This document shows, one piece after another, positions 1 to 64,000 of a DNA stretch of 64,000 nucleotides. Position numbers and translations under genes: made by a program. The notes below the pieces were generated by a model, which saw nothing but the letters and a program-made list of their open reading frames with translations, was not told the origin of the DNA and made no database searches. The stretch's first letter is position 1. Each line of letters starts with the position of its first letter. The stretch comes from Capillimicrobium parvum (lineage in GTDB: Bacteria > Actinomycetota > Thermoleophilia > Solirubrobacterales > Solirubrobacteraceae): the NCBI RefSeq assembly GCF_021172045.1, contig NZ_CP087164.1, positions 2,170,001 to 2,234,000 of the forward strand. The letters are read 5' to 3'.

Positions 1-214
1 GGCACGTAGCCGCGCCGCGGGGCGAGCCGGTCTCCGTCGGGCCCGTCCCGTCTACGTGCGCGACGCGACGTTGCACGGCACTCCCATGCGAGCGCGCACG
101 CGCCAACTGGACGTGGCCGAACCGTCTCCAATACCCTGCACGGACGACTTCAAACGTGAAAAACGTTGGTTGGAGTCGCTAACGACCCACCCCGAATGAT
201 CCGATAACGCACTC
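1..214. other. Window edge; possible 3' end of an unidentified plus-strand gene
   Basis: The plus-strand frame from position 2 stays open from the window edge to a TGA at 197-199. It could be the tail of a gene cut by the edge, but I recognise no family and its third-position GC looks weaker than in neighbouring genes. An imperfect inverted repeat (CAAACGT at 151-157, ACGTTGG at 163-169) lies in a locally AT-richer patch. Nothing else is identifiable. Confidence 0.2.
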
Positions 215-349
215 ATGAAGACGATGACGCTCAAGGAGCTCGCCGAGCATCTTCAGGCGCTCAAGGCCTCCAGGGAGCAGGACCTGGACGAGTTTCTCAC
301 CGACCTCCTGGTCCACTCCTATCCGACGAAGACGATCCAGAACGCATGA
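215..349 (+). CDS. Possible 44-aa helical small protein, unknown function
   Basis: A short ORF from ATG 215 to TGA 347-349 encodes 44 residues beginning MKTMTLKELAEHLQALK. The middle is charged and likely helical (LKELAEHLQ, EQDLDEFLTDLL). No cysteines, membrane segment or known domain are visible. ATG 215 is the only normal start after the in-frame stop at 197-199. No good Shine-Dalgarno sequence precedes it. The composition looks more protein-like than random high-GC sequence, but one 44-codon frame is weak evidence. It is separated from gcvT by a GC-rich hairpin. Confidence 0.35.
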   Translation: MKTMTLKELAEHLQALKASREQDLDEFLTDLLVHSYPTKTIQNA

Positions 350-464
350 CGCGGCGGGCCATGCCCCCGATGGTGCGTCGCCCATAGGTCCCGCAGGGGC
401 CGCCAGTCGTCGGCACCGATAGCGCGGCCCGCCGGCCGTTGCGCTCGAGCCCGCCTACGCGTGA

Positions 465-483
465 GCCCCGGGGACCCCGGGGC
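465..483. terminator. GC-rich perfect palindrome, terminator-like hairpin
   Basis: GCCCCGGGG, one A, then CCCCGGGGC form a perfect palindrome that can fold as a 7-bp GCCCCGG/CCGGGGC stem with a 5-nt loop. There is no U-tract. It lies between the small ORF and gcvT, about 40 nt upstream of the gcvT -10 hexamer, so it could end upstream transcripts. A near-identical hairpin lies at 52752-52778. Confidence 0.4.
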
Positions 484-520
484 CGCTGACGGGCGCCGCG
501 GCGGCCGCCAGGGCCGCTGC

Positions 521-526
521 TAACGT
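521..526 (+). promoter_or_regulatory. Candidate -10 (TAACGT) of gcvT
   Basis: TAACGT matches the actinobacterial TANNNT -10 and ends 9 nt before the gcvT ATG, with no Shine-Dalgarno sequence between. This is the spacing expected of a leaderless mRNA. No clear -35 is visible. I see no glycine riboswitch core upstream. Confidence 0.4.
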
Positions 527-535
527 CCGCCGCCG

Positions 536-1633
536 ATGGGAGCCGCCCCCGACACCGCCCTGCGGCGCACGCCGCTGTTCGACCGCCACCGCGACGCCGG
601 CGCCCGGCTCGTCGCGTTCGCCGGCTGGGAGATGCCGGTCCAGTACGGCTCGGTCCGCGACGAGCACCTCGCCGTGCGCACGTCGGCGGGCGTGTTCGAC
701 GTCTCGCACATGGGCGAGATCGAGACCTCCGGCCCGCAGGCCACCGCGCTGCTGCAGCGCCTCGTCACCAACGACGTGGAGCGCGTGCCGGTCGGCGGCG
801 CGCAGTACGCGCTGCTGTGCCGCGAGGACGGCGGCGTCCTCGACGACCTCTTCTCCTACCGCCTCGAGCCCGACCGCTGGCTGACCGTCACCAACGCGGC
901 CAACCACGAGAGCGACCTCGCCTGGTTCCAGCGCCACGCCGAGGGCTTCGACGCCACGGTGGCCGACCGCGCCGCCGACTTCGCGATGCTCGCCGTCCAG
1001 GGCCCGCTGGCCCGGGAGATCACGGGCGCGGTCGCGGGCAGCCCGCTGCCGGCGCGCATGTCCCTGGGCGAGCGCCGCATCGCCGGGGCCGACGCCCTCG
1101 TCTGCGGCACCGGCTACACCGGCGAGGACGGGGTCGAGCTGCTGCTCGATCCCGCCGACGCGCCGCGCGTCTGGGACGAGCTCGTGCGCCGGGGCGCCCG
1201 GCCCGCCGGCCTCGCCGCACGCGACACCCTGCGCCTCGAGGTCTGCTTCCACCTGTACGGCAACGAGCTGGGCGAGGATCGCGGGCCGATCGAGGCCGGG
1301 CTCGGCTGGGCGTGCCGCGAGGACACCGGCTTCATCGGCGCCGATGCCGTGCGTGCGGTCCGCGGGGCGGGCCCGGCCGAGCGCCTCGTCGCCTTCACCG
1401 TCGACGAGGGCATCGCGCGCCAGGGCAACCCCATCGCGGGCGGCGGCGTGGTGACGAGCGGCACGATGTCGCCGTCGCTCGGCGTCGGGATCGGCATGGG
1501 GTACGTGCCCGCCGACCGGGCGGCCGAGGGCGCGCGCCTCGAGATCGACGTTCGCGGCAAGATGCGTCCCGCCACGGTGCGCGCCAAGCCGCTGTACCGC
1601 CGACCGGACCGATCGGAGACGACCCATGGCTGA
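536..1633 (+). CDS. gcvT: Aminomethyltransferase, glycine cleavage T protein
   Basis: This 365-aa protein has the usual GcvT length and architecture. It catalyses the tetrahydrofolate-dependent step of glycine cleavage, releasing ammonia from the aminomethyl-lipoyl arm of GcvH and forming methylene-THF in the cytoplasm. Visible family motifs are RTPLFDRHRDAGARLV-AFAGWEMPVQY at the N-terminus, DVSHMGE near residue 55, GGVLDDLF near residue 99 (it carries the conserved catalytic aspartate), GTGYTGEDGVE near 190 and a C-terminal GIGMGYV barrel motif. The 3' end overlaps gcvH by 8 nt, so the two are translationally coupled. gcvPA and gcvPB follow in the same locus, giving a complete T-H-P set without the shared L protein. 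Confidence 0.97.
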   Translation: MGAAPDTALRRTPLFDRHRDAGARLVAFAGWEMPVQYGSVRDEHLAVRTSAGVFDVSHMGEIETSGPQATALLQRLVTNDVERVPVGGAQYALLCREDGGVLDDLFSYRLEPDRWLTVTNAANHESDLAWFQRHAEGFDATVADRAADFAMLAVQGPLAREITGAVAGSPLPARMSLGERRIAGADALVCGTGYTGEDGVELLLDPADAPRVWDELVRRGARPAGLAARDTLRLEVCFHLYGNELGEDRGPIEAGLGWACREDTGFIGADAVRAVRGAGPAERLVAFTVDEGIARQGNPIAGGGVVTSGTMSPSLGVGIGMGYVPADRAAEGARLEIDVRGKMRPATVRAKPLYRRPDRSETTHG

Positions 1634-2012
1634 AGCCTCCTACCCTGACGACCTGCTCTACCACCCCGAGCATGACTGGGTGAGCCTCGACGGCGACACC
1701 GCCACGTTCGGCATCACCTGGTACGCCCAAGACGCGCTCGGGGAGGTCGTCTTCTTCGACCCGCCCGAGATCGGCTCGTCCGTCAAGAAGGACGACCCGT
1801 ACGCCGAGGTCGAGTCGGTCAAGGCGGTCTCGGACGTCATCGCTCCGCTGTCGGGCGAGATCGTCGAGGTCAACACCGCGCTCGGCGACGCGCCCGACGC
1901 GATCAACGACGACCCGTACGGCGCGGGCTGGCTCGTCAAGGTCAAGCTGTCCGATCCGGGCGAGACCGAGCAGCTGCTCGACCAGAAGACCTACACCTCG
2001 AGCCTGGGGTGA
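1626..2012 (+). CDS. gcvH: Glycine cleavage system H protein
   Basis: This 128-aa lipoyl carrier shuttles the aminomethyl intermediate from the P protein to the T protein. The lipoylation site is Lys66 in the motif ESVKAVSD. The surrounding YHPEHDWV (about residue 12) and GEVVFFDPPEIG segments are typical of the H-protein hammerhead fold. Length is normal. The start ATG lies inside the end of gcvT (8-nt overlap) and the stop overlaps the GTG of the next gene (GTGA), so T, H and the regulator are probably made from one mRNA. Confidence 0.97.
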   Translation: MAEASYPDDLLYHPEHDWVSLDGDTATFGITWYAQDALGEVVFFDPPEIGSSVKKDDPYAEVESVKAVSDVIAPLSGEIVEVNTALGDAPDAINDDPYGAGWLVKVKLSDPGETEQLLDQKTYTSSLG

Positions 2013-2686
2013 GCGCGCGCCCGCTCTACGAGCGGGTGGTCCACCGGCTGGAGGAGCTGATCCGCACCGAGGAGCTGCGGCCCGGCGACCGGCTGATGAC
2101 CGAACGCGAGCTCGCGACGAAGCTCGGGGTCAGCCGCACGTCGATCCGCCAGGCCCTCACGGCGCTGCGCGTCCGGGGGATCGTCGAGGTCCGCCACGGC
2201 GACGGCATCTACCTCGTGCAGGAGTCGAGCGACCTCGTCGGGACGCTCGCCGAGGGGCTCATCGCCAGTCACGCCCACCTGCCGGCGATCAACGAGGTGC
2301 GCGAGGCGGTCGAGCCGCGCGCGGCGCGCCTGGCCGCGCGGCGGCGCACCGGCGAGGACCTCGCCGCGATGCGCGCCGCGCTGGACTCGATGCGCGAGGA
2401 GATCGCGAAGGGCGAGCCGGGGTTGCGGGGTGACAGCGCGTTTCACCACGCGCTGATCGCCGCGGCGCACAACGAGGTGCTCAGCGCGATGTACGAGCAC
2501 CTGGCGCCCGGGCTGTCGCAGTCGTCGCAGGCGTCCCTGGTCCGTCCGGCGCAGCCGGAGCGCTCGTTGCGCGAGCACGAGCAGGTGCTCGAGACGATCG
2601 AGCGCGCCGACGAGGAGGGCGCGGAGCTGGCGATGCGCCTCCACGTGCGCGACTTCTCGGACCTCGAGATGGTCGACCACGATTGA
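2009..2686 (+). CDS. FadR-type (FCD) GntR transcriptional regulator
   Basis: This 225-aa protein has an N-terminal GntR winged helix (about residues 5-72, including TERELATKLGVSRTSIRQAL) and an all-helical FCD ligand-binding domain (about 95-215). The FCD domain keeps candidate metal/ligand residues in GDSAFHHALIAAAHN and a late histidine in MRLHVRDF. It starts with GTG overlapping the gcvH stop by 4 nt and ends 68 nt before gcvPA. A gene of this class embedded in the gcv cluster is a likely local regulator that senses glycine, serine or another small organic acid; the ligand is inferred. The inverted repeat at the gcvPA promoter is its most obvious candidate operator. Confidence 0.88.
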   Translation: MSARPLYERVVHRLEELIRTEELRPGDRLMTERELATKLGVSRTSIRQALTALRVRGIVEVRHGDGIYLVQESSDLVGTLAEGLIASHAHLPAINEVREAVEPRAARLAARRRTGEDLAAMRAALDSMREEIAKGEPGLRGDSAFHHALIAAAHNEVLSAMYEHLAPGLSQSSQASLVRPAQPERSLREHEQVLETIERADEEGAELAMRLHVRDFSDLEMVDHD

Positions 2687-2710
2687 AGGCCGGCTGGTCC
2701 GTCGGGCAGG

Positions 2711-2751
2711 GTGGATAGGATTGGTCCATCCACTGGGAGGGTGGCTGGACC
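2711..2751 (+). promoter_or_regulatory. gcvPA promoter with overlapping inverted repeats (operator or leader switch)
   Basis: TAGGAT at 2716-2721 fits a TANNNT -10. Directly after it lies an imperfect inverted repeat, GGTCCATCCAC (2723-2733) and GTGGCTGGACC (2741-2751), with 10 of 11 pairs and a 7-nt spacer TGGGAGG that contains purine-rich, Shine-Dalgarno-like bases. A second repeat, GTGGAT (2711-2716) with ATCCAC (2728-2733), shares the 2728-2733 segment, so the two stems exclude each other. It could be the operator of the adjacent GntR protein or a leader RNA switch. Confidence 0.5.
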
Positions 2752-2754
2752 TCA

Positions 2755-4158
2755 ATGAGCACATACACCGCCATCACCGACGCCGACCGCGAAGCGATGC
2801 TCGCCGCGATCGGCCTCGCAGACACCGACGAGCTGTTCGCGGCGATCCCCGCGGCGCTGCGGCTGGGCCGCCCGCTCGACCTGCCGCCCGGCCAGCCCGA
2901 GCAGGACGTCTATGCCCACCTGCGCGAGCTGGCCGCGCGCAACGTCAGCGCCGAGGACGAGATCACGTTCCTCGGCGGCGGGATGTACGACCACTACGTC
3001 CCGGCGCTCATCGACATGCTGATGTCGCGCTCGGAGTTCCTGACCCCGTACACGCCGTATCAGCCCGAGGTGTCGCAGGGCGGTCTGCAGGTGATGTTCG
3101 AGTACCAGACCGCGATCTCCGAGCTGACCGCGCTGCCGGTCGCCAACGCGTCCGTCTACGAGGGGCCGAGCGCGCTCGCCTCCGCCGGCTACCTCGCCAA
3201 GCTCGTCAACGGGCGTCCGCGCCTCGTGGTCTCCGCCGGCGTGCATCCCCACGCCATCGAGACGCTGCGCACCTACGCGCAGGGCTTCGGCGCGGAGGTC
3301 GTGGAGGTCGCGCTGCGCGACGGCGCGACCGACCTCGACGCCTGGCGCGCGGCGATCGACGACGAGACCGGCGCGGTGTTCTTCGCGAACCCGAACTTCC
3401 TCGGCGCCGTCGAGGACGCCGAGGCGCTGGCCGCGGCGGCCGGCGGCGGCACGGGCGACGAGCGCTCGCGCCCCGTGGTGATCGCCTCGTATGACCCGAT
3501 CACGCTCGGCATCCTCAAGCCGCCGGGCGAGTGCGGCGTCGACGTCTGCGTCGGGGAGGGCCAGCCGCTCGGCAACCGGCTCGACTTCGGCGGCCCCTCG
3601 TTCGGCTTCTTCGCCGCCACCGAGGCGTACCTGCGGCGGATGCCCGGGCGCATCGCCGGTGAGACCGTGGACGCGGACGGGCGGCGCGGCTTCGTGCTGA
3701 CGCTGCAGACGCGCGAGCAGCACATCCGCCGCGAGAAGGCGACCTCGAACATCTGCACCGCCCAGGCGCTCAACGCGCTCGGCGGCGTGGTGTACCTCGC
3801 GTGGCTGGGCCGCCGGGGGATCGTCGAGCTCGGCGAGCTGCTGCTGCAGCGCACGCACTACGCGCGCGAGGCGCTGTGCGCGATCGACGGGGTCGAGCCG
3901 CTGCACCGCCGGCCGGTGATCCGCGAGTTCGCGGTGACGCTGCCGGAGTGGGCGCCGGTGGACGACGTCGTCGAGCGCTGTGCGGCGGAGGGGGTCAACC
4001 CCGGCCTGGCGCTGCCCGAGCACAACGGACTGCTGGTGGCGATCACCGAGCAGCGCTCGCGGGCCGACATCGACCGGCTGGCCGCGGTGCTGGCCGACGC
4101 GGTGGCCGAGCAGGCGGGCAAGCGCGAGATGACGGGAGCGTCCAATGGCCGCCACTGA
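2755..4158 (+). CDS. gcvPA: Glycine dehydrogenase (decarboxylating) subunit 1, P-protein alpha
   Basis: This 467-aa protein is the N-terminal half of the split-type P protein. With subunit 2 it decarboxylates glycine on PLP and passes the aminomethyl group to lipoyl-GcvH. Family motifs include YTAITDADREAMLAAIG at the start, FLGGGMYDHYVPA (about 70), YTPYQPEVSQGGLQVMFEYQT (about 100-120), ASVYEGPSAL and CVGEGQPLGNRLDFGGPSFGF. Length is typical of the two-subunit enzymes. It has its own candidate promoter after the GntR gene and overlaps gcvPB by 14 nt, consistent with 1:1 synthesis. Confidence 0.96.
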   Translation: MSTYTAITDADREAMLAAIGLADTDELFAAIPAALRLGRPLDLPPGQPEQDVYAHLRELAARNVSAEDEITFLGGGMYDHYVPALIDMLMSRSEFLTPYTPYQPEVSQGGLQVMFEYQTAISELTALPVANASVYEGPSALASAGYLAKLVNGRPRLVVSAGVHPHAIETLRTYAQGFGAEVVEVALRDGATDLDAWRAAIDDETGAVFFANPNFLGAVEDAEALAAAAGGGTGDERSRPVVIASYDPITLGILKPPGECGVDVCVGEGQPLGNRLDFGGPSFGFFAATEAYLRRMPGRIAGETVDADGRRGFVLTLQTREQHIRREKATSNICTAQALNALGGVVYLAWLGRRGIVELGELLLQRTHYAREALCAIDGVEPLHRRPVIREFAVTLPEWAPVDDVVERCAAEGVNPGLALPEHNGLLVAITEQRSRADIDRLAAVLADAVAEQAGKREMTGASNGRH

Positions 4159-5629
4159 GACGCCGCTGCAGGGCGAGACGATCGAGACCATCTACGAGAA
4201 GGGGGCGCCCGGACGGCGCGCGTTCGTCGCGCCGGAGCTCGACGTGCCGCAGGTCGACGGACTGCTCCCGGACGAGCTGCGCCGCGCCGAGGGACCGCGG
4301 CTGCCCGAGCTCTCCGAGCCGGAGATCGTCCGCCACTACGTCCGGCTGTCGAAGCGCAACTTCGACCTCGACTCGGGCTTCTACCCGCTCGGCTCGTGCA
4401 CGATGAAGCACAACCCGCGCCTGCACGAGCGGGTCGCGGCCCTGCCCGGGCATGCGCGGCTGCATCCGTTCCAGCACCCGAAGCGGGCGCAGGGCGCGCT
4501 CGAGCTGATGTGGAACCTCGAGCGGGCGCTGGGCGAGATCAGCGGGCTGCCGCACGTGTCGCTGCAGCCGAGCGCCGGCTCGCACGGCGAGCTGGCCGGC
4601 GTCCTGCTGGCCAAGGCCTACCACGCCGACCGGGGTGAGACGCGGACCAAGGTGCTCACGCCCGACACCGCGCACGGGACGAACCCGGCGACGGTGACGA
4701 TGGCCGGGCTCGAGGTGGTCAAGGTCGGCACGAACGCCGACGGGGGCGTCGACCTCGACGACCTGCGCGCGAAGGCCGGCGAGGACGTCGCGTGCCTCAT
4801 GCTGACGAACCCGAACACGCTCGGGGTCTTCGACGCGAACATCGAGGAGATCGCCCGCATCGTCCACGACGTCGGCGCCGTCCTCTACTACGACGGCGCG
4901 AACCTCAACGCGATCATGGGCATCACCCGGCCGGGCGACATGGGCTTCGACATCGTGCACTTCAACCTGCACAAGTCGTTCACCCAGCCGCACGGCGGCG
5001 GCGGGCCGGGGTCGGGGCCGATCGCGGTCTCCGAGCGCATGGAGCCCTACCTCATGAACCCGCGGATCGTGCGCGACGACGACGGGTCGTTCGATCTGCG
5101 CGACGTCAGCGAGAAGTCGATCGGGCGCCTGCGCGGCTTCCAGGGCAACTACGGCTGCTTCGTGCGCTCCTACGCGTACATCCGCTCGCTGGGCGCCGAG
5201 GGCCTGAAGGACGCCAGCGTCAGCGCGGTCCTCAACGCGAACTACCTGCTCGCCCGGCTCGGCGACGTCGCCGAGCACCTGCCGCTCGCCTACGGGCGGC
5301 TGTGCATGCACGAGTTCGTCCTGTCCGGCGCGCCGATGAAGCGCGAGCTCGGCATCAAGACCCTCGACCTCGCCAAGCGCCTGCTCGACCACGGCTACCA
5401 CCCGCCGACGGTGTACTTCCCGCTGCTCGTCGACGAGGCGCTGCTCATCGAGCCCACGGAGACCGAGACGCGCGAGACGCTCGACGGGTTCGCCGACGCG
5501 ATCAAGACCATCCTGGCCGAGGCGGCCGAGGATCCGGAGATCGCCCGCACCGCGCCGCACACCACGCCGGTCCGCCGCCTCGACGAGGCCGGCGCGGCGA
5601 AGCGGCCCGTCATCCGCCAGCCGATGTAG
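4145..5629 (+). CDS. gcvPB: Glycine dehydrogenase (decarboxylating) subunit 2, P-protein beta
   Basis: This 494-aa protein is the PLP-binding half of the split P protein. The Schiff-base lysine is Lys277 in HFNLHKSF, preceded by ANLNAIMGITRPGDMGFD and followed by the glycine-rich PHGGGGPGSGP loop. FYPLGSCTMKHNPR (about 80-91) and SLQPSAGSHGELAG are strongly conserved family segments. It is the last gene of the gcv locus. It is convergent with the manganese catalase gene, and a 16-bp-armed hairpin sits between the two stops and may terminate transcription. Confidence 0.97.
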   Translation: MAATETPLQGETIETIYEKGAPGRRAFVAPELDVPQVDGLLPDELRRAEGPRLPELSEPEIVRHYVRLSKRNFDLDSGFYPLGSCTMKHNPRLHERVAALPGHARLHPFQHPKRAQGALELMWNLERALGEISGLPHVSLQPSAGSHGELAGVLLAKAYHADRGETRTKVLTPDTAHGTNPATVTMAGLEVVKVGTNADGGVDLDDLRAKAGEDVACLMLTNPNTLGVFDANIEEIARIVHDVGAVLYYDGANLNAIMGITRPGDMGFDIVHFNLHKSFTQPHGGGGPGSGPIAVSERMEPYLMNPRIVRDDDGSFDLRDVSEKSIGRLRGFQGNYGCFVRSYAYIRSLGAEGLKDASVSAVLNANYLLARLGDVAEHLPLAYGRLCMHEFVLSGAPMKRELGIKTLDLAKRLLDHGYHPPTVYFPLLVDEALLIEPTETETRETLDGFADAIKTILAEAAEDPEIARTAPHTTPVRRLDEAGAAKRPVIRQPM

Positions 5630-5660
5630 CGCGCCCGGGCCGCCTAGCCCGCCCGGGCCG

Positions 5661-5709
5661 CCGAGCGTCGAGTTCCTCAGCCTGAGCCGCAGGAACTCGA
5701 CGCTCGATG
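5661..5709. repeat. Dispersed palindromic repeat, copy 1
   Basis: A 49-bp element between the convergent gcvPB and catalase genes contains perfect 16-bp arms (5662-5677 and 5691-5706; core GAGCGTCGAGTTCCT) around a 13-nt spacer that itself contains CTCAG-C-CTGAG. A second copy at 35383-35431 aligns over 49 bp without gaps with about nine mismatches. This resembles a REP/small palindromic repeat. It may also act as a bidirectional terminator here. Confidence 0.65.
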
Positions 5710-5725
5710 CCGGAATGCGCGGGCG

Positions 5726-6670
5726 CTACGAGGGCGTGACCTTGTCGGTCAGCTTCGCGAAGCGGCCCTTGCCGTTGGCGACCTCGCCCAGCGGCTCGTC
5801 GGGCAGCCCGGCCGCCTTGCGCAGCTTGTCGGCGATCTCGTGGATCTCCTGCGGCGCGTAGCCCGGTGCGAACACGTCGGTCTGCTCCGGCAGGTCGTGC
5901 GGCGGGAAGCCCTCCGGGGCCTGGTCGACGACCGTGAGCTCCTCGCCCGTCTCCGGGTGCGGCCCGTTGAAGACCGCCACGATCTCCTGGTAGTCGCTCG
6001 GCGAGAAGCGATACAGCTTCAGGTGGTCGCCGCGCTTGATGTGCGGCTGGCACTCGGGGATCTTGTCGGTCGGGATGCGCGGGGACGGGAACAGCTTCAT
6101 CAGGTTCGCGCCCGTCAGGTTCTCGACCGCGCGGGCATAGGCGACCTGGTGGACGCCGCCGCGGACGAGCAGGTAGCCGGTCAGCGCACGCGCCGCCGGG
6201 TGATCGCTCATCTGGTAGACCTTGAGCTTGTTGTTGCGGGCGCCGGTCTCGAGGAAGAAGTTGTGGACCAGGTCCTCGATGAGGTCGCCCGACGAGAACA
6301 CGTAGTCGCCGTTCCAGGGCTTGCCCATCGAGTCCTGCGGGAACGCGCCCTTGCCGCCCGCGATGAAGTGCTGCGTGTTGCGGACGTCCTTGGCGTCGTC
6401 GAGCGATGCGCCGGTCAGCATCGTGTTGATCGCCGTCGCCACGAGCTCGATGTGGCCGTACTCCTCGGCGGCGATGTTCGAGATCAGGTCGAAGAACGGC
6501 CGCGCGCCCTGGCGGTCGCGGAAGTTGAACGACTGGAACGTGTAGTTCATCAGCGTCGACATCTCGCCGTACTTGCCGCCCATCAGCTCCTGGACGGCCG
6601 CGGCGCCGTTGGGATCGGGATCCGACGGCGGGGGCATCTCGGTGAGCAGACGGTCGATGCGAAGGATCAC
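5726..6670 (-). CDS. Manganese (non-heme) catalase
   Basis: This 314-aa ferritin-like four-helix protein disproportionates hydrogen peroxide at a dimanganese site. All five ligands can be placed by comparison with the Lactobacillus plantarum enzyme family: Glu36 (YGEMSTL), Glu70 and His73 (AAEEYGHIE), Glu141 (FFLETGARNN) and His174 (RGGVHQVAY). The GTG start at 6670 is supported by GAGGAGG 8 nt upstream, one of the few strong Shine-Dalgarno sites here. The gene is preceded by a SigB/SigF-like promoter and an AT-rich palindrome, consistent with stress induction. It follows a DUF1360 gene on the same strand. Confidence 0.95.
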   Translation of the reverse strand: MILRIDRLLTEMPPPSDPDPNGAAAVQELMGGKYGEMSTLMNYTFQSFNFRDRQGARPFFDLISNIAAEEYGHIELVATAINTMLTGASLDDAKDVRNTQHFIAGGKGAFPQDSMGKPWNGDYVFSSGDLIEDLVHNFFLETGARNNKLKVYQMSDHPAARALTGYLLVRGGVHQVAYARAVENLTGANLMKLFPSPRIPTDKIPECQPHIKRGDHLKLYRFSPSDYQEIVAVFNGPHPETGEELTVVDQAPEGFPPHDLPEQTDVFAPGYAPQEIHEIADKLRKAAGLPDEPLGEVANGKGRFAKLTDKVTPS

Positions 6671-6687
6671 GGGGGCCCTCCTCAGGG

Positions 6688-6703
6688 GGAATTGAACAAT
6701 TCC
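6688..6703. promoter_or_regulatory. AT-rich palindrome in the catalase leader, operator candidate
   Basis: On the minus strand GGAATTG-TT-CAATTCC gives 7-bp perfect arms around 2 nt, starting almost at the predicted transcription start and ending 5' of the Shine-Dalgarno. An AT-rich dyad in such GC-rich DNA, upstream of a peroxide-degrading enzyme, looks like a repressor site. Which regulator binds it is unknown. Confidence 0.45.
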
Positions 6704-6711
6704 AATCGCGG

Positions 6712-7200
6712 CTACCCGGCCCGCAGCGTCTGAACCCGCTGATCGCGGCGGGCGGCGGCATCGTCGGCCTCCGTACACAGGAGGGTGAACCCGGACTGCA
6801 GCCAGTCGTTGACGGCCGACGTCGCCAGGACCGCGGTGACGACGCGCGACTCGCGCGGCCGCGCCACCCGCAGCGCGACGAGGCCGAGCGAGCTCCACGC
6901 GCCCAGGCAGCGTGTGCACGTCAGCAGCTCCCCGATCGCGTAGCGCAGGCCGCTGCCCTTCGGCTCGCGGCTCGGCTCGTCGACGAACGGCGCCCGGACC
7001 CAGCTCTCGACCTTCTCCTTGGCCACGAGCTTGCTCAGCGTGAAGGCCGCCAGCCCCAGCGGCGCCAGCTCGGCGGCGCGGACCGGCTCGACGCCTCGGT
7101 CGCGCGCCGCGAGGACGACCGTGCCGAGCAGGGCGCCGTACGTGGCGCTCAGCGTGGCGTAGTCGATCGGCTTGGTCGGCGTGTGGTGGACGGGACGCAC
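6712..7200 (-). CDS. DUF1360 family membrane-associated protein
   Basis: The reading frame encodes about 162 aa. Its diagnostic part is the DUF1360 core: a hydrophobic helix (YGALLGTVVLAARDRG), LAAFTLSKLVAKEKVESWVRAPF, then the cysteine motif LLTCTRCLGAWSSL (CxxCxGxW), followed by a second hydrophobic stretch. The function of the family is unknown; members are small and probably membrane-anchored. The GTG at 7200 is my choice because it is the last normal start before the conserved core. The start is uncertain, since the frame stays open upstream into the next gene. It shares strand with the catalase, and the related spore/stress genes of other bacteria make a stress role plausible but unproven. 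Confidence 0.7.
   Translation of the reverse strand: MRPVHHTPTKPIDYATLSATYGALLGTVVLAARDRGVEPVRAAELAPLGLAAFTLSKLVAKEKVESWVRAPFVDEPSREPKGSGLRYAIGELLTCTRCLGAWSSLGLVALRVARPRESRVVTAVLATSAVNDWLQSGFTLLCTEADDAAARRDQRVQTLRAG
6713..6736 (-). promoter_or_regulatory. SigB/SigF-type promoter of the manganese catalase
   Basis: On the minus strand GGTTC (6736-6732), 14 nt, then GGGTA (6717-6713) matches the GNTT(T)-N14-16-GGGTA consensus of SigB/SigF-class sigma factors. The expected start near 6705 leaves a leader of roughly 35 nt that contains the palindrome and the Shine-Dalgarno. The -10 overlaps the stop codon of the upstream DUF1360 gene. A sigma factor of this class is encoded at 23453-24238. Confidence 0.55.
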
Positions 7201-7250
7201 GTCCGGTGCGGCGTACCCGGTCTGCGGAAGCTCATGCGCCGCGCCGGCCG

Positions 7251-7709
7251 TCAGCGTCCGAGCGTGCGCACGACCTCGCGCGCCCGCGCGGGAACCGGCC
7301 CGAGCAGCTCGCGCACCGCCGACAGCCCGGCGCGCACCTCGGGATCGCCCACCTCGATCGGCAGCAGCGAGTCCTGGAGCGTGGCGATCGTCTCGTCGGC
7401 GTCCCCGGCCGCGTCGACCGCGTCCTCGATGAGCGACCACGCCCCGGCCGAGGCGGGCCCGGCCGAGCCCGGCTCGAACGCGCGGGCCGGCAGCCCGTAG
7501 CGCGCGGCGAAGTCGGCGTACGTCCGCTGCGCGCGCCCGTAGGCGGCCTGCACGGGGCGGAACAGCGCCGCCTCGAGCTCGTCGCCGTGATGCTCGTCGA
7601 GCTGCTCGTACGCCACGCCGAGCGCGGCCAGCGCGTCCCCGATGCGATCGGTCGCCTCCGCGAGGGTGTCCAGCAGTTGCCGCCGCCCGCCGGACGCGCT
7701 GTAGCTCAT
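7251..7709 (-). CDS. Conserved-looking helical protein of unknown function
   Basis: This 152-aa protein starts MSYSASGGRRQLLDTL. It is predominantly alpha-helical, alanine/leucine-rich and acidic, with long amphipathic stretches (LLDTLAEATDRIGDALAALGVAYEQLDEHHGDELEAALF). It has no cysteines, signal peptide or membrane segment, and I do not recognise a family. ATG 7709 is chosen because TACGCT, a -10-like hexamer, ends 6 nt before it. The TGA lies 50 nt before the presumed DUF1360 start, so the two may be co-transcribed. It is divergent from the FKBP gene. Confidence 0.65.
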   Translation of the reverse strand: MSYSASGGRRQLLDTLAEATDRIGDALAALGVAYEQLDEHHGDELEAALFRPVQAAYGRAQRTYADFAARYGLPARAFEPGSAGPASAGAWSLIEDAVDAAGDADETIATLQDSLLPIEVGDPEVRAGLSAVRELLGPVPARAREVVRTLGR

Positions 7710-7715
7710 GTCCTC

Positions 7716-7721
7716 AGCGTA
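7716..7721 (-). promoter_or_regulatory. Candidate -10 (TACGCT) of the 152-aa protein gene
   Basis: TACGCT on the minus strand ends 6 nt before the ATG at 7709. This fits a leaderless start. No -35 is obvious. Confidence 0.35.
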
Positions 7722-7738
7722 GTCGGGCGCGGCCCGGC

Positions 7739-7744
7739 TACCTT
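7739..7744 (+). promoter_or_regulatory. Candidate -10 (TACCTT) of the FKBP gene
   Basis: TACCTT ends 6 nt before ATG 7751 and no Shine-Dalgarno is present, again consistent with leaderless transcription. It lies within 20 bp of the divergent -10 at 7716-7721. Confidence 0.35.
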
Positions 7745-7750
7745 CCCGGC

Positions 7751-8131
7751 ATGGGCTCAGATACCAAGCCGCAGGTCGACGTCCCCGTCGGCGAGGCACC
7801 CTCGTACCAGCTCGAGCTCGAAGACCTCACGGTCGGAGAGGGCGACGAGGCCGTCGCCGGGCAGGTCGTCGAGGTCCACTACGTCGGCGTCTCCTGGAAG
7901 ACCGGCAACCAGTTCGACGCGTCCTGGGATCGCGGCGACACGTTCAAGTTCAAGCTCGGCAAGGGGCAGGTCATCCCCGGATGGGACGAGGGCGTGGCGG
8001 GCATGCGCGTCGGCGGACGGCGGCGCATCACCATCCCGCCCCATCTCGCCTACGGCAAGCGCGGTGCGGGCGGCGTCATCGGCCCCGACGAGACGCTGGT
8101 CTTCGTCGTCGATCTCGTCGGCGTGCGCTGA
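7751..8131 (+). CDS. FKBP-type peptidyl-prolyl cis-trans isomerase
   Basis: This 126-aa single-domain cytosolic FKBP catalyses proline isomerisation. Family motifs in order are GQVVEVHYVGVSWKTGNQFDASWDRG, KFKLGKGQVIPGWDEGVAGM, GGRRRITIPPHLAYGKRGAGG and VIGPDETLVFVVDLVGV, which cover the drug/peptide pocket (Asp and Phe of FDASWDRG, the VIPGWDEG loop, the late Tyr of LAYG). The N-terminus has no signal peptide. The S4 protein gene begins 16 nt downstream on the same strand. Confidence 0.95.
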   Translation: MGSDTKPQVDVPVGEAPSYQLELEDLTVGEGDEAVAGQVVEVHYVGVSWKTGNQFDASWDRGDTFKFKLGKGQVIPGWDEGVAGMRVGGRRRITIPPHLAYGKRGAGGVIGPDETLVFVVDLVGVR

Positions 8132-8147
8132 CGGGGCCCGCCGCGCC

Positions 8148-8531
8148 GTGACCGAGCCCGTCCGCGTCGACAAGTGGCTGTGGGCGGCGCGGCTGGTCAA
8201 GACGCGCGCCCTGGGGGCCGAGGCCGTCCGCGGCGGCCGCGTCGAGGTCAACGGGCAGCGGGTCAAGCCGAGCAAGGACGTCCGCCCGGGCGACCGCGTG
8301 CAGATCACCCTGTCGACGACGCGGTTGACGGTCGACGTCCGGGGCACGGCGCAGCGGCGGGGCCCGGCGAGCGAGGCGGCGCTGCTCTACGAGGAGACGG
8401 CCGAGAGCCGGACGCAACGAGAGCGGGCCGCCGAGCTGCGGCGGCTGGCCGGGCCGACGGGCGCCCCGGAACCGGGCGGGCGGCCAACGAAGCGCGACCG
8501 CCGGCGCTACGACGCGGGCCGCGGGCGCTAG
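8148..8531 (+). CDS. S4-domain RNA-binding protein (Hsp15/HslR-like)
   Basis: This 127-aa protein has an N-terminal S4 domain (about residues 5-70: RVDKWLWAARLVKTRALGAEAVRGGRVEVNG, then PSKDVRPGDRV) and a very basic C-terminal tail (PTKRDRRRYDAGRGR). This matches the Hsp15 family, which in E. coli binds 50S subunits carrying stalled nascent chains. Starting with GTG 8148 places the S4 domain at the very N-terminus, as in homologues. The TAG stop lies in CTAG, which also supplies the stop of the convergent gene. Confidence 0.9.
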   Translation: MTEPVRVDKWLWAARLVKTRALGAEAVRGGRVEVNGQRVKPSKDVRPGDRVQITLSTTRLTVDVRGTAQRRGPASEAALLYEETAESRTQRERAAELRRLAGPTGAPEPGGRPTKRDRRRYDAGRGR

Positions 8532-8872
8532 TCGATCATCCCGCGGCTGCGCAGCTCGCCCCTCAGGCGGCGGCGCGTCCACGGGCGGCAGGTGGCCAGC
8601 CGGGCCACGAGGGAGCGCAGCGCGCGCTCGCGGTCGTCGGAGTCCTGCGCGGCGACATGAAGCTCCTCGACGCGCTCGAGCAGCCCCGTGCGCTCCGCGC
8701 GCAGCTCCTCGAGCTCCTTGCGCTCGTCGCGCGCGAGCCCGTCCGTCCAATCCCAGAGCTCGTCATCGGCGTAGCGGCGGCGTACGGACGGCTCGTCGTC
8801 GGTGACCGCGTGCGGCCCCGGCCGGCGCTCGCCCCGCAGGTCGCGCGCGGTGATGTGCTGATCCGAAGGCAT
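8528..8872 (-). CDS. Hypothetical coiled-coil protein
   Basis: This 114-aa charged protein has a central heptad-like segment (DERKELEELRAERTGLLERVEELHVAAQDSDDRERAL) likely to form a coiled coil, and an Arg-rich C-terminus. No family is recognised. The N-terminal 40 residues are polar and probably disordered. It is convergent with the S4-protein gene, and the palindrome CTAG at 8528-8531 reads as a stop codon on both strands. No good Shine-Dalgarno precedes ATG 8872. Confidence 0.6.
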   Translation of the reverse strand: MPSDQHITARDLRGERRPGPHAVTDDEPSVRRRYADDELWDWTDGLARDERKELEELRAERTGLLERVEELHVAAQDSDDRERALRSLVARLATCRPWTRRRLRGELRSRGMID

Positions 8873-8917
8873 GAGGGAGGGGTTCGCCGCCGTGCCGCGC
8901 TCCCCTGCCCGGACAAT

Positions 8918-9319
8918 CTAGAACCGGACGGCGTCGCCGTCGGCCACGTCGGCGTCGACGATCTCCCGGCCGAGCGGCATGAGCGACACGGGGATGAGCT
9001 TGAAGTTCGCCAGCCCGAGCGGGATGCCGATGATCGTCAGGCACAGCGCCACGCCGCTGATGAGGTGGGCGAGCGCCAGCCACCAGCCGCACAGCAGGAA
9101 CCAGAGCACGTTGCCGATGCCGGAGGCGATTCCCGCATCGGACCGGCGCACGACGGTCTTGCCGAACGGCCATAGCGCGAAGACGGCGATCCGCAGGGCG
9201 GCGATGCCGAACGGGATCGTGATGATGAGCACGAAGCAGATGAGGGCGGCGAAGGCATAGCCGATCGCCATCCACAGCCCGGCCAGGACGAACCAGATGA
9301 CGTTGAGGACGAGGCGCAC
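8918..9319 (-). CDS. YccF family inner membrane protein
   Basis: This 133-aa membrane protein consists of two similar YccF (DUF307) units: LNVIWFVLAGLWMAIGYAFAALI...PFGIAALRIAVFALWPFG and GNVLWFLLCGWWLALAHLISGVAL...IPLGLANFKLIPVSLMPLG. Each unit has the W-x(7)-GWW-type and IP-GIa signatures of the family. Function is unknown. GTG 9319 is preferred because it begins immediately before the first unit and GAGGAT lies about 9 nt upstream. Confidence 0.88.
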   Translation of the reverse strand: MRLVLNVIWFVLAGLWMAIGYAFAALICFVLIITIPFGIAALRIAVFALWPFGKTVVRRSDAGIASGIGNVLWFLLCGWWLALAHLISGVALCLTIIGIPLGLANFKLIPVSLMPLGREIVDADVADGDAVRF

Positions 9320-9424
9320 GACGCCATCCTCTCGCGCCGGCGCCGAAAGTGCACGCGGGGCCCGCTCCGATGCCGAAGGTCCGGAAATCCGCGTAGCGCA
9401 CCGCGTGCCGACGCCATCAGTCGA

Positions 9425-9430
9425 TAGCGT
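9425..9430 (+). promoter_or_regulatory. Candidate -10 (TAGCGT) of the MFS exporter gene
   Basis: TAGCGT ends 8 nt before ATG 9439 with no Shine-Dalgarno between. The same GATAGCGT string precedes priA at 47736-47743, suggesting a shared leaderless promoter type. Confidence 0.4.
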
Positions 9431-9438
9431 CGCGTCCC

Positions 9439-11001
9439 ATGAACGCCACCGCATCGCCGTCGGGGACGAAGGGATACCTCCGCTACGGCGTCCTCTGGCC
9501 CCTCGTGCCGGCCATGGCGATGGTGATGATCGACTTCACGATCGTCTCCATCTCGCTGACGACGATCCAGGACGATCTCCATCTGTCGGCGACGGCGGCC
9601 CAGTGGACCGTCACGGCCTATGCCCTCGCCACCGCCGCCTTCGTCGCGCTCGGCGGCCGCCTGGGCGACATCATCGGCCACAAGAAGATCGTCACGATCG
9701 GCATCCTCGTGTTCGCGACCGCGTCGCTGCTCTGCGGCCTGGTCCCGGACGGCTCGAGCCTCTCGGAGCCGTGGCTGATCGTCTTCCGCGCCATCCAGGG
9801 CATCGGCGGCGCCCTGCTGATCCCGTCGGCCACCGTGCTCGTGCTCAACGCGTTCCCGCCCGCGGAGCGCGGCAAGGGCCTGTCGATCTTCTTCATCATC
9901 GCCGGCCTGTTCACCGCGATCGGCCCGATCGCCGGCTCCTACCTGACCGAGTACTGGACGTGGCGGGCGATCTTCTGGATCAACGTGCCGGTGGCGCTGA
10001 TCTCGCTGATCGAGCTGCGCCGCACCAAGCTGTACGACGAGGCGCACCCCGCCCCCGTCGACGTGCGCGGCGCGGCGCTGCTCGTGGCGGGCATGGCGCT
10101 GAGCGTCCTGGGCATCCAGCAGTCGACGGTCTGGGGCTGGGGATCGGTCGCCACGATCGGCACGATCGTCGTCGGCCTGATCCTGCTCGTGGTCTTCTGG
10201 ATGGTCGAGCGCAACACCGAGAACCCGCTCATCGACGTCCGCAAGCTCGCCGCGAACAAGGTCTTCGCCACCGACAACGCGATCGTCTTCCTCTTCTTCA
10301 CCGCGTGGCTGGCGATCTTCGTCTTCGGCTCGATGTACTTCCAGATCTCGGCCGGCCAGCCGCCGTCGCAGGCCGGCTTCTCGATCCTGACCGTCTTCTA
10401 CCCGTTCTTCATCACGTCGCGGATCGGCGGCGGGATGATGGACAGCACGGGGCCGAAGCTGCCGGTGGCGCTCGGCCTGCTGGGCACCGCGATCGGCATG
10501 GCGCTGTGGGCCAGCGAGGCGACCGGGCTCGACCACATCGACGTCCTGCCCGGCCAGCTCGTGACCGGGGCCGGGCTCGGCCTCGTCATGTCCGCGATCA
10601 ACACGGACGCGCTGAACCGGGTCACGGCGAGCGCCCGCGGCGAGGCGTCGGGCATCGTGCAGACCACGCGGAACTTCGGCTCCGCGGTCGGCGTCGCGCT
10701 GCTCGGCACCGTGCTGCTGACCGTGTGGAAGTCGAACACGGTGGACTCCCTGGAGGGCGCGGGGATCCCCACCGCGCAGGCCAAGGACATCGCCGAGAAC
10801 GTGGTCCAGGGCAGCGGGGGCGCGGCGCCGGCCTCCGGCGGCGGCGGCGGGAACATCGCCGAGACCATCGCCCACACCATCGCCCAGGACTTCGCCAACG
10901 GCTTCCAGGCCGCCCTCTACGTCGGCGCCGGGATCATGGCCGTCGCGTTCGTCCTCGCGATGCTGCGCCTCCCGGCCGGCCGTCAGGAGGCGATCGAGTA
11001 G
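9439..11001 (+). CDS. DHA2/EmrB-QacA family MFS exporter
   Basis: This 520-aa, 14-segment major facilitator belongs to the drug:proton antiporter-2 family. It shows motif D1-like MIDFTIVSISLTTIQDDL in helix 1, motif A LGGRLGDIIGHKK (about 72-84) after helix 2, and motif C-like GLFTAIGPIAGSYLTEYWTWRAIFWIN in helix 5 (about 155-181). A Gly/Ala-rich, probably extracytoplasmic loop (GSGGAAPASGGGGG, about 455-470) precedes the last helix. The substrate cannot be told from sequence; efflux of a toxic compound is the family default. The UbiB-like gene starts 22 nt downstream on the same strand. Confidence 0.9.
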   Translation: MNATASPSGTKGYLRYGVLWPLVPAMAMVMIDFTIVSISLTTIQDDLHLSATAAQWTVTAYALATAAFVALGGRLGDIIGHKKIVTIGILVFATASLLCGLVPDGSSLSEPWLIVFRAIQGIGGALLIPSATVLVLNAFPPAERGKGLSIFFIIAGLFTAIGPIAGSYLTEYWTWRAIFWINVPVALISLIELRRTKLYDEAHPAPVDVRGAALLVAGMALSVLGIQQSTVWGWGSVATIGTIVVGLILLVVFWMVERNTENPLIDVRKLAANKVFATDNAIVFLFFTAWLAIFVFGSMYFQISAGQPPSQAGFSILTVFYPFFITSRIGGGMMDSTGPKLPVALGLLGTAIGMALWASEATGLDHIDVLPGQLVTGAGLGLVMSAINTDALNRVTASARGEASGIVQTTRNFGSAVGVALLGTVLLTVWKSNTVDSLEGAGIPTAQAKDIAENVVQGSGGAAPASGGGGGNIAETIAHTIAQDFANGFQAALYVGAGIMAVAFVLAMLRLPAGRQEAIE

Positions 11002-11023
11002 CCCGGTCACGATCATGTGACGC

Positions 11024-12682
11024 ATGACCGTGTACCGCCGCGTCGCCTCGCTGGGCTCCGACTCCGCCCGCCTCGCGCATACCGTGCGCGCCCTCAGCCG
11101 CTACGGCCTGACCTCGCGCCTGCGCGGGCACGGTCCGGCGTGGCTGCAGCGGCACATGACCGATCCGCAGAGCGACCTCGTCGGCGGTCGCTCCGAGGGC
11201 GACCGGCTACGGCTCGCCCTCCAGGAGCTCGGCCCGATCTACGTCAAGCTCGGTCAGCTGCTGAGCGTCAGCGGGGTGCTGCCGCCCACGCTGCAGGACT
11301 GCCTCGCGCAGCTGCAGGAGCACGCCGAGGCCCAGGACGCCGCCGTCATCCGCGGCGTCGTCGAGCTCGAGCTGGGCCATCCCGTCGACGAGCTGTTCGC
11401 CGACTTCGAGGAGCGGCCGATCGGCGTGGCCTCGATCGCCCAGGTCCACGCGGCGCGGCTGCCCGACGGCACCGACGTGGCGGTCAAGGTCCAGCACGAC
11501 GGCATCGAGGCGACCGTCCACGAGGACCTCGACATCATCACCGCGCTCGCGGGCGTCGTCGAGGACCACGTGCCGGAGGCGCGCGCGTACCGGCCCCGCG
11601 AGCTGGCGCAGCAGTTCCGCCGGCGCACGCTCGGCGAGCTCGACTTCCGCCGGGAGGCGGCGAACGCCGAGCGCTTCGGCGAGGCGTTCCACGACGAGCC
11701 CGACGTCCACTTCGCCCGGCCGGTCCCGGAGCTCTCCGGACGCCGCGTGATGACGCTCGAGCTGCTGCACGGCAGCTCGCTGGCGGACGTCGCCGCCGCC
11801 GACGGCGGCGCGCTGGACCGGCCCGCGTTCGGGCGCCGGTGCGCCGAGGTGTGGATGACGATGATCTTCCGCGACGGCTTCGTCCACGCCGATCCGCACC
11901 CCGGCAACATCTTCGTCCTGCCCGGCGGGCGCATCGGGGTCATCGACTGCGGCATGGTCATGCGCGTCGACCACGAGACCCGCGCCGGCCTGGCGGCCAT
12001 CGGCTCGGCGCTCGCATCGGGCCGCGCCGACGAGCTCACCGAGACGCTGCTCGCGGTCTGCGACCACCCCGCCGAGGTCGACCACGAGGCGTTCGCCGAG
12101 GAGGTGGAGCGCGCGGTCCTCGCCCGGGTCGGAGCGGCGGGTCCCATCGACATGAGGGCGGTGCTCGGCGACATGCGCAGCGTCGTGCGCGCGTACGGGC
12201 TCGAGATCCCGGGCAAGCTCGACCTGCTCGCGCAGGTGGCGGCGGAGCTCGAGGGGACGGTGCGCCACGTCGACGCCGACTTCCGCATGACCCCGGTGCT
12301 GCACTCGGTGGTGCGCCGGCTGGCCGAGCAGCGGCTGCGCCCGGAGGCGCTGCTCGAGCGCGGCGAGGACGTCCTGCGCCACCTCGCCACGGGGCGCCGG
12401 CACATGCTGCGCGACGTGCGCACGTTCGTGGAGCGGATCGGCTCGGGCCGGTTCGAGGTGGTCGTGCGCCACACCGACGCCGACGAGGCGGTCGACCGGC
12501 TCACCTACGGGATGCTGACGGCCGCGCTGCTCGTCGGCGCGCCGATCGTCTGGCACGCGGACCCGCCGCCGCGGCGCAACGGCGTCTCGGTTCCCGGGGC
12601 CGCGCTCACCGGGGCGGGGGTGCTCATGGCCGCGGGGCTGCTGCGCGGCGGCCGGCGCCGGCGCGCCAAGCCGCCGGCCTGA
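11024..12682 (+). CDS. ABC1/UbiB (AarF) family atypical kinase
   Basis: This 552-aa protein has the UbiB atypical kinase domain. KLGQ at 75-78 (family KxGQ motif), an Ala-rich nucleotide loop SIAQVHAARLPDGTDVAVKVQH with the ATP-site lysine, the HADPHPGN catalytic loop and the VIDCGM metal motif are all visible. Two hydrophobic C-terminal helices (LTYGMLTAALLVGAPIVW and GAALTGAGVLMAAGLL) match the membrane tail of the family. UbiB proteins act as ATPases in prenylated-lipid (quinone) metabolism. Its target here is unknown because no quinone genes are adjacent. Confidence 0.92.
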   Translation: MTVYRRVASLGSDSARLAHTVRALSRYGLTSRLRGHGPAWLQRHMTDPQSDLVGGRSEGDRLRLALQELGPIYVKLGQLLSVSGVLPPTLQDCLAQLQEHAEAQDAAVIRGVVELELGHPVDELFADFEERPIGVASIAQVHAARLPDGTDVAVKVQHDGIEATVHEDLDIITALAGVVEDHVPEARAYRPRELAQQFRRRTLGELDFRREAANAERFGEAFHDEPDVHFARPVPELSGRRVMTLELLHGSSLADVAAADGGALDRPAFGRRCAEVWMTMIFRDGFVHADPHPGNIFVLPGGRIGVIDCGMVMRVDHETRAGLAAIGSALASGRADELTETLLAVCDHPAEVDHEAFAEEVERAVLARVGAAGPIDMRAVLGDMRSVVRAYGLEIPGKLDLLAQVAAELEGTVRHVDADFRMTPVLHSVVRRLAEQRLRPEALLERGEDVLRHLATGRRHMLRDVRTFVERIGSGRFEVVVRHTDADEAVDRLTYGMLTAALLVGAPIVWHADPPPRRNGVSVPGAALTGAGVLMAAGLLRGGRRRRAKPPA

Positions 12683-12743
12683 CGCTCGGCAACAAATCTG
12701 CGCGCGTGCGAGTGGGACGGCGCAGGCTGGGCAATATGCCATC

Positions 12744-13499
12744 GTGGGCGCAGTCGACATCCTCGAGGCGGACCCGGATCTGGCCGAAGGGCTCTCCGAG
12801 GCGGAGCGCGAGGCCGCCGCGCGCCACCTCGTCGTGCCGTCGGTCGAGATCGCGCCCGGGCCGTGGTGCCCGGATGACCTGGGACGCCAGTGCGCCGGGG
12901 CGCTCGGCGTGCTCGTCCTCGACGGCGTGCTGAGCCGGATGCTCACGCTCGCCGGGCGCACGACCGGCGAACTGCTCGGCGCGGGCGACATCCTGCGGCC
13001 CTGGGAGGACGACGACCCGATGCCCCGGGTCGACTTCGACGTGCAGTGGTCGGTGCTCGAGCCGGCCCAGCTCGCGGTGCTCGACCGCCGCTTCGTGGCC
13101 GGCGCCGTCCGCTGGCCGAGCCTGATCGCCGAGGTGAGCCACCGGGCGCTGCGCCGCTCCCGCGGCCTGTCGCTGCAGCTCGCGCTCGGTCAGATCCCGC
13201 GCGTCGACGGGCGGCTCCTGCTGCTGTTCTGGCGCCTGGCCGAGCGCTGGGGGCGCATGACCCCGGACGGCATCTCCGTGCCGCTGAAGCTGACCCACGA
13301 GACGCTCGGTGCGCTCGTGGCGGCGCGGCGGCCCTCGGTGACGAGCGCCCTGGGCCGGCTCGCCGAGTCGGGGCTGCTGCAGCGGTCCGACGGCGGCTGG
13401 CTGCTGGATCGCTCGGTCGACGAGCGCCTGGGCGAGTTCCTCGCCGCTCAGGAGACGCGGTTCAGCTCGAGCAGGGCCTCGTCGGCGTCGATGGCGTAG
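12744..13499 (+). CDS. Crp/Fnr family transcriptional regulator
   Basis: This 251-aa protein has an N-terminal cyclic-nucleotide-binding-like beta-roll (about 25-115; LGVLVLDGVLSRMLTLAGRTTGELLGAGDILRP) and a C-terminal HTH_CRP (about 175-230; LKLTHETLGALVAARRPSVTSALGRLAESGLLQ). Only two cysteines (in WCPDDLGRQC) are present, so an Fnr-like iron-sulfur cluster is unlikely. The effector is unknown. The GTG at 12744 is the first usable start. The last 52 nt overlap the convergent glycosyltransferase gene, so its C-terminal tail after about residue 235 is doubly coding. Confidence 0.87.
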   Translation: MGAVDILEADPDLAEGLSEAEREAAARHLVVPSVEIAPGPWCPDDLGRQCAGALGVLVLDGVLSRMLTLAGRTTGELLGAGDILRPWEDDDPMPRVDFDVQWSVLEPAQLAVLDRRFVAGAVRWPSLIAEVSHRALRRSRGLSLQLALGQIPRVDGRLLLLFWRLAERWGRMTPDGISVPLKLTHETLGALVAARRPSVTSALGRLAESGLLQRSDGGWLLDRSVDERLGEFLAAQETRFSSSRASSASMA

Positions 13500-14374
13500 A
13501 GGCCGGGGTCCACCTCGGACCCATGCGGGTCGCCGCGGCGCCCGCGCCACAGCACGCGGTGCCGTCCGCTCGGCGGCGGGCCCCACTCGGCGGGGGCGAC
13601 CGGGCCGAACAGGGTCAGCGACGGTGTGCCGAAGGCGACGGCCAGGTGCGCCACGCCGGTGTCGCCGGACACGACGCAGCCGGCGGCGGCGACCGCCGCG
13701 GCCAGCGTGATGAGGTCCGTGCGTCCGGCGAGCACGGCCCCGGGCGGCAGCCCGGCCTGCCGGGCGACCGCCTCCGCGAGCGGCCGCTCCTCGGCCGAGC
13801 CGGTGACGACGACGTCGCGGCCGTGCTCGCGCTCCACGCGGGCGAGGCGGGCGAAGCGCTCGGCCGGCCAGCGCCGTGCCGGCGACGCGGCCCCCGGATG
13901 GACGACCGTCGCGCCGACCGCCCTCGCCGGCGGATCGGCGTCCGGAGGCCGGAGGCTCAAGTGCGCCGGGTCGGCGGGGATGCCCGACTCGCGCAGCAGA
14001 CGGCACCAGCGCTCGCGCTCGTGCTCGCGATTGCGCCAGCGCGGCGCGAACGCGGTCTGCGGGACGTCGGGATGGGCGAACGCGATCAGCCGCTGCGGGC
14101 GCGTGCCGAGGGCGATGCGGTGGCTCTGTGGGCCGCTCCCGTGGAGGTTGACGAGGAGGCCGGCGTGGTGCAGGCCGGGCGCCAGCGGCGCCAGCTCGGC
14201 GGTGTCGGTCACGGCGTCGACCGCACCGCTGAGCAGCGCCAGCGGCTCCAGGGCGGCGGGCGCGGCGAGGACGTGCCGGTCTCCGGGGAAGGCGGCGCGG
14301 ACGGCGCGCAGGGCGGGGATCCCGGCGAGCAGGTCGCCCAGCCCCAGGGCCCGCAGGGTGACGATCAGGGCCAC
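13448..14374 (-). CDS. GT9 family glycosyltransferase (heptosyltransferase-like)
   Basis: This 308-aa GT-B enzyme is of the heptosyltransferase family (GT9). The N-terminus carries LRALGLGDLLAGIPALRAVR, the acceptor-domain signature, and the C-terminal domain has VVHPGAASPARRWPAERFA and GDTGVAHLAVAFGTPSLTLFGPV, the nucleotide-sugar site. Its location in an operon with gmhA, hldE and a GmhB domain supports ADP-heptose as donor. It is the last gene of the eight-gene operon. Its GTG start overlaps the preceding SDR gene by 10 nt and its 3' end overlaps the convergent Crp/Fnr gene. Confidence 0.88.
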   Translation of the reverse strand: MALIVTLRALGLGDLLAGIPALRAVRAAFPGDRHVLAAPAALEPLALLSGAVDAVTDTAELAPLAPGLHHAGLLVNLHGSGPQSHRIALGTRPQRLIAFAHPDVPQTAFAPRWRNREHERERWCRLLRESGIPADPAHLSLRPPDADPPARAVGATVVHPGAASPARRWPAERFARLARVEREHGRDVVVTGSAEERPLAEAVARQAGLPPGAVLAGRTDLITLAAAVAAAGCVVSGDTGVAHLAVAFGTPSLTLFGPVAPAEWGPPPSGRHRVLWRGRRGDPHGSEVDPGLYAIDADEALLELNRVS

Positions 14375-15063
14375 GATGGCTCGGTGGAGACCATCGCGGC
14401 GAGCTCGCGGATCTCGAACCCGGCGGGCTGCGCGAGGGCGAAGACGATGGTGCGCGCGACGTCGGCCGGGTCGGCCAGGGCGGCGTCCGGGCCCGGCTTG
14501 TACTGCTGCGGGCGGCCCTCGAAGAACGCGGTGTCCATGCCCCCCGGCACGACCATCGTCACCCCGACCCGGCCGGCCTGCTCGACCGCGAGCGCGCGGC
14601 TGAAGCCGACGACGCCGAACTTCGACGCGCAGTAGGCGGTGGCGTCCGACAGGGCGCGCAGCCCGAGCGTCGAGGCGATCGTCACGACCCGCCCCCCGGC
14701 CCGCTCGAGGTGGGGCAGCGCGGCGCGCACGACGGCTGCCGTGCCGACGAGGTTCACGGCGATCACCCGGTCCCATTCGGCGCCGTCGACCTCGTCGAGC
14801 GTGCCGCAGGCGTCGATGCCGGCCGCCGTGACGACGCCGCGCAGGCCGCCGAAGCGGTCGCCGATGCCGGCGACGGCGCGCTCGGCCGCGCGGGCGTCGA
14901 CGAGGTCCACCTCCACGCCCTCGAAGCCGTCGGGCGACGCCCGGCGGTCCAGGACGACCGGCGTCCCGCCGGCCTCGGCCACGGCGCGCACGACGGCGAG
15001 GCCCAGGCCGGATGCGCCGCCGCTGACGACGACGGCCCCTTCGAGAGCGAGTTCAGGCGCCAC
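14365..15063 (-). CDS. Short-chain dehydrogenase/reductase
   Basis: This 232-aa classical SDR has the cofactor loop GGASGLG near residue 14 and the catalytic serine with YxxxK in TIASTLGLRALSDATAYCASK. Other family features are the NxxG-like AAGID segment and VVPGGMDTAF. It is too short to be the extended-SDR ADP-heptose 6-epimerase HldD and lacks that enzyme's signatures, so the heptose may remain in the D,D form or be modified otherwise. The substrate is probably a sugar intermediate, which is inferred only from the operon. It overlaps hldE by 11 nt and the GT9 gene by 10 nt. Confidence 0.85.
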   Translation of the reverse strand: MAPELALEGAVVVSGGASGLGLAVVRAVAEAGGTPVVLDRRASPDGFEGVEVDLVDARAAERAVAGIGDRFGGLRGVVTAAGIDACGTLDEVDGAEWDRVIAVNLVGTAAVVRAALPHLERAGGRVVTIASTLGLRALSDATAYCASKFGVVGFSRALAVEQAGRVGVTMVVPGGMDTAFFEGRPQQYKPGPDAALADPADVARTIVFALAQPAGFEIRELAAMVSTEPSWP

Positions 15064-16456
15064 GCAGCGCCACCTCCTCCAGGATCTTCGAGGTCGAGCG
15101 CCCCGCGACGAACGGGACGGTCACGGCGCGACCGCCCCACTCGGCGAGGGTCGCGGCCTCGGGCAGTTCGGCGGCGTGGTAGTCGCCGCCCTTGACGAAC
15201 AGGTGTGGGCGCAGGTCGCGCAGGACGCGCTCGGGGACGTCCTCGTCGAACACGGCGACGGCGTCGACGCACGCCAGCGCGCGCAGCAGCGCCGCGCGGT
15301 CGTCCTCGCGCACGACGGGGCGGCCGGCGCCCTTGAGCCGGCGCACCGAGCGGTCCGAGTTCAGGCACACGATCAGGCAGTCGCCGAGCGAGCGGGCCGC
15401 GCCGAGCATCGCCGCATGGCCCGCGTGCAGCAGGTCGAAGCAGCCGCCGGTGACGACGACGGTCCCGCCCGCGGCGCGCACGCGGTGAGCCAGGGCGCGG
15501 GGGTCCTCGGGGGCGCCGGGTGCGGCCTCGGCCTCGGTCTCGGTCTCGGCGCGCACGGCGCCGGCGCCGCCGGCCGCCACGAACGCCGAGGCGACGGCGA
15601 CCGCACCGCCGACCGCCGACGACGGCAGCTCGCCGTCGGCCAGCAGCGCGGCCAGCGCGGACGCGAAGCGGTCGCCGGCGCCGCACGGGTCGCCGTGCGC
15701 GGCGGACCGTGCGGGGACCGCGAGCGGCGTGCCCTCGGCGAAGGCGAGCACGGCGCCGCGCTCCCCGAGCGTCACGCACGCGCCGACGGCGCGCCAGCGC
15801 CGGGCGAGCTCGGCACCGCGCGCGGCGGCCTCGGCCACCGCGCCCTGCGGACGGCCGGCCGGCTCGGGCACCTCGCGGGCGGCCTCGGCCGCGTTCGGGG
15901 TCACCAGCCGCGCGCCCGGGACGGGCGCCGGACCGCGCGGGTGCGGGTCCCACACGACGGGCACGTCAGGATCGAGGGCCGCCAGGGCGGCGCGCACGTC
16001 GGCGCGGGCGGCCAGGCCGCGTCCGTAGTCGGAGACGAGGACGGCCGCGGCGCCGGTGAGCGCGGACCGCCCGGATGCGGTCACCGGGCCCGGCTCGCCG
16101 CCGTCGCCGCGGTCCAGCCGCAGCAGGGCGCGCCCCCCGGCGCGGACGCGGATCTTCTCCGGCGTCGTCCCGGCGAGGCCGAGGTCGACGACCTCGACGC
16201 CGAAGCACCGCAGCAGCTCGCGCAGCTCGTCGCCGCCCGCGTCGCGGGCGAGGGCGGTGATCAGCGTCACGGGACGCCCGTCGCCCGCGGCGAGCGCGGC
16301 GGAAAGCCCGGCGCCGCCCGGGCGCGCGCGGCGGGCCTGCTCGTCGACGACGGGCGCCGGCGCATCGGGGGCCAGCCGCTCGGCCCGGCCCTCGATGTCG
16401 CGATCGAGCAGGGTGTCGCCGACGACGACCAGCGGTGCGCGCGGCCGGAGCGTCAC
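15053..16456 (-). CDS. hldE: Bifunctional heptose-7-phosphate kinase/heptose-1-phosphate adenylyltransferase
   Basis: This 467-aa two-domain enzyme has HldE length and order. The PfkB-type kinase domain (about 1-300) starts with VVVGDTLLDRDIEGRAERLAPDAPAPVV and contains the GAGD anion hole at 259-262. The nucleotidyltransferase domain (about 330-467) carries GGCFDLLHAGHAAML (HxGH at 344-347), VKGGDY and RSTSKIL. It would phosphorylate D-glycero-D-manno-heptose 7-phosphate and later adenylylate the 1-phosphate to ADP-heptose. The intervening 1,7-bisphosphate phosphatase step is supplied by the GmhB domain upstream. An acidic ETETEAE stretch links the two domains. The GTG start overlaps gmhA by 4 nt. 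Confidence 0.93.
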   Translation of the reverse strand: MTLRPRAPLVVVGDTLLDRDIEGRAERLAPDAPAPVVDEQARRARPGGAGLSAALAAGDGRPVTLITALARDAGGDELRELLRCFGVEVVDLGLAGTTPEKIRVRAGGRALLRLDRGDGGEPGPVTASGRSALTGAAAVLVSDYGRGLAARADVRAALAALDPDVPVVWDPHPRGPAPVPGARLVTPNAAEAAREVPEPAGRPQGAVAEAAARGAELARRWRAVGACVTLGERGAVLAFAEGTPLAVPARSAAHGDPCGAGDRFASALAALLADGELPSSAVGGAVAVASAFVAAGGAGAVRAETETEAEAAPGAPEDPRALAHRVRAAGGTVVVTGGCFDLLHAGHAAMLGAARSLGDCLIVCLNSDRSVRRLKGAGRPVVREDDRAALLRALACVDAVAVFDEDVPERVLRDLRPHLFVKGGDYHAAELPEAATLAEWGGRAVTVPFVAGRSTSKILEEVALRGA

Positions 16457-17049
16457 GCCACGACCTCCTCGGCCGGGACGCTCGCGGCCACCCGGCTGTC
16501 GACGGCCGCGCACAGCAGGTGGATGGCGATGAGGTGGATCTCCTGGATCGTCGCGGTGGCGGCGGCGGCCGCGCACAGGGCGTCGTCGCAGACCTCGGTC
16601 AGCGGGTTCGGCCCCGGGCCGGTCAGCGCCCACACGATCGCGCCGCAGTCGCGGGCGGCTTCGACCGCCGCGAGCACGTTGGCGCTGCGGCCCGAGGTCG
16701 ACAGCGCGACGAGCACGTCGCCCGGGCGCGCGTGGGCCCGCACCTGGCGGGCGAACGCGGCCTCCAGGCCGTAGTCGTTGGAGATCGCCGTGACCGCCGC
16801 GGAGTCCGTGCACAGCGCGATCGCGCTCAGCGGCATCCGCTCGTCGACGTAGCGGCCGACGAGCTCGGCGGTCAGGTGCTGGGCCTCGGCGGCGCTGCCG
16901 CCGTTGCCGACGGCGAGCAGCCGGCCGCCGTCCACGAGGCGGTCGGCGAGCAGGTGCCCCCAGCGCTCGACGCGCCCGATCTCGGCTTCGAGTGCGACGA
17001 GCGCCGTCCTCAGCGCGGCGACGTGGCGCCCGCCCGTCGAGAACCTCAC
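16453..17049 (-). CDS. gmhA: Sedoheptulose-7-phosphate isomerase
   Basis: This 198-aa SIS-domain protein catalyses the first step of heptose nucleotide synthesis, from sedoheptulose 7-phosphate to D-glycero-D-manno-heptose 7-phosphate. Motifs are LLAVGNGGSAAEAQHLTAELVGRY (sugar-phosphate loop plus metal-binding His/Glu), ALSTSGRSANVL and the late QEIHLIAIHLLC with further active-site residues. Length and order match the GmhA family. The GTG start overlaps the GT4 stop by 4 nt and the stop overlaps hldE by 4 nt. Confidence 0.93.
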   Translation of the reverse strand: MRFSTGGRHVAALRTALVALEAEIGRVERWGHLLADRLVDGGRLLAVGNGGSAAEAQHLTAELVGRYVDERMPLSAIALCTDSAAVTAISNDYGLEAAFARQVRAHARPGDVLVALSTSGRSANVLAAVEAARDCGAIVWALTGPGPNPLTEVCDDALCAAAAATATIQEIHLIAIHLLCAAVDSRVAASVPAEEVVA

Positions 17050-18263
17050 CGCTGCACCTCCTCCACGGCCGCCGCCCGTCCGAGGGCCAGCTCGCGGTAG
17101 ACGGTCAGCGTCGCGCGGGCGATGCGGTCCCAGCCGTAGCGCCGGCGTGCGCGCCGCGCCCCCGCCCGGCCGAGCGCCTGTCGCCGGACGGGGTCGTCCA
17201 GCAGCGAGCGCACGGCGGCCGCGATGCGGTCGGGCCGCCGCGGCGGGACGTGCACGCCGGTCACGCCGTCGACGACGGTGTCGATCAGCCCGCCGACCGC
17301 CGACGCCACGACGGGGATCCCGCAGGCCATCGCCTCCAGCGGCACGATCCCGAACGGCTCGTACCACGGGACGCATGCGACGACGTCGGCCGAGCGCAGC
17401 AGCGCCGGCAGGTCGGCGCGCTCGACGCTGCCGAGCAGGCTCACCCGGTCCGCGACGCCGTGCTCCCCGGCCAGGGCGCGCAGGCGCGCGATCTCGGCGC
17501 TGTCGTCGAGGGCGGCGGGCGGCGGGCCACCGGCGATCACGAGCTCGGCCTCCGGCACGCCGGCCAGCGCGGACACGACGTTGCCGACGCCCTTGCGCTC
17601 GACGAGCCTGGCCACGCACAGCACGCGCGGCCGGCCGGGCGGGCGCGGCGCGACGGACCCGTCGGGAGTGAAGTGGGCGAGGTCGACGCCGCACGGCACG
17701 ACGGTGATGCGCCGCCGCTGGGCGCCGAGGCGCAGCAGCTCGAAGACCTCGTCGCTGCACGTGGCCACGATCCGGTGCGCCCGCCGCACGATCCCGCGCT
17801 CGAGGTCGATGCGATCGGCAGGGCTCGTGTCGCGCGCGCCCTGGTGGCGGCGCTTGACGATCCCCAGGGCGTGGAACGTGTGGGCGACCGGGATGCCGAG
17901 CGGCTGCGCGGCGTCGAGCGCGGCGAGGCCGGACATCCAGAAGTGCCCATGCACGACGTCGGGCGGCTCGTCGCGCCACGCAGCGTGCAGGTACTCGGCG
18001 AACGCGTCCATGTGCGGCAGCAGGTCGTCCTTGGGCATGGCGCGGGCCGGCCCGGCGTCGACGTGCTCCACGACCACGCCCGCGGCGAGCGGGACGCGCC
18101 GCGGCAGGAGCGCGTCGTCGCGCCGTGTGTAGACCGTGACGTCGCAGCCGAGCCGCGCGAGCGCGATGCTCAGCGCGGCGACGTGCACGTTCTGGCCGCC
18201 GGCGTCCTCCTCGCCGAGGACGGCCAGCGGACTGGCGTGCTCGGAGATCATGGCAACGCGCAT
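17046..18263 (-). CDS. GT4 family glycosyltransferase
   Basis: This 405-aa GT-B retaining glycosyltransferase shows the GT4 N-domain (MRVAMISEHASPL, GGQNVHVAALS), VVHGHFWMSGLAAL, the basic RLVERKGV site and EPFGIVPLEAMACGIPVVAS, whose glutamate contacts the donor. The GGQNVHV motif is shared with MshA/sucrose-phosphate-synthase-like enzymes, so the donor could be a UDP- or GDP-sugar. The internal ATG at 18263 is preferred over ATG 18272 because AGGAGGT then sits about 10 nt upstream. It also forms a TGATG junction with the preceding gene. It lies in the heptose operon and probably builds the same glycan. Confidence 0.9.
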   Translation of the reverse strand: MRVAMISEHASPLAVLGEEDAGGQNVHVAALSIALARLGCDVTVYTRRDDALLPRRVPLAAGVVVEHVDAGPARAMPKDDLLPHMDAFAEYLHAAWRDEPPDVVHGHFWMSGLAALDAAQPLGIPVAHTFHALGIVKRRHQGARDTSPADRIDLERGIVRRAHRIVATCSDEVFELLRLGAQRRRITVVPCGVDLAHFTPDGSVAPRPPGRPRVLCVARLVERKGVGNVVSALAGVPEAELVIAGGPPPAALDDSAEIARLRALAGEHGVADRVSLLGSVERADLPALLRSADVVACVPWYEPFGIVPLEAMACGIPVVASAVGGLIDTVVDGVTGVHVPPRRPDRIAAAVRSLLDDPVRRQALGRAGARRARRRYGWDRIARATLTVYRELALGRAAAVEEVQR

Positions 18264-19285
18264 CAGGCCCATACCTCCTCTCGGTCGATCGCGGGGGCCA
18301 GGCGCTCGAGCGCGTCGGCGACCGCGTCCGGCGTCAGGTCGTCGAGGCACGGATGTCCGGGTGCGTGGCACTCGCGCGCACGGCATCCGGCGCACGGCAC
18401 CTCGATGCCCAGCAGCTCGTGGGGGACGGCCCACGGCCGCCAGCGGGCCGCGGGGACCGTCGGGGCGAACAGGGAGACGACCGGCGTGCCGACCGCGGCG
18501 GCCAGATGGGCGGGGCCGGTGTTGCCGACCACGACGGCGTCCGCGCCGGCGAGCACGTCGGCGAGTTGGGGCAGCGACAGCGCACCGCCGAGGTCCAGCG
18601 CGTCGTCGCCCGCGACGCTCGCGGTGAGCGCCCGCTCGTCCGCCGCGCCGGTGACGACCACGCTGCGGCCCTGCGCCGCGAGGCGGATGACGAGCGCCCG
18701 GTGGTGCTCGGGCGCCCACGCGCGGGCGGGCACCGACGTCCCCGGATGCACGACGACGTACGGGCCGGCGACCGGCGGCGCGGCGCCGGGCCGGCGGACC
18801 CGCAGGCGTCCGACGTCGCCGCCGGGCAGCGCGAACCCGGCCGCGTGCGCGAGCGACAGCGCACGCTGGACCTCGTGGACGTCGTCGCCGACCCGATGGC
18901 GCAGATCGAGCAGCGAGCCGGGGAAGTCGACCGAGATGGCGCTGATGCGCGGCACGCCCGCCAGCCGCAGCAGCAGCGCGAGCGGCAGCGGGCTCTGGTG
19001 AAACGACGTGAAGATCACCGCGTGGTCGAACCCCTCCGCGCGCGCCCAGGCCACGAGCTCGTCGACCGCAGCCGGATCGACGGGCTTGGGCTCGGCGTCG
19101 ATCCACGGGGTGTGCCAGGTGCGCACCGCGTCGACGGCGGGCAGGAGCTCGGCCGCCGCCCGGCCGCGCGGGCCGCACAGCAGCGTCAGCCGGCCGGCCC
19201 CGGCGCGCAGCGCACGCAGCGCCGGGCCGGTGAGCAGGACGTCGCCCAGCGAGTCGCAGCGGGCGGCGAGCACGTGACCGGTCAC
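18263..19285 (-). CDS. GT9 family glycosyltransferase (heptosyltransferase-like), second copy
   Basis: This 340-aa GT9 paralogue has ARCDSLGDVLLTGPALRALRAG at the N-terminus, VVHPGTSVPARAWAPEHHR in the middle and GNTGPAHLAAAVGTPVVSLFAPTVPA in the donor site. A cysteine-rich stretch near the C-terminus (PCAGCRARECHAPGHPC) is seen in many heptosyltransferase-family members. Together with the other GT9 it gives the operon two potential heptosyl transfers. GTG 19285 overlaps the upstream fusion gene by 4 nt. Confidence 0.9.
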   Translation of the reverse strand: MTGHVLAARCDSLGDVLLTGPALRALRAGAGRLTLLCGPRGRAAAELLPAVDAVRTWHTPWIDAEPKPVDPAAVDELVAWARAEGFDHAVIFTSFHQSPLPLALLLRLAGVPRISAISVDFPGSLLDLRHRVGDDVHEVQRALSLAHAAGFALPGGDVGRLRVRRPGAAPPVAGPYVVVHPGTSVPARAWAPEHHRALVIRLAAQGRSVVVTGAADERALTASVAGDDALDLGGALSLPQLADVLAGADAVVVGNTGPAHLAAAVGTPVVSLFAPTVPAARWRPWAVPHELLGIEVPCAGCRARECHAPGHPCLDDLTPDAVADALERLAPAIDREEVWA

Positions 19286-20769
19286 CGGCCGCCCTCCGCC
19301 AGCAGCAGCGTGACCGCCGCGTCGAGATCGGCGGCGACCTCGGGGGCCGCGGCGATCTCCTCGCGCCGCGTCACCGCGGTGGGGACGAGCACCGCGCGGG
19401 CTCCGGCCGCGCGGGCCGCCTGGACGTCGGCCCCGATGTCGCCGATCACTGCGCACCGCGACGGCTCGACGCCGAGCGCGCGCGCCGCCGCAAGCACCAG
19501 CCCCGGCTGCGGCTTGCGGCAGGCGCAGCCCTCCTCGGGGCCGTGCGGGCAGATGAGCACCGGGCCGATCGGACCGAGGAGCTCCTCGACCCGGCGGTTG
19601 ACCGCCTCGACCTGCCCGCGGTCGAGCAGGCCGCGCGCGATCCCGCTCTGGTTGGAGACGACGGCCAGCGGCACGCCGGCGCCGCGCAGCCGGTCGAGCG
19701 CCCGCTGTGCCGTCGGCGTGGGCACGACGCGCTCTGGATCGCCGTTGTAGGGGACGTCGACGACGAGCGTGCCGTCGCGGTCGAGCAGCACGGCCGCGGG
19801 GCGCCGGTTCGCGGCGGGCGAGGGCCGCCGCGCGATCCACCGCGCCCGCAGCTCCCCGCGCAGGGGGCGGTTCGCGGCGGGCGAGGGCCGCCGCGCGATC
19901 CGCCGCACCCGCAGCTCGCCGCGCAGGCGGTGGCCGACCGCGGCCGGCGGGATCGCGGCGGAGGTGACGAGCATGGTGGCCGCCTCGCCGGCGGTCCGCG
20001 GGCCGGGCGCGATGCGCCGCCAGGCGAAGCGCGCCGTGGCCGCCAGCCAGCCAGCGGCGCCGATCCACCGGGTCCGCGGGACGAGCGCCAGCGCGCCGAG
20101 CGCCACGGTCGCCGCGTGCGCCGGCAGCGCCCCGCGGGGCGCGCCCGCGCGCTCGCGCCAGCCGCGCCCGTGCAGGCGCCGCATCAGAGCGTCGTCGGCG
20201 TTGCCGGCCTGCTTGCCCACGGACACCCACCGGCCGGCCGGGCCGACGGGGTGGCGCACGCGGCGCTCGCCGCGCACGATCTCCCAGCCGGCGGCGGTGA
20301 GACGCAGGCCGAGGTCGGCGTCCTCGCGGTACGCGCGCGGGAAACGTTCGTCGAAGCCGCCGGCGTCCTCCAGCGCCGCACGCCGGAACGCCATGTCCGC
20401 CGTGGCCCAGCGCGCGCGTTCGAGTCCGGCCACGTTGCGCTCCCAGTCGGTGGGCCGCCGGTTGCTGGGCAGCGGCACGCGCAGGCGGCCCTGCGAGGCG
20501 CCGACGCGCGGGGAGAGGTCGTGCAGATCGCGCGCGAGCGCCGCGGCCCAGCCCGGCTCGGGGATCACGTCGTCGTCGAGGAAGGCGATCCACCGGGCGC
20601 GCGAGCGCCGCCATCCGGCGTTGCGCGCCCAGGCCGGACCGCGCCCGGCGCGATCCTCGATCACGATCACCTCGCCCTGCGCGAATCCCTCGAGCGCGTC
20701 GAGCAGCGGCGCGAGGGACGGTCGCCCAGAGGTGGGGATGACGACGTCGACCTGTGGCCGCGCCGTCAC
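19282..20769 (-). CDS. Fusion of GT2 glycosyltransferase and GmhB-type heptose bisphosphate phosphatase
   Basis: This 495-aa protein joins two enzymes. Residues 1-280 are a GT2 glycosyltransferase (VDVVIPTSGRPSLAPL, acidic DDD at 65-67, FPRAYREDADLGLRL) with a possible membrane-associated stretch near 218-250. Residues 325-495 are a HAD phosphatase of the GmhB/HisB-N type: nucleophile region LLDRDGTL (Asp330, Asp332), VVSNQSG, the zinc loop with Cys407, His409, Cys415 and Cys417, then CRKP and GDIGADVQAA. The phosphatase would remove the C7 phosphate of heptose 1,7-bisphosphate, completing the GmhA-HldE route. The linker holds two 21-residue tandem copies (282-302, 303-323). The GTG start overlaps the carbamoyltransferase by 4 nt. 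Confidence 0.9.
   Translation of the reverse strand: MTARPQVDVVIPTSGRPSLAPLLDALEGFAQGEVIVIEDRAGRGPAWARNAGWRRSRARWIAFLDDDVIPEPGWAAALARDLHDLSPRVGASQGRLRVPLPSNRRPTDWERNVAGLERARWATADMAFRRAALEDAGGFDERFPRAYREDADLGLRLTAAGWEIVRGERRVRHPVGPAGRWVSVGKQAGNADDALMRRLHGRGWRERAGAPRGALPAHAATVALGALALVPRTRWIGAAGWLAATARFAWRRIAPGPRTAGEAATMLVTSAAIPPAAVGHRLRGELRVRRIARRPSPAANRPLRGELRARWIARRPSPAANRRPAAVLLDRDGTLVVDVPYNGDPERVVPTPTAQRALDRLRGAGVPLAVVSNQSGIARGLLDRGQVEAVNRRVEELLGPIGPVLICPHGPEEGCACRKPQPGLVLAAARALGVEPSRCAVIGDIGADVQAARAAGARAVLVPTAVTRREEIAAAPEVAADLDAAVTLLLAEGGR
19805..19930. repeat. 63-bp tandem duplication in the GT2-GmhB linker
   Basis: Two adjacent 63-bp units, 19805-19867 and 19868-19930, differ at about four positions. 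Each encodes 21 in-frame residues beginning LRGELR and ending near SPAANR. The high identity and codon-multiple length indicate a recent in-frame duplication of the interdomain linker. Confidence 0.9.
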
Positions 20770-22454
20770 GCAGCGACCTCCGCGGGCCGGCGATCCTGCG
20801 TGCCCACGGCGACCGGCCGGCGCACGACGTAGGGTCCGATGACGAGCGCGTCGACGGGCGCGGAGCCCAGGCACTCGAGGGCGTCGCGCGGGTCGTCGAC
20901 CATCGGGCGCCCCGCGGTGTTCAGCGACGTGTTGACGAGGACCGGCACCCCGGTGCGCCGCTCGAAGGCGTCGATCACCGCGGCCATCAGCGGCTCCTCG
21001 CGGCGGTCGACGGTCTGCGCGCGGGCGCTGCCGTCGACGTGCACCACCGCCGGGATCCGGGTGCGCCACTCCTCGCGCACCCCGTGCGTGAAGAGCATGT
21101 ACGGCGACGGGAGCGGGCCGCGGGTGAAGATGTCCGGCGCGCGCTCGAGCGTGACCATCGGCGCGACCGGCCGGAACTGCTCGCGGCCCTTGACGTCGTT
21201 GAGGCGCTCGAGGTTGCGCTCGTAGGCCGGGTTGGCCAGCAGCGACCGGTGGCCGAGGGCGCGCGGCCCGAACTCGGAGCGGCCCTGAAACCAGGCGACG
21301 ATCCCATCGGCCGCGAGGATCTCCGCCGTCGCCTCGGCCACGTCCGGGGGCCGCTCGGGCTCGATCCCGGCGGCGTGCAGCCAGCCGAGCAGCTCGCCGT
21401 CGGTCCAGCCGGGCCCGAGGTCGGCGGTGCCCATGGGCGCGAGGCGCCCGCCGCGGTCGCGCGCCACCCACAGCGCGGCGCCGAGCGCGGTGCCCGCGTC
21501 GCCGGCGGCGGGCTGGACCCAGATGCGGTCGAACGGCCCCTCCTCCAGCAGCCGCGTGTTCGCGACGCAGTTCAGCGCCACGCCGCCGGCCATCGCCAGG
21601 TCGCGCTCGCCGGTGCGCTCGTGCAGCAGGCCGACGAGCTCGAGCAGGACCTCCTCGAGGCGGGTCTGGACGCTGCAGGCGAGGTCCGCATGCTCGGGGC
21701 GCCACTCGTCGCCGGAACGCAGCGCCGGCGCCCACCGTCCGAGGTCGATCGGCGCGACGGCGAACCCGCCGCAGCCGTCGGCGCGCACGAGCTCGCGCAG
21801 CTCGGCGAGGTACGCCGGCCGCCCGTAGGAGGCCATCGCCATGACCTTGTACTCGTCGGAGTCTCGACGGAAGCCGAGGTGCTCGGTCAGCGCCGAGTAC
21901 AGGAACCCGAGCGAGTGCGGAAGGGGCTGGGTGGCGAGCACCTCGAGCGTCCCGCCGCGCACGTGGCCGGCGAGCATCGAGGCGCGCTCGCCACGGCCGT
22001 CGCAGACCAGCACCGCGCAGTCCTCCCAGCCCGCCGCGAGGTACGCGGACGCGGCATGGGCGACGTGGTGCGCCACGAAGACGACGCGCTGCGGATCGAG
22101 GCCCGGCAGCGCGGTGGCGAGGAAGCTCGGGGCGCGCCGCGCGTACAGCGTGCGCAGCGGCTCCCAGGCGTCGGCGGTGATGTCGTCGTCGTGGATCGAA
22201 CGCGGCGCTTCGGCGAGCGCGGGGTCGTAGGAGTAGGCGACCGCGTCGAGGTCGGCGGGCGCCAGGCCGCCGTGACGCAGGCAGAACCGCATGGCCGCCT
22301 CCGGGAGCTCCCAGGTGGCGAACGGGACGGCGCTCTTTCCGTGCTTGCGCCGGGAGAAGCGCTCCTCCTCGGCGGCGGCGACGATGCGCCCTCCGGCCAC
22401 GAGCGCGGCGGCCGGATCGTGGAAGACGGCGTTGATGCCGAGCACCGTGGGCAT
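20766..22454 (-). CDS. NodU/CmcH-type O-carbamoyltransferase
   Basis: This 562-aa protein belongs to the carbamoyltransferase family of NodU, CmcH and TobZ, which use carbamoyl phosphate and ATP to carbamoylate hydroxyl groups. The N-terminal domain starts VLGINAVFHDPAAALV and has EEERFSRRKHGKS and the metal-site VAHHVAHAASAY. The C-terminal YrdC-like half contains MAGGVALNCVANTRL, QGRSEFGPRALGHRSLL and VLVNTSLNTAGRPMV. As first gene of the heptose operon it probably decorates the glycan made there. In Pseudomonas a related enzyme, WapO, carbamoylates core heptose. That assignment is inference. Confidence 0.92.
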   Translation of the reverse strand: MPTVLGINAVFHDPAAALVAGGRIVAAAEEERFSRRKHGKSAVPFATWELPEAAMRFCLRHGGLAPADLDAVAYSYDPALAEAPRSIHDDDITADAWEPLRTLYARRAPSFLATALPGLDPQRVVFVAHHVAHAASAYLAAGWEDCAVLVCDGRGERASMLAGHVRGGTLEVLATQPLPHSLGFLYSALTEHLGFRRDSDEYKVMAMASYGRPAYLAELRELVRADGCGGFAVAPIDLGRWAPALRSGDEWRPEHADLACSVQTRLEEVLLELVGLLHERTGERDLAMAGGVALNCVANTRLLEEGPFDRIWVQPAAGDAGTALGAALWVARDRGGRLAPMGTADLGPGWTDGELLGWLHAAGIEPERPPDVAEATAEILAADGIVAWFQGRSEFGPRALGHRSLLANPAYERNLERLNDVKGREQFRPVAPMVTLERAPDIFTRGPLPSPYMLFTHGVREEWRTRIPAVVHVDGSARAQTVDRREEPLMAAVIDAFERRTGVPVLVNTSLNTAGRPMVDDPRDALECLGSAPVDALVIGPYVVRRPVAVGTQDRRPAEVAA

Positions 22455-22463
22455 GCCGCCGAC

Positions 22464-22488
22464 TCACCCGAGAACCATCCGCCCAAAC
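22464..22488 (-). promoter_or_regulatory. SigB/SigF-like promoter of the heptose operon
   Basis: On the minus strand GTTT (22488-22485), 15 nt, then GGGTGA (22469-22464) resembles the GTTT-N14-16-GGGTA consensus. It ends 9 nt before the carbamoyltransferase ATG, so the mRNA would be essentially leaderless. The -10 deviates at one position. Confidence 0.4.
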
Positions 22489-22494
22489 AAGCGC

Positions 22495-22506
22495 GCAACC
22501 GGTTGC
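22495..22506. promoter_or_regulatory. Perfect 12-bp palindrome between divergent promoters
   Basis: GCAACCGGTTGC is a perfect palindrome with a central CG in the 82-bp gap between the heptose operon and the divergent glycosyltransferase gene. The AACCGGTT core is of the type bound by LacI-family regulators. No such regulator is encoded in the window. Confidence 0.4.
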
Positions 22507-22536
22507 AGGTCACCCCGTGCGGGGAAGGGGGCGGCG

Positions 22537-23511
22537 ATGCGGATCCTCACCTGGCACGTCCACGGCGCCTACCTCAGATCGCTCCTGAAAGTGGACCATG
22601 AGTGGCTGGTCCCGGCGCGCCCGGGCCGCCCGCCGCACTTCGCCGGGCTGCCCCGCGACGGGCCCCCGTGGCCGGCCAATGTGCGCGAGGTCGACGCCGG
22701 CGAGGTGCGCGATCTCGACGTCGACGTCGTGCTCTTTCAGCACCATCGCGAGTGGGACGCGCGTCACGAGCTCCTCTCGCCGGCCCAGCTCGCCGGTCCG
22801 CGCGTGTTCGTCGAGCACGATCCTCCCTTCCACGGCTCCCCGACGGACACCCGCCACCCCGTCGACGACCCCGACGTGCTGCTGGTCCACGTCACCCCGT
22901 ACAACGCGCTCATGTGGGACAGCGGCCCGCTGCGGACGGTCACGATCCAGCACGGCGTCCCGGATCTCGGAGCGCTGTGGACCGGCGAGCTCGACCGCGG
23001 CCTCACCGTCGTCAACAACCTGGCCGCACGCGGGCGGCGGCTGGGCGCCGACGTGTTCGAGCGCGCCGCGGCGCAGGTGCCGCTGGACCTGGTCGGGATG
23101 GGCGCGCGCGAGCTGGCGCCGCAGGACCTGCCGGCCTTCGAGGCGCCCTACCGGTTCCTCTTCAACCCGATCCGCTACACGAGCCTCGGGATGGCGGTCT
23201 GCGAAGCCATGATGATGGGGCTGCCCGTCGTCGCGCTCGCCACGACGGAGCACGCGGTCGCGGTTCGCGACGGCGTGTGCGGCTACGCGTCGGCCGACGT
23301 CGACGAGCTCGTCGAGCGCATGCGCGAGCTGCTGGCCGACCGCGCGCTCGCGGCGCGGCTGGGGGAGGGGGCCCGCGCACACGCCCGCGAGCGCTTCTCG
23401 CTGGAGCGCTTCGCGAGCGAGTGGACGGCGGCGCTCGAGGGCGCCGCCGCCGTCACGCCAGGACCGGCTCGCGTTCGAGCTGCACCGGGGTCCTGTTCGC
23501 CCGCTCGCTGA
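22537..23511 (+). CDS. GT-B fold glycosyltransferase
   Basis: This 324-aa protein resembles family-4/family-1 GT-B glycosyltransferases. Its C-terminal half has the donor-domain pattern FNPIRYTSLGMAVCEAMMMGLPVVALATTEHAVAV followed by helices ending HARERFSLERFASEW. The N-terminal half (MRILTWHVHGAYLRSLL, FVEHDPPFHGSPTDTRHP) is an acceptor-type Rossmann domain lacking a signal peptide. The exact donor is unknown. ATG 22537 is supported by the purine-rich GGGGAAGGGGG about 8 nt upstream. It is divergent from the heptose operon and probably works on the same surface glycan. Its last 59 nt overlap the convergent sigma factor gene. Confidence 0.8.
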   Translation: MRILTWHVHGAYLRSLLKVDHEWLVPARPGRPPHFAGLPRDGPPWPANVREVDAGEVRDLDVDVVLFQHHREWDARHELLSPAQLAGPRVFVEHDPPFHGSPTDTRHPVDDPDVLLVHVTPYNALMWDSGPLRTVTIQHGVPDLGALWTGELDRGLTVVNNLAARGRRLGADVFERAAAQVPLDLVGMGARELAPQDLPAFEAPYRFLFNPIRYTSLGMAVCEAMMMGLPVVALATTEHAVAVRDGVCGYASADVDELVERMRELLADRALAARLGEGARAHARERFSLERFASEWTAALEGAAAVTPGPARVRAAPGSCSPAR

Positions 23512-24238
23512 GGCGCGCGAGCGCCCGGCGCAGGATCCGCGAGACCTGCATCTGCGAGCACCCGAGCTCGGCCGCGATCTCCGTCTGCGTCATGTCGCGC
23601 ACGAACCGCAGGTACAGCGCGTGGCGGTCGCGCTCGTCGAGCAGGTCGCGCAGGTCGCGCAGGTCGGCGACCTCCTCGGCCAGCGTGAGGCGCTCGTCCT
23701 CCGCGCCGACCGTGTCGGCGACGGTGCGGTCGCCATCCTCGATCCGGCCCGCCGGGGCGTCGAGCGACGTCGCCGAGTAGGCGCTGCCGGCCTGGAGCGC
23801 CTCGAGCACCTCCTCGAGGTCCATGCCGAGCCGCTCCGCGAGCTGCTGGGCCGTGGGCGAGCGACCCTCCTCGGTGGTGAAGCGCTCGACCGCCTTGGTC
23901 ACGGCGAGCACGCGCTCCTGCAGCGGGCGGGGGACCCGGACGGCCCACGAGTGGTCGCGCAGGTAGCGACGCACCTCGCCGTACATCGTGGGGATGGCGT
24001 AGGTGCGAAGGGGCGACCCGAACCTGGGGTCGTAGCGGTCGATCGCCTTGATCAGCCCCAGCCAGGCGACCTGCATCAGGTCGTCCTCGTGGCCGCGGGC
24101 GTGGTAGGCGCCGGCGACGCGGCGGACGAGCGGCAGCATGCGGCGCACGAGCTCATCACGGGCGGACTCGTCGCCCTGGCGGCGGTAGCGCTCGAGCAGC
24201 CACTGCTCGGATACGACAGGGGTCGCTGACTTCGGCAT
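23453..24238 (-). CDS. SigB/SigF-family alternative sigma factor
   Basis: This 261-aa group-3 sigma-70 factor has region 2 (HEDDLMQVAWLGLIKAIDRYDPRFGSPLRTYAIPTMYGEVRRYLRD, about 50-95), region 3 (RSPTAQQLAERLGMDLEEVLEAL, about 125-148) and region 4 (LRFVRDMTQTEIAAELGCSQMQVSRILRRAL, about 208-240). This is the layout of SigB/SigF general stress sigma factors. GGAAGGAG precedes ATG 24238. No anti-sigma or anti-anti-sigma gene is adjacent, unlike many rsb loci. Promoters resembling its class consensus precede the manganese catalase and the heptose operon. Confidence 0.92.
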   Translation of the reverse strand: MPKSATPVVSEQWLLERYRRQGDESARDELVRRMLPLVRRVAGAYHARGHEDDLMQVAWLGLIKAIDRYDPRFGSPLRTYAIPTMYGEVRRYLRDHSWAVRVPRPLQERVLAVTKAVERFTTEEGRSPTAQQLAERLGMDLEEVLEALQAGSAYSATSLDAPAGRIEDGDRTVADTVGAEDERLTLAEEVADLRDLRDLLDERDRHALYLRFVRDMTQTEIAAELGCSQMQVSRILRRALARLSERANRTPVQLEREPVLA

Positions 24239-24468
24239 GGACTCTCCTTCCGGTTAGGGCGGGAGTCCGAAGACCGCACGCTGCGAGCACGCGGTCCGTC
24301 CTTCCAGATGATCCCTCGGGGCCTGCCGCCTGTGCCGTTCGGTCCGGGCGGCGACCTTCCCGAGCCGTACCCGCAGGTTCTACCTCACATGCGCCGTGTC
24401 GAGCGGCCCGCGCCGGGGGGTCAGAACGCTGACCTGCGTGGGTGGGACGCCCCCGGTCGCAGCGCCGC

Positions 24469-24474
24469 TAGATT
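24469..24474 (+). promoter_or_regulatory. Candidate -10 (TAGATT) of trpS
   Basis: TAGATT ends 10 nt before the trpS GTG with no Shine-Dalgarno, suggesting a leaderless mRNA. The rest of the 246-nt gap between the sigma factor and trpS genes shows no T-box, leader peptide or other gene. Confidence 0.4.
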
Positions 24475-24484
24475 CCTGCGGCTC

Positions 24485-25474
24485 GTGCGCATCTTCAGCG
24501 GAATCCAGCCCACCGGTCGCAAGCACCTCGGCAACTACATCGGCGCGATCCAGCACTACGTCGCCGGCCAGGACGCCGGCGAGTCGATCTACTGCGTCGT
24601 CGACCTCCACGCGACGACGGTGCCCTACGACCCGCGGGAGCTGCGCGAACGGCTCTACGACACCGCGGCGATCCTCATCGCCGCCGGCCTCGATCCCGAG
24701 CGCTGCATCCTCTTCCGCCAGTCCGACGTGCAGGAGCACAGCGAGCTGAGCTGGCTGCTCTCGTCGGTCACGGCCTGGGGCGATCTGAACCGGATGCACC
24801 AGTTCAAGGAGAAGTCCGCCGCCCAGCGCGACCTGGTCTCCGCGAGCCTGTTCACGTACCCGGTGCTGATGGCGGCCGACGTGCTCGCCTACCGCGCGAC
24901 GACGGTGCCGGTCGGCGACGACCAGCGCCAGCACGTGGAGCTCATGCGCGACATCGCCGAGCGCTTCAACGCACGCTACGGCGAGATCCTCGTCGTCCCG
25001 GACGGGCAGTTCCCGGAGGTCGGCGCACGGATCATGGACCTGCAGGATCCGGCCAGGAAGATGTCGACGACCGGCGGCAGCGTGGAGGGCACGGTCTACG
25101 TCCTCGACGAGCCGAAGGCCATCGAGAAGAAGCTCAAGCGGGCGGTGACCGACTCGGGCACGGAGATCCGCGCCGGCGCCGACAAGCCGGGCGTGACGAA
25201 CCTGCTCGACATCCTCGCCGCGGCGCGCGGGACGACGGTGGCCGAGGCGCAGGCGTCGATGGCGGACGCGCGCGGCTACGGCGACCTGAAGGCGGCGACG
25301 GCCGAGGCGGTCATCGCGCTGCTCGATCCCGTGCGCACCCGCTACGAGGAGCTGCGCACCGACGAGGACCGGCTCGAGGCGGTCCTGGCCGCGGGCGCCG
25401 ACAAGGCGCGCGCGATCGCCGCCGACACGCTGGCCGACGTCCGGCGCGTCATGGGCGTCGGACCCGCTCGCTGA
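24485..25474 (+). CDS. trpS: Tryptophanyl-tRNA synthetase
   Basis: This 329-aa class I aminoacyl-tRNA synthetase charges tRNA-Trp. The N-terminus RIFSGIQPTGRKHLGNYIGA contains the HIGH-equivalent KHLGN, and ARKMSTTGG is the KMSKS-equivalent loop. VVDLHATTVPYDP, DVLAYRATTVPVGDDQRQHVEL and the RIMDLQDP segment are family hallmarks. The frame is open upstream, but GTG 24485 places the conserved GIQPTG at residue 6 as in homologues. The 3' end overlaps the convergent amidase gene by 26 nt. Confidence 0.96.
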   Translation: MRIFSGIQPTGRKHLGNYIGAIQHYVAGQDAGESIYCVVDLHATTVPYDPRELRERLYDTAAILIAAGLDPERCILFRQSDVQEHSELSWLLSSVTAWGDLNRMHQFKEKSAAQRDLVSASLFTYPVLMAADVLAYRATTVPVGDDQRQHVELMRDIAERFNARYGEILVVPDGQFPEVGARIMDLQDPARKMSTTGGSVEGTVYVLDEPKAIEKKLKRAVTDSGTEIRAGADKPGVTNLLDILAAARGTTVAEAQASMADARGYGDLKAATAEAVIALLDPVRTRYEELRTDEDRLEAVLAAGADKARAIAADTLADVRRVMGVGPAR

Positions 25475-26708
25475 ACGCGAGCAGCGCCTCGTCGCTGCCG
25501 GGACGCCCGATCACCTGGGCGCCGATCGGCAGCCCCGGGCCGGGCAGCGGCGTGGTGACGACCGGGACCGGCACCTGCGAGAGCGGGACGACGCACTGCA
25601 GCAGCGGCGTGCGCACGTCGGCCAGGTCGCGCGGCGGGGCGACGATGGGCGATGCGGGGGCGAGCAGCACGTCGTAGCGGTCGAGCGCGTCGAGCACCGC
25701 TCGCGCGATCGCCACGCGCTCGGCACGCGCCTGCAGGTACTGGTCGTCGGTGACCCGCGCCCCAATGGCGATGCGCTGCGCGACGTCGGGCGCGAGGTCG
25801 TCGTGGTCGACGCCCCGGGCGGCCGTGATGCGAGCCGCCTCGTAGAGCTGGATCGTCGGATGCACCTCGTGGGCGCGGGCGAGCCCGGGCAGCGCGATCT
25901 CGTCGGCCCCGAGGGCCGCCGCGGTGGCCCGGACGCGCTCGGCCACCTCCGGCGCGGCGTCGTCGGTGAGCGTCGTGACGAGCGCGATCCGGCGCGGCGG
26001 AGGGGCGGCGGGCGCGGTGCCCGGGATCGTCATGGCCGTCAGCAGCAGGGCGGCGTCCGCGGCATCGGCGGCCATGGGCCCGGCGATGTCGTAGGAGGGC
26101 GCGAGGGCCAGCACGCCGTCCATGGGCACGCGGCCCGGGGTGGCGCGCACGGACACGATCCCGCACAGCGCGGCCGGGATGCGCAGCGAGCCGCTCGTGT
26201 CCGTCCCGACGCCGCCCAGGGCGAGGCCGGCAGCGACCGCGACGGCGGGACCGGAGGACGAGCCGCCGGGCAGCCGGTCCGGGTCGTGCGGGTTGCGGCA
26301 CGGCAGGCGCCACGGATTGGCGCCGTCGATGCCGAACGCCCACTCGTTCGTGTGGCCCTTGCCGACGATGACGGCGCCGGCCGCGCGCAGCGAGCGCACG
26401 CAGGCGGCGTCGCCCCCGGGGACGTGCGACCAGCGGCGCGAGCAGGCGGTGGTCGGCATGCCGGCGACGTCGAGGAGGTCCTTGACGATGATCGGCAGGC
26501 CGAGCAGCGGCCGGTCGTCCCCGGCGGCGCGGGCATCGTCGGCCGCGCGTGCGGCGCGGCGGGCGCCCTCGGCGTCAACGTGGACGTAGCAGCCGAGCTG
26601 CGACTGCTCGTCGATGCGGCGCAGGAGGCCCTCGAGCAGGTCGGCGGCGCTGAGCTCCCGGGCGGCGAGGGAGCGCAGAGCGGCGGTGGCGGTCGGGGGC
26701 GCGGCCAT
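25449..26708 (-). CDS. Amidase signature family hydrolase
   Basis: This 419-aa protein has the complete amidase-signature Ser-cisSer-Lys triad: Lys76 in PIIVKDLLD, Ser151 in GGSSSGPA and nucleophile Ser174 in GTDTSGSLRIPA. The surrounding GKGHTNEWAFGIDGANPWRLPCRNPHDPDRLPGGS block and LLAPASPIVAPP are typical. The family includes GatA, but no gatB/gatC genes are nearby and the sequence is shorter than GatA. A stand-alone amide hydrolase of unknown substrate is therefore more likely. It is convergent with trpS and divergent from scpA. Confidence 0.88.
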   Translation of the reverse strand: MAAPPTATAALRSLAARELSAADLLEGLLRRIDEQSQLGCYVHVDAEGARRAARAADDARAAGDDRPLLGLPIIVKDLLDVAGMPTTACSRRWSHVPGGDAACVRSLRAAGAVIVGKGHTNEWAFGIDGANPWRLPCRNPHDPDRLPGGSSSGPAVAVAAGLALGGVGTDTSGSLRIPAALCGIVSVRATPGRVPMDGVLALAPSYDIAGPMAADAADAALLLTAMTIPGTAPAAPPPRRIALVTTLTDDAAPEVAERVRATAAALGADEIALPGLARAHEVHPTIQLYEAARITAARGVDHDDLAPDVAQRIAIGARVTDDQYLQARAERVAIARAVLDALDRYDVLLAPASPIVAPPRDLADVRTPLLQCVVPLSQVPVPVVTTPLPGPGLPIGAQVIGRPGSDEALLAFSERVRRP

Positions 26709-26744
26709 GGCGTGCAAGTGTGCCGGGGCGACCGGACCCACCGC

Positions 26745-26750
26745 TACGGT
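26745..26750 (+). promoter_or_regulatory. Candidate -10 (TACGGT) of scpAB
   Basis: TACGGT ends 6 nt before ATG 26757 and no Shine-Dalgarno is present, a leaderless arrangement like several others in the window. Confidence 0.35.
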
Positions 26751-26756
26751 GTCGCC

Positions 26757-27515
26757 ATGTCCGTCGTCGCCGACCTGGAGCTGGACCTCGACGTCTTCAC
26801 CGGGCCGTTCGATCTCCTGCTCTCGCTCGTGCTGCGCGAGGAGGTCGACCTGCTCGAGGTGGCGATGGCCGACGTGGTCCTCGCGTACCTCGACCATCTC
26901 GAGGCGCGCGGCGAGCTCGACCTCGAGCAGGCGACGGAGTTCCTCGTGCTGGTCGCGTCGCTGCTCGAGCTGAAGTCGCGGCTCATGCTGCCCCGCGAGG
27001 AGGAGGAGCTGCTCGACCTCGAGCCCGGCGAGGCGGCCGAGGAGCTGCTGGCGCGGATGCTCGAGGCCATGCGCTATCGCGGCGCGGCGGGCGACCTGCG
27101 GGCCCGGCTCGAGGCCGAGGAGGGCGTCCGCTACCGGTCGGCGCCGCCGCCGGCGTGGATCAAGCGCCCGGATCTGGCCGAGCTCGACGGGGTGTACGAC
27201 CCGGCGCGGCTCGGCAGGGCGCTCGGCGTCCTGCTCACGCCGCCTCCCGAGGTGTCGCTGAGCCACGTGACGATGCCGACGGTCAGCGTCGCCGACCGGC
27301 TGGGCCACCTGCGGCGCCTGCTGCGCCGCGGCGCGACGTCGTTCGACGAGGCGGTCCGCGGGGCCGATCGCGTCACCGTGGCCGTCACCGTGTGGGCGCT
27401 GCTCGAGCTCTACAAGCGCGGCGAGGCGACCTGGGTGCAGGACGAGCCGTTCGGCGACATCGCGATCACGCCGGTCAACGTGGGGCCGAGCGCCGTGGGG
27501 CGGGCGGTCGCATGA
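26757..27515 (+). CDS. scpA: Segregation and condensation protein A (kleisin)
   Basis: This 252-aa kleisin bridges SMC heads with ScpB in chromosome condensation. The N-terminal SMC-neck-binding region FTGPFDLLLSLVLREEVDLLEVAMADVVLAYLDHL (about 14-48) and LEQATEFLVLVASLLELKSRLMLP (about 56-80) are highly characteristic. The C-terminal winged helix ends ATWVQDEPFGDIAI. The stop overlaps scpB by 4 nt (ATGA), the common bacterial arrangement. smc is not in the window. Confidence 0.95.
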   Translation: MSVVADLELDLDVFTGPFDLLLSLVLREEVDLLEVAMADVVLAYLDHLEARGELDLEQATEFLVLVASLLELKSRLMLPREEEELLDLEPGEAAEELLARMLEAMRYRGAAGDLRARLEAEEGVRYRSAPPPAWIKRPDLAELDGVYDPARLGRALGVLLTPPPEVSLSHVTMPTVSVADRLGHLRRLLRRGATSFDEAVRGADRVTVAVTVWALLELYKRGEATWVQDEPFGDIAITPVNVGPSAVGRAVA

Positions 27516-28102
27516 GCGAGATGGCCCGGATCGTCGAGGCGCTGCTGTTCCTGTCGCCGGAGCCGGTGTCGGTCGAGGACCTGGCGGCGGCGGTCGACTC
27601 GTGGCCCGACGAGGTGGCGGCGGCGCTCGAGGAGCTCCGCGGCGCGTACGCCGAGGGCGAGCGCGGGCTCATCCTCAAGGAGGTGGCGGGCGGCTTCACG
27701 CTCGCGACGGATCCGGTCGCCGAGGCGGCGGCCAAGCGCCTGCTCGCCCGGCCGCGCACCCCGCCGCTGACCCCGGCGCAGGCGGAGGCGCTGGCGATCA
27801 TCGCCTACCTGCAGCCGGTCTCGCGGCCGGAGATGGCGCGCATCCGCGGCGTGTCGTCGGACTCGGCGACGCAGACGCTGCTGGAGCGCGGCCTGGTCGA
27901 GGAGTCGGGCCGCTCGCAGTTCGGCGCGGTCCTGTACCGGACGACGCCGCTGTTCCTCAAGCTGTTCGGCCTGGGGTCCCTCGACGACCTGCCCGACCCA
28001 TCGCAGTGGGACCCGAGCCCCGAGGAGGCGGCCGACCTGCGCGATCGCCTGCTGCGTGCGGGCGAGCAGCGCGCGCCCGCGGCGCCGGCCGACGCGGCCT
28101 GA
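27512..28102 (+). CDS. scpB: Segregation and condensation protein B
   Basis: This 196-aa ScpB consists of two winged helices: N-domain MARIVEALLFLSPEPVSVEDLAAAVD, and C-domain LTPAQAEALAIIAYLQPVSRPEMARIRGVSSDSATQTLLERGLVEE followed by the strand GAVLYRTTPLFLKLFGLGSLDDLP. It dimerises and binds ScpA. A 37-nt gap separates it from the convergent hydrogenase-like operon. In many actinobacteria scpB is followed directly by rluB, which here lies 8.4 kb away. Confidence 0.95.
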   Translation: MSEMARIVEALLFLSPEPVSVEDLAAAVDSWPDEVAAALEELRGAYAEGERGLILKEVAGGFTLATDPVAEAAAKRLLARPRTPPLTPAQAEALAIIAYLQPVSRPEMARIRGVSSDSATQTLLERGLVEESGRSQFGAVLYRTTPLFLKLFGLGSLDDLPDPSQWDPSPEEAADLRDRLLRAGEQRAPAAPADAA

Positions 28103-28139
28103 CGCCCCTCGGCTCATGGCTCGCCGCGCCGGGCGCCCG

Positions 28140-28607
28140 TCAGGCCACGCGCGGCAGCCCGCCGTCGAGTGCGCCCAAAAGCCCCTCGGCGATCGCGTCG
28201 GGTGTCGGCGGGCAGCCGGGGATGCGGACCGCGACGGGCAGGAGCTCCTCGAGCGGCTCGGCGAGCGCCGCCGGGTCGCCGAGCACGTTGCAGCCCATCG
28301 CGCAATCGCCCAGCGCGGCGACGAGCCGCGGCTCGGGCATCGCGGCGTAGGCGGCGAGCAGCGCCTCGCGCATGCGGGTGGTGACGGGCCCGGTGACGAG
28401 CAGGATGTCCGCGTGGCGGGGCGAGGCGACGATGCCGATGCCGAAGCGCTGCAGGTCGTAGAACGGGCTCGCGGCGGCCTGCAGCTCGTGCTCGCAGCCG
28501 TTGCACGAGCCGGCATCGACGTGGCGGACGGCGAGCGAGGCGGGGCGGCCGCGGGGCAGGCGGGCGTCGCGACGGACGCGATTCAGCTGGCGGAGAAGGA
28601 CGTGCAT
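28140..28607 (-). CDS. Hydrogenase small subunit-like protein (HyfI/HycG, NuoB family)
   Basis: This 155-aa NuoB-family protein keeps all four proximal [4Fe-4S] cysteines: Cys35 and Cys38 in SCNGCEHEL, Cys102 in GDCAMGC and Cys132 in PGCPPTP. It would pair with the large subunit at 28607-30040 and pass electrons through this cluster. The size fits the HyfI/HycG branch of group-4 hydrogenases. It is the last gene of the ArsR-headed operon, joined by a TGATG junction, and faces scpB. Confidence 0.9.
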   Translation of the reverse strand: MHVLLRQLNRVRRDARLPRGRPASLAVRHVDAGSCNGCEHELQAAASPFYDLQRFGIGIVASPRHADILLVTGPVTTRMREALLAAYAAMPEPRLVAALGDCAMGCNVLGDPAALAEPLEELLPVAVRIPGCPPTPDAIAEGLLGALDGGLPRVA

Positions 28608-30040
28608 CAGCGGTCGGCGCAGGCGTAGCAGAGCTCGAAGCTCTTGTTGATGAGCGGGAAGTCGGGCAGGAGGTTGCCCGCGGCGGCGTGGGCGACCGCG
28701 GGCCAGTTCGCGTACGAGCCGGTGCGCAGGTGTACGCGCGCGACGCGGTCGCCGTCGAGCTCCACGGCGCAGAGCGTGGCGCCGCGCGGGCTCTCGACGA
28801 GGCCGGTGCCGAAGTTCGGCGCGTCCCGGGCCGCGGTCACGACGCCGCCGGGCGCGATCTCCCCGCTCGCCAGCAGCTCCCCGAGCACGGCGCACGTCGA
28901 CTCGAGCTCGAGCGCGCGGACCTGCAGGCGTGCGCGCACGTCGCCCGCCGGAGCCTCGGGCACCGCGGCCGCCAGGTCGCCGTAGGCGAGCCGCGGTGAG
29001 GTGGTGCGGACGTCCTCGCGGACGCCCGACGCGCGCGCGGCCGGGCCGACGGCGCCGAGCCGCACGGCGTCGTCGCGCGTGAGCACCCCGACGCCGTCCA
29101 GGCGCGCCTGGACCGACCGGGCGAACATGAGCGACCGCCACGCCTTTGCCGCGTCGTCGCCGATCGAACGCACCGCCTCGCCCGCGGTACGGGCGGCACC
29201 GCCGGACAAAGCGAGCGTGCTCCCGCCGACGGCCACCGAGCCGAACAGGAACCGGTGGCCGGTGAGCCGCGCGTTGAGCCGCTGCGCGCGTTCCTTGAGC
29301 GCCGCGAACGCCATCGCCCCGGGCGCGAACCCGACTCCCGCGCAGACGGCCGAGACGTCGTTGAGGTGGTTGTACAGGCGCTCGAGCTCGAGCAGGAGGG
29401 TGCGCGCCACGCGCAGGTCGTCGGACGGCCGGCGCCCCTGCGCCAACTCCACCGCCTGCGCATAGGCCACCGAGCTCGCCACGTGGCACGCCGCGCACGC
29501 CCGCCCGACGTGGGCCAGCCCGTGGTCGGCGTCGCCGCCCTGCGCCGCGCGCTCGAGGCCCCGATGCTTGTGGAACAGCCGCGCATCGAGCGCCAGGATG
29601 CGCTCGCCGACGAGGTGGAAGCGGAAGTGCCCGGACTCGATGACGCCGGCGTGGATCGGACCGACCGCCACGTCGTGGACGCCCTCGCCGGTCATGGGGA
29701 CCGTCCACGCGGAGGGGTCGGCCGGGTGGTCGACGAGCGGACGCAGCGGCTCGTGGCCGTCGAAGCCGAGCCCGTGCAGATCGTGGGCCTCGCGCTCGTC
29801 CCAGCCCGCCGCGGGCGCGAGGTCCACGACGCTCGGCACGCGCCGGGCCGCGCTGCGGCAGGCCAGCGAGCGCACCAGGGCGCCGTGCGCGACGAGGACG
29901 CGCCAGCGCAGCTCGTCGCCGTCATCGGTCGCGTAGGCGCCGGCGAAGCGCCCGCCGCCGTCGAGCGCCGCGGCGACCGCCTTGCGCCACAGGGGCAGCG
30001 GGACGTCGGCCGCGGTGGGCTTCGCCACGGCAAGGGTCAT
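28607..30040 (-). CDS. Group-4 [NiFe]-hydrogenase large subunit-like protein (HyfG/HycE)
   Basis: This 477-aa protein fuses a NuoC-like N-terminal domain (about 1-120; PSVVDLAPAAGWDEREAHDLHGLGFDGHEPLRPLVDHP) to a NuoD/hydrogenase large-subunit domain (about 122-477; GPIHAGVIESGHFRFHLVGE, KHRGLER). Both CxxC pairs that could ligate nickel are present: Cys182/Cys185 (GRACAACHVAS) and Cys471/Cys474 (ELCYACADR). The L2 motif lacks the usual Asp-Pro before its first cysteine. The chain ends right after this motif, so there is no C-terminal peptide for protease maturation. Either a true hydrogenase or a related ion-pumping redox module is possible. No hyp maturation genes are in the window. Confidence 0.87.
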   Translation of the reverse strand: MTLAVAKPTAADVPLPLWRKAVAAALDGGGRFAGAYATDDGDELRWRVLVAHGALVRSLACRSAARRVPSVVDLAPAAGWDEREAHDLHGLGFDGHEPLRPLVDHPADPSAWTVPMTGEGVHDVAVGPIHAGVIESGHFRFHLVGERILALDARLFHKHRGLERAAQGGDADHGLAHVGRACAACHVASSVAYAQAVELAQGRRPSDDLRVARTLLLELERLYNHLNDVSAVCAGVGFAPGAMAFAALKERAQRLNARLTGHRFLFGSVAVGGSTLALSGGAARTAGEAVRSIGDDAAKAWRSLMFARSVQARLDGVGVLTRDDAVRLGAVGPAARASGVREDVRTTSPRLAYGDLAAAVPEAPAGDVRARLQVRALELESTCAVLGELLASGEIAPGGVVTAARDAPNFGTGLVESPRGATLCAVELDGDRVARVHLRTGSYANWPAVAHAAAGNLLPDFPLINKSFELCYACADR

Positions 30041-31518
30041 GGCGCCACCGTCGCGAGCGAGTCGACCAGCTCCGAGCCGGGCAGCGCGAGGCCGGCCGCG
30101 GTCAGCGCCAGCAGCCCGATGGCGAGCACGGCCGTCATCGCCGCGATGCGCCGCTCGCTGCGCCGCGCCGCGTGGCGGCGGTGGCGGCGGGCGGGTCCGA
30201 CGACCCCCTCGAGCAGCGCGTGCAGCAGCCCGAGGAAGCCGAGCGCGAGCGCGACCGCGGCGATCGCCACGACGGCGGTCCTGCCCGCCTGGATGCCGCC
30301 CGCCAGCACCAGCAGCTCGGAGAGGAACAGCGGCGACGGCGGCAGCCCGCCGAGCGCGCCGAGGCTGACGCCCATCGCCGCCGCGGTGGCGGGGCTCGTC
30401 GCGGCGACGCCGTCCGGCGCGTGGTGCGACGCGCGGGGGTCGTGGCGCAGCAGCGGCAGGGCGGAGTAGAACCCGAGCGACTTCGCCAGGCCGTGGCCGG
30501 CGACGTGCAGCAGGACGCCGGCGATCGCCAGCGGGGTGCCGAAGCCGACGCCGAGCGCGATGACGCCCATGTGCTCGAGGCTCGAGAACGCGAGCAGCCG
30601 CTTGAACGGCAGCGCCCGCCACAGGAACGGGACGGCCACGAGCAGCGACGCGAGGCCGAAGCCGAGGAACAGCGCGCGGGCCGTGCTGGCGCCGACGGCG
30701 GGCTCCAGCGCGTCGCGCACCCGCCAGGCCACGAGCAGCACCGACGGCAGCAGCGCCGCGGAGAGCAGCGCGCTGACCGGCGCGGGCGCCTCGCTGTGCG
30801 CGTCCGGCAGCCAGTTGTGCACGGGCGCCCAGCCGATCTTCGTGGCCAGGCCGGCGAGGATCAGCACGAAGGCCAGCAGGCCGGCCCCCGGGGCCACCGC
30901 GCCGCTGTGCTCGTGCAGTGACCGCCAGTCGAGCGTGGACAGGCCGCCGCCCGGCAGCGCGATCGTCAGCACGACGATGCCCAGCAGCGCGACCGACAGT
31001 CCGAGCGAGGTCAGCACGAGGTACTTCCAGCCCGCCTCGAGCGCGTGGCGGCTGCCGGTGAACGCGACGAGCAGGGCCGACGCGGCGGTCGTGGCCTCGA
31101 CGAGCAGCCACGCGACCCCCAGGTTCCCGGCCAGCGGCACGGCCAGCAGGGCGGCCCAGAACAGGTGCAGCGCGACGTAGTAGCGGGCGCGCGAGCCGCG
31201 CGCTCCGGCGCCGGTGCGTCCTGCGTGGCGCAGGTAGACCGGCGACAGCAGCGCGCTGCCGAGCCCGACGACCGCCGTGAGCGCGAGGAACACGCCGCCG
31301 GCGCCGTCGAGGTACGTCCAGCCGTCGTCGATCGGGGCGGCGCCGCCGCGGGCGAGCACGACCGCCGCGAGCGTCAGCGCGACGGCCGCGGTCAGCACCG
31401 CCACCACGACGTTGCCGGCGTCGGCCTGGCGGGGCGTGCGGGCCGCCGCGACGAGCAGCGCGCCGAGCGCCGGGAGCCCGACGGTCAGCGAGGCGAGCAG
31501 GAGGGCGTGCTCAGTCAC
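30037..31518 (-). CDS. HyfF/NuoN-like proton-pumping membrane subunit
   Basis: This 493-aa polytopic membrane protein (about 14 helices) belongs to the Mrp antiporter-like family. It shows WLLVEATTAASALLVAFTGSRHALEAGWKYLVLTS, the broken-helix region GLATKIGWAPVHNWLPDAHSEAPAPVSALLS with the conserved lysine, and LAFSSLEHMGVIALGVGFG. These identify a HyfF-type subunit of group-4 hydrogenase complexes. The GTG start overlaps the HyfE-like gene by 8 nt and the stop overlaps the large subunit by 4 nt. Confidence 0.9.
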   Translation of the reverse strand: MTEHALLLASLTVGLPALGALLVAAARTPRQADAGNVVVAVLTAAVALTLAAVVLARGGAAPIDDGWTYLDGAGGVFLALTAVVGLGSALLSPVYLRHAGRTGAGARGSRARYYVALHLFWAALLAVPLAGNLGVAWLLVEATTAASALLVAFTGSRHALEAGWKYLVLTSLGLSVALLGIVVLTIALPGGGLSTLDWRSLHEHSGAVAPGAGLLAFVLILAGLATKIGWAPVHNWLPDAHSEAPAPVSALLSAALLPSVLLVAWRVRDALEPAVGASTARALFLGFGLASLLVAVPFLWRALPFKRLLAFSSLEHMGVIALGVGFGTPLAIAGVLLHVAGHGLAKSLGFYSALPLLRHDPRASHHAPDGVAATSPATAAAMGVSLGALGGLPPSPLFLSELLVLAGGIQAGRTAVVAIAAVALALGFLGLLHALLEGVVGPARRHRRHAARRSERRIAAMTAVLAIGLLALTAAGLALPGSELVDSLATVAP

Positions 31519-32128
31519 GCAGGCCCCGCAGCAGCTCGGTGTTGCCGGTGCCCAGCTCGAGATGGATGCGCCGGGTGAAGGCCGCCGCGACCGTCACGAC
31601 GAGCACGAGGTCGACGAGCGCGCCGAGCTCGACGGCGAACGGCACGCCGCCGTGCGCGCCGACCGCGAGGAGCGACAGGCCGTTCTCGGCGACGATCAGC
31701 CCGAGGAGCTGGAAGAGCGTCGGGCGCCGCGCCGCGACGATCGAGATGCCGACGAGGACGAGCGCGACCGCGGCGTCCTCCACCCGCGCGCTCGCCAGGC
31801 CCAGGGGCGGGACGAGGGCGGCGCCGGCCAGCGCCACGGCGACGCCGCCCGCGAGCCGCACGAGCGCGGTGGCGGCGGGCGTGACGGGCGCCGGCTCGCG
31901 CGTGCGCAGGACGACGAAGGCCAGCAGCGCGGGCAGCGCCACCGCCTTCGTCAGCAGGACGAGGGCGGCGACCAGGAACTCGGTGGAGCGCCCCGCCGCG
32001 AGGTGCAGCGCGCCGAGGCTGAGCAGCAGCGACTGCGCGGCGACGAGCGCGATGGCGACCGAGCGGCGGCGCACGGCGATGACCGCCAGGCCGAGCAGCA
32101 GGATCGCCGCGACGAGCGCCGAGCTCAC
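31511..32128 (-). CDS. HyfE-like membrane subunit
   Basis: This 205-aa hydrophobic protein has about six membrane helices and the NuoK-like C-terminal signature LFQLLGLIVAENGLSLLAV, matching HyfE of hydrogenase-4. SLLLSLGALHLAAGRSTEFLVAALVLLTKAVALPALLAF in the N-terminal half carries the conserved TK motif. The GTG start overlaps the HyfC-like gene by 4 nt. In E. coli hyfD sits between hyfC and hyfE; it is missing here. Confidence 0.87.
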   Translation of the reverse strand: MSSALVAAILLLGLAVIAVRRRSVAIALVAAQSLLLSLGALHLAAGRSTEFLVAALVLLTKAVALPALLAFVVLRTREPAPVTPAATALVRLAGGVAVALAGAALVPPLGLASARVEDAAVALVLVGISIVAARRPTLFQLLGLIVAENGLSLLAVGAHGGVPFAVELGALVDLVLVVTVAAAFTRRIHLELGTGNTELLRGLRD

Positions 32129-33042
32129 AGGACGCCTCCGGCGCCCCAGGTCGCGACGCCGGCCAGCGCCACGAGGCAGCCTAGGCCGAGCAGCGACGGC
32201 ACGCGCAGGATGCGCATCTTCGCCTGGGCGGTCTCGAGCACCGCGAGGGCGACGGCGCCCGCGGCGACGGCCGCGGCCGCGAGCCCCAGGGCGCCCGCGA
32301 ACGACGCCGGATGGGGGAGGAACAGCCCGGCGGCCAGCAGCAGCATGAGCCAGTGGCGGGCCGCCGCCGCCCACTGCAGGTAGGCGAGGTCGCGCCCGGC
32401 GTACTCGAGCAGCGGGCCCTCGTGGATCATCGTCAGCTCGAGGTGCGTGTCAGGGTTGTCGACCGGCTGGCGGCCGGTCTCGGCGACCACGACGAGCGCG
32501 AACGCCAGCAGCGCACACCAGTGCGCCGGCTCCGTCCAGATGGCGGTGCCGGCGGCGGAGCCCGACATCGCGACGAGATCGGTCGAGCCGGCCGGCAGCG
32601 CGGCGAGCAGCAGCGCGAGGGCCAGCAGCGCCTCGGCGAACAGCGCGAGGGTCTGGTCGCGGGCCGCGCCCATGAGGGCGAAGCCGCTGCCGGTGTCCCA
32701 CGCCGCCAGCGCCACGGCGACCCGTGCGAGCGCCAGCAGGCCGACGAGCGCGAACGCGTCGTGGCCGAGCCCCCACGGCCCGGAGCGGCCGGCGACCGGG
32801 ACGATGGCCAGCGCGAGGATCAGGCAGGCGGCGACGACCGGTGGGGCGAGCCGGTACGGAAGGCCGGCGCCGAGCGGCTCGACGCCGCTGCGGCTCCACA
32901 GCCGGCGCAGCTCGCGGTAGGGCTGCAGCGGCGACGGGCCGCGACGCCCCTGCATCCGCGCCTTGAGCGCCTGGATCGTCCCCGGTACGAGCGGCGCGAC
33001 CGCGAGCCCGCCGGCCTGCACGACCGCGGCGATCGCGCTCAT
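32125..33042 (-). CDS. HyfC/NuoH-like membrane subunit
   Basis: This 305-aa membrane protein of the NuoH/HycD/HyfC family anchors the soluble electron-transfer arm. Family landmarks are GTIQALKARMQGRRGPSPLQPYRELRRLW at the N-terminal cytoplasmic loop, ALVVVAETGRQPVDNPDTHLELTMIHEGPLLEYAGRDLAYLQW in the middle and AKMRILRVPSLLGLG near the end. It has about eight helices. It overlaps both neighbours by 4 nt. Confidence 0.92.
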   Translation of the reverse strand: MSAIAAVVQAGGLAVAPLVPGTIQALKARMQGRRGPSPLQPYRELRRLWSRSGVEPLGAGLPYRLAPPVVAACLILALAIVPVAGRSGPWGLGHDAFALVGLLALARVAVALAAWDTGSGFALMGAARDQTLALFAEALLALALLLAALPAGSTDLVAMSGSAAGTAIWTEPAHWCALLAFALVVVAETGRQPVDNPDTHLELTMIHEGPLLEYAGRDLAYLQWAAAARHWLMLLLAAGLFLPHPASFAGALGLAAAAVAAGAVALAVLETAQAKMRILRVPSLLGLGCLVALAGVATWGAGGVL

Positions 33043-34970
33043 CCGAGCGCTCCCGTCCGCGCCAGGGCCAGCAGCCCGAGGACGAGCGCGAGCAGGTACG
33101 CCGCGTACGTGCGGACGTTGCCGGTCTGCAGCCGGCGCACGAACGCCGCGCCGCGCAGCCCGTGGCGCGCCGCGTGCTCGCTGACGAAGCGATCGACGGG
33201 CAGCGCGACCTCGCTGGCGTAGTCGACCCCGGTCACGACCCCCGCGGCCTCGGTCACCTCGAGCCGGCGGCGGGGGCGCAGGACCGCCTCGAGCACGAGC
33301 CGCAGCGGCTTCGCGTAGCCGGCGGCCGTCCAGCTCAGTTCGGGCACCACCCGCTGGCCGCACGTCCACGCGGGCGCCGGCGCGGCGCGCCGGCGTCCGC
33401 GCGCCGCCACGAGCAGGCCGGCGACGAGGACGACCGCGATCGCCAGCGCCGCCGTGGGCAGCGAGCCCGTCGCCGGCAGGTCGAGCCCGGGCGTGGCGGG
33501 GACCGTGCCGGCGGACGGGGCGAGGTCGACGAGCACGGGCAGCACCAGTCCCGGCACGAGGCCGAGCACGACGCAGGGGACGGCGAGCAGCACCATCCCG
33601 GCGCGCATCGGCCACGCGGCCTCGCGCGCCTGCGCCACCTCCGGACGGCGCGGCGCGCCCAGCAAGGTCAGGCCGAACACGCTCGTGAAGCACAGCGCCG
33701 CCAGGCCGGCGGTCGCCGCGATCCCCGCCAGCGCCACCGCCCCGGCGAGCGAGATGCCGATCGCCCCGTCGAGCGCGACGTGGAGCATCGACTGCAGGAC
33801 GAGCCACTCCGACGCGAACCCGTTGAGCGGCGGCAGCCCCGCGATCGCCAGCAGGCCGATCGCGAACGCGCCGCCGGTCCACGGCATGCGCCGCAGCAGC
33901 CCGCCGAGGCGGTCGAGGTCCAGGCCGCCGGTCGCGCGCTCGAACGCGCCCGCGCCGAGGAACAGCAGCGTCTTGAAGACCGCGTGATTGACGAGGTGCA
34001 GAAGGCCCGCGGCGAAGGCGATGGCCGACCACTCGGGCTCGCCGGCCGTGGCCAGCACCACCGATGCGCCGAGCGCCGCGGTGACGATCCCGACGTTCTC
34101 GATCGTGCTGAACGCGAGCAGGCGCTTGAGCTCGCCCTGCACGAGCGCGTACAGGACGCCGCCCAGCGCCGACGCGAGCCCGAGCCCCATGAGCACGAGG
34201 CCGAGCCACAGCGGAGCGGGCGCGAGCCACTCGAGCTCGACCCGTATCAGTCCGTACAGGGCGACCTTGACCATGAGCCCCGACATCAGCGCCGAGAGGT
34301 GGGCGGGGGCGACGGGGTGCGCGCGCGGCAGCCAGGCGTGCAGCGGCGCGAGGCCCGCCTTCGTGCCGAACCCGACGAGCGCCGCGACGGCGATGAGCGT
34401 GCCCGTCGCCCCGCCGGGTCCGGCGAGCACAAGGGCCAGGAGCGCGACCCAGACGCCCGCGCCCCCGAGGTGGGTGATCCCGAGGTACAGCAGGACCGCG
34501 GAGCGCGCCTCGTCGTCGCGCCGCGCGGCGAGGATGGCGGCGGCGGGCACGATCGTCATCGCCTCCCAGAAGCCGAGGAACGTCGTGACGTCCCGGGCGG
34601 CGAGCAGCCCGGCGAGCGAGAGCAGGAAGGCCGCGGTGAGCACGGCCACGGCCCGCGGCGCGTGGCCGCCCGGCAGGTAGCCGCGCGCGAAGAGCAGGGC
34701 CGGCGTCGCGGTGAGGCCGAGCACGACGAGGAACAGCCCGCTGAGCGGGTCGAGCCCGAGCGCGGGCCGGATCTGCGCCGACAGCGGAGCGCCGGTCGTG
34801 CCGCCGGCGGCCAGGATCGCGACGCCCCCGACGCCGAGCAGCGCCGCGCCGAGCGCCTGCAGCGTCAGGCCGGCGCGCAGGGCCGCGGCGGCGCGGGACG
34901 CCGCCGGCAGCGCGCCGCCGAGTACCAGACCGGCGGCGCCGGCGAGGCAGATCGCGGTGGCGGGCGTCAC
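33039..34970 (-). CDS. HyfB-like proton-pumping membrane subunit
   Basis: This 643-aa HyfB/HycC-type Mrp-like protein has about 14-16 helices. Signatures are TTFLGFWEAMTIVPAAAILAARRDDEARSAVLLYL, VGFGTKAGLAPLHAWLPRAHPVAPAHLSALMSG (key lysine), LLAFSTIENVGIVTAALG and LLHLVNHAVFKTLLFLGAGAF. The cytoplasmic C-terminal extension WTCGQRV...YAKPLRLVLEAVLRP, followed by a last helix, is specific to HyfB/HycC. It is the first structural gene of the operon and starts 1 nt after the ArsR stop. Confidence 0.92.
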   Translation of the reverse strand: MTPATAICLAGAAGLVLGGALPAASRAAAALRAGLTLQALGAALLGVGGVAILAAGGTTGAPLSAQIRPALGLDPLSGLFLVVLGLTATPALLFARGYLPGGHAPRAVAVLTAAFLLSLAGLLAARDVTTFLGFWEAMTIVPAAAILAARRDDEARSAVLLYLGITHLGGAGVWVALLALVLAGPGGATGTLIAVAALVGFGTKAGLAPLHAWLPRAHPVAPAHLSALMSGLMVKVALYGLIRVELEWLAPAPLWLGLVLMGLGLASALGGVLYALVQGELKRLLAFSTIENVGIVTAALGASVVLATAGEPEWSAIAFAAGLLHLVNHAVFKTLLFLGAGAFERATGGLDLDRLGGLLRRMPWTGGAFAIGLLAIAGLPPLNGFASEWLVLQSMLHVALDGAIGISLAGAVALAGIAATAGLAALCFTSVFGLTLLGAPRRPEVAQAREAAWPMRAGMVLLAVPCVVLGLVPGLVLPVLVDLAPSAGTVPATPGLDLPATGSLPTAALAIAVVLVAGLLVAARGRRRAAPAPAWTCGQRVVPELSWTAAGYAKPLRLVLEAVLRPRRRLEVTEAAGVVTGVDYASEVALPVDRFVSEHAARHGLRGAAFVRRLQTGNVRTYAAYLLALVLGLLALARTGALG

Positions 34971-34971
34971 G

Positions 34972-35334
34972 TCAGGCCCGGCTCCGGGAGGGCTCGAACT
35001 CCTCCCCGGCGAGGTCCTGCAGCAGCGTCCGGCTGCCCTCGAGGCTGCTGGTCAGGATCTCCTTGGCCAGCTGCAGCAGCTCGAGGGTCCGGCGGTCCTT
35101 GACCCGGTAGAAGACGTTCGTGCCCTGGCGGCGCGTCTCGACGAGGTCCTGCTTGCGCAGGGCCGCCAGGTGCTGCGAGGTGCCGCTCGAGTCGAGGTCG
35201 AGCGCCGCCTGCAGGTCGCCCACGGTCCGCTCGCCGTCGCGCAGCAGCTGGAGGATCCGGATGCGCGCCGGATGCCCCAGCGCGCGGAACAGCTCCGCCT
35301 TGCGGACGAACACCGGCGGTTGCGAGGTCGGCAT
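34972..35334 (-). CDS. ArsR-family transcriptional repressor
   Basis: This 120-aa winged-helix protein begins MPTSQPPVFVRKAELFRALGHPARIRILQLLRDGERTVGDL. The recognition region ALDLDSSGTSQHLAALRKQDLVETRRQGTNVFYRV is classic ArsR. From MPTS onward there is no cysteine, and the usual ELCVCDL metal motif reads ERTVGDL, so it is not an arsenic/cadmium alpha-3 sensor. The ATG at 35334 is preferred to a TTG 33 nt upstream, which would run through the operator. It is 1 nt from the HyfB-like gene, so it probably represses the hydrogenase-like operon and itself in response to an unknown redox or gaseous cue. Confidence 0.88.
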   Translation of the reverse strand: MPTSQPPVFVRKAELFRALGHPARIRILQLLRDGERTVGDLQAALDLDSSGTSQHLAALRKQDLVETRRQGTNVFYRVKDRRTLELLQLAKEILTSSLEGSRTLLQDLAGEEFEPSRSRA

Positions 35335-35341
35335 GATTTGA

Positions 35342-35361
35342 ATCTTAGAACATTTTAAGAT
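35342..35361. promoter_or_regulatory. ArsR operator and promoter
   Basis: ATCTTA (35342-35347) and TAAGAT (35356-35361) form a perfect 6-bp dyad with an 8-nt spacer. It is AT-rich against the local background and lies directly upstream of the ArsR start. On the minus strand the dyad includes TAAAAT (35358-35353), a plausible -10, so binding would block the promoter. Confidence 0.6.
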
Positions 35362-35382
35362 CAGCAAAAGGCCGACGGAAAC

Positions 35383-35431
35383 CCAACGTCGACTTTCTCC
35401 GTCTGCGCCGCAGAAACTCGACGCTCGACGT
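35383..35431. repeat. Dispersed palindromic repeat, copy 2
   Basis: This element aligns over 49 bp with the one at 5661-5709. Its outer arms (35385-35398 and 35412-35425) pair at 12 of 14 positions, and the right half contains a perfect TCTGCG-C-CGCAGA inner palindrome. The right arm CAGAAACTCGACGCTCGACG differs from copy 1 by two bases. It lies between the ArsR promoter and the rlmN stop. Confidence 0.6.
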
Positions 35432-35447
35432 CGCGGGAGCGCGTCGT

Positions 35448-35473
35448 GGGGCGGGGCCGGGCGCGGGGCGGGG
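35448..35473 (+). other. G-quadruplex motif
   Basis: Five runs of three or four guanines (35448-51, 53-56, 59-61, 65-68, 70-73) are separated by 1-3 nt, satisfying the G3+N1-7 quadruplex rule on the plus strand. It lies in the non-coding gap downstream of rlmN, whose transcript would carry the C-rich complement. The rest of the gap to 35541 is G/C-rich with no gene. Confidence 0.45.
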
Positions 35474-35541
35474 CATGGCGCGGCGTGGTTGGGGGGGCGC
35501 GGCTTGGTTCGGGGCGCGGCGTGGGCCGGGGCGCGCGGCGC

Positions 35542-36519
35542 TCAGCGCGTGGCGGCGAGCTGCCCGCACGCCGCCGCGATGTCGCGGCCGCGGGTCAGGC
35601 GCACGGTCGCCGGCACGCCGTGCTCGGTCAGCACCGCTTCGAACGCCGCGATCGCCTCGCGCGACGAGCCCTCGTACACCGAGTCCGTCGGGTTGTACGG
35701 GATGAGGTTGACCTTGAACGTGTAGCCCGGGCCCAGGAGCCGGGCGAGCTCGAGCGCCTGCTCGTAGCGGTCGTTGACGCCGGCCAGCATCACGTACTCG
35801 ATGAACACCGTGCGGTTCGTCTGCTCGTGATGGGCCCGGCACGCGGCGAGGACGTCCGCCAGCGGGTAGCGCTCGTTGACCGGCATGAGCTCCGAGCGCA
35901 GCGCGTCGTCCGGCGCATGCAGGGAGAACGCGATCTGCAGCGGCATCCCGCAGCCGGTGACCTTCCCGATGCCGGGCAGCCAGCCGACGGTCGAGACCGT
36001 CGTGCGCCGGTGCGTGATCCCCACGTCCGGCAGCCGCCGCGCCGCCGCGAGGACGTTGTCCACGTTGAGCAGCGGCTCGCCCATCCCCATGAACACGAGG
36101 TGGTCGACCGGCTCGATGCGCCGGAAGTGCAGGACCTGGTCGAGGATCTCCGACTCGGTCAGGTTGCGCCCGAACTTCATGCGGCCGGTCGCGCAGAAGG
36201 TGCACGTCAGCGGACATCCCGACTGCGACGACACGCAGATCGAGCGCCGCCCGTCGCGGTAGCGCATGAGCACCGCCTCGACTGGCCGCCCGTCGGCGGT
36301 GTGGAACAGCGTCTTGATCGTCCCGTCGCGTGACACCGCCTCGTCGGCGACGGCGAGCGTCGAGAAGGGCACGTCCTCGGCCAGCCGCGCCCGCATCGCG
36401 GCGGGCAGGTCGGTCATCTCGTCGTAGCCGCTCGCGCCGCGGGCGGCCCAGGACCACACCTGCCGCGCCCGGTAGGCCGGCTGGCCCGCCAGCGCCTGCT
36501 GCAAGAGTTCGAGGTCCAT
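35542..36519 (-). CDS. rlmN: 23S rRNA (adenine2503-C2)/tRNA dual methyltransferase
   Basis: This 325-aa radical-SAM enzyme methylates A2503 of 23S rRNA and A37 of some tRNAs. The iron-sulfur motif CxxxCxxC is Cys102, Cys106 and Cys109 (GCPLTCTFCATGRMKF). The C-terminal methyl-carrying cysteine is Cys318 (AAACGQL). Other landmarks are HLVFMGMGEPLLN, VSTVGWLPGI and AFSLHAPDD. ATG 36519 sits two bases from the opposing rluB ATG: the tetramer CATG supplies both start codons. Each gene must therefore be transcribed from inside the other. Confidence 0.96.
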   Translation of the reverse strand: MDLELLQQALAGQPAYRARQVWSWAARGASGYDEMTDLPAAMRARLAEDVPFSTLAVADEAVSRDGTIKTLFHTADGRPVEAVLMRYRDGRRSICVSSQSGCPLTCTFCATGRMKFGRNLTESEILDQVLHFRRIEPVDHLVFMGMGEPLLNVDNVLAAARRLPDVGITHRRTTVSTVGWLPGIGKVTGCGMPLQIAFSLHAPDDALRSELMPVNERYPLADVLAACRAHHEQTNRTVFIEYVMLAGVNDRYEQALELARLLGPGYTFKVNLIPYNPTDSVYEGSSREAIAAFEAVLTEHGVPATVRLTRGRDIAAACGQLAATR

Positions 36520-37258
36520 GCGTCTCTCACGGTATCTCGCCCATGGCGGCGTCTCGTCCCGTCGCGCCGCCGAGGAGCTCATCCGCGCCGGGCGGGTGAC
36601 GGTCGGCGGCGAGACCGTCACCGACCCCGCCCGCGACGTCGGCGAGCACAGCGGGGTGGCGTTCGACGGCGCGCCGGTCAGGCCCGCCCCGCGCACGGTC
36701 GTCTACGTGCTGAACAAGCCCCGCGGCGTCGTCTCCACCGCCAAGGACACCCACGGCCGCCGCACCGTCGTCGAGCTCGTCAGGACGCCGGCCCGGATCT
36801 ATCCCGTCGGCCGTCTCGACGCCGACTCCACCGGCCTCATCCTGCTCACCGACGACGGCGAGCTCGCCAACCGGCTCACCCATCCCCGGTTCGAGGTCCC
36901 GAAGACCTACCTCGCCACGGTCGCCCGGCCGCCGGTGCGCGAGCACGAGCTGCGCAAGCTGCGCGAGGGTGTGCAGCTCGACGACGGCCGGACCACGCCG
37001 GCGCGCGTGCGGCGGATCTCGCCCACCCAGCTCGAGATCACGATCCACGAGGGCCGCAAGCGCCAGATCCGGCGGATGCTCGACGCGGTCGGCCACCCGG
37101 TGAAGGAGCTGCAGCGCATCGCCTTCGGTCCGCTGCGCCTCACCGACCTCGCGGAGGGAGCCTCGCGCCGGCTGACCCCCGCGGAGGTCGAGCAGCTGCG
37201 CAGGTACGCGCCGGATCGCGGCGGCGCGGGCGGCCGGGCGCCCCGAGCGCGCCGGTAG
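36518..37258 (+). CDS. rluB: Ribosomal large-subunit pseudouridine synthase (RluB/RsuA family)
   Basis: This 246-aa enzyme has an N-terminal S4 domain (MRLSRYLAHGGVSSRRAAEELIRAGRVTVGG, 1-31) and the RsuA-type catalytic domain with Asp101 in VGRLDADSTGLILLT. HEGRKRQIRRMLDAVGHPV is a second family motif. A basic C-terminal tail follows. The start is fixed by the S4 domain beginning at residue 1. The ATG shares CATG with the divergent rlmN start. The order rluB-aroH continues the conserved block that usually follows scpAB. Confidence 0.94.
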   Translation: MRLSRYLAHGGVSSRRAAEELIRAGRVTVGGETVTDPARDVGEHSGVAFDGAPVRPAPRTVVYVLNKPRGVVSTAKDTHGRRTVVELVRTPARIYPVGRLDADSTGLILLTDDGELANRLTHPRFEVPKTYLATVARPPVREHELRKLREGVQLDDGRTTPARVRRISPTQLEITIHEGRKRQIRRMLDAVGHPVKELQRIAFGPLRLTDLAEGASRRLTPAEVEQLRRYAPDRGGAGGRAPRARR

Positions 37259-37261
37259 CAT
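37256..37261 (+). promoter_or_regulatory. Candidate -10 (TAGCAT) of aroH
   Basis: TAGCAT begins with the rluB stop codon and ends 9 nt before the aroH ATG. No Shine-Dalgarno lies between, so a leaderless start is plausible. Confidence 0.3.
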
Positions 37262-37270
37262 CCGCGCGCC

Positions 37271-37636
37271 ATGCGCCTGTTCGCCCTGCGCGGAGCCACG
37301 ACCGTCGACGCCAACGAGGCCGACCGCATCCTGGCCGCCACCACCGAGCTCATGCACGAGGTCCTCGAGCGCAACGCGCTGCGGCCCGACGACGTGGTCT
37401 CGTGCATCTTCACGGTGACCGACGACCTCGACGCCGCGTTCCCGGCGACCGCCGCCCGCCACATGGGCTTCGAGCGCGTCCCCCTGATCTGCACGCGCGA
37501 GATCCCGGTCCCCGGCTCGCTGCCGCTCGTCATCCGGCTGCTCATGCACTTCCATGCCGCCGAGGACCACGACCCCCAGCACGTCTACCTGCACGACGCG
37601 CGCTCGCTGCGCGCCGACCTCGACGCCGCCCAGTGA
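37271..37636 (+). CDS. aroH: Chorismate mutase (AroH type)
   Basis: This 121-aa protein matches the trimeric Bacillus AroH class that converts chorismate to prephenate. Conserved positions are Arg7 in FALRGATTVDANEADRI, the acidic TDDLDAAFPA loop and the active-site segment CTREIPVPGSLPLVIRLLMHFH. Length is typical (about 120-127 aa). It sits in an aromatic amino acid block and its stop overlaps hisC by 4 nt. Confidence 0.95.
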   Translation: MRLFALRGATTVDANEADRILAATTELMHEVLERNALRPDDVVSCIFTVTDDLDAAFPATAARHMGFERVPLICTREIPVPGSLPLVIRLLMHFHAAEDHDPQHVYLHDARSLRADLDAAQ

Positions 37637-38712
37637 GCCCGTCCGAGTTCTCCGGCCGCGTCGGCCGCCTGCCGAAGTATCCCGCCGCCCCCGGCTACGC
37701 CTGGAAGGGCGACATCGCGCGCATGGCCTCCAACGAGTCGCCCGATCCGCCGCTGCCCGAGGTCCTCGAGGCGGCGCAACGGGCGCTGCAGGACCTCAAC
37801 CGCTATCCCGATCCGTCGCAGGGCGCGCTGCGCGAGAGCCTGTCGGACCGCTACGGCGTGCCGGTCGAGCGCATCGCGATCGGCAACGGCGGCAGCGACC
37901 TGCTCCTCGCCGCGGGGGATGCGCTGCTCGACCCGGGCGCCGAGATCGTCTACCCATGGCCGTCGTTCAGCCTGTACCCGCACATGGGCACCGCCGCCGG
38001 GGCCACGGAGGTGCGCGTCCCGCTGAAGGACGACTACGTCGACCTCGACGGCCTGATCACCGAGATCACCGCGGCGACCCGGCTCGTCGTCGTCTGCAAC
38101 CCGAACAACCCGACCTCGACCGCGCTGCCGCTCGAGGAGATCGAGGCGTTCCTCGAGCGCGTGCCGCGCCACGTGTGGGTGCTCATCGACGAGGCGTACT
38201 GCGAGTACTCGCTGCTCGGCGATCCCGACGACACCATCCCGCTGCTGCGCAGGTTCCCCAACGCCGCGCTCCTGCGCACGTTCTCGAAGGTCTACGGGCT
38301 GTGCGGGCTGCGGGTCGGCTTCGTCCTGTGCGGCTCGGTGGACCTCTGCCAGGCGCTGTACTCGGTCCGCCAGCCGTTCTCGGCCAACGCCGTCGCACAG
38401 GCCGCGGCCGTCGAGGCGATCCGCCATCAGGACGCCGTCGCCCAGCGCGTCGAGCGCGCCGTCGCCGCCCGCCTGCAGCTCGACGCCGGGCTGCGCCGCC
38501 TGGGCATCGAGCCGCTCGAGTCCCACGCGAACTTCTCCTGGTTTCGCGTGGGCGAGCCCGAGCAGGAGCTCGCGATCGTCAACGCGCTGGCCGAGCGGGG
38601 CGTTCTGGTGCGCTCGGGCACCGCGCTCGGCGAGCCCGGCTTCCTGCGCGTCACGTACGGGCTGCCGCACGAGAACGACCGCTTCCTGGCGGAGCTCGGC
38701 ACGCTTCTGTAG
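37633..38712 (+). CDS. hisC: HisC-family aminotransferase, possibly aromatic aminotransferase
   Basis: This 359-aa fold-type I PLP aminotransferase has the HisC signature: SNESPDPPLPEV, RYPDPSQGALRESLSDRYGV, GNGGSDLLL, VCNPNNPTS, DEAYCEY and the PLP lysine Lys219 in RTFSKVYGLCGLRVGF. HisC enzymes transaminate histidinol phosphate, but many also act on phenylpyruvate and 4-hydroxyphenylpyruvate. Its coupling to chorismate mutase and the nearby tyrA point to Phe/Tyr synthesis as the main job. That is inferred from context. Confidence 0.9.
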   Translation: MSPSEFSGRVGRLPKYPAAPGYAWKGDIARMASNESPDPPLPEVLEAAQRALQDLNRYPDPSQGALRESLSDRYGVPVERIAIGNGGSDLLLAAGDALLDPGAEIVYPWPSFSLYPHMGTAAGATEVRVPLKDDYVDLDGLITEITAATRLVVVCNPNNPTSTALPLEEIEAFLERVPRHVWVLIDEAYCEYSLLGDPDDTIPLLRRFPNAALLRTFSKVYGLCGLRVGFVLCGSVDLCQALYSVRQPFSANAVAQAAAVEAIRHQDAVAQRVERAVAARLQLDAGLRRLGIEPLESHANFSWFRVGEPEQELAIVNALAERGVLVRSGTALGEPGFLRVTYGLPHENDRFLAELGTLL

Positions 38713-38715
38713 CCT
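38710..38715 (+). promoter_or_regulatory. Candidate -10 (TAGCCT) of the aromatic leader
   Basis: TAGCCT overlaps the hisC stop codon and ends 10 nt before the leader-peptide ATG. It could start an mRNA that begins essentially with the leader peptide. Confidence 0.35.
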
Positions 38716-38725
38716 GGGCCGCGTC

Positions 38726-38791
38726 ATGCGTAGCCAGCCCGCCACCTTCGGCACCTTCTTCGGCTACGCGTACGCCTGGCGATTTCGCTAG
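38726..38791 (+). CDS. Aromatic leader peptide of aroF
   Basis: A 21-codon ORF lies in the 175-nt gap between hisC and aroF. From residue 8 on it reads FGTFFGYAYAWRFR: Phe at 8, 11, 12 and 20, Tyr at 14 and 16, Trp at 18, so 7 of 21 residues are the three end products of the pathway that aroF opens. Such enrichment is the hallmark of attenuator leader peptides. The stop codon is part of two competing hairpins. Ribosome stalling when charged tRNA-Phe, -Tyr or -Trp is scarce would change the downstream RNA fold. No homologous leader was searched for; the call rests on composition, position and structure. Confidence 0.75.
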   Translation: MRSQPATFGTFFGYAYAWRFR

Positions 38792-38840
38792 GCGCTCGGC
38801 CGCACCTTGCCGCGAGACCAGTTCCGGCTCACCGAGCGCC
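38773..38840 (+). promoter_or_regulatory. Aromatic attenuator: two mutually exclusive hairpins
   Basis: Hairpin A pairs CGCCTGGCG (38773-38781) with CGCTAGGCG (38786-38794) across a 4-nt ATTT loop, with one G-U pair. It covers the Trp and last Phe codons and the stop of the leader. Hairpin B pairs GGCGCTCGG (38791-38799) perfectly with CCGAGCGCC (38832-38840). They share 38791-38794 and cannot coexist. No U-run follows, so the output may be Rho-dependent or translational. AroF's ribosome site is GAGAAGAG just before 38888. Confidence 0.6.
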
Positions 38841-38887
38841 CTCGACGTGGAAACCCGTTCCCTGACCAGGCGTAGAGAAGAGACGAC

Positions 38888-39916
38888 ATGTTGATCGTGA
38901 TGAAGCAGACGGCGACCGAGGACCAGGTGGCAGCGGTCGTCGAGCGCATCGAGAGCGTGGGGGCGCGCGCCCACGTCAGCCCCGGCGACGAGCTGACGCT
39001 GATCGGTGCCATCGGCGACCGCGACCACGTCGCGCGGCTCGGCCTCGAGGGCCATGCCGGCGTCGCTCAGGTGGTGCCGATCCTCAAGCCCTACAAGCTC
39101 GCCTCCTCCCAGCTGCGCGGCGGAGGACGCTCGACGCTCGAGATCGCCGGGCGCAAGGTCGGCGGCGAGCACTTCGCGCTGATCGCCGGGCCGTGCACCG
39201 TCGAGTCGCGCGACCAGCTGATGACCGTCGCCCAGGTCGTCAAGGACGCCGGCGCCGCAATGCTGCGCGGCGGGGCCTACAAGCCGCGAACGTCGCCGTA
39301 CTCCTTCCAGGGCCTCGGCCAGGAGGGACTGCGGCTGCTCGCCGAGGCCAAGGCGGCCACCGGCCTGCCGATCGTGACCGAGCTCATGGACGTCCGCGAC
39401 GTCGAAGCGCTGGCCGAGGTCGCCGACGTCGTGCAGATCGGCGCCCGCAACATGCAGAACTACACGCTGCTGTCCGAGGTCGGGCGCAGCGGCCTGCCGG
39501 TGATGATCAAGCGCGGGCTGTCCTCGACGCTCGAGGAGCTGCTCATGAGCGCCGAGTACGTGCTCAAGGAGGGCAACGAGAACGTGATGCTGTGCGAGCG
39601 CGGCATCCGGACGTTCGAGACCGCCTACCGCTTCACGCTCGACATCACGGCGATCCCGGTGCTCCAGGAGCTCTCGCACCTGCCGGTGATCATCGACCCG
39701 AGCCATGCGCCGGGCCGGCGCGACTGGGTGGCGCCGCTGTCGCTGGCCGCGGCCGCGGCGGGCGCCGACGGGATCATCGTCGAGACGCACCCGGAGCCCG
39801 ACGAGGCGATCTGCGACGGCCCGCAGCAGATCCCGACCGACACGTTCTCCGACTACGCGCAGAAGGTCGCGCGCGCCGCGGAGCTGGCCGGCAAGGTCAG
39901 CACCGTGACCGCGTAG
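38888..39916 (+). CDS. aroF: DAHP synthase, type I-beta with N-terminal regulatory domain
   Basis: This 342-aa enzyme condenses phosphoenolpyruvate and erythrose 4-phosphate, the first step of the shikimate pathway. Residues 1-75 form the ferredoxin-like/ACT-like regulatory domain seen in Thermotoga-type enzymes (MLIVMKQTATEDQVAAVVERI). The barrel carries the metal ligand Cys103 in AGPCTVESRDQ, KPRTSPYSF at 132-140, IGARNMQNY, IDPSHAPGRR and VETHPEPDEA. GAGAAGAG supports ATG 38888. It is preceded by the aromatic leader peptide and hairpins, giving two possible layers of control, attenuation and allostery. Confidence 0.96.
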   Translation: MLIVMKQTATEDQVAAVVERIESVGARAHVSPGDELTLIGAIGDRDHVARLGLEGHAGVAQVVPILKPYKLASSQLRGGGRSTLEIAGRKVGGEHFALIAGPCTVESRDQLMTVAQVVKDAGAAMLRGGAYKPRTSPYSFQGLGQEGLRLLAEAKAATGLPIVTELMDVRDVEALAEVADVVQIGARNMQNYTLLSEVGRSGLPVMIKRGLSSTLEELLMSAEYVLKEGNENVMLCERGIRTFETAYRFTLDITAIPVLQELSHLPVIIDPSHAPGRRDWVAPLSLAAAAAGADGIIVETHPEPDEAICDGPQQIPTDTFSDYAQKVARAAELAGKVSTVTA

Positions 39917-39933
39917 CGGCCGGCGGGGCTCGC

Positions 39934-40974
39934 TTGCGCGTCGCGATCGTCGGCACGGGGCTCATCGGCGGGTCGGTCGGCCTGGCCGCCCGCCACCGCC
40001 TCGGCGCGGAGGTGGCCGGTGCGGGCCCGGAGGCGCCGCGCGCCGTCGAGCTCGGCGCCGTGGACCGGGCGTGCGCGACGATCGCCGAGGCGGTCGCCGG
40101 GGCCGAGGTCGTCGTCGTCGCCGCCCCGCTGCGCGATCTCGTGACGTCGATCGGGACGGTCCTCGACCACGCGCCGGCGGACTGCGTCGTCACCGACGTC
40201 GGCTCCACGAAGAGCGGCATCACGCACCTTGTGCGCGACGACCAGCGCTTCGTCGGCGGGCACCCGCTCGCCGGCGGCGAGGCGTCGGGCGTCGAGCACG
40301 CGCGCGAGGACCTGTTCGAGGGCGCGGTCTGGTACCTCACGCCGCGCGAGAACACCTCCGGCCTGCTCTACGAGCGCCTGTACCGGGTCATCAGCGGTCT
40401 GGGCGCGGCGCCGGCCGCCATCGACGCCGACGTCCACGACCGCCTCATGGCCGCGGTCTCGCACCTGCCGCACGTGCTCGCCAACGTCCTGGTCGCCCAG
40501 GCGATCCGCGCGCTCGACGACGGCGAGACGATCCCCGCCACCGGGCCCAGCTTCCGCGACGCCACCCGGGTCGCGGGCGCCAACCCCGCGCTGTGGAGCG
40601 ACATCATGCTCAGCAACCGCGAGGCGCTCGTCGCCCAGATCGACGACGTGCAGCGCCGCCTGGCGGAGGTGCGCGCCGCGCTCGCGGCCGGCGACGGCGA
40701 CGCGCTCGGCGCGTTCCAGGCCACCGCGGCCGGCGAGCGGCGCGCGCTCCTGGAGACCCAGCTCGGCGGCGGGGCGCAGCGTGAGCTGCACGTCCCCGTG
40801 CTCAACCGCCCGGGGGTCATCGCCGAGCTCGCACTCCGCCTCGGGCGCGCAGGCATCAACATCTCCGACATGGCACTCGCGCCGTCGCCGGACATGCAGC
40901 AGGGCGAGGTGACCGTCTGGGTCGCCGAGCGCGACGCCGCGCGCGCCGCCGAGATCCTGGAGCTCGACCCGTGA
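39934..40974 (+). CDS. tyrA: Prephenate dehydrogenase with C-terminal ACT domain
   Basis: This 346-aa protein oxidatively decarboxylates prephenate to 4-hydroxyphenylpyruvate. It has the NAD(P) Rossmann motif VAIVGTGLIGGSVG at the N-terminus, VTDVGSTKSGI, GGHPLAGGEASG, the AVSHLPHVLAN helix and a C-terminal ACT domain (about 288-345; RELHVPVLNRPGVIAELALRLGRAGINI) likely to bind tyrosine. A TTG at 39934 is the only start that puts the Rossmann motif at residue 3; no ATG or GTG is available in frame. It begins 17 nt after aroF. Confidence 0.93.
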   Translation: MRVAIVGTGLIGGSVGLAARHRLGAEVAGAGPEAPRAVELGAVDRACATIAEAVAGAEVVVVAAPLRDLVTSIGTVLDHAPADCVVTDVGSTKSGITHLVRDDQRFVGGHPLAGGEASGVEHAREDLFEGAVWYLTPRENTSGLLYERLYRVISGLGAAPAAIDADVHDRLMAAVSHLPHVLANVLVAQAIRALDDGETIPATGPSFRDATRVAGANPALWSDIMLSNREALVAQIDDVQRRLAEVRAALAAGDGDALGAFQATAAGERRALLETQLGGGAQRELHVPVLNRPGVIAELALRLGRAGINISDMALAPSPDMQQGEVTVWVAERDAARAAEILELDP

Positions 40975-42284
40975 CCACCGTCCGCTACGAGCCGTCGGGC
41001 CGCCTGCGCGGGAGCGTGGCCGCACCGCCGGACAAGTCGATCTCCCATCGCGCGGCGATCGTCGGCGCGATGGCGTCGGAACCCGTCCGCATCACCGGCT
41101 ACCTCGACGCGGCCGACACGAACTCGACGCTCGCCGCCGTCCAGGCGCTCGGGGCGCGCGTCGACGCAAAGCCCGACGAGATCGTCATCCGCGGCACGGG
41201 GCTGCGCGAGGCGCGCTCGGCGCCGCACCCGATCGACGTCGGCAACGCGGGCACGCTCATGCGGCTGCTGCCCGGCTGGCTGGCCGCGCAGGAGGGGCGC
41301 CGGTGGACGCTCGACGGCGACGACTCGATCCGGCGGCGGCCGGTCGACCGCATCGCCGAGCCGCTGCGGCGCATGGGCGCCGACATCGAGGCGCGCGACG
41401 GCCGCTTCCCGCCGTTCACGGTCCGCGGCGCGCGCCTGCGGGCCATCCACTACGAGCTGCCGGTGGCCAGCGCCCAGGTGAAGTCCTGCGTGCTGCTCGC
41501 TGGCGTGGCGGCCGACGGCGCGACCACGGTGACGGAGCCCGCGCCCAGCCGCGACCACACCGAGCGGATGCTCGCCGCGGCCGGGGTGGCGGTGCAGCGC
41601 CACGGCCGCCACGTCACCGTGCAATGCGCCGACGAGCTGGAGCTCGACCACATCCACGTCCCCGGCGACCCGTCGAGCGCCGCGTTCGCCATCGCCGCGG
41701 GCGTGATCGTGCCCGGCTCGCGGCTGCTCGTGCGCAACGTCGGGGTGAACTGGACGCGGACCGGCTTCCTGCGGATCCTCGAGCGGATGGGGGCGATCGT
41801 CGTCGGCGACCTCGAGGCGCCCGACGACGGCAGCGACCCCATCGTGCCGACGTCCGAGCCCGTCACCGACCTCGACGTCACGGCCGGCCCGCTCGCCGGC
41901 ACGGTCGTCGAGCCCGACGAGGTGCCGCTGGCCATCGACGAGCTGCCGCTCGTCGGGCTGCTCGGCTGCTTCGCCGAGGGCGAGACCGTCGTGACCGGCG
42001 CACACGAGCTGCGCGTCAAGGAGTCCGACCGCATCGCCGCGGTCGTGACCGCACTCAACGCGCTGGGCGGTGACGCCGAGGCGACCGAGGACGGCTTCGT
42101 CGTGCGCGGCACGGGCGGGCTGCGCGGCGGGGTCGTCGACTCGGGCGGCGACCACCGGATGGCGATGCTCGGCGCGGTGGCCGGGCTGGCGAGCCGCGAG
42201 GGCGTCGAGGTGCTCGACATGGGCGCGGCCGCGGTCTCCTATCCCGGCTTCGACGCCGACGTTCGTAGTCTCCTCCGACGATGA
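40971..42284 (+). CDS. aroA: 3-phosphoshikimate 1-carboxyvinyltransferase (EPSP synthase)
   Basis: This 437-aa two-domain enzyme adds enolpyruvate to shikimate 3-phosphate. Motifs are [18 protein letters not shown] (about 17-34), [14 protein letters not shown] (about 88-101), [29 protein letters not shown], the late [10 protein letters not shown] and [12 protein letters not shown]. All active-site Lys, Arg and Asp motifs look intact. GTG 40971 overlaps the tyrA stop by 4 nt and the aroA stop overlaps cmk by 4 nt. Confidence 0.96.
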
Positions 42285-42862
42285 TCGTCGCCATCGACGG
42301 CCCCGCGGGGGCCGGCAAGTCCACGGTGGCGCGCGCCGCGGCGCGCGCGCTCGGCTTCCAGTACCTCGACACGGGGGCGATGTACCGCGCCGCCGGGCTC
42401 GCCGCCGACCCGGTCAGCGCCGACATCCGCCTCGAGGACGGCCGCGTCCTGCTCGACGGCCGCGACGTCACCGCGGACATCCGGACCAACGAGGCCGGCG
42501 AGCGTGCCTCGGTCGTTGCCGCACGGCCCGAGGTGCGCGAGGCGATGGTCGCCAAGCAGCGGGCGATCATGGCGGCCGGCGACTGGGTGGCCGAGGGGCG
42601 CGACATCGGCACGGTCGTCGCGCCCGACGCGCGGCTGAAGGTCTTCCTGACCGCCTCGCCCCGGGAGCGCGCCCGCCGGCGCGCCGCCGAACTGGGCACC
42701 GACGTCGCCACCGTGCTCGCCGATCAGACGCTGCGCGACGAGCGCGACCGCACCCGCGCCGCCAGCCCGCTGCAGGCCGCGCCCGACGCGGTCGAGCTCG
42801 ACACCACCGGGCTGAGCATCGACGAGGTCGTGGCGCGGATCGGCGCCCTGGTGCCGTCATGA
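42281..42862 (+). CDS. cmk: Cytidylate kinase
   Basis: This 193-aa CMP/dCMP kinase has the P-loop [17 protein letters not shown] at residues 5-21, [14 protein letters not shown] with substrate contacts, [21 protein letters not shown] and the [19 protein letters not shown] lid region. It is shorter than the E. coli enzyme (about 225 aa), with a compact NMP-binding domain. It is coupled to aroA and der by 4-nt overlaps, a gene order common in actinobacteria. Confidence 0.95.
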
Positions 42863-44193
42863 AGGTCGCGATCGTCGGCTATCCGAACGTCGGCAAGAGC
42901 TCGCTCGTCAACCGGCTCTCCGGGTCGCGCCAGGCCGTCGTGCACGAGACGTCCGGCGTCACGCGCGACCGCAACGAGGTGGCGACCGAGTGGAACGGGC
43001 GCCGGTTCGATCTGATCGACACGGGCGGCGTGGACTTCGAGGACCTCGACCCGCTGTCGGGCTCGATCCGCGAGCAGGCCCGGGCGGCGCTGGCCGACGC
43101 CGAGGTCGCCGTGCTCGTCGTCGACGCGCAGGCCGGGGTGCGCCCCGGCGACGAGGAGATCGCCGACCTCCTGCGCCGCGACCGCACACCGGTGGTCCTG
43201 GCGGCGAACAAGATCGACTCGGTCGGATCGCTGCCGCAGGCGGCCGAGTTCTGGTCGCTGGGGCTCGGCGAGCCGATCGCCGTCTCCGCCGCCCAGGGCC
43301 TCGGCGCCGGCGACCTGCTTGACCGCATCGTCGAGTTGCTGCCCGAGGAGGAGGAGGCCGAGGAGGACGAGGACGTCGTCCGCCTCGCGGTGATCGGCCG
43401 GCCGAACGTCGGCAAGAGCTCGCTCGTCAACCGCTTCCTGGGCGACCAGCGGGTGATCGTCTCCGACGTCGCGGGCACGACGCGCGACGCGATCGACCTG
43501 CCGCTCGAGGTCGAGGGGCGCAAGGTCGTCCTCATCGACACCGCGGGCATGCGCCGCCAGTCGAAGGTGCAGGAGTCCGTCGAGTACTACACCGCGCTGC
43601 GCTCGCAGCGCGCCGCCGAGCGCGCCGACGTCGCGCTCGTCATCTGCGACGCGACGGACGGGATCACCGCGCAGGACCTGCGCATCGCCGAACTGGCGAT
43701 GGGCGCGAAGTGCGCGACCGCGCTCGTCCTCAACAAGTGGGACACGCAGAAGGGCACCGCGGAGGACCCCGGCGGGGAGATCGACCTCGAGCACGAGCGG
43801 GCCCGCGTGGCCCAGAAGCTGCGGCTGCGCCCGCGCGTGCTCACCGCCAGCGCCCAGAGCGGCCGCGGCGTCCAGCGGGTCATGACCGAGGCGCTCGCGC
43901 TCGGCGACCGCATGCACCAGCGCGTGCCCACGCCGGACTTCAACCGCTTCCTGTCGGAGGTCGTCCAGATCCGCCAGCCGCCCGCCAAGCAGGGCCACCG
44001 GCTGAAGCTGATCTACGGCGCCCAGATCGGCACGGCGCCCCCGCGCTTCGCCATCCAGGTCAATTCGCGCAACCGCGTGACGCGCGACTACGCGTATTTC
44101 ATCGAGAATCGCCTTCGTGCCCGGTACGGATTCGACGGAGTCCCCGTCATCATCGACTTCACGGAGCGCAAGGAACGCCGCGGTGCCCGATGA
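42859..44193 (+). CDS. der: Ribosome-associated GTPase Der (EngA)
   Basis: This 444-aa tandem-GTPase is needed for 50S ribosome assembly. The first G domain has [15 protein letters not shown] and NKID; the second has [17 protein letters not shown] and NKWD. They are joined by an acidic linker ([10 protein letters not shown], about 166-175). The C-terminal KH-like domain (about 360-440) ends [14 protein letters not shown]. Length and order are normal. It overlaps cmk by 4 nt and the DUF3352 gene by 11 nt. Confidence 0.97.
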
Positions 44194-45715
44194 GGTGGTC
44201 CGCCGGCGGCGCCGCCTCGCGCTGCTCGCGGCCACCGCGCTGATCGTCGTCATCGCCGTCGTCGCCGTGCTCCTGACGCGCGGCGGCGCGTCGGGCGCGC
44301 CCATCGCCGAGGAGGCCGCGAGCCTCGTCCCGTCCGACGCGATCGTCTACGTGCACGTCTCGACCGACGGCGACAGGGGCGCCGTGAAGGACGCCCGGAA
44401 GCTCGCCGGCTCGTTCGACGGCTACGAGCGTCTGCGCGACAGCGTGCTGAGCCGCCTGTCGGTCGGCGGCGGGGGCAGGAGCGCGGTGAGCCCGTGGCTC
44501 GGCGACGAGATGGCGCTCGCGCTGCTCGGGCCGCAGGGCGAGACGGCGGGCTCGCTTGTGCTGCTGTCCGTGCGCGACCGCGACAAGGCCCGCGCCTTCG
44601 TGCGGGAGGGCGCCCGGCGCAGCGGGCCGTCGCGCACGTACAAGGGCGTGACCCTCGCGCGCTACGGCGCGGTGTACGCGGCGTTCATCGGGGACTTCCT
44701 CGCGCTCGGCCAGCAGGCCAGCCTGCAGCAGGCGATCGACCTGCAGCAGGGCCGCGGCGAGGCGCTCGCCCGCGACGCCACCTTCGCGAAGCTGACGACG
44801 CGGCTGCCCTCCGACCGGGTCGCCGACGCCTACGCCACCGCGGACGGGCTGCGGCGCCTGCTCGTGCCCGCGGGCGGTGCGCTCGGCGTCGCCGGCGTCG
44901 TGCTCGACCGCCCGAACCTGCGCGGCACCGCGGTGGCCGTCCAGGCCGAGGACCCCGGCCTCGTGCTGACCGTCGCGGCCGACGTCCCGGGCCGCAAGGC
45001 GCAGCCGCTCGACCCGGCGCTCCTGAGCTCGGTGCCGAAGAACGCGCTGGCCTACTTCGGCAGCCGCGGCCTGGACCAGAGCGCCGGCCGCCTGCTGGCG
45101 GCCGCGGGGACGTCCGCGCTCGGCGACCTCATCCGGCAGGGGCGCAGGGCGCTCGGCGCGGAGGGGGCCCGCAGCGTGGGGGAGGACCTGCTGGCGCTGC
45201 TGGAGCGCGAGACGGCCGTCGTCCTGCTGCCCGGCGTGCCCGCGCCGACGCTGCTCGTCATGGCGAAGACCGAGAACGAGGAGCGCACGCGGGCGGCGCT
45301 CAAGCGGCTCACCGACGCGCTGCCGGGACTGCTGCCGGGCGGCAAGGTCACGCAGGCCGACGGCGTCACGAAGGTCACCTCCGACCAGGCGGAGCTCGAC
45401 GCCACCGTGAGCGACGGCAAGCTGATGATCTCCACCGGAATGGTGGGAATCGACGCCGCGCGCAGCTCCAACGGCGGCATCGAGGACGCCGACGCGTTCA
45501 AGGCGACCGTCCCGGACGCCAGGAGCGGCGACGTCACGTCGCTAGTCTTCCTCGACTTCAGCCAGCTCCTCAGGCTCGCGGAGCAGACCGGCCTCAACGA
45601 CTCACGCGCCTACCTCGCGGTCAAGGACGACCTGACCCGGGTGCGCGCCGTCGGGGTTCGGTCCACCGGCGAGGGGGAGGACACGACTTCGGAGATCCGC
45701 TTCCAGATCCCATGA
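44183..45715 (+). CDS. DUF3352 family membrane-anchored protein
   Basis: This 510-aa protein has a short basic N-terminus ([11 protein letters not shown]), one membrane segment (about 12-32, [20 protein letters not shown]) and a large extracytoplasmic region. The region resembles DUF3352 proteins: [65 protein letters not shown]. Function is unknown; the family is common in actinobacteria. GTG 44183 was chosen because it keeps the basic stretch next to the membrane helix. It overlaps der by 11 nt and metK by 4 nt. Confidence 0.8.
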
Positions 45716-46926
45716 GCCAGTACGCCGACAACGAGTACCTCTTCACGTCAGAGTCCGTGACCGAGGGCCATCCCGACAAGGTGGCCGACCAGATCTCCGA
45801 CGGCGTCCTCGACGCCGTCATGAAGGACGACCCGACCGGGCGCGTGGCGTGCGAGACGCTCGTCAACACGGGCCTGGTCGTCGTCTCGGGCGAGATCACG
45901 ACCGAGACCTACGTCGACGTCCAGGAGGTCGCGCGCGAGACGATCCGCAAGATCGGCTACGTCGACGCCGACCTCGGCTTCAGCGCCGACTCCTGCGCGG
46001 TGATCAACGCGATCGACAAGCAGTCGCCCGACATCGCCCAGGGCGTCAACCAGGCCTACGAGACGCGGACGGACCCCGGCGACGACGACGCCCTCGACGT
46101 CGCGGGCGCCGGCGACCAGGGGATGATGTTCGGCTACGCGACGAACGAGACCGACGAGCTCATGCCGCTGCCGATCGCGCTCGCGCACAAGCTGGCCAAG
46201 CGGCTGGCCGACGTGCGCCACGGCCAGGTCGTGCCGTACCTCCGGCCCGACGGCAAGACGCAGGTGTCGGTGCGCTACGTGGACGGCCGTCCGGTCGCGA
46301 TCGAGAAGCTGCTGATCTCCACGCAGCATCGGGAGGGCTCGGAGGGCGTCATCCCCGACGACCTCTGGGAGCACGTCGTGCTGCCGGTGCTGCCGCGCGG
46401 CCTCTACGACGAGAACAAGCTGCGCCGAGACTTCCTCGTCAACCCGACCGGGCGCTTCGTCATCGGCGGGCCGGTGGGCGACTGCGGCCTGACCGGGCGC
46501 AAGATCATCGTCGACACCTACGGCGGCATGGCCCGCCACGGCGGCGGCGCGTTCAGCGGCAAGGACCCGTCGAAGGTGGACCGCAGCGCCGCGTACGCCG
46601 CCCGCTACGTGGCGAAGAACCTGGTCGCCGCGGGCCTGGCCGACCGCGCGGAGGTGCAGGTCGCGTACGCGATCGGCGTCGCGCATCCGGTCTCGGTCAT
46701 GGTCGAGACGTTCGGCACCGAGAAGGTCGGCCGCGCGCAGATCGCCCAGCTCGTCGACGAGCACTTCGACCTGCGCCCCGGCGCGTTCCGCGACTACCTG
46801 AACCTGCACCGGCCGATCTATCAGAAGACCGCGGCCTACGGCCACTTCGGCCGCGAGGATCACGACTTCACCTGGGAGAAGACCGACAAGGCGCAGGCGC
46901 TGCGCTCCGCCGCGGGGCTGGAGTAG
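45712..46926 (+). CDS. metK: S-adenosylmethionine synthetase
   Basis: This 404-aa enzyme makes SAM from methionine and ATP. It shows [25 protein letters not shown] at the N-terminus, [12 protein letters not shown] (methionine loop), [35 protein letters not shown] and [22 protein letters not shown]. All ATP and metal motifs are intact. ATG 45712 overlaps the DUF3352 stop by 4 nt, leaving no room for a SAM riboswitch. Confidence 0.98.
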
Positions 46927-46953
46927 CCGCCGCTCCGCGCCGATAGCGGGGGC

Positions 46954-47724
46954 ATGGACGTGCTCGACTTCCGTACGGAGGAGGAGCCCGGCGGCGCCGA
47001 GCATCTGCTCGTCAGCTGGCCCGGGCTCCGCCTCGGCGGCGTCTCACCGCGTCCGACGCTGGACCGGCTCGCCCGGTTCCGCGCGCACAAGCTCAACATC
47101 GCCGCCGACGGGCACACGTACATCGGGCCCCGCCGGTCGCTGTGGGGCGCGCGCGCGTCCGTGGACGTCGTGCGCGCCGAGATGGCGCGCCTGGGCGTGC
47201 GGCGCGAGAACGTCATCGCCTACGGGCCGAGCGTCCGGGCGGTGTGCGCGCTGTGGATGGGCTTCCAGGCCGAGGTCGGGCGCATCATCGGCGGCGGCGC
47301 CCCGATCCGCATGGGACGGCGGCTGCGCACGCTGGACCGCGTGGCCGGCGCCTCGCCGGAGGCGATCGCCTTCCGCGACCACTTCCTGTCCCTGGCCGAC
47401 GCCGACCCGCCCGCCTCGCCGAGCGACGTCTTCTTCGACGAGATGATCCACGACGCGGCGCGGGCCGTGACCCTGCCGACGAAGGTGCATCTGCTCGTCA
47501 GCCCGGACGACGAGATGTACGACGACAACGTCGAGCTCGCCGCCCTGTTCGACCGGCTCGACCCCATCGAGTGTCACCTCGACGTCATCGCGTACGGCCG
47601 CCACGGCGGCGTCAAGGACGCGTTCAAGCGCTATCTGACCGACACGCTGCGCGAAGCCGGCGTGCCGCGCAGGCGGGCGCCGCGGGCCGAGCGTGCACCG
47701 GAGCCGGTGCGCTCGGAGACCTAG
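46954..47724 (+). CDS. Alpha/beta-hydrolase-like protein of unknown function
   Basis: This 256-aa protein looks like a small alpha/beta-hydrolase. A candidate nucleophile elbow, VIAYGPSVRAVCALWMGFQA (about 88-107), has Ser in G-P-S-V-R instead of GxSxG, followed by IIGGGAPIRMG. VHLLVSPDDEMYDD (about 180-193) could hold the acid and YGRHGGVKDAFKRYL (about 216-230) the histidine. This layout recalls Asp2/XcbB-type surface-polysaccharide proteins, but similarity is too weak for a firm call. The C-terminus is basic and probably disordered. It lies alone between metK and priA. Confidence 0.6.
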   Translation: MDVLDFRTEEEPGGAEHLLVSWPGLRLGGVSPRPTLDRLARFRAHKLNIAADGHTYIGPRRSLWGARASVDVVRAEMARLGVRRENVIAYGPSVRAVCALWMGFQAEVGRIIGGGAPIRMGRRLRTLDRVAGASPEAIAFRDHFLSLADADPPASPSDVFFDEMIHDAARAVTLPTKVHLLVSPDDEMYDDNVELAALFDRLDPIECHLDVIAYGRHGGVKDAFKRYLTDTLREAGVPRRRAPRAERAPEPVRSET

Positions 47725-47737
47725 CCGGACGCGCCGA

Positions 47738-47743
47738 TAGCGT
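47738..47743 (+). promoter_or_regulatory. Candidate -10 (TAGCGT) of priA
   Basis: TAGCGT, within the same GATAGCGT string found before the MFS gene, ends 10 nt before GTG 47754. No Shine-Dalgarno is present. Confidence 0.4.
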
Positions 47744-47753
47744 CAACGGGACC

Positions 47754-49781
47754 GTGTCCCGCATCGCCCGAGTGGAGCCCCTGACGACGGCCCGTGCCCT
47801 GCGCGGGCCGTTCGACTACCTGCGCCCCGACGGCGCCGAGATCGGCTCGCTGCTGGTGGTGCCGTTCGGCCGCCGCGACGTCACCGGCGTGGTCACGGGG
47901 CTGGCGGACCGCTCCGAGGTGGCCGAGGACCGGCTCATGCCCGCCCGCCGCGTCCTGCCGCACAGCGTCCCGCCCGAGCTCGTCGAGCTGGCCGAGTGGA
48001 TGGCGGTCGAGTACTGCTCGACGTTCGCCCGCGCGCTCGGGCTCATGCTGCCGCCCTCCGGCACGCGCGAGAAGACGGCCCTGTGGGCCGAGCGCAACAG
48101 CGCCGGCGCCGCCGAGGGGGTGCGCCTGACCGACCGCCAGCGCGAGCTGCTGGCCTCGCTGCCGCGGCTCGCGGGCCCCGATCTGGCCGCCCTGCGCCGG
48201 CTCGAGCGGCGGGGGCTCGTGCGGCTCGCCCTGCGCGCCCAGCGCCGTGCGCCCGAGCACGCGCAGGTCGGCGCGCGACGCCCGCAGCCGGCGCTCACCG
48301 CGGCCCAGGCCGCCGCGCTGCGCGACATCGAGGCCGCCGCGCCCGGCGAGCGGCTGCTGCTGCACGGGGTCACCGGCTCGGGCAAGACCGAGGTGTACCT
48401 GCGCGCGGTCGGCGCGTGCCTGGAGCGGGGGGAGGGCGCGATCGTCCTGGTGCCGGAGATCGCGCTCACGCCGCAGATCGTGTCCCGGTTCGCCGAGCGC
48501 TTCGGCGACACGGTGGCGGTCCTGCACTCGGCGCTCGGCGCGGGCGAGCGCCACGACGAGTGGCTGCGGCTGCGGCGCGGGCAGGCGCGGGTGTGCGTCG
48601 GGCCGCGCTCGGCCGTGTTCGCGCCGATCGACCGCCTCGGGCTCATCGTGATCGACGAGGAGCACGACTCCTCCTACAAGCACGAGGGCGATCCGCGCTA
48701 CGACGCACGCCTCGTCGCGGAGCGGCGGGGCTGCCGGGTCGTGGCGGGCAGCGCGACGCCGCGGCCCGAGAGCTACCACGCGATGCGCCGCATCGTGCTC
48801 GCCGAGCGCGTCGACGGCCAGGCGCTGCCCCCGGTCCAGGTGCTCGACATGCGCGAGCAGCGCGCCGCGCTGCACCCGCAGACGTTCTCGGCGCTGCTCG
48901 ACGCGCCGAAGTCGATCGTGCTGCTCAACCGGCGCGGGTGGTCGAACTTCCTGTCCTGCCGGACCTGCGGGCGCGCGTGGGGATGCCCGCAGTGCGACGT
49001 CACGCTGGTCCTGCACCGCGGCGGCGGCTACCTCGCCTGCCATCACTGCGGGCACCGCGAGCGAGTGCCGGACCGCTGCCCGGACTGCGGCTCGGTGTCC
49101 GTGACCCGCCACGGGGCGGGCACGGAGCGGCTCGAGAGCGACCTGGCCGGCGCGGGGCTGCGCGCCTTTCGCCTCGACGCTGACGTCGCGCGCGCCGGCA
49201 GCGTGCTGCGCGCGTTCGAGGCGGCCGGCCGCGGCGTGCTCGTCGGCACGCAGGTCGTGGCCAAGGGCCACGACTTCCCAGACGTCACGCTGGGCGTCGT
49301 GCTCGACGCCGACGCGACGCTGCGCTTCCCGGACTTCCGCGCGGAGGAGCGGACGTTCGCGCTCGTCGCTCAGCTCGCGGGCCGGGCGGGGCGCGGCCCG
49401 GGCGGCGGGCGGGTGCTCGTGCAGACGCTCGCCCCGGACGCGGAGTCGATCCGGTGCGCCGCTCGCCATGACGCCGATACGTTCCTGGCCGGGGAGCTGC
49501 GCCGCCGGGAGGCGCTGCGCTATCCGCCGTTCTCGACGCTCATCCGGGTCGTCTGCTCGTCCGAGCGGCCGGGGCTCGCGCTCGATCTCGCGGGGGCGAT
49601 CCACGCCCGGCTGCCCGGCGCGCTGGGGCCCGCGCCGCTGTTCCGGCTGCGCGGCCGCGAGCGCGCACAGGTGGTGGTCAAGGCGGCGGACCGGCGCGCC
49701 GCGATCGCCGCGGTGGGGGCCGCGGTGGCCGCCGAGCACCGGCGCGGGGCCGCCATCAGCGTCGACGTCGACCCCCAATAA
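47754..49781 (+). CDS. priA: Primosomal replication restart helicase PriA
   Basis: This 675-aa protein has the PriA 3'-DNA-binding domain (about 1-95), then an intact superfamily-2 helicase core: Walker A GVTGSGKTEVYL, Walker B VIDEEHDSSYKHEGDPRYDAR, GSATPRPESY, the eight-cysteine zinc region (CRTCGRAWGCPQC, CHHCGHRERVPDRCPDC), VAKGHDFPDVTLGVVLDAD and QLAGRAGRG. It reloads the replisome at stalled forks. Actinobacterial PriA homologues such as those of mycobacteria and streptomycetes are described as lacking helicase motifs, so the intact core here is notable. def and fmt follow on the same strand. Confidence 0.95.
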   Translation: MSRIARVEPLTTARALRGPFDYLRPDGAEIGSLLVVPFGRRDVTGVVTGLADRSEVAEDRLMPARRVLPHSVPPELVELAEWMAVEYCSTFARALGLMLPPSGTREKTALWAERNSAGAAEGVRLTDRQRELLASLPRLAGPDLAALRRLERRGLVRLALRAQRRAPEHAQVGARRPQPALTAAQAAALRDIEAAAPGERLLLHGVTGSGKTEVYLRAVGACLERGEGAIVLVPEIALTPQIVSRFAERFGDTVAVLHSALGAGERHDEWLRLRRGQARVCVGPRSAVFAPIDRLGLIVIDEEHDSSYKHEGDPRYDARLVAERRGCRVVAGSATPRPESYHAMRRIVLAERVDGQALPPVQVLDMREQRAALHPQTFSALLDAPKSIVLLNRRGWSNFLSCRTCGRAWGCPQCDVTLVLHRGGGYLACHHCGHRERVPDRCPDCGSVSVTRHGAGTERLESDLAGAGLRAFRLDADVARAGSVLRAFEAAGRGVLVGTQVVAKGHDFPDVTLGVVLDADATLRFPDFRAEERTFALVAQLAGRAGRGPGGGRVLVQTLAPDAESIRCAARHDADTFLAGELRRREALRYPPFSTLIRVVCSSERPGLALDLAGAIHARLPGALGPAPLFRLRGRERAQVVVKAADRRAAIAAVGAAVAAEHRRGAAISVDVDPQ

Positions 49782-49794
49782 CATCGAGTGGAAG

Positions 49795-50388
49795 ATGTCG
49801 CAGTCCGACGCTGACGAAGAGGTCGTCGAGGCCCCGAACGAGCCGCCGCTCGACGACGCCGCCCGCGCGCGCCGCGCGGCCGCGCTCGCCCAGGTGCGCC
49901 AGTTCGGCGACCCGGTGCTGCGCTCGAAGGCGCGCGCGGTCGAGGTCTTCGACGACGAGCTGCGCCGTGAGGTCGCGCGCATGGGCGCGCTGATGGAGGA
50001 CTCGATCGGGATCGGGCTCGCCGCGACCCAGCTCGGGATGCTGCGGCGGCTGCTCGTCTACCGCGTCGAGCACGACAGCCCCGTGGTGGCGCTCGTCAAC
50101 CCGGTGCTCGAGTGGAGCAGCAGGGACGAGGAGAGCCTCGACGAGGGCTGCCTGTCGCTGCCGGGCGTCCTCGTGGAGGTCGAGCGGCCGGTGCACGTGC
50201 GCATCCGCGCCCAGAACGAGTTCGGCGACGAGCTGACCGTCGAGGCATCCGGCCTGGAGGCGCGGGTCATCCAGCACGAGATGGACCACCTCGACGGGGT
50301 GCTCATCCTCGATCGCACGTCGCGCGACCAGCGCAAGGCGGCCGTCCGGGCGCTGCGCGAGCGCGAGCGCGACGCCGCCACGGCGTGA
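49795..50388 (+). CDS. def: Peptide deformylase
   Basis: This 197-aa metallohydrolase removes formyl groups from nascent N-termini. The three PDF motifs are GIGLAATQLG (72-81), EGCLSLPG with metal ligand Cys119 and QHEMDHLDG with His161, Glu162 and His165. A polar N-terminal extension of about 35 residues (DADEEVVEAPNEPPLDD) precedes the catalytic domain. It starts 13 nt after priA and overlaps fmt by 4 nt, so deformylase and formyltransferase are co-expressed. Confidence 0.97.
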   Translation: MSQSDADEEVVEAPNEPPLDDAARARRAAALAQVRQFGDPVLRSKARAVEVFDDELRREVARMGALMEDSIGIGLAATQLGMLRRLLVYRVEHDSPVVALVNPVLEWSSRDEESLDEGCLSLPGVLVEVERPVHVRIRAQNEFGDELTVEASGLEARVIQHEMDHLDGVLILDRTSRDQRKAAVRALRERERDAATA

Positions 50389-51254
50389 GGCTCGCCTACC
50401 TCGGCACGTCCGCGTTCGCGGCGTCGGTGCTCGAGCGGCTGGCCGCCGGGGGGCGGGCGCCGGAGCTCGTCGTCACGCGGCCGGACGCGCCGCGGGGGCG
50501 GGGACGCAGGCTCGCGCCGCCGCCGGTGGCCGACACCGCGCGCGAGCTGGGGCTGGAGGTCCACCAGCCCGAGCAGGTCAGCGACGACCCACGGGTCGTG
50601 GACGCCGGCTTCGAGGCGATCGTCGTCTGCGCGTACGGCGCACTGCTGCGCGAGCCGCTGCTGTCGCACCCGGGCCTGCTGAACATCCACCCGTCGCTGC
50701 TGCCGCGCTGGCGCGGCGCGGCCCCCATCGAGCGGGCGATCATGGCCGGCGACGCGCAGACCGGCGTGGCGATCATGCGCCCGACGGAGGGCTTCGACGA
50801 GGGGCCGGTCTGCGCCGTGCAGAGCGAGCCGATACGGCCCGATGACGACTACGGCACGCTCTCCGCGCGGCTGGAGACGCTCGGTGCGCAGCTGCTCGGG
50901 CAGGTGCTCGAGGAGCGGCCCCCGTGCGTGGAGCAGACGTCCGAGGGCATCGTGTACGCCGAGAAGATCGGGCCGCGGGACCGGCTGCTGGACCCGGCGC
51001 GGCCGGCGGCCGAGCTCGAGCGCGTCGTGCGCGCGCTGCATCCGCACATCGGCGCGCGGCTGGCGCTCGCCGGCGGGCAGTTCCTCGGTGTGCGGCGCGC
51101 GCGGGTCGTCGAGGACCCCGCCGATGGGGTCCAGGCGGCCGACGGGAGGCTGCTCGTCGGCACGGTGGACGGTTCGCTCGAGTTGCTCGAGGTGCAGCCG
51201 CCCGGCGGGCGGCCGATGGACGCACGGGCCTACCTGCGCGGGCGGTCCGGCTGA
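50385..51254 (+). CDS. fmt: Methionyl-tRNA formyltransferase
   Basis: This 289-aa enzyme formylates initiator Met-tRNA. The N-terminal formyltransferase domain has LAYLGTSAFAASVLERL, VVTRPDAPRGRGRRLAPPPV and the catalytic HPSLLPRWRGAAPIERAIMAGD with TGVAIM. The C-terminal OB-like domain begins near KIGPRDRLLDPARPA. It is slightly shorter than E. coli Fmt (315 aa). GTG 50385 overlaps the def stop. Confidence 0.95.
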   Translation: MRLAYLGTSAFAASVLERLAAGGRAPELVVTRPDAPRGRGRRLAPPPVADTARELGLEVHQPEQVSDDPRVVDAGFEAIVVCAYGALLREPLLSHPGLLNIHPSLLPRWRGAAPIERAIMAGDAQTGVAIMRPTEGFDEGPVCAVQSEPIRPDDDYGTLSARLETLGAQLLGQVLEERPPCVEQTSEGIVYAEKIGPRDRLLDPARPAAELERVVRALHPHIGARLALAGGQFLGVRRARVVEDPADGVQAADGRLLVGTVDGSLELLEVQPPGGRPMDARAYLRGRSG

Positions 51255-51350
51255 CGCCGCCGGACGCGCCCATTTACCTGAAAACGGCGCGCTGACCGCC
51301 GGAAGCGCTATCGTGCCGGTCCGCTCGGTCCAGCAAACTCAGGGAAGAAG

Positions 51351-52733
51351 ATGCTCATCACGCTTTCGCGGCGAACGGGAATCGCCGCACTCGTGGCTGC
51401 TCTCGCTGCGCCTGCCGCCGCAGGCGCGGCGGTGAAGGACACGTTGATCCAGACCCCGGTCGGCGGCAGCCCCATCGCCGCGGGCGCCAGCGACAACACG
51501 ACGTTCTCGCAGGACGGGCGCACGGTCGGCTTCATGGCCTTCGACTCGGCGGCCTCCAACCTCACGCCCGGTGACACGAACGGCAGGCGCGACGTCTTCG
51601 TCGACAAGCGCGTAGGGGGCGAGGGCAACCTCCAGGGCGCGCTGACGAACGTCAGCCAGGAGCTCGACACCGACAGCACGAACCCGTCGCTGTCGGGCGA
51701 GAACGACACGGCGGCGAAGTGCGTCGTGTTCCAGTCCGGCGGCAACGTCTACATGGCGTCGGTGACCGGCGCCGGCAAGCCGCGCAAGCTGGCTCGGGGC
51801 GGCTCGCCGAAGGTCGACGGCACCTGCGAGTTCGTCGTCTACTCCGCCGGCGGCAGCGTCAAGCTGTGGGACAGGGACGGCGGCATCTGCACCGTCGCCC
51901 GCGGCTCGAACCCCGACATCCAGACGAACGGCAAGGGCGCCGCGTACGTGCGCCGCGGCTCGATCAAGTACCTGGCGTGGACGCCCACCGGCTGCGACGA
52001 CGGCCGGCTCGACCGCGACGGCAGGGAGATCACCGCCGACGTCCCGAGGACGGGCAGGGCGGGCCCGGGCACCAGCGCGCACCCGGCGCTCGACGACAAC
52101 GGCTTCTACGTCGCGTTCGAGTCGACCCGTACGAACCTCTGCGCCGACAGCTGCTCGGGCTCGGGCGGCGCCGAGGACCGCAACGGGGCGGTGTCCGACG
52201 TCTTCCGGCGCACCCTCGACACGGCCAAGGCGCCGTGGCCGGAGCACATGCAGCGGCCGAGCTACTCGTGCGGCTCGAAGGGCATCGGCACGCCGTGCGT
52301 CGTCGACGCCTACGCCAACGGGCCGAGCAACAACCCGGAGATCTCGGGCGCCGGCGAGTACGTCGTCTACGACTCGGCGGCGACGAACCTGCGGGAGTCG
52401 CTGTCGATCGTGTCCATCGACCCGAACGGGCCGGTGCGCGACGTCTTCCTCTGGAACGGGCCGCGTGAGCGCCAGGCGGGCAACGTGTCGCGGGAGAGCC
52501 GCTATGCCGATCCGTCGCGGGCGCAGCAGTTCTTCAACGGCCCGACGACGAAGCCGAGCATGTCCAGCCGCGGCAACTACTTCGGGTTCACCGGCGAGTT
52601 CGCGACCGGCGGCGACCCGCCCAAGCCGGTCGCCGGGGTCGACCCGTCGTGCTCCGCGGGCGCGACCTGCGCGCTGCCGAACGTGTTCATGCGCTTCGGC
52701 GGCGGCTCGGACGAGGGCTTCGAGACGGGCTGA
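51351..52733 (+). CDS. Secreted TolB/PD40-like beta-propeller protein
   Basis: This 460-aa exported protein has a signal peptide of about 27 residues (MLITLSRRTGIAALVAALAAP...AGAA). Propeller-type repeats follow: SQDGRTVGFMAFDSAASNLTPGDTNGRRDVFVDK, DDNGFYVAFESTRTNLC...DVFRRTLD and SGAGEYVVYDSAATNL...DVFLWN. The recurring S-x-DG-x-VAF-x-S-x-ASNL-x-GDTN-x-DVF pattern is of the PD40/TolB kind. Four or more cysteine pairs may form disulfides in the extracellular product. AGGGAAG precedes ATG 51351. Function is unknown. It lies between fmt and rsmB, which are usually adjacent. Confidence 0.82.
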   Translation: MLITLSRRTGIAALVAALAAPAAAGAAVKDTLIQTPVGGSPIAAGASDNTTFSQDGRTVGFMAFDSAASNLTPGDTNGRRDVFVDKRVGGEGNLQGALTNVSQELDTDSTNPSLSGENDTAAKCVVFQSGGNVYMASVTGAGKPRKLARGGSPKVDGTCEFVVYSAGGSVKLWDRDGGICTVARGSNPDIQTNGKGAAYVRRGSIKYLAWTPTGCDDGRLDRDGREITADVPRTGRAGPGTSAHPALDDNGFYVAFESTRTNLCADSCSGSGGAEDRNGAVSDVFRRTLDTAKAPWPEHMQRPSYSCGSKGIGTPCVVDAYANGPSNNPEISGAGEYVVYDSAATNLRESLSIVSIDPNGPVRDVFLWNGPRERQAGNVSRESRYADPSRAQQFFNGPTTKPSMSSRGNYFGFTGEFATGGDPPKPVAGVDPSCSAGATCALPNVFMRFGGGSDEGFETG

Positions 52734-52751
52734 GCCTCCGGAACGCCGCCG

Positions 52752-52778
52752 ATGGGCCCCGGGTACGCCGGGGCCCAT
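52752..52778 (+). terminator. Strong hairpin downstream of the propeller-protein gene
   Basis: ATGGGCCCCGG (52752-52762) and CCGGGGCCCAT (52768-52778) form a perfect 11-bp stem with a 5-nt GTACG loop, 18 nt after the stop codon. There is no U-tract, as with many high-GC terminators. The core stem equals that at 465-483. Confidence 0.6.
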
Positions 52779-52794
52779 GAGGCGCCTCGCGTCC

Positions 52795-52800
52795 TAGACT
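52795..52800 (+). promoter_or_regulatory. Candidate -10 (TAGACT) of rsmB
   Basis: TAGACT ends 7 nt before GTG 52808, with no Shine-Dalgarno and directly after the terminator hairpin. This fits a new leaderless transcript for rsmB and the genes that follow. Confidence 0.45.
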
Positions 52801-52807
52801 CCGGGAC

Positions 52808-54076
52808 GTGAGTCCAGCCCGGCGCGCCGCTTACGTCGTGCTGCGACGAGTCTTCGAGCAGGGCGCCTACGCGGATCGCGCGCTGCGCAAGGTCGCCGAG
52901 GGGCTCGACGCCCGCGATCGGGCGTTCGCCACCCAGCTGGCCTTCGGCGCCGTCCAGCGCCGCGGCACGCTCGACCACGTCGCCGCCCACCTCGCCGACC
53001 GGCCCGTCGACCGGCTCGACCCGCCGGTCGCCGCCGCGCTGCGGCTCGGCCTCTTCCAGATCCTCTACCTCGACGGCGTGCCCGATCACGCGGCGGTCGA
53101 CGAGTCCGTCGAGCTCGTCAAGGCCGACGCGCCCCGCGCCGCCGGGCTCGTCAACGCCGTCCTGCGCCGCGGGGCCGACGAGGGGCCGCGCATCGTCGCC
53201 GCGCTCACCGACGAGACGCCCGAGCAGGCGGCCATCCGCCACAGCGTCCCGGAGTGGCTCGCCCGCCTGTGGTTCGACGAGCTCGGCCCCGACGAGGCGC
53301 GGGCGCTGCTCGCAGCGGGCAACCAGCCCGCCGAGCACGCCCTGCGCGCCAATGCGCTCGTCCTCACCGCGCGCGAGCTGCTGGCCCGCCTGCCCGTGGC
53401 CGCCCACCTCGGCCTCGAGCCCGAGGAGGCGATCGTCGCCGACGCCCCCTTCGACGCGCACGGCTCCCCGCTCTTCGCCGCCGGCGCGATGCTCCCGCAG
53501 TCGCGCGCCTCCCAGCTCGTCGCCCACGCCGTCGACCCGCAGCCCGGCGACCGCGTCCTCGACCTGTGCGCCGCCCCGGGCGGCAAGACCACGCACCTCG
53601 CCGCGCTCACCGGCGACGAGGGCCGGATCGTCGCCGTCGAGCGCCACGCCGGCCGCGCCGACCAGCTCCGGGCCACCGCGCGGCGCCTGCACGCCGGAAG
53701 CGTCGAGGTCGTCCATGGCGACGCCGCCGCGTTCACGGCCGCCGAGCCCTTCGACCGCGTGCTCGTCGACCCGCCGTGCTCCGGCCTCGGCACGCTGCGC
53801 AGCCGCCCCGACCTGCGCTGGCGCGCCACCCCGCAGTCCATCGCCGAGCTCACCGGCGAGCAGCGCGCGATCATCGACGCCGCCGCGAACGCGCTCGCCC
53901 CGGGCGGGCGGCTCGTCTACTCCACCTGCACCCTCTCCACGGCCGAGAACGAGCGCCAGATCGACGCCCTCCTCGCCCGCCGTCCTGACCTCGCGCTGGA
54001 CCAGGTCCGCACGACGCTCCCGCACCGCGACCGGACCGACGGCTTCTTCATCGCCGCGCTGAGCCGTACGCTGTGA
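52808..54076 (+). CDS. rsmB: 16S rRNA (cytosine967-C5)-methyltransferase
   Basis: This 422-aa protein has a NusB-like RNA-binding domain (about 1-130) and an m5C methyltransferase domain (about 215-422). Motif I LDLCAAPGGKTTHLAAL binds SAM. The catalytic cysteines lie in VDPPCSGLGTLRSRPDLRWR and VYSTCTLSTAENE. It methylates C967 of 16S rRNA. The GTG start follows a terminator and -10 hexamer. The zinc ribbon gene starts 3 nt after the stop. Confidence 0.95.
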   Translation: MSPARRAAYVVLRRVFEQGAYADRALRKVAEGLDARDRAFATQLAFGAVQRRGTLDHVAAHLADRPVDRLDPPVAAALRLGLFQILYLDGVPDHAAVDESVELVKADAPRAAGLVNAVLRRGADEGPRIVAALTDETPEQAAIRHSVPEWLARLWFDELGPDEARALLAAGNQPAEHALRANALVLTARELLARLPVAAHLGLEPEEAIVADAPFDAHGSPLFAAGAMLPQSRASQLVAHAVDPQPGDRVLDLCAAPGGKTTHLAALTGDEGRIVAVERHAGRADQLRATARRLHAGSVEVVHGDAAAFTAAEPFDRVLVDPPCSGLGTLRSRPDLRWRATPQSIAELTGEQRAIIDAAANALAPGGRLVYSTCTLSTAENERQIDALLARRPDLALDQVRTTLPHRDRTDGFFIAALSRTL

Positions 54077-54079
54077 CCG

Positions 54080-54292
54080 ATGGACCTCGGACCAGAATGC
54101 CCGAACTGCCACGAGCCCTGGCTTCGACCAACCAATCTGGCCGGCCGCTACCGCTGCGTGTACTGCCTGCACCGCTTCGAGCTGCGCTCGGTGTGCCCGA
54201 ACTGCGGTGAGCACTCGACGATCGTCAGGATGTCCTCGACCGCCACGACGCAGTGCAACGCCTGCGGCGACTCGATGCTCCTGCCCATCTAG
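54080..54292 (+). CDS. Double zinc-ribbon small protein
   Basis: This 70-aa protein has four CxxC knuckles (CPNC near residue 7, CVYC near 26, CPNC near 39, CNAC near 59), enough for two zinc ribbons. It resembles the YfgJ-like zinc-ribbons_6 family of unknown function. No other domain is present. It is sandwiched 3 nt after rsmB and 9 nt before rpe, so it is co-transcribed with translation and pentose-phosphate genes. A nucleic-acid-associated role is plausible but unproven. Confidence 0.85.
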   Translation: MDLGPECPNCHEPWLRPTNLAGRYRCVYCLHRFELRSVCPNCGEHSTIVRMSSTATTQCNACGDSMLLPI

Positions 54293-54301
54293 CTCTCCCA
54301 G

Positions 54302-54973
54302 ATGACGACGATCCCCCGCGGCGTTGCGCCGTCGATCCTCTCCGCCGACTTCGCCCGCCTGGGCGAGCAGGTCGACCTCGTCCTGGACGCCGGGGCGCGC
54401 ACCATCCACTTCGACGTCATGGACGGCCACTTCGTCCCGCCGATCACCGTCGGCCCGGAGGTGGCGAAGGCCATCGCCCCGCGCATCCACGCCGCGGGCG
54501 CCATCCTCGACGTCCATCTCATGGTCGAGCGCCCCGAGCGCCACGTCGACGCGTTCGCCGAGGCGGGCGCGGACCGCATCCTCGTCCAGGTCGAATCCAC
54601 GCCGAACGTCCACTACGCGATCAGGCAGATCCGCGACCACGGCCGCTCACCGGGAGTGGTCATCAACCCCGGCACGCCGGTGGACGCGGTGGCCGAGCTC
54701 GTCGACGTCGTCGACGTCGTGCTCTGCATGACCGTGAACCCCGGCTGGGGCGGACAGCCGTTCCTCGAGAGCTCCATCGCCAAGCTCGGCCGCCTGAAGG
54801 CGCTCGTGGGCGACCGCGCGGAGATCGAGGTCGACGGCGGCGTCGACGCGGGCACGGCCGGTCCGTGCGCCGAGGCGGGGGCGACGATCTTCGTGGCGGG
54901 TTCGGCGATCTTCCACGCGGACGACCCGGTAGCGGCGTTTCATCAGATCTCCACCGCGGCGGGGTACGGCTAG
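54302..54973 (+). CDS. rpe: Ribulose-phosphate 3-epimerase
   Basis: This 223-aa TIM-barrel enzyme interconverts ribulose 5-phosphate and xylulose 5-phosphate. Motifs are APSILSADFARLGEQV, HFDVMDGHFVPPITVGP (metal and catalytic Asp), LDVHLMVERPE, VVLCMTVNPGWGGQPF and EVDGGVDAGTAGPCAEAGA. Length is normal. Its TAG stop lies inside a perfect 14-bp palindrome that precedes the two-component genes. Confidence 0.97.
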   Translation: MTTIPRGVAPSILSADFARLGEQVDLVLDAGARTIHFDVMDGHFVPPITVGPEVAKAIAPRIHAAGAILDVHLMVERPERHVDAFAEAGADRILVQVESTPNVHYAIRQIRDHGRSPGVVINPGTPVDAVAELVDVVDVVLCMTVNPGWGGQPFLESSIAKLGRLKALVGDRAEIEVDGGVDAGTAGPCAEAGATIFVAGSAIFHADDPVAAFHQISTAAGYG

Positions 54974-54978
54974 CCGTA
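54965..54978. promoter_or_regulatory. Perfect 14-bp palindrome at the rpe stop, upstream of the two-component genes
   Basis: TACGGCTAGCCGTA is a perfect palindrome spanning the rpe stop codon, 40 nt before the receiver gene. Its half TAGCCGTAT recurs in the ABC exporter promoter at 57850-57858. It may be an operator or, less likely, a short terminator hairpin. Confidence 0.4.
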
Positions 54979-55017
54979 TGGAGGCGCACCGTTCCATGGA
55001 CGATGATTGCATCGACA

Positions 55018-55377
55018 ATGGCCATAAGCGTTCTGATCGTCGATGACCACCCGAGCTTCCGGGCCACGGCCCGGCTGCTGCTCGAGGTGGAGGGCTACCA
55101 CGTCATCGGGGAGGCGAAGGACGGCGAGGAGGCGATCCGCCAGGCGGCCGACCTGCAGCCCGACCTCGTCCTCCTGGACGTCAACCTCCCCGACATCGAC
55201 GGCTTCGCGGTCGCCAGCCGGCTGACCGAGCCCGACGCCGACCCGGCGCCCGCGGTGATCCTCACATCCAGCCGCGACCCCTCCGACTTCGGCTCGCAGG
55301 TCGCCTCCAGCGGCGCTCGGGGCTTCATCCCGAAGGCCGATCTCTCGGGCGACTCGCTGGCCGCGCTCCTGGGATGA
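55018..55377 (+). CDS. Single-domain response regulator (receiver only)
   Basis: This 119-aa protein is a stand-alone receiver: SVLIVDDHPSF (acidic pair Asp9/Asp10), phosphoacceptor Asp54 in LVLLDVNLPDIDG, ILTSSRDP with the conserved Thr/Ser, and the lysine of FIPKADLSGDSL. It lacks any output domain, so it must act by protein contact, for example as a phosphate sink or relay for the adjacent kinase. ATG 55003 (five residues longer) is an equally possible start. The stop overlaps the kinase ATG by 4 nt. Confidence 0.92.
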   Translation: MAISVLIVDDHPSFRATARLLLEVEGYHVIGEAKDGEEAIRQAADLQPDLVLLDVNLPDIDGFAVASRLTEPDADPAPAVILTSSRDPSDFGSQVASSGARGFIPKADLSGDSLAALLG

Positions 55378-57116
55378 CCCGCGGCCGCGTCCTGTGGGCC
55401 GCCGGCACCGCCGGGATCGCGCTCGGCGTCGTCGTCGCGCTCCTCGTGGCGGCCAGCGACTGGGCCGACGACAAGGTCATCGTCATCGTCCAGCTCCTGC
55501 TGATCGGCTGGAGCTTCCTCGGCGCCGGCCTGTTCGCCTGGCGCCGCCGTCCGGCCAACCGCGTCGGTCCGCTGATGGTCGCCGTGGGCCTCACGTGGCT
55601 GCTGTCCGGGTTCGCCTGCTCGGACCTCCCGCTGCTGTTCGCCATCGGCTACCTGATCGGCGCGATCCCGTTCGCCGTGGTCGTCCACCTGCTGCTGGCC
55701 TATCCGACCGGGCGGGTGCGCGAGCCGCTCTCCCGCGCGGTCGTGGTCCTCGCCTACGCCGTCGCCGGCCTCGGCTCGCTGCTCGTGTCGCTGCTGCGCG
55801 TGCACGACTCCGGCGCCGAGGGCTCGCCCGACAACCTCTTCGCCCTCTTCGACGCGCCGAGCGCGGCCAACGCCGTCGAGGCCGTCGCCACGCTGATGGG
55901 TGCGGTGATCGTCCTCGTCGCCGGCGGGCTGCTCGTGCGCCGCTGGCTGAACGCCACGAGCCTCCAGCGCAAGGGCCTCGCGCCGGTCCTGTTGACCGGC
56001 ACGCTGTTCCTCGCCTTCCTGGCGATCACGCTGACCGTCGACCAGCTCTCGGACTCCGTGGCGATCGAGGGCGGCGTCGGCGCCCTGGCCGCCCTGCTGA
56101 TGCTCGCCGTGCCCTACGCCTATCTCGGCGGCGTGCTGGGCAGCGGATACTCGCGCGCCCACGCGGTCGGCTCGCTCATCGACCGCATCAACCAGGTCGC
56201 CAACCGCCAGAGCCTGCGCGACGCGATGGCCGAGTCGCTCGGCGACCCCACCCTCGATCTCGTGTTCAAGCGCCGGGAGCGCGACGAGTGGGTCGACGCC
56301 GAGGGCCGCCGCTGCGTCGCGCCCGGCGATCGCGGCGTCACCGAGATCCTGCGCGACGGCGAGCCGATCGCCGCGATCATCCACCGCGCGTCGCTCGCGG
56401 ACGACCCCGAGCTCATGCGCTCGGTCGGCTCGGCGGCCGCCCTGGCGCTCGAGAACGACCGCCTGCAGGCCGAGCTGCGCGCCCGGGTCGCCGAGCTGCA
56501 GGAGTCGCGGGCGAACATCCTCGCCTTCGGCCTGGCCGAGCGCCGGCGGCTGGAGCGCGACCTGCACGATGGCGCTCAGCAGCGCCTGGTGGCACTCTCC
56601 CTGCAGGTGAACCTGGCCCGCGCCAAGCTCGAGGACGACCCCGCCACCGCCGCCTCCCTGCTCGACAGCGCCCGCGAGGAGCTGCGCCAGGCGCTCGGCG
56701 AGCTGCGCGAGCTGGCGCGCGGCATCCACCCGGCGGTCCTCACCGACCAGGGCCTCGAGGCCGCCGTCAGCGCCCTCGCCGAGCGCTCGCCGGTGCCCGT
56801 CACCGTCGAGCCGCTCCCCGCGGAGCGCCTGCCCGCGCAGGTCGAGGCGGTCGCGTACTTCGTCGTCGCCGAGTCCCTGACGAACGTCGTCAAGTACGCC
56901 GGCGCCGACGAGGCGTCGGTCAGCGTCGAGCGGGTCAACGGGCACGCCATCGTGGAGGTCCGCGACGACGGCGTCGGAGGCGCCGACGTCGGCCGCGGAA
57001 CCGGCCTGCGGGGCCTCGCAGATCGTGTCGCCGCTCTGGATGGCAAGCTAGAGATCGTGTCGCCGACCGGAGAAGGCACGCTGGTACGTGCCGCCATCCC
57101 GTGCGCGTCGTCGTAG
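55374..57116 (+). CDS. Membrane sensor histidine kinase, NarX/DegS-type (HisKA_3)
   Basis: This 580-aa kinase has about seven N-terminal membrane helices (about 5-255) without a large extracytoplasmic loop. A GAF-like/linker region (about 265-360) and a coiled coil (about 360-390) follow. The HisKA_3 dimerisation domain has phospho-His398 in ERRRLERDLHDGAQQRL, and the HATPase domain has ESLTNVVKYAGA, VRDDGVGGAD and GRGTGLRGLADRV. The intramembrane-type sensor suggests detection of a membrane or cell-wall stimulus. It overlaps the LuxR regulator by 16 nt. Confidence 0.94.
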   Translation: MTRGRVLWAAGTAGIALGVVVALLVAASDWADDKVIVIVQLLLIGWSFLGAGLFAWRRRPANRVGPLMVAVGLTWLLSGFACSDLPLLFAIGYLIGAIPFAVVVHLLLAYPTGRVREPLSRAVVVLAYAVAGLGSLLVSLLRVHDSGAEGSPDNLFALFDAPSAANAVEAVATLMGAVIVLVAGGLLVRRWLNATSLQRKGLAPVLLTGTLFLAFLAITLTVDQLSDSVAIEGGVGALAALLMLAVPYAYLGGVLGSGYSRAHAVGSLIDRINQVANRQSLRDAMAESLGDPTLDLVFKRRERDEWVDAEGRRCVAPGDRGVTEILRDGEPIAAIIHRASLADDPELMRSVGSAAALALENDRLQAELRARVAELQESRANILAFGLAERRRLERDLHDGAQQRLVALSLQVNLARAKLEDDPATAASLLDSAREELRQALGELRELARGIHPAVLTDQGLEAAVSALAERSPVPVTVEPLPAERLPAQVEAVAYFVVAESLTNVVKYAGADEASVSVERVNGHAIVEVRDDGVGGADVGRGTGLRGLADRVAALDGKLEIVSPTGEGTLVRAAIPCASS

Positions 57117-57745
57117 CCGACGACTCCGTCCTGCTGCGCGAGGGCATCGTCCGCCTCCTCCAGGAGGACGGATTCGACGTGGTCGCGCAGGCGGGAGATG
57201 CCGAGGATCTCCTGCGCAAGGTGGGCGCGCATCGCCCCGATGTGGCGATCGTCGACGTCCGGATGCCCCCGTCGCACACCGACGAGGGGCTGCGCGCGGC
57301 CGCGGAGATCCGCGAGCGCTACCCCGAGACCGCGGTGCTCGTGCTCAGCCAGATCGTCGAGACCGGCTCGGCGCTCGAGCTGCTGACCGCGAGCGCCGAG
57401 GGCATCGGGTACCTGCTCAAGGACCGGGTCGCCGACATCGACCGCTTCACCGAGGCGGTGCGCCGCGTCGCCGAGGGCGGCTCGGCGCTCGACCCCGAGG
57501 TCGTCTCGACCCTGCTCGGGCGCCGGCGGCGCGACGACCCGCTGGTCGAGCTCACCAGCCGCGAGCGCGAGGTGCTCGGCCTGATGGCCGAGGGCCGCTC
57601 GAACGCCGCGATCGCCGAGGCGCTCGTGATCACCGAGCGCGCGGTCGAGAAGCACGTGACGTCGATCTTCGCCAAGCTGGGTCTCACCCCCGCCGCCGAG
57701 GACCACCGCCGGGTCCTCGCCGTGCTCGCCTACCTGCGCGCCTGA
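57101..57745 (+). CDS. NarL/LuxR-family response regulator
   Basis: This 214-aa regulator has a receiver domain (VRVVVADDSVLLREG; phosphoacceptor Asp52 in VAIVDVRMPP; lysine of GYLLKDRV) and a C-terminal LuxR HTH (about 148-200; LTSREREVLGLMAEGRSNAAIAEALVITERAVEKHVTSIFAKLGL). GTG 57101 is the only suitable start and lies within the end of the kinase gene. It is the cognate DNA-binding partner of the kinase and probably controls the ABC exporter that starts 147 nt downstream. Confidence 0.95.
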   Translation: MRVVVADDSVLLREGIVRLLQEDGFDVVAQAGDAEDLLRKVGAHRPDVAIVDVRMPPSHTDEGLRAAAEIRERYPETAVLVLSQIVETGSALELLTASAEGIGYLLKDRVADIDRFTEAVRRVAEGGSALDPEVVSTLLGRRRRDDPLVELTSREREVLGLMAEGRSNAAIAEALVITERAVEKHVTSIFAKLGLTPAAEDHRRVLAVLAYLRA

Positions 57746-57831
57746 CCGCCGACGCCGGTCAGGGCCCCCCGAGGTCCTTGTCGTCGCCGAACGCGGTCGT
57801 CCGGCACCACAGCACGCCGTCGTGGCGGGCG

Positions 57832-57861
57832 TTCACACGGAAGTGTGGGTAGCCGTATATG
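57832..57861 (+). promoter_or_regulatory. Promoter of the ABC exporter with dyad at -35
   Basis: TTCACA (57832-57837), 18 nt, TATATG (57856-57861) resembles a sigma-70 promoter. CACAC-GGAA-GTGTG (57834-57847) is a perfect dyad over the -35. GGGTAG (57847-57852) also resembles a SigB-class -10, but the upstream GTTC is only 12 nt away, two short of the usual spacing. The gap 57746-57831 holds nothing else recognisable. Confidence 0.45.
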
Positions 57862-57892
57862 AGGCCGCGAGCGGATTGGTCAAGCTGAGGCC

Positions 57893-58594
57893 ATGACCTC
57901 TGCCGACATCGTCTCTGCCACCGATCTTGTCCGCCGCTACGGCGAAGGGGAGGCCGCGGTCAACGCCCTCGCCGGAGTGACCGTGGCGTTCGCCGCCGGC
58001 CGCTACGCCGCGATCATGGGCCCCTCGGGCTCCGGCAAGTCGACGCTGATGCACTGCCTGGCCGGCCTCGACCGGCCCACGAGCGGCTCCGTCGTCGTCG
58101 ACGGCGTCGAGCTGTCGAGCCTGGACGATCGGCGCCTGACCGAGCTGCGCCGCGACAAGATCGGGTTCATCTTCCAGTCGTTCAACCTCCTGCCGGTCCT
58201 CACCGCGGAGGAGAACATCCTGCTGCCGCTGTCGATCGCGGGCCGCAAGCCGGACCGCGCGTGGTTCGACGAGCTCGTCCAGACCGTCGGGCTCACCGAT
58301 CGCCTCAAGCACCGGCCGTCGCAGCTCTCCGGCGGCCAGGCGCAGCGCGTCGCGGTCGCGCGGGCGCTGGTCTCGCGCCCGGCCGTCATCTTCGCCGACG
58401 AGCCGACGGGCAACCTCGACTCCAAGGCCTCGGCCGAGGTGCTCGAGCTGCTGCGCCGCGCGGTCGACGACCTCGGCCAGACCGTGATCATGGTCTCCCA
58501 CGACCCGGAGGCCGCCGCGGTGGCCGACCGGCTCGTCGTGCTCAGCGACGGCCTCGTCGTCGAGGACCGTGCGACGCAGGTGGCGGTGGCCTGA
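57893..58594 (+). CDS. ABC transporter ATP-binding protein, MacB/LolD type
   Basis: This 233-aa ATPase has Walker A GPSGSGKST at 43-51, Q-loop FIFQSFNLLPVL, signature LSGGQAQRVAVARAL, Walker B AVIFADEPTGNLD and the switch histidine in VIMVSHDPE. The FNLLPVLTAEEN and EPTGNLDSK segments place it in the MacB/LolD/BceA subgroup, which pairs with FtsX-like permeases. Its stop overlaps the permease ATG (TGATG). The adjacent two-component genes suggest regulation by envelope stress or a peptide antibiotic. Confidence 0.95.
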   Translation: MTSADIVSATDLVRRYGEGEAAVNALAGVTVAFAAGRYAAIMGPSGSGKSTLMHCLAGLDRPTSGSVVVDGVELSSLDDRRLTELRRDKIGFIFQSFNLLPVLTAEENILLPLSIAGRKPDRAWFDELVQTVGLTDRLKHRPSQLSGGQAQRVAVARALVSRPAVIFADEPTGNLDSKASAEVLELLRRAVDDLGQTVIMVSHDPEAAAVADRLVVLSDGLVVEDRATQVAVA

Positions 58595-61140
58595 TGCTCG
58601 CCCTCTCCCTGAAGGGCTTCGGCGCCCGCAAGGTGCGCGTCGCCCTCACCGTGATCGCCGTCGCGCTCGGCGTGGCGCTGATCTCGGGCACCTACATCCT
58701 CACCGACACGATCAACAAGTCCTTCGACGAGATCTTCACGACGGCGGCCAAGGGCACCGACGTGTCGATCAACGCCCGCGACGCCGTGGAGAACTCCGAG
58801 GGCGGGACCGCCTCGACGATCCCCGCCTCGTTCCTCGGCCGCGTCGAGCAGGTGCCCGGGGTGTCCAAGGCCGTCGGCACGGCCGGCACCGACAGCGCCG
58901 CCGCGTTCAAGGCCAACGGCGATCGCATCGGCAGCACCACGGGCGGCGCGCCGACCTCGGTGTTCTCCGACACCCCGTCGCCGTTCGACTCGCTGACCTA
59001 CATCGAGGGCCACCGTCCCGAGAGGGACGGGCAGGTCGCGCTGCTGCAGTCGACCGCGAAGGACGCGAACATCAAGATCGGCGACACGATCAAGGTGGTC
59101 GGCAGCAACGGCCCCGGGCGGAACCTCGAGGTGGTCGGGCTCGCCGAGTTCGGCGGCGTCTCGTCGGTCGGCGGATTCGTCGCCGTCGTGACCACGCTGA
59201 ACCAGGCGCAGCAGCTCGCCGGCGAGAGGGGCAGGTACGACCAGATCCTCGTCGCCGCCGACGACGGCGTGAGCCCCGTGGAGCTGCGGGACCGGATCCG
59301 CACCATCGCTCCGGCGAACGTGTCGGTGCGTACGGGCCAGCAGCAGGCCGACAAGAACTCGCAGGACATCCAGGACCAGCTCGGCTTCCTGCGCACGGCG
59401 CTGCTCGCGTTCGCCGGCATCTCGGTGTTCGTCGGCGCGTTCATCATCTTCAACACCTTCTCGATCACCGTCACGCAGCGCATGCGTGAGTTCGCGCTGC
59501 TGCGGACCCTCGGGGCCTCGCGCCGTCAGATCCTGACCCAGGTGCTCTTCGAGGGGCTGCTGATCGGCGTGATCGGCTCGATCGTGGGCCTCCTGCTCGG
59601 GCTCGTGCTGGCGCCGGGGCTGCGCGCGCTGTTCAAGGCGGTGGGAGCCGACCTCCCGTCGTCGGGCACCGTCGTGGAGCCGCGCACGATCATCGTGTCG
59701 CTGCTCGTGGGCATCGTGGTCACGCTGCTCAGCGGCCTGGCCCCGGCGATCCGCTCCACGCGCGTGCCGCCGGTCGCCGCGCTGCGCGAGGGCGCCGTCC
59801 TGCCGCAGGGCCGCGGCCATCGCTTCGTGACGCCCGGCGGCATCGTGCTCGTGGTCCTCGGTGCGGTGGCGCTGGCACTCGGTCTGTTCGGCGGCGGCGG
59901 CATCGCCCTCGTGGGGCTCGGTGCGCTTGTCGTCTTCGTCGGCGTGGCGCTCCTGAGCCCGAAGCTCGTGCCGCCGCTGGCGGCCGGCGTGGGCGCGCCG
60001 CTGCCGGGCCTCGTGGGCCGGTTGGCGCGCGAGAACTCGATCCGCCAGCCCGGCCGCACCGCCGTGACCGCGGCGGCGCTGATGATCGGCGTCACCCTCG
60101 TGGCGTTCGTGTCGATCTTCGCCGCGGGCGCCAAGGCGACCATCGACGAGGCCGTCAACACCGCCGGCAAGCCCGGCACCCTGATCGTGCAGAACACGAA
60201 CGGGTTCACGCCGATCGCGCCGCAGGTCGGGGATGCGGTCGCCCGCGTTCCCGGCGTCAAGAGCGTTTCGCCGATCACGTTCTCGACGAGCCGCGTCACG
60301 GGCGTGGGCGGCAAGACGAGCGTCACGGGCGTGCCGGCGAATCTGCCGGACGTCTTCACCATCGACTGGAAGCAGGGCAGCGACCGGGTCGTCCGGACGC
60401 TGGGCGCTCAGGGCGCGGTCCTCACGAAGGGCTACGCCGACAAGCACGACCTCGCTGTCGGCGACCGGATCCGGGTGCTGACGCCGCTGGGCAAGCACCT
60501 CGAGCTGACCGTCGGGGGCATCGCCGAGGACAACACCGGCCTGCTCGCGGATCTCACCGTCAGCCAGGCCCTGGCGCGCAGCGCCTTCGGCGAGAAGGAG
60601 GACGCGCTGGTCTTCGTCGGCGTCGACCCGGCGGACGAGAAGCGCGTCCAGTCGGTGATCAGCGCGGCGTTCGACCGCCTGTATCCGGTCGCCGAGGTCA
60701 AGACGCTGCAGGAGTTCAAGGACGACCAGGCCGGCCAGATCGACGGCCTGCTGATCCTCATCTACGTGCTCCTGGCGCTGGCGGTGGTCATCTCGCTGTT
60801 CGGCATCGTCAACACGCTCGTGCTCTCGATCTACGAGCGCACGCGCGAGCTGGGCATGCTGCGGGCCATCGGGACCTCGCGACGGCAGGTGCGGCGGATG
60901 ATCCGCTACGAGGCGGTGATCACGGCGGTCATCGGCGCGGTGATCGGGGTCGTCCTCGGCCTGATCTTCGCGCTGGCCGTCGGCGTGGCGCTGAAGGACG
61001 ACGGCTTCGTGCTCTCCATCCCGGTCGTGCAGCTGATCATCCTGCTGGTCCTGGGCGCGCTGGCCGGCGTGGTGGCCGCGATCGCGCCCGCCCGGCGGGC
61101 GTCGCGGCTGGACCCGCTGGAGGCGCTCGCCTACGAGTAG
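58594..61140 (+). CDS. FtsX/MacB-type ABC transporter permease
   Basis: This 848-aa permease has the long BceB-like/dual-FtsX layout. TM1 (about 14-34) is followed by a MacB periplasmic-core domain, then the first FtsX block (LLAFAGISVFVGAFIIFNTFSITVTQRMREFALLRTLGASRRQI, about 265-310). Further helices and a second extracytoplasmic domain (about 500-700) lead to a final FtsX block (VVISLFGIVNTLVLSIYERTRELGMLRAIGTSRRQVRRMI). It ends RRASRLDPLEALAYE, the usual permease tail. About ten helices are expected. The substrate is unknown: lipoproteins, peptides or signalling rather than bulk transport are the family options. Confidence 0.93.
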   Translation: MLALSLKGFGARKVRVALTVIAVALGVALISGTYILTDTINKSFDEIFTTAAKGTDVSINARDAVENSEGGTASTIPASFLGRVEQVPGVSKAVGTAGTDSAAAFKANGDRIGSTTGGAPTSVFSDTPSPFDSLTYIEGHRPERDGQVALLQSTAKDANIKIGDTIKVVGSNGPGRNLEVVGLAEFGGVSSVGGFVAVVTTLNQAQQLAGERGRYDQILVAADDGVSPVELRDRIRTIAPANVSVRTGQQQADKNSQDIQDQLGFLRTALLAFAGISVFVGAFIIFNTFSITVTQRMREFALLRTLGASRRQILTQVLFEGLLIGVIGSIVGLLLGLVLAPGLRALFKAVGADLPSSGTVVEPRTIIVSLLVGIVVTLLSGLAPAIRSTRVPPVAALREGAVLPQGRGHRFVTPGGIVLVVLGAVALALGLFGGGGIALVGLGALVVFVGVALLSPKLVPPLAAGVGAPLPGLVGRLARENSIRQPGRTAVTAAALMIGVTLVAFVSIFAAGAKATIDEAVNTAGKPGTLIVQNTNGFTPIAPQVGDAVARVPGVKSVSPITFSTSRVTGVGGKTSVTGVPANLPDVFTIDWKQGSDRVVRTLGAQGAVLTKGYADKHDLAVGDRIRVLTPLGKHLELTVGGIAEDNTGLLADLTVSQALARSAFGEKEDALVFVGVDPADEKRVQSVISAAFDRLYPVAEVKTLQEFKDDQAGQIDGLLILIYVLLALAVVISLFGIVNTLVLSIYERTRELGMLRAIGTSRRQVRRMIRYEAVITAVIGAVIGVVLGLIFALAVGVALKDDGFVLSIPVVQLIILLVLGALAGVVAAIAPARRASRLDPLEALAYE

Positions 61141-62450
61141 GTGGGCGAGGGCGAGCGGTAGATGCGCCAGAGGATCGTGGCGAGCGTCGCGGTGGCGACC
61201 GCGTAGCCCACCTCCGTCCGCAGCAGCTGGTCGTCGATCACGGGCACGAGCGTCCACACGACGAAGCCCACGGCGACGACCAGCCATGCTGCGGCCGACA
61301 GGGCCGCGCGGCCCCGGGCCAGCGCGGCCTGGTTGAGCGTCCCCGCGACGAGGTGCAGGCCCATGCCGACCCCGAGGATCGCCAGGCCGAAGCGGTTGTA
61401 GTCGAAGTCCTGGCCGAAGACGTGGCTCATGACGAACGGGCCGATGGCGAGCAGGCCGATCGCCACCGACCCGGCGAACCCGGCGATGACGAGCAGGGTC
61501 TGGCGGACGGCGCGCGCGAACGCCTCGTGGCCCTCGGTCGCCTCCAGGCCCGAGAGGTGGGGCAGCAGCGACGTCTGCACGGCCTGGAAGAGCTGCAGCG
61601 GAGCCCGGGTGATCATGAAGACGTTGAAGACGATGCCGGCCAGCGCGGCGTCCGACGCGGTGATCTCGGTCGTCAGGACGGCGGCGTTGAGGAGCGTCTG
61701 CTCGGCGAGCATGATCCCGGCGACGGCGATGGCGAAGCCGGTCGACTCGCGGACGGTGACGCCCTCGGCAACCTCCTCGGCGTCGACGTCGATGACCTCC
61801 TCGCCGTGGCGCGCGAACGCGAGCGGCACGACGACGAGCGAGACCATCGGCGCGGCGGCGATCCCGATGGCGACCACGTCCTCCCCCGACGCGATCCCGA
61901 CCGCGACGGCGAGCGGGAACAGGAAGCGCGACGTCGACTCCATCAGCACCAGGCCGCCGTAGAGGCCGAACATCTGGTGGCCGGCGAGCCAGCCGCGCGC
62001 GAAGTAGCTCGCGGCGTAGAACAGCGTGCCGGTGACGAGGACCCAGTACAGCGTCGCCGAGCCGTCGAAGAGCTCGTCCTGGATCGGGGTGCGCAGCGCG
62101 AGCGCGCAGACGAGGAAGATCGCCGCGAACGTCGCCTGCAGCGCCAGCGGCGTGCGGACCGGGTGGCGTGAGTGCCCGAGCGCCCGGCGGCGCGCGAGCG
62201 TGCGCGACAGCAGCTGCTCGATCGGCCGGTAGATGACCGAGATGACGATGAACATCACCGACCACAGCACGTCGAGCTGCTTGGCCGCGACCTCGCCGAC
62301 GACGTGCGACGCGACGGCGAAGTAGGCGAAGGTGAAGATCCCGGTCGCCGCGATCCCGATGCTCAGAACGCGCGCGCCGCGGCCGTAGCCGCCGGGTCGC
62401 TCCGTGGCGCCGCTGGTGGCGCCCGTGGGCACGGCGGCGTCAGAACTCAC
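61131..62450 (-). CDS. MOP-superfamily polysaccharide flippase (Wzx-like)
   Basis: This 439-aa membrane protein has about 12-13 helices. Typical Wzx/MATE-fold features are VISVIYRPIEQLLSRTLARRRALG (cytoplasmic loop), ARGWLAGHQMFGLYGGLVLMESTSRFLFPLAVAVGI and FNVFMITRAPLQLFQAVQTSLLPHLSGLEA. It probably flips lipid-linked sugar units. GTG 62450 is the start just before a short polar N-terminus. Its 3' end overlaps the convergent permease gene by 10 nt. The methyltransferase and GT2 upstream on the same strand look like parts of the same glycan pathway. Confidence 0.85.
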   Translation of the reverse strand: MSSDAAVPTGATSGATERPGGYGRGARVLSIGIAATGIFTFAYFAVASHVVGEVAAKQLDVLWSVMFIVISVIYRPIEQLLSRTLARRRALGHSRHPVRTPLALQATFAAIFLVCALALRTPIQDELFDGSATLYWVLVTGTLFYAASYFARGWLAGHQMFGLYGGLVLMESTSRFLFPLAVAVGIASGEDVVAIGIAAAPMVSLVVVPLAFARHGEEVIDVDAEEVAEGVTVRESTGFAIAVAGIMLAEQTLLNAAVLTTEITASDAALAGIVFNVFMITRAPLQLFQAVQTSLLPHLSGLEATEGHEAFARAVRQTLLVIAGFAGSVAIGLLAIGPFVMSHVFGQDFDYNRFGLAILGVGMGLHLVAGTLNQAALARGRAALSAAAWLVVAVGFVVWTLVPVIDDQLLRTEVGYAVATATLATILWRIYRSPSPTYS

Positions 62451-62518
62451 GGGGGGCCGCCTCCCGCTGGCAGCGACCGCATGCGCACTGCGGCGGCCCG
62501 TGGCCGCCGTCGGCACCC

Positions 62519-63142
62519 CTAGAGCCGGACAAGCAGCATGGTCCACGGGAACGGCGATCGCGCCTCGACGACCGTCCCGTGTTTCGACAACAGGGACACG
62601 AACCCGCGCTTGGACCAGTGGTTCAGGTGCCCGGGCGTGTTGCCGAGGTCCTTCAGGTAGGCGCCCCGCGCCATGTTCAGCCCGCGCCACAGCGGCTCGC
62701 GCGGGACGCTGACCAGCAGGTGCCTGGAGGCGACGCGCGCCATCTCGGCCACCGTGTGCTCCGGGTCGGGCACGTGCTCGAGGACCTCGATGGCGGTGGC
62801 CACCTCGAACTCCCCGTCGGCGAAGGGCAGGTTCTCGGCCTTCATCACCCGGTACTCGAGGTTCGGGACCTGGCGCTCGGCCCACTCGGCCTGCAGCTGC
62901 GGGTCGTCGAGGTCGATGCCGACCACGCGGCCGGCGATGCGGCGCGCCCACTTCTCGACGAGCACGCCCTCGCCGCAGCCGACGTCGAGCAGCGTCTGCG
63001 GCGCCGCCTGCACGAACAGCTCGTCCAGCGTGCGCTCGAAGCTCGCCATGAGCCGGCGCACGACCGGGTTCGTCGAGCCGTACTTGTCGTAGGTGTTGCC
63101 GGTGACCGTGCCCTCACGGTCGACCGTGACGGAGCCGCTCAC
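62519..63142 (-). CDS. Class I SAM-dependent methyltransferase
   Basis: This 207-aa protein has motif I LLDVGCGEGVLVEKW (about 52-66), VVGIDLDD (motif II) and the post-motif VATAIEVLEHVPDPEHTVAEMARV (Methyltransf_11 type). Residues HLLVSVPREPLWRGLNMARGAYLKDLGNTPGHLNHWSKRGF are characteristic of a family found next to polyprenyl-phosphate glycosyltransferases. The substrate is unknown, probably a sugar or lipid carrier. GTG 63142 overlaps the upstream GT2 gene by 4 nt. Confidence 0.87.
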   Translation of the reverse strand: MSGSVTVDREGTVTGNTYDKYGSTNPVVRRLMASFERTLDELFVQAAPQTLLDVGCGEGVLVEKWARRIAGRVVGIDLDDPQLQAEWAERQVPNLEYRVMKAENLPFADGEFEVATAIEVLEHVPDPEHTVAEMARVASRHLLVSVPREPLWRGLNMARGAYLKDLGNTPGHLNHWSKRGFVSLLSKHGTVVEARSPFPWTMLLVRL

Positions 63143-64000
63143 GCCTTCACCGGCTCCCGGCCGGGCGCGTGGGCGCCGGTCGTGGCCTCCTGGCCGGTCG
63201 GCTCCGCGCCGGGCTCGTAGTGCGACGGCGGGATGCCGAGCTGCAGCTCGATGCGCCGCACCCGCTCGAACGTGCGCTGCTGCATCACCCGGTTGGCGTA
63301 GAGGAGGTCGCCGATCACGCCGAGCGCCCCGAGCAGCAGCGCCGCGTTGAACAGCACCGCGCCGAGGATGAGCGACTGGACGTGGCCGGCGCCGTCGCCG
63401 TCGATGTAGAAGTACAGGTAGCGCGCCCAGACGACGAACGCGGCGAGCGCGATGATCGCCGCGAGGCCCCAGAAGATCCGCAGCGGCTCGTACTGCGCGT
63501 AGATGCGGAAGATCGACACCGAGTTGCGACGCACGTAGGACCAGATGGACGGAAACAGGCGCGACTCGCGCGTCTGCGGGTTCGTGGCGATCGGAACGTG
63601 GTCGGTGGCGACGAGCATCTTGCCGGCCTGGATGATCGTCTCCAGCGTGTACGTGAACCGCGACACGACGGCCATCTGGAGCGCCGCCTCGCGGTTGTAG
63701 GCCCGGAAACCCGAGGTGGTGTCGGCCACGTCGGTGTCCGAGGCCTGGCGCACGACCCACGAGCCGAGGCGCTGCAGCGACTTCTTCAGGGGCGAGAAGT
63801 GCTCGATCGTCATGACCTGGCGGTCGCCGATGACCATGTCGGCGCTGCCGTCGATGATCGGGGCGACGAGCTTGGGGATGTCGGCCGCCGAGTACTGGTT
63901 GTCGGCGTCGGTGTTGACGATGACGTCGGCGCCGAGCTTCAGGGACGCGTCGAGGCCGGCCTGGAAGCCGGCGGCCAGGCCCTTGTTGTTCGTCAGGCGC
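63139..64000 (-). CDS. GT2 polyprenyl-phosphate-type glycosyltransferase (5' end beyond window)
   Basis: About 287 C-terminal residues are present; the start lies past 64000. The first visible part, NNKGLAAGFQAGLDASLKLGADVIVNTDADNQY, contains the acidic DAD donor-metal motif of DPM1-like GT2 enzymes. DMVIGDRQV, DTTSGFRAYNREAAL and GRFTY-like VSRFTYTLETI follow. Two C-terminal membrane helices (IFWGLAAIIALAAFVVWARYLYFY and SLILGAVLFNAALLLGALGVIGDLLY) indicate a membrane-bound enzyme that charges or uses a polyprenyl phosphate. It is coupled to the methyltransferase by a GTGA overlap. Confidence 0.9.
   Translation of the reverse strand, partial: RLTNNKGLAAGFQAGLDASLKLGADVIVNTDADNQYSAADIPKLVAPIIDGSADMVIGDRQVMTIEHFSPLKKSLQRLGSWVVRQASDTDVADTTSGFRAYNREAALQMAVVSRFTYTLETIIQAGKMLVATDHVPIATNPQTRESRLFPSIWSYVRRNSVSIFRIYAQYEPLRIFWGLAAIIALAAFVVWARYLYFYIDGDGAGHVQSLILGAVLFNAALLLGALGVIGDLLYANRVMQQRTFERVRRIELQLGIPPSHYEPGAEPTGQEATTGAHAPGREPVKA

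What the first reader, a model, noticed from the sequence alone, without database searches (positions are those of the whole stretch)
28140..35334. Hyf-like complex lacking its ferredoxin subunits but keeping four [NiFe]-site cysteines
Seen: the operon encodes B, C, E, F, G and I homologues but no HyfA/HycB, HyfD or HyfH/HycF. The large subunit has CxxC at 182-185 and 471-474, lacks the Asp-Pro before the last pair and ends right at that motif. Known: Ehr-type relatives of group-4 hydrogenases lose these cysteines, while true hydrogenases keep them and usually have a polyferredoxin subunit. Inference: an intermediate or atypical membrane-bound hydrogenase, or redox-driven ion pump with an unknown electron partner, needing no C-terminal protease.
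Basis: partly seen in the sequence, partly recalled or inferred. Interest (0 to 1): 0.72.

Follow-up and report, generated by a model that had tools for sequence, protein, structure and literature searches.

The report
Hydrogenase-like ion pump, probably no hydrogenase
A soil bacterium carries a membrane energy machine that looks like a hydrogen-producing enzyme and keeps the four metal-holding cysteines, yet most of its relatives live in bacteria that lack the genes needed to build the hydrogen-enzyme metal centre, so it is probably a different kind of redox-driven ion pump.

Summary
Observation confirmed. A tight minus-strand operon encodes an ArsR regulator and HyfB, C, E, F, G(HycE) and I homologues; HyfA, HyfH/HycF and a third antiporter subunit are absent. 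The large subunit keeps C182/C185 and C471/C474 (HycE C241/C244/C531/C534) and stops at the end of mature HycE, but its motifs are broken (RxCAACxxxS; ELCxxC).

It belongs to an actinobacterial-type clade (100/99) whose nearest neighbours (98/88) have lost the cysteines; HycE/HyfG fall outside. Of 229 genomes of its class, 42 carry it. HypD is in 15 of 42 carriers and 61 of 187 non-carriers (p=0.72); three HypD-less carriers are single-contig assemblies. 13 of the 15 HypD-positive carriers, this genome included, have another [NiFe] hydrogenase. C185 is Asp or Gly in some members; C182, C471 and C474 never vary.

Verdict: an Ehr-like redox-driven ion pump, sharing its composition with the mycobacterial Rv0081-type operon, probably not an H2 enzyme. 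New is the cysteine-keeping variant: four cysteines plus hyp genes in the genome do not diagnose a hydrogenase. What the cysteines hold, and the electron partner, are unknown.

The parts
34972..35334 (-). ArsR-family regulator, first gene of the operon (ORF open to 35367; likely start at 35334)
   Evidence: HTH_5 and HTH_metalloreg; best solved structure is Rv0081, 6jmi, E 5e-18
33039..34970 (-). HyfB-like antiporter subunit, 643 aa
   Evidence: hydrogenase 4 subunit B, E 1.9e-146 but below the curated cut-off; K204, K282, E291, H329, K333 kept in relatives and in E. coli HyfB
32125..33042 (-). HyfC/NuoH-like membrane subunit, 305 aa
   Evidence: PF00146; 36.5% identical to E. coli HyfC
31511..32128 (-). 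HyfE-like membrane subunit, 205 aa
   Evidence: hydrogenase 4 membrane subunit, E 1.3e-13, below the curated cut-off
30037..31518 (-). HyfF-like antiporter subunit, 493 aa
   Evidence: hydrogenase 4 subunit F, E 8e-76, below the curated cut-off; E141, K227, H241, K306, H342, K346 kept
28607..30040 (-). HycE/HyfG-like large subunit, 477 aa, NuoC-like plus NuoD-like parts
   Evidence: PF00329 and PF00346; HycE 7z0s_E E 4e-50; model pLDDT 83, best PDB match 7z0s_E Z 40.9
29486..29497 (-). L1 motif C182-A-A-C185 (HycE C241/C244)
   Evidence: C182 44/44 and C185 40/44 with 4 Asp in the class set
28610..28636 (-). L2 motif E469-L-C471-Y-A-C474-A-D-R477 before the stop (HycE D529-P-C531..C534..R537)
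   Evidence: C471 and C474 42/42 readable sequences
28140..28607 (-). HyfI/NuoB-like small subunit, 155 aa, one proximal [4Fe-4S] site of hydrogenase-type CxxC spacing, no ferredoxin domain
   Evidence: PF01058; C35, C38, C102, C132 invariant among the compared relatives; no ferredoxin motif

Best explanation
The operon encodes a compact six-subunit member of the complex I / group-4 hydrogenase superfamily, an Ehr-like redox-driven ion pump that does not make or use H2. Inferred mechanism: an unknown soluble donor docks directly on HyfI, because no ferredoxin subunit or domain is left. Electrons reach the single proximal [4Fe-4S] cluster and then the cavity between HycE, HyfI and HyfC, where [NiFe] sits in hydrogenases and quinone in complex I. 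The redox event there drives HyfC/E/F/B to move protons or sodium. The cavity keeps Glu135, Arg419 and Cys182/471/474 (Cys185 mostly), but it is not, at least in most carriers, filled with a Hyp-made NiFe(CN)2CO cofactor. Shown: composition, motif states, phylogeny, hyp distribution. Inferred: electron route, ion pumping, absence of H2 chemistry, and extension of the clade's result to this genome, which does have hyp genes.
For: Class survey: 42 of 229 genomes carry a clade member. HypD is found in 15 of these 42 and in 61 of the other 187 (Fisher p=0.72). HypD-less carriers include three single-contig assemblies (G563, G537, G075) and G494 (3 contigs, completeness 100); the whole seven-gene operon was seen in G563 and G537, while the stretches read for G494 and G075 cut it. 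HypE is above its cut-off in 6 of 29 genomes, exactly the HypD-positive ones. Another [NiFe] hydrogenase is found in 13 of 15 HypD-positive carriers. The clade (100/99) is sister (98/88) to a cysteine-less clade; HycE/HyfG lie outside. The motif His is Asn, Ser or Thr in 42 of 44 sequences and C185 is Asp in 4 of 44. Canopy Asp529, described as strictly conserved from hydrogenases to complex I (PMC9474812, passages), is Glu here. The same ArsR plus six-gene set with all four cysteines lost occurs in other actinobacteria. Antiporter Lys/Glu/His residues are kept.
Against: C182, C471 and C474 do not vary in any readable member, and Glu135 and Arg419 are kept, which looks like a working metal site rather than a relic. 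The small subunit keeps the hydrogenase-type CxxC cluster. This genome does have hypD and hypE. Many carriers are draft assemblies, and each HypD absence has some chance of being an assembly gap. No biochemistry of any member was found. Ion pumping is inferred from homology.
Confidence: 0.7

Rival explanations
1. It is a genuine but divergent [NiFe] group-4 hydrogenase in this organism, matured by the hyp set next to the other hydrogenase, with a soluble ferredoxin as donor and no C-terminal protease step.
For: Four cysteines, Glu135 and Arg419 kept; hypD and hypE in the genome; Ech-like sequences with intact CGIC and DPC motifs also end at the CxxC motif.
Against: 27 of 42 carriers lack HypD; motif Gly, His and Asp-Pro are lost; C185 varies; nearest sister clade is cofactor-less; hyp genes are no commoner in carriers.
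Confidence: 0.12
2. The cysteines are leftovers: the cavity reduces or oxidises an organic carrier such as menaquinone, as in complex I, and no metal is bound.
For: Complex I and the cysteine-less relatives exist without the cysteines; the model also matches complex I 49-kDa subunits at Z 35-38.
Against: Three cysteines never vary across a deeply split clade; the complex I His at the position of HycE D192 (His224 in E. coli NuoCD) and the adjacent-Cys cluster motif are absent.
Confidence: 0.12
3. It reduces sulfur compounds like the archaeal MBS complex, at or near the proximal cluster.
For: MBS is a group-4 relative that lost two of the four cysteines and uses its proximal cluster (PMC7684303, passages).
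Against: MBS depends on a three-ligand cluster; here all four ligands are invariant with hydrogenase spacing. No sulfur gene is conserved beside the operon.
Confidence: 0.05

Closest known systems
Mycobacterial Rv0081-Rv0087 (hyc) operon, described as a predicted formate hydrogenlyase (He et al. 2011, seen only as a citation)
   Same: ArsR regulator closest to Rv0081 plus the same six structural genes and no ferredoxin subunit; unnamed actinobacterial genomes show ArsR-HyfI-B-C-E-F-HycE (gene order of the tuberculosis locus recalled)
   Different: Those large subunits have lost all four cysteines (NLSYAGNDL and the like); HyfI stands first, not last
Ehr, energy-converting hydrogenase-related complexes (passages in PMC6349859, and PMC4378227; Marreiros et al. 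2013 seen only as a citation)
   Same: Subunit set, position in the tree next to cofactor-less members, suspected ion pump of unknown reaction; the Sulfobacillus cases have six syntenic genes and lack the motifs
   Different: Ehr is defined by lacking the Ni/Fe-coordinating residues; here the four cysteines are present
E. coli FHL-1 and Hyf (HycE, HyfG; group 4a)
   Same: 31.7% and 33.7% identity; best structural match HycE, Z 40.9
   Different: No HycB/HyfA, HycF/HyfH or HyfD; no C-terminal extension; motifs broken; HycE/HyfG form a separate clade
Pyrococcus MBS/MBH
   Same: Superfamily; stepwise loss of cysteines proposed by the authors
   Different: Hydrogenase-type four-ligand proximal cluster; no Mrp module seen in the operon

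Membership tests
[NiFe] group 4 hydrogenase | L1 RxCGxCxxxH | tested here: not met
   RACAACHVAS; Gly and His lost (consensus as quoted in PMC4378227)
[NiFe] group 4 hydrogenase | L2 DPCxxCxxH/R | tested here: not met
   ELCYACADR
[NiFe] group 4 hydrogenase | four cofactor cysteines | tested here: met
   C182, C185, C471, C474 align with HycE C241, C244, C531, C534
[NiFe] group 4 hydrogenase | Hyp maturation available to carriers | tested here: not met
   HypD in 15 of 42 carriers of the class; present in this genome
[NiFe] group 4 hydrogenase | large subunit clusters with hydrogenases | tested here: not met
   sister to a cysteine-less clade 98/88, HycE/HyfG outside; few other group-4 subgroups were sampled
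[NiFe] group 4 hydrogenase | H2 turnover | not testable with these tools
   needs assay
Ehr | group-4 subunits with ion-pump modules | tested here: met
Ehr | lacks the Ni/Fe-coordinating residues | tested here: not met
   four cysteines kept, though the surrounding motifs are broken; hence called Ehr-like, not filed as Ehr
Rv0081-type operon | Rv0081-like ArsR plus HyfB, C, E, F, G, I and no ferredoxin | tested here: met
Respiratory complex I | adjacent CC in the NuoB cluster motif and quinone-site His in the NuoD loop | tested here: not met
   C35xxC38; NuoCD His224 position is Ile134
MBS | three-Cys proximal cluster | tested here: not met
   four invariant ligands with CxxC spacing

The most novel reading that the evidence does not exclude
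The invariant Cys182/Cys471/Cys474 (with Cys185 or Asp), Glu135 and Arg419 form a working metal site that is assembled without HypD: a mononuclear or homometallic Cys-ligated centre in place of NiFe(CN)2CO. [quoted passage not shown]
Probability: 0.22. Interest if true: 0.85.

Novelty: new variant of a known kind. Interest (0 to 1): 0.55.

Why it matters
The usual genome rule, four cysteines plus hyp genes equals a [NiFe] hydrogenase, fails here: the cysteines are kept in whole genomes without HypD, and where hyp genes occur they mostly accompany another hydrogenase. Surveys could therefore credit soil Thermoleophilia with H2 metabolism wrongly. The clade also gives a natural series (four cysteines, then Cys185 to Asp, then none) for asking what replaced [NiFe] on the road to complex I-like pumps, and it bears on the mycobacterial operon still labelled formate hydrogenlyase.

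Tried and rejected
Hyp genes as a test of activity: rejected, since hypD (C1:3527481-3528563) and hypE lie within about 4 kb of a separate [NiFe] hydrogenase in this genome, and in most HypD-positive carriers another hydrogenase is present.

Conservation from the first relatives set was not trusted for L2, because NKSFELCY was one of its search peptides. The profile-based class search was used instead; its profile (A1, the window plus 18 of the 80 loci) is itself built from mostly cysteine-keeping sequences, but it does recover cysteine-less relatives.

Loss of ferredoxin tracking loss of hyp genes: only suggestive. My coding was partly by kinship and wrong for L060; one search corrected it (ferredoxin motif intact: 12 of 15 scanned genomes HypD-positive; degenerate 1 of 2; absent outside the actinobacterial-type clade 0 of 3; actinobacterial-type 8 of 30; HypD). 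The independent-pairs test had no power.

Conserved partner genes: none found beside the operon other than ArsR (45 of 80 loci); a partner encoded elsewhere was not sought. Structure model: active-site loops (112-137, 473-477) have pLDDT under 50, so it says nothing of metal geometry. Literature: nine searches in an open-access library showed no account of a four-cysteine member in hyp-less hosts in what I read of them (listings, abstract starts, some passages); this is not proof of absence. He et al. 2011 is not held.

L057 was counted in the L053-L082 group although it is actinobacterial-type. Searches used chosen handles (50 of 80 loci). The tree used 50 of the 80 loci, 15 of the 30 loci and 13 of the 20 loci.

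Full report
WHAT IS THERE. The window lies at C1:2170001-2234000 of a 5.95 Mb single-contig genome. It is a relative of Solirubrobacter soli: L006's genome shares hit coordinates with G591, listed as same family. Seven genes on the minus strand, 35334 to 28140, follow each other with overlapping or nearly touching ends: ArsR, HyfB-, HyfC-, HyfE-, HyfF-, HycE/HyfG- and HyfI-like. Nearby genes outside the operon are household genes: TrpRS on one side; RlmN, a pseudouridine synthase, AroH and DAHP synthase on the other. E. coli HyfA, HyfH, HycB and HycF find nothing in the 64 kb, HyfD matches only HyfB and HyfF, and no ferredoxin motif is present.

THE LARGE SUBUNIT. It is 31.7% identical to HycE, and its model matches HycE best (Z 40.9 over 449 residues) with complex I subunits next. 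Mapped on HycE, C182, C185, C471 and C474 are the four cofactor cysteines, E135 is E193, R419 is R478, and R477 is R537, the end of mature HycE. What is lost is the His of L1 (H248 to S189) and the canopy Asp-Pro (D529-P530 to E469-L470). The FHL structure paper calls that Asp strictly conserved even in complex I (PMC9474812, passages). In the mycobacterial-type relatives it is Asn, with Ser and Gly for the L2 cysteines.

HOW VARIABLE THE SITE IS. In 44 sequences from 42 genomes of the class: C182 44/44; C185 40 with 4 Asp; C471 and C474 42/42 with two cut by contig ends; E135 and R419 44/44; position 189 is Asn 39, Ser 2, Thr 1, His 2. Second copies in G554 and G570 carry CGVCSVAH, so they are the likely source of the two His. 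Among the first 80 relatives, C185 is Asp or Gly in five (L007, L012, L016, L034, L040), all in HypD-less genomes. Three of the four ligands are thus fixed and the fourth is dispensable.

WHERE IT SITS. A maximum-likelihood tree of 82 large subunits, built without the motif columns, puts the window in a 27-row clade (100/99). With one Bacillota row it is 28 rows (100/98); the next group adds six cysteine-less actinobacterial sequences (98/88). HycE/HyfG form their own clade outside (drawn as the quick tree). The L2 pair needs three changes on the tree. Only E. coli FHL/Hyf/Nuo and actinobacterial references were available as outgroups, so subgroup assignment in HydDB terms is open; [quoted passage not shown]

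HYP GENES. HypD is found in 189 of 396 phylum genomes and in 3 of the 10 that carry a clade member. In the class, 42 of 229 carry a member at E<=1e-150, and HypD is found in 76 of 229: 15 of 42 carriers (one, G492, a sub-cutoff fragment) against 61 of 187 others, p=0.72. Carriers without HypD include the single-contig genomes G563, G537 and G075, and G494 with three contigs and 100% completeness. G563 and G537 show the full seven-gene operon; for G494 and G075 the stretch read cuts it. HypE follows HypD exactly in 29 genomes (6 positives). Of the 15 HypD-positive carriers, 13 have another [NiFe] large subunit; the other two, G469 and G492, have only fragmentary hypD. Relatives in Bacillota with the full four cysteines and His, such as Alicyclobacillus L054, L060 and L062 and Sulfoacidibacillus L066, also lack HypD. 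HypD and HypC are the scaffold on which Fe(CN)2CO is made (PMC12134894, passages). So the four cysteines do not imply that cofactor.

THE ELECTRON SIDE. HyfI has one cluster site, C35-C38-C102-C132, invariant among the relatives compared, with the spacing of hydrogenases rather than complex I or MBS. In many Chloroflexi and Bacillota relatives a ferredoxin domain is fused to HyfI or lies in a separate frame before it; in the actinobacterial-type loci it is gone (47 of 49 show no motif, and the two hits look like chance in other frames by eye). No other gene is conserved beside the operon except ArsR, whose closest solved structure is Rv0081. Unnamed actinobacterial genomes, two of a genus I take to be Mycobacterium by size and gene order, carry ArsR-HyfI-B-C-E-F-HycE with the cysteines lost.

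READING. The complex works, by inference, as a redox-driven ion pump: donor to proximal cluster to a Cys-lined cavity, with HyfC/E/F/B moving ions; the Lys, Glu and His of the two antiporter subunits are kept. It is not filed as a hydrogenase (motifs, hyp distribution and tree fail) nor strictly as Ehr (the cysteines are kept). It is a cysteine-keeping, Ehr-like variant. What fills the cavity is the open question. An empty site is hard to square with three invariant cysteines; a Hyp-made centre is hard to square with 27 hyp-less carriers. That contradiction is the interest of the case.

LIMITS. Absence of HypD in any one draft genome is weak evidence; the argument rests on numbers and on three single-contig assemblies. 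This genome does have hyp genes, so occasional maturation here is not excluded. Nothing biochemical was tested.

Noticed in passing
outside the window, G000:C1:3523230-3528563 (L181): The same genome has a separate [NiFe] hydrogenase (large 595 aa, small 349 aa) next to hypE and hypD; subgroup not assigned.
   Followed up: partly
L080 and L072: A Sporomusaceae and a Myxococcales contig each appear to hold two clusters of this complex in tandem.
   Followed up: no
L179 and L180 (G570, G554): Second copies of the complex with CGVCSVAH, ELCYSC and a degenerate ferredoxin domain fused to HyfI; nearly the same in two genomes, so contamination or transfer is possible.
   Followed up: partly
L178, HyfI near 4533: In a cysteine-less sister clade the small subunit itself shows changed cluster motifs (GPACGGG, GSPPP), while a HyfH-like match is present.
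   Followed up: no
L031, 618-aa frame: HycE and HyfI read as one open frame in one MAG, a fusion or a frameshift.
   Followed up: no
L060 and L062: Alicyclobacillus relatives have a separate ferredoxin-like frame between HycE and HyfI and no HypD.
   Followed up: partly

What the first reader, a model, noticed from the sequence alone, without database searches (positions are those of the whole stretch)
38726..38887. Aromatic leader peptide and competing hairpins upstream of aroF: a candidate attenuator
Seen: a 21-codon ORF with 4 Phe, 2 Tyr and 1 Trp codons in its last 14 positions. A -10-like hexamer lies 10 nt upstream, hairpin A (38773-38794) covers the Trp codon and stop, and hairpin B (38791-38840) shares four bases with A. 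The gene downstream is DAHP synthase, the entry step for all three amino acids. Known: leader-peptide attenuation controls trp, phe and his operons in many bacteria. Inference: one leader here reads all three aromatic aminoacyl-tRNAs. The lack of a U-run suggests a Rho-dependent or translational output.
Basis: partly seen in the sequence, partly recalled or inferred. Interest (0 to 1): 0.88.

Follow-up and report, generated by a model that had tools for sequence, protein, structure and literature searches.

The report
Aromatic leader peptide before DAHP synthase
Just before the gene for the first enzyme of aromatic amino acid synthesis, a whole order of soil bacteria keeps a tiny gene whose codons sample phenylalanine, tyrosine and tryptophan, followed by one conserved RNA stem, most likely a supply sensor of a known general kind but without the usual termination signal.

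Summary
The 21-codon ORF MRSQPATFGTFFGYAYAWRFR* (38726-38791) has counterparts in front of DAHP synthase across the order Solirubrobacterales (122 distinct leaders). Every leader has Trp, 120 have Tyr, and all carry the terminal Phe codon. Aromatic codons make up 28% of the 14 in-frame codons upstream, against 1-4% in the other frames. A promoter-like -10 ends about 7-10 nt before the start codon, so the leader is probably (near-)leaderless. Two features were missed: a nearly invariant core CGA-TTT, and stem B's fixed place 5 nt after it. Stem B (38791-38799 with 38832-38840) has strong compensatory changes (61 double-changed cells, 0/500 shuffles). Hairpin A has no covariation support. The same leader stands before two different DAHP synthase families, swapped in place between hisC and tyrA, with tandem intermediates. 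No credible match lies outside the order, and there is no Rfam hit. Best reading: ribosome-mediated attenuation sensing all three aromatic amino acids; a ribosome stalled at Tyr/Trp/Phe codons leaves stem B intact, one that passes unfolds it. The output is unproven. New variant of a known kind; nearest relative: aroR-aroF of Corynebacterium.

The parts
38710..38715 (+). P1 -10-like hexamer TAGCCT of the leader (overlaps the hisC stop); start codon 10 nt downstream, so the transcript would be (near-)leaderless
   Evidence: a -10-like site (TANNNT or TACAAA-type) lies 4-14 nt before an in-frame start in 95 of 122 relatives vs 4.2% in control positions, mostly at 7-10 nt
38726..38791 (+). leader ORF MRSQPATFGTFFGYAYAWRFR*
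38747..38785 (+). sensor codons: Phe 38747, 38756, 38759, 38783; Tyr 38765, 38771; Trp 38777
   Evidence: aromatic enrichment in relatives confined to about codons -1 to -10 before CGA
38780..38785 (+). core CGA-TTT, nearly invariant, 5 nt upstream of stem B
   Evidence: ORFs picked by peptide only, all 98 true leaders use CGA and TTT; kept where the stop codon is lost; exceptions L325 (TTC) and L151 (ACC)
38789..38791 (+). leader stop TAG (its last base is the first paired base of stem B)
38791..38799 (+). stem B, left arm GGCGCTCGG
38832..38840 (+). stem B, right arm CCGAGCGCC
38773..38794 (+). hairpin A; stable in this genus, not supported by covariation in the order
38841..38887 (+). untranslated gap to aroF with purine-rich SD-like stretch (38874-38882); no U-run after stem B
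38888..39916 (+). aroF, DAHP synthase of the I-beta type (342 aa), the regulated gene
39913..40974 (+). tyrA (prephenate dehydrogenase), overlapping aroF by 4 nt: same operon; aroA follows at 40971

Best explanation
A ribosome-mediated attenuator that senses phenylalanine, tyrosine and tryptophan together and sets expression of DAHP synthase and the operon behind it. RNA starts at or within a few bases of the leader start codon (inferred from the conserved -10), so the first ribosome follows the polymerase closely. If any aromatic aminoacyl-tRNA is short, the ribosome stops at a Tyr, Trp or Phe codon. With TTT in the A site the mRNA entry lies just at the first pair of stem B, so every such stall leaves B intact. 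If supply is good, the ribosome passes the CGA-TTT core and runs to the stop (or, in a few lineages, through it), which unfolds B while downstream RNA is being made. B intact is therefore read as the 'make more enzyme' state. Shown: the codons, the frame, the conserved stem and core, the promoter-like sites, the link to DAHP synthase. Inferred: stalling, the sign of B, the geometry. Unknown: how an unfolded B lowers expression. With no U-run and no sequestered SD, factor-dependent (Rho) termination in the untranslated gap is my first choice (about one in three), before effects on RNA decay or translation.
For: 122 distinct leaders: Trp in 122, Tyr in 120, terminal Phe codon in all; aromatic codons 27.9% in frame vs 1.3% and 3.8% in the other frames, confined to about 10 codons before the core; no in-frame stop. 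Stem B: 92.5% of cells paired, 61 cells with both sides changed vs 18.9 in shuffles, 0/500, slid controls at 47% or less. -10-like site 4-14 nt before the start codon in 95/122 vs 4.2% control. The leader stands before DAHP synthase I-beta or I-alpha between hisC and tyrA, with tandem intermediates L241, L257, L285: it follows the enzymatic function, not one gene. One element per genome, all in the order, none in about 200 other class genomes or 240 other phylum genomes. Divergent aroF paralogues (about 60% identity) and several small-genome lineages lack it. In Calditrichota, classical aromatic attenuators before the same gene have their antiterminator arm starting at or just after the leader stop (L104, L076), the position of stem B here.
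Against: No terminator with U-run, no conserved competitor for B's right arm, no consistent change of SD or start-codon pairing, so no OFF structure is visible. A promoter-like TANNNT lies 22-41 nt before aroF in 48/85 relatives vs 1.2% control, so part of aroF transcription may bypass the leader; it is absent in this window. Nothing in the model requires the exact bases CGATTT. No expression data. Many genomes are MAGs and the sequences are phylogenetically related.
Confidence: 0.72

Rival explanations
1. Classical intrinsic attenuation in which stem B itself is the terminator and hairpin A or a stalled ribosome prevents it.
For: B is the default fold in most relatives, and A overlaps its base in the window.
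Against: No U-run after B (T 5-33% per position). A has no covariation. Stalls at Tyr/Trp codons leave B free to form, which would switch the gene off under starvation.
Confidence: 0.1
2. The leader RNA and aroF are largely separate units: P1 makes a short leader RNA, and aroF is mainly read from the promoter-like site just upstream of it; the leader acts through interference or in trans.
For: TANNNT 22-41 nt before aroF in 48/85 relatives vs 1.2% in controls.
Against: Absent in 37/85 relatives including the window's own genus. The leader is kept at aroF/aroG only, once per genome.
Confidence: 0.13
3. A nascent-peptide arrest (TnaC-like): the C-terminal WRF peptide stalls the ribosome in response to an aromatic ligand.
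For: C-terminal W-R-F nearly constant, with one variable last residue.
Against: Constraint is on codons, not only residues: CGA and TTT rather than synonyms in 98/98 peptide-selected ORFs. Trp just before the core is replaced by other residues (Pro, Leu, Ser, Arg, Tyr) in 8/122 while Trp persists further upstream. In L174-L176 and L330 the peptide runs on past the core. Upstream residues vary freely.
Confidence: 0.07
4. A structured RNA that binds a ligand or protein directly (riboswitch- or LEU-element-like), the ORF being incidental.
For: Near-invariant unpaired core plus conserved stem.
Against: The aromatic codons are conserved in frame although their sequence varies. No conserved complement of the core in cis and little further shared structure.
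Confidence: 0.05
5. The core is an RNase E-type cleavage site protected or exposed by ribosomes, so the leader controls mRNA stability.
For: GA-UUU in a GC-rich context fits the RN-WUU preference known for E. coli-type RNase E (own knowledge) and lies 5 nt from a stem.
Against: Such sites are normally degenerate; this one is fixed in register with the reading frame. No direct test.
Confidence: 0.05

Closest known systems
aroR-aroF attenuator of Corynebacterium glutamicum (Neshat et al. 2014, as described in PMC11802643; PMC4046766)
   Same: Aromatic leader peptide directly upstream of a DAHP synthase gene in an actinobacterium, described there as ribosome-mediated attenuation.
   Different: AroR has one Phe-Tyr-Phe run and responds to Phe, not Tyr. 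Here Trp, Tyr and Phe codons all occur, with a CGA-TTT core, a stem at fixed spacing and no visible terminator. No sequence homology was tested.
LEU element / LeuL1 leader upstream of leuA in Actinobacteria (PMC1262725, PMC8079986)
   Same: Leader ORF with amino-acid codons (reported leaderless in S. lividans), conserved RNA, no U-run terminator, output unknown.
   Different: Leu codons and a pseudoknot with the codon run pairing to the SD; here one plain stem starting at the leader stop.
trpL/pheL-type attenuators of enterobacteria (Yanofsky model)
   Same: Codon-based sensing by a stalled ribosome at the entry of the pathway.
   Different: Those have alternative 2:3 and 3:4 hairpins with a U-run terminator; here only one conserved stem was found.
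Aromatic attenuators before aroF in Calditrichota (L076, L104; seen here)
   Same: Leader rich in Phe/Tyr/Trp before the I-beta DAHP synthase; stem arm starts at or just after the leader stop.
   Different: They have classical U-run terminators with a complementary antiterminator arm.
ilvB-II motif of Corynebacterium (PMC10272879)
   Same: A conserved RNA motif that proved to be a uORF attenuator.
   Different: Branched-chain amino acids, other genus, other sequence.

Membership tests
Ribosome-mediated (leader-peptide) attenuators | Short ORF rich in codons of the pathway's end products, upstream of a gene of that pathway | tested here: met
Ribosome-mediated (leader-peptide) attenuators | ORF and frame conserved among relatives | tested here: met
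   0/122 in-frame stops in the 16 codons before the core; enrichment only in frame 0
Ribosome-mediated (leader-peptide) attenuators | Promoter upstream of the leader | tested here: met
   -10-like site in 95/122 vs 4.2% control (sequence prediction only)
Ribosome-mediated (leader-peptide) attenuators | Two mutually exclusive conserved RNA structures | tested here: inconclusive
   Stem B conserved; A overlaps it in the window but has no covariation; no other competitor conserved
Classical (intrinsic) transcription attenuator | Terminator hairpin followed by a U-run | tested here: not met
Ribosome-mediated (leader-peptide) attenuators | Expression responds to charging of the cognate tRNAs | not testable with these tools
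   needs a reporter under amino acid limitation
LEU element | Pseudoknot with the amino-acid codon run paired to the SD of the regulated gene | not tested
   The codon run was not included in the folds; SD pairing otherwise shows no consistent pattern there
Known Rfam leader or riboswitch families | Match to an Rfam 15 covariance model | tested here: not met
   no match in the window or in nine relatives
C. glutamicum aroR attenuator | Sequence homology of leader and attenuator | not tested
   The aroR sequence was not retrieved; model R1 found nothing outside the order in a phylum-wide sample

The most novel reading that the evidence does not exclude
The CGA-UUU pair with a stem exactly 5 nt downstream is a dedicated ribosome pausing device: the slow Arg-CGA/Phe-UUU pair holds the ribosome at the base of the stem, turning the leader into a sensor of all three aromatic amino acids whose output needs no terminator hairpin (Rho or RNA decay). 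That would be a new attenuator architecture kept across an order and across replacement of the enzyme it controls.
Probability: 0.3. Interest if true: 0.78.

Novelty: new variant of a known kind. Interest (0 to 1): 0.62.

Why it matters
It shows that the entry step of aromatic synthesis in a little-studied actinobacterial order is very probably controlled by translation of one leader that samples Trp, Tyr and Phe, a logic E. coli spreads over separate repressors and leaders. The leader survived while the DAHP synthase behind it was replaced in place by a different family, a clear natural experiment that control can outlast the enzyme. The near-invariant CGA-TTT core at fixed distance from a covarying stem gives a precise handle on how actinobacterial leaders without U-run terminators (cys, leuA, this one) pass on their signal, which is still open.

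Tried and rejected
Hairpin A as a conserved competitor: rejected as unproven; no double changes, outer pairs fail in about half the sequences. Base-pairing partner for the core in cis: none, observed complements equal shuffled ones upstream and downstream. Alternative partner of stem B's right arm, or SD sequestration, with the left arm blocked as by a ribosome: no consistent partner or accessibility change. Intrinsic terminator: no U-run. Pseudoknot GTGAG/CTCAC between B's loop and downstream RNA: visible by eye in one genus-level group only (L127, L128 and kin), not general. Programmed frameshift at CGA-TTT: considered from the sequences only; the letters that would set the -1 frame vary, not tested further. 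Motif elsewhere in the genome: one exact copy, near-matches no more frequent than control. Rfam: nothing. Caution: the main set was collected with the pattern CGATTTnnnTAG, so invariance of those letters within it is by construction; the unbiased support is (ORFs picked by peptide only) and the covariance-model hits, which also gave the exceptions L325 (TTC), L151 (ACC) and the stop-less L330, L174, L175.

Full report
What is there. The ORF, promoter-like hexamer and both hairpins are at the stated coordinates. The gene order is hisC - leader - aroF (DAHP synthase, I-beta type) - tyrA - aroA, with aroF/tyrA and tyrA/aroA overlapping by four bases. The window lies in a 5.95 Mb single-contig genome whose named relatives are Solirubrobacterales/Conexibacter.

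Conservation of the leader. Upstream regions of the orthologous aroF were collected from the genus, the order and public genome contigs. When ORFs were picked by peptide alone (ending aromatic-R-aromatic), 99 of 136 regions gave one; one (L118) is clearly a chance hit, and the other 98 end ...W(or other)-R-F-X-stop with CGA and TTT as the codons. With a further 39 loci found by DNA pattern there are 122 distinct leaders. All have Trp and 120 have Tyr in the 15 codons before CGA; Phe is given by the core itself. Aromatic codons are 27.9% of the 14 in-frame codons, against 1.3% and 3.8% in the other frames, concentrated in codons -1 to about -10. Elsewhere in the same leaders CGA is 1 of 201 Arg codons and TTT 14 of 81 Phe codons.

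Core and stem. Next to the core, TAGGCG is nearly constant and leads into stem B. On an alignment of 80 sequences stem B keeps 92.5% of cells paired; 61 cells have both sides changed against 18.9 in shuffles, 0/500. RNAalifold finds the same stem unaided. Typical double changes are CT/AG to TC/GA at the fifth and sixth pairs. Hairpin A shows no double change, and its pairs sit in the Trp and stop codons, so it cannot be told apart from coding constraint. In three members of one genus (L174-L176) and in L330 the stop codon is gone and the ORF runs on past the core, yet CGATTT is kept, so the core is not a termination signal. Two exceptions to the core were found: L325 (TTC, a leader with no Tyr near the core) and L151 (ACC).

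Promoters. A -10-like element ends 4-14 nt (mode 7-10) before an in-frame start codon in 95/122 leaders, against 4.2% for random positions; TACAAA is the commonest form, and 70 of the 95 sites have TGn in front. This implies a leaderless or nearly leaderless leader, as reported for actinobacterial leaders in C. diphtheriae (PMC5784534) and S. lividans (PMC8079986). A second TANNNT lies 22-41 nt before aroF in 48/85 relatives, control 1.2%; the window's genus lacks it.

Association with function, not with one gene. In 32 of the 39 extra loci the gene after the leader is the I-alpha (E. coli AroFGH-type) DAHP synthase, in 7 the I-beta type; in 2 of the 7 (L257, L285) and in L241 both stand in tandem. 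Flanking hisC and tyrA are the same in most loci where the flank is covered (NCBIfam assignment). So the enzyme was exchanged in place behind a conserved leader. Divergent I-beta paralogues at other loci have no such leader, nor do several lineages of the order with small genomes, nor I-beta genes of other orders of the class.

Distribution. A covariance model finds one copy per genome in 79 of 299 class genomes, all in the order, and only order members in a phylum sample of 246. Pattern scans agree, apart from L200, a contig binned in another family but carrying an aroF like that of the order, probably mis-binned. Rfam has no match.

Mechanism. With CGA in the P site and TTT in the A site, the first pair of stem B is 11 nt from the first P-site base, which by established ribosome geometry (own knowledge) is about the mRNA entry. 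A ribosome waiting at any Tyr, Trp or Phe codon therefore leaves B intact; one that reads on unfolds it. Aromatic codons stop exactly at this limit. In two Calditrichota loci that carry classical aromatic attenuators before the same gene, the antiterminator arm begins at or just after the leader stop (L104: 9 nt of perfect complement, L076: 15 nt), the position B has here. I therefore read B as the starvation (ON) structure. What the unfolded state does is not visible: there is no U-run and no conserved competitor or SD sequestration; the RNA between B and aroF is moderately C-rich (39% C, 30% G), compatible with Rho but not diagnostic.

Known background. C. glutamicum has aroR, a Phe-Tyr-Phe leader before aroF that responds to Phe (PMC11802643, PMC4046766). 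Seliverstov et al. (PMC1262725) found no conserved RNA element upstream of Phe/Tyr genes in the actinobacteria they studied, and described cys and leuA leaders without terminators. So the principle is known; the combination of three amino acids, a core at fixed spacing to a stem, order-wide distribution and survival through enzyme replacement was not found described in the held library.

Limits. Everything is sequence-based. Sequences are related, many genomes are metagenome bins, E-values of the model are rough, and the pattern-collected set fixes the core by construction.

Noticed in passing
L069, L076, L104 (Calditrichota); L078, L089, L090, L109 (Planctomycetes-type bins); L077 (deltaproteobacterial bin), upstream of the I-beta aroF: Leader ORFs rich in Phe/Tyr/Trp (e.g. 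MKSLKNTFYYYGYYYYFGGWCSDSQ) followed by hairpins with U-runs; L076 and L104 have perfect antiterminator complements of 15 and 9 nt at or just after the leader stop. Aromatic attenuators of aroF seem widespread in classical form.
   Followed up: partly
L328 (own genome C1:2744431, leuA), ORF -131 to -86 in the coordinates: leuA of the same genome has a leader MRSLTALSLLLLLPR with TACCGT about 10 nt before its ATG: a probable leaderless Leu leader. trpE shows no such leader.
   Followed up: partly
G032, G139, G165, G004, G187, G010, G040, G052 (e.g. L264, L265, L284, L241, L218-L220): The I-beta DAHP synthase behind the leader lacks the first ~65-80 residues of the window's protein, the region of the N-terminal ferredoxin-like (feedback) domain; transcriptional control may remain where allosteric control was lost.
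   Followed up: no
L241, L257, L285: Tandem I-beta and I-alpha DAHP synthase genes behind one leader, apparent intermediates of enzyme replacement.
   Followed up: partly
L127, L128, L124, L152, L154, L166, L171, L189 (one genus-level group): CGTGAGCGGG in the loop of stem B and CTCAC/CTCACG downstream of it could pair, giving a pseudoknot in this group only.
   Followed up: no
aroF upstream regions of 48/85 relatives (not this window): TANNNT 22-41 nt before the aroF start, control 1.2%: probable second promoter.
   Followed up: partly
leaders: Tyr codons in the leaders are TAT in 103 of 214 cases, against 5 of 34 in neighbouring window genes: sensor codons lean to the rare, wobble-read codon.
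   Followed up: no
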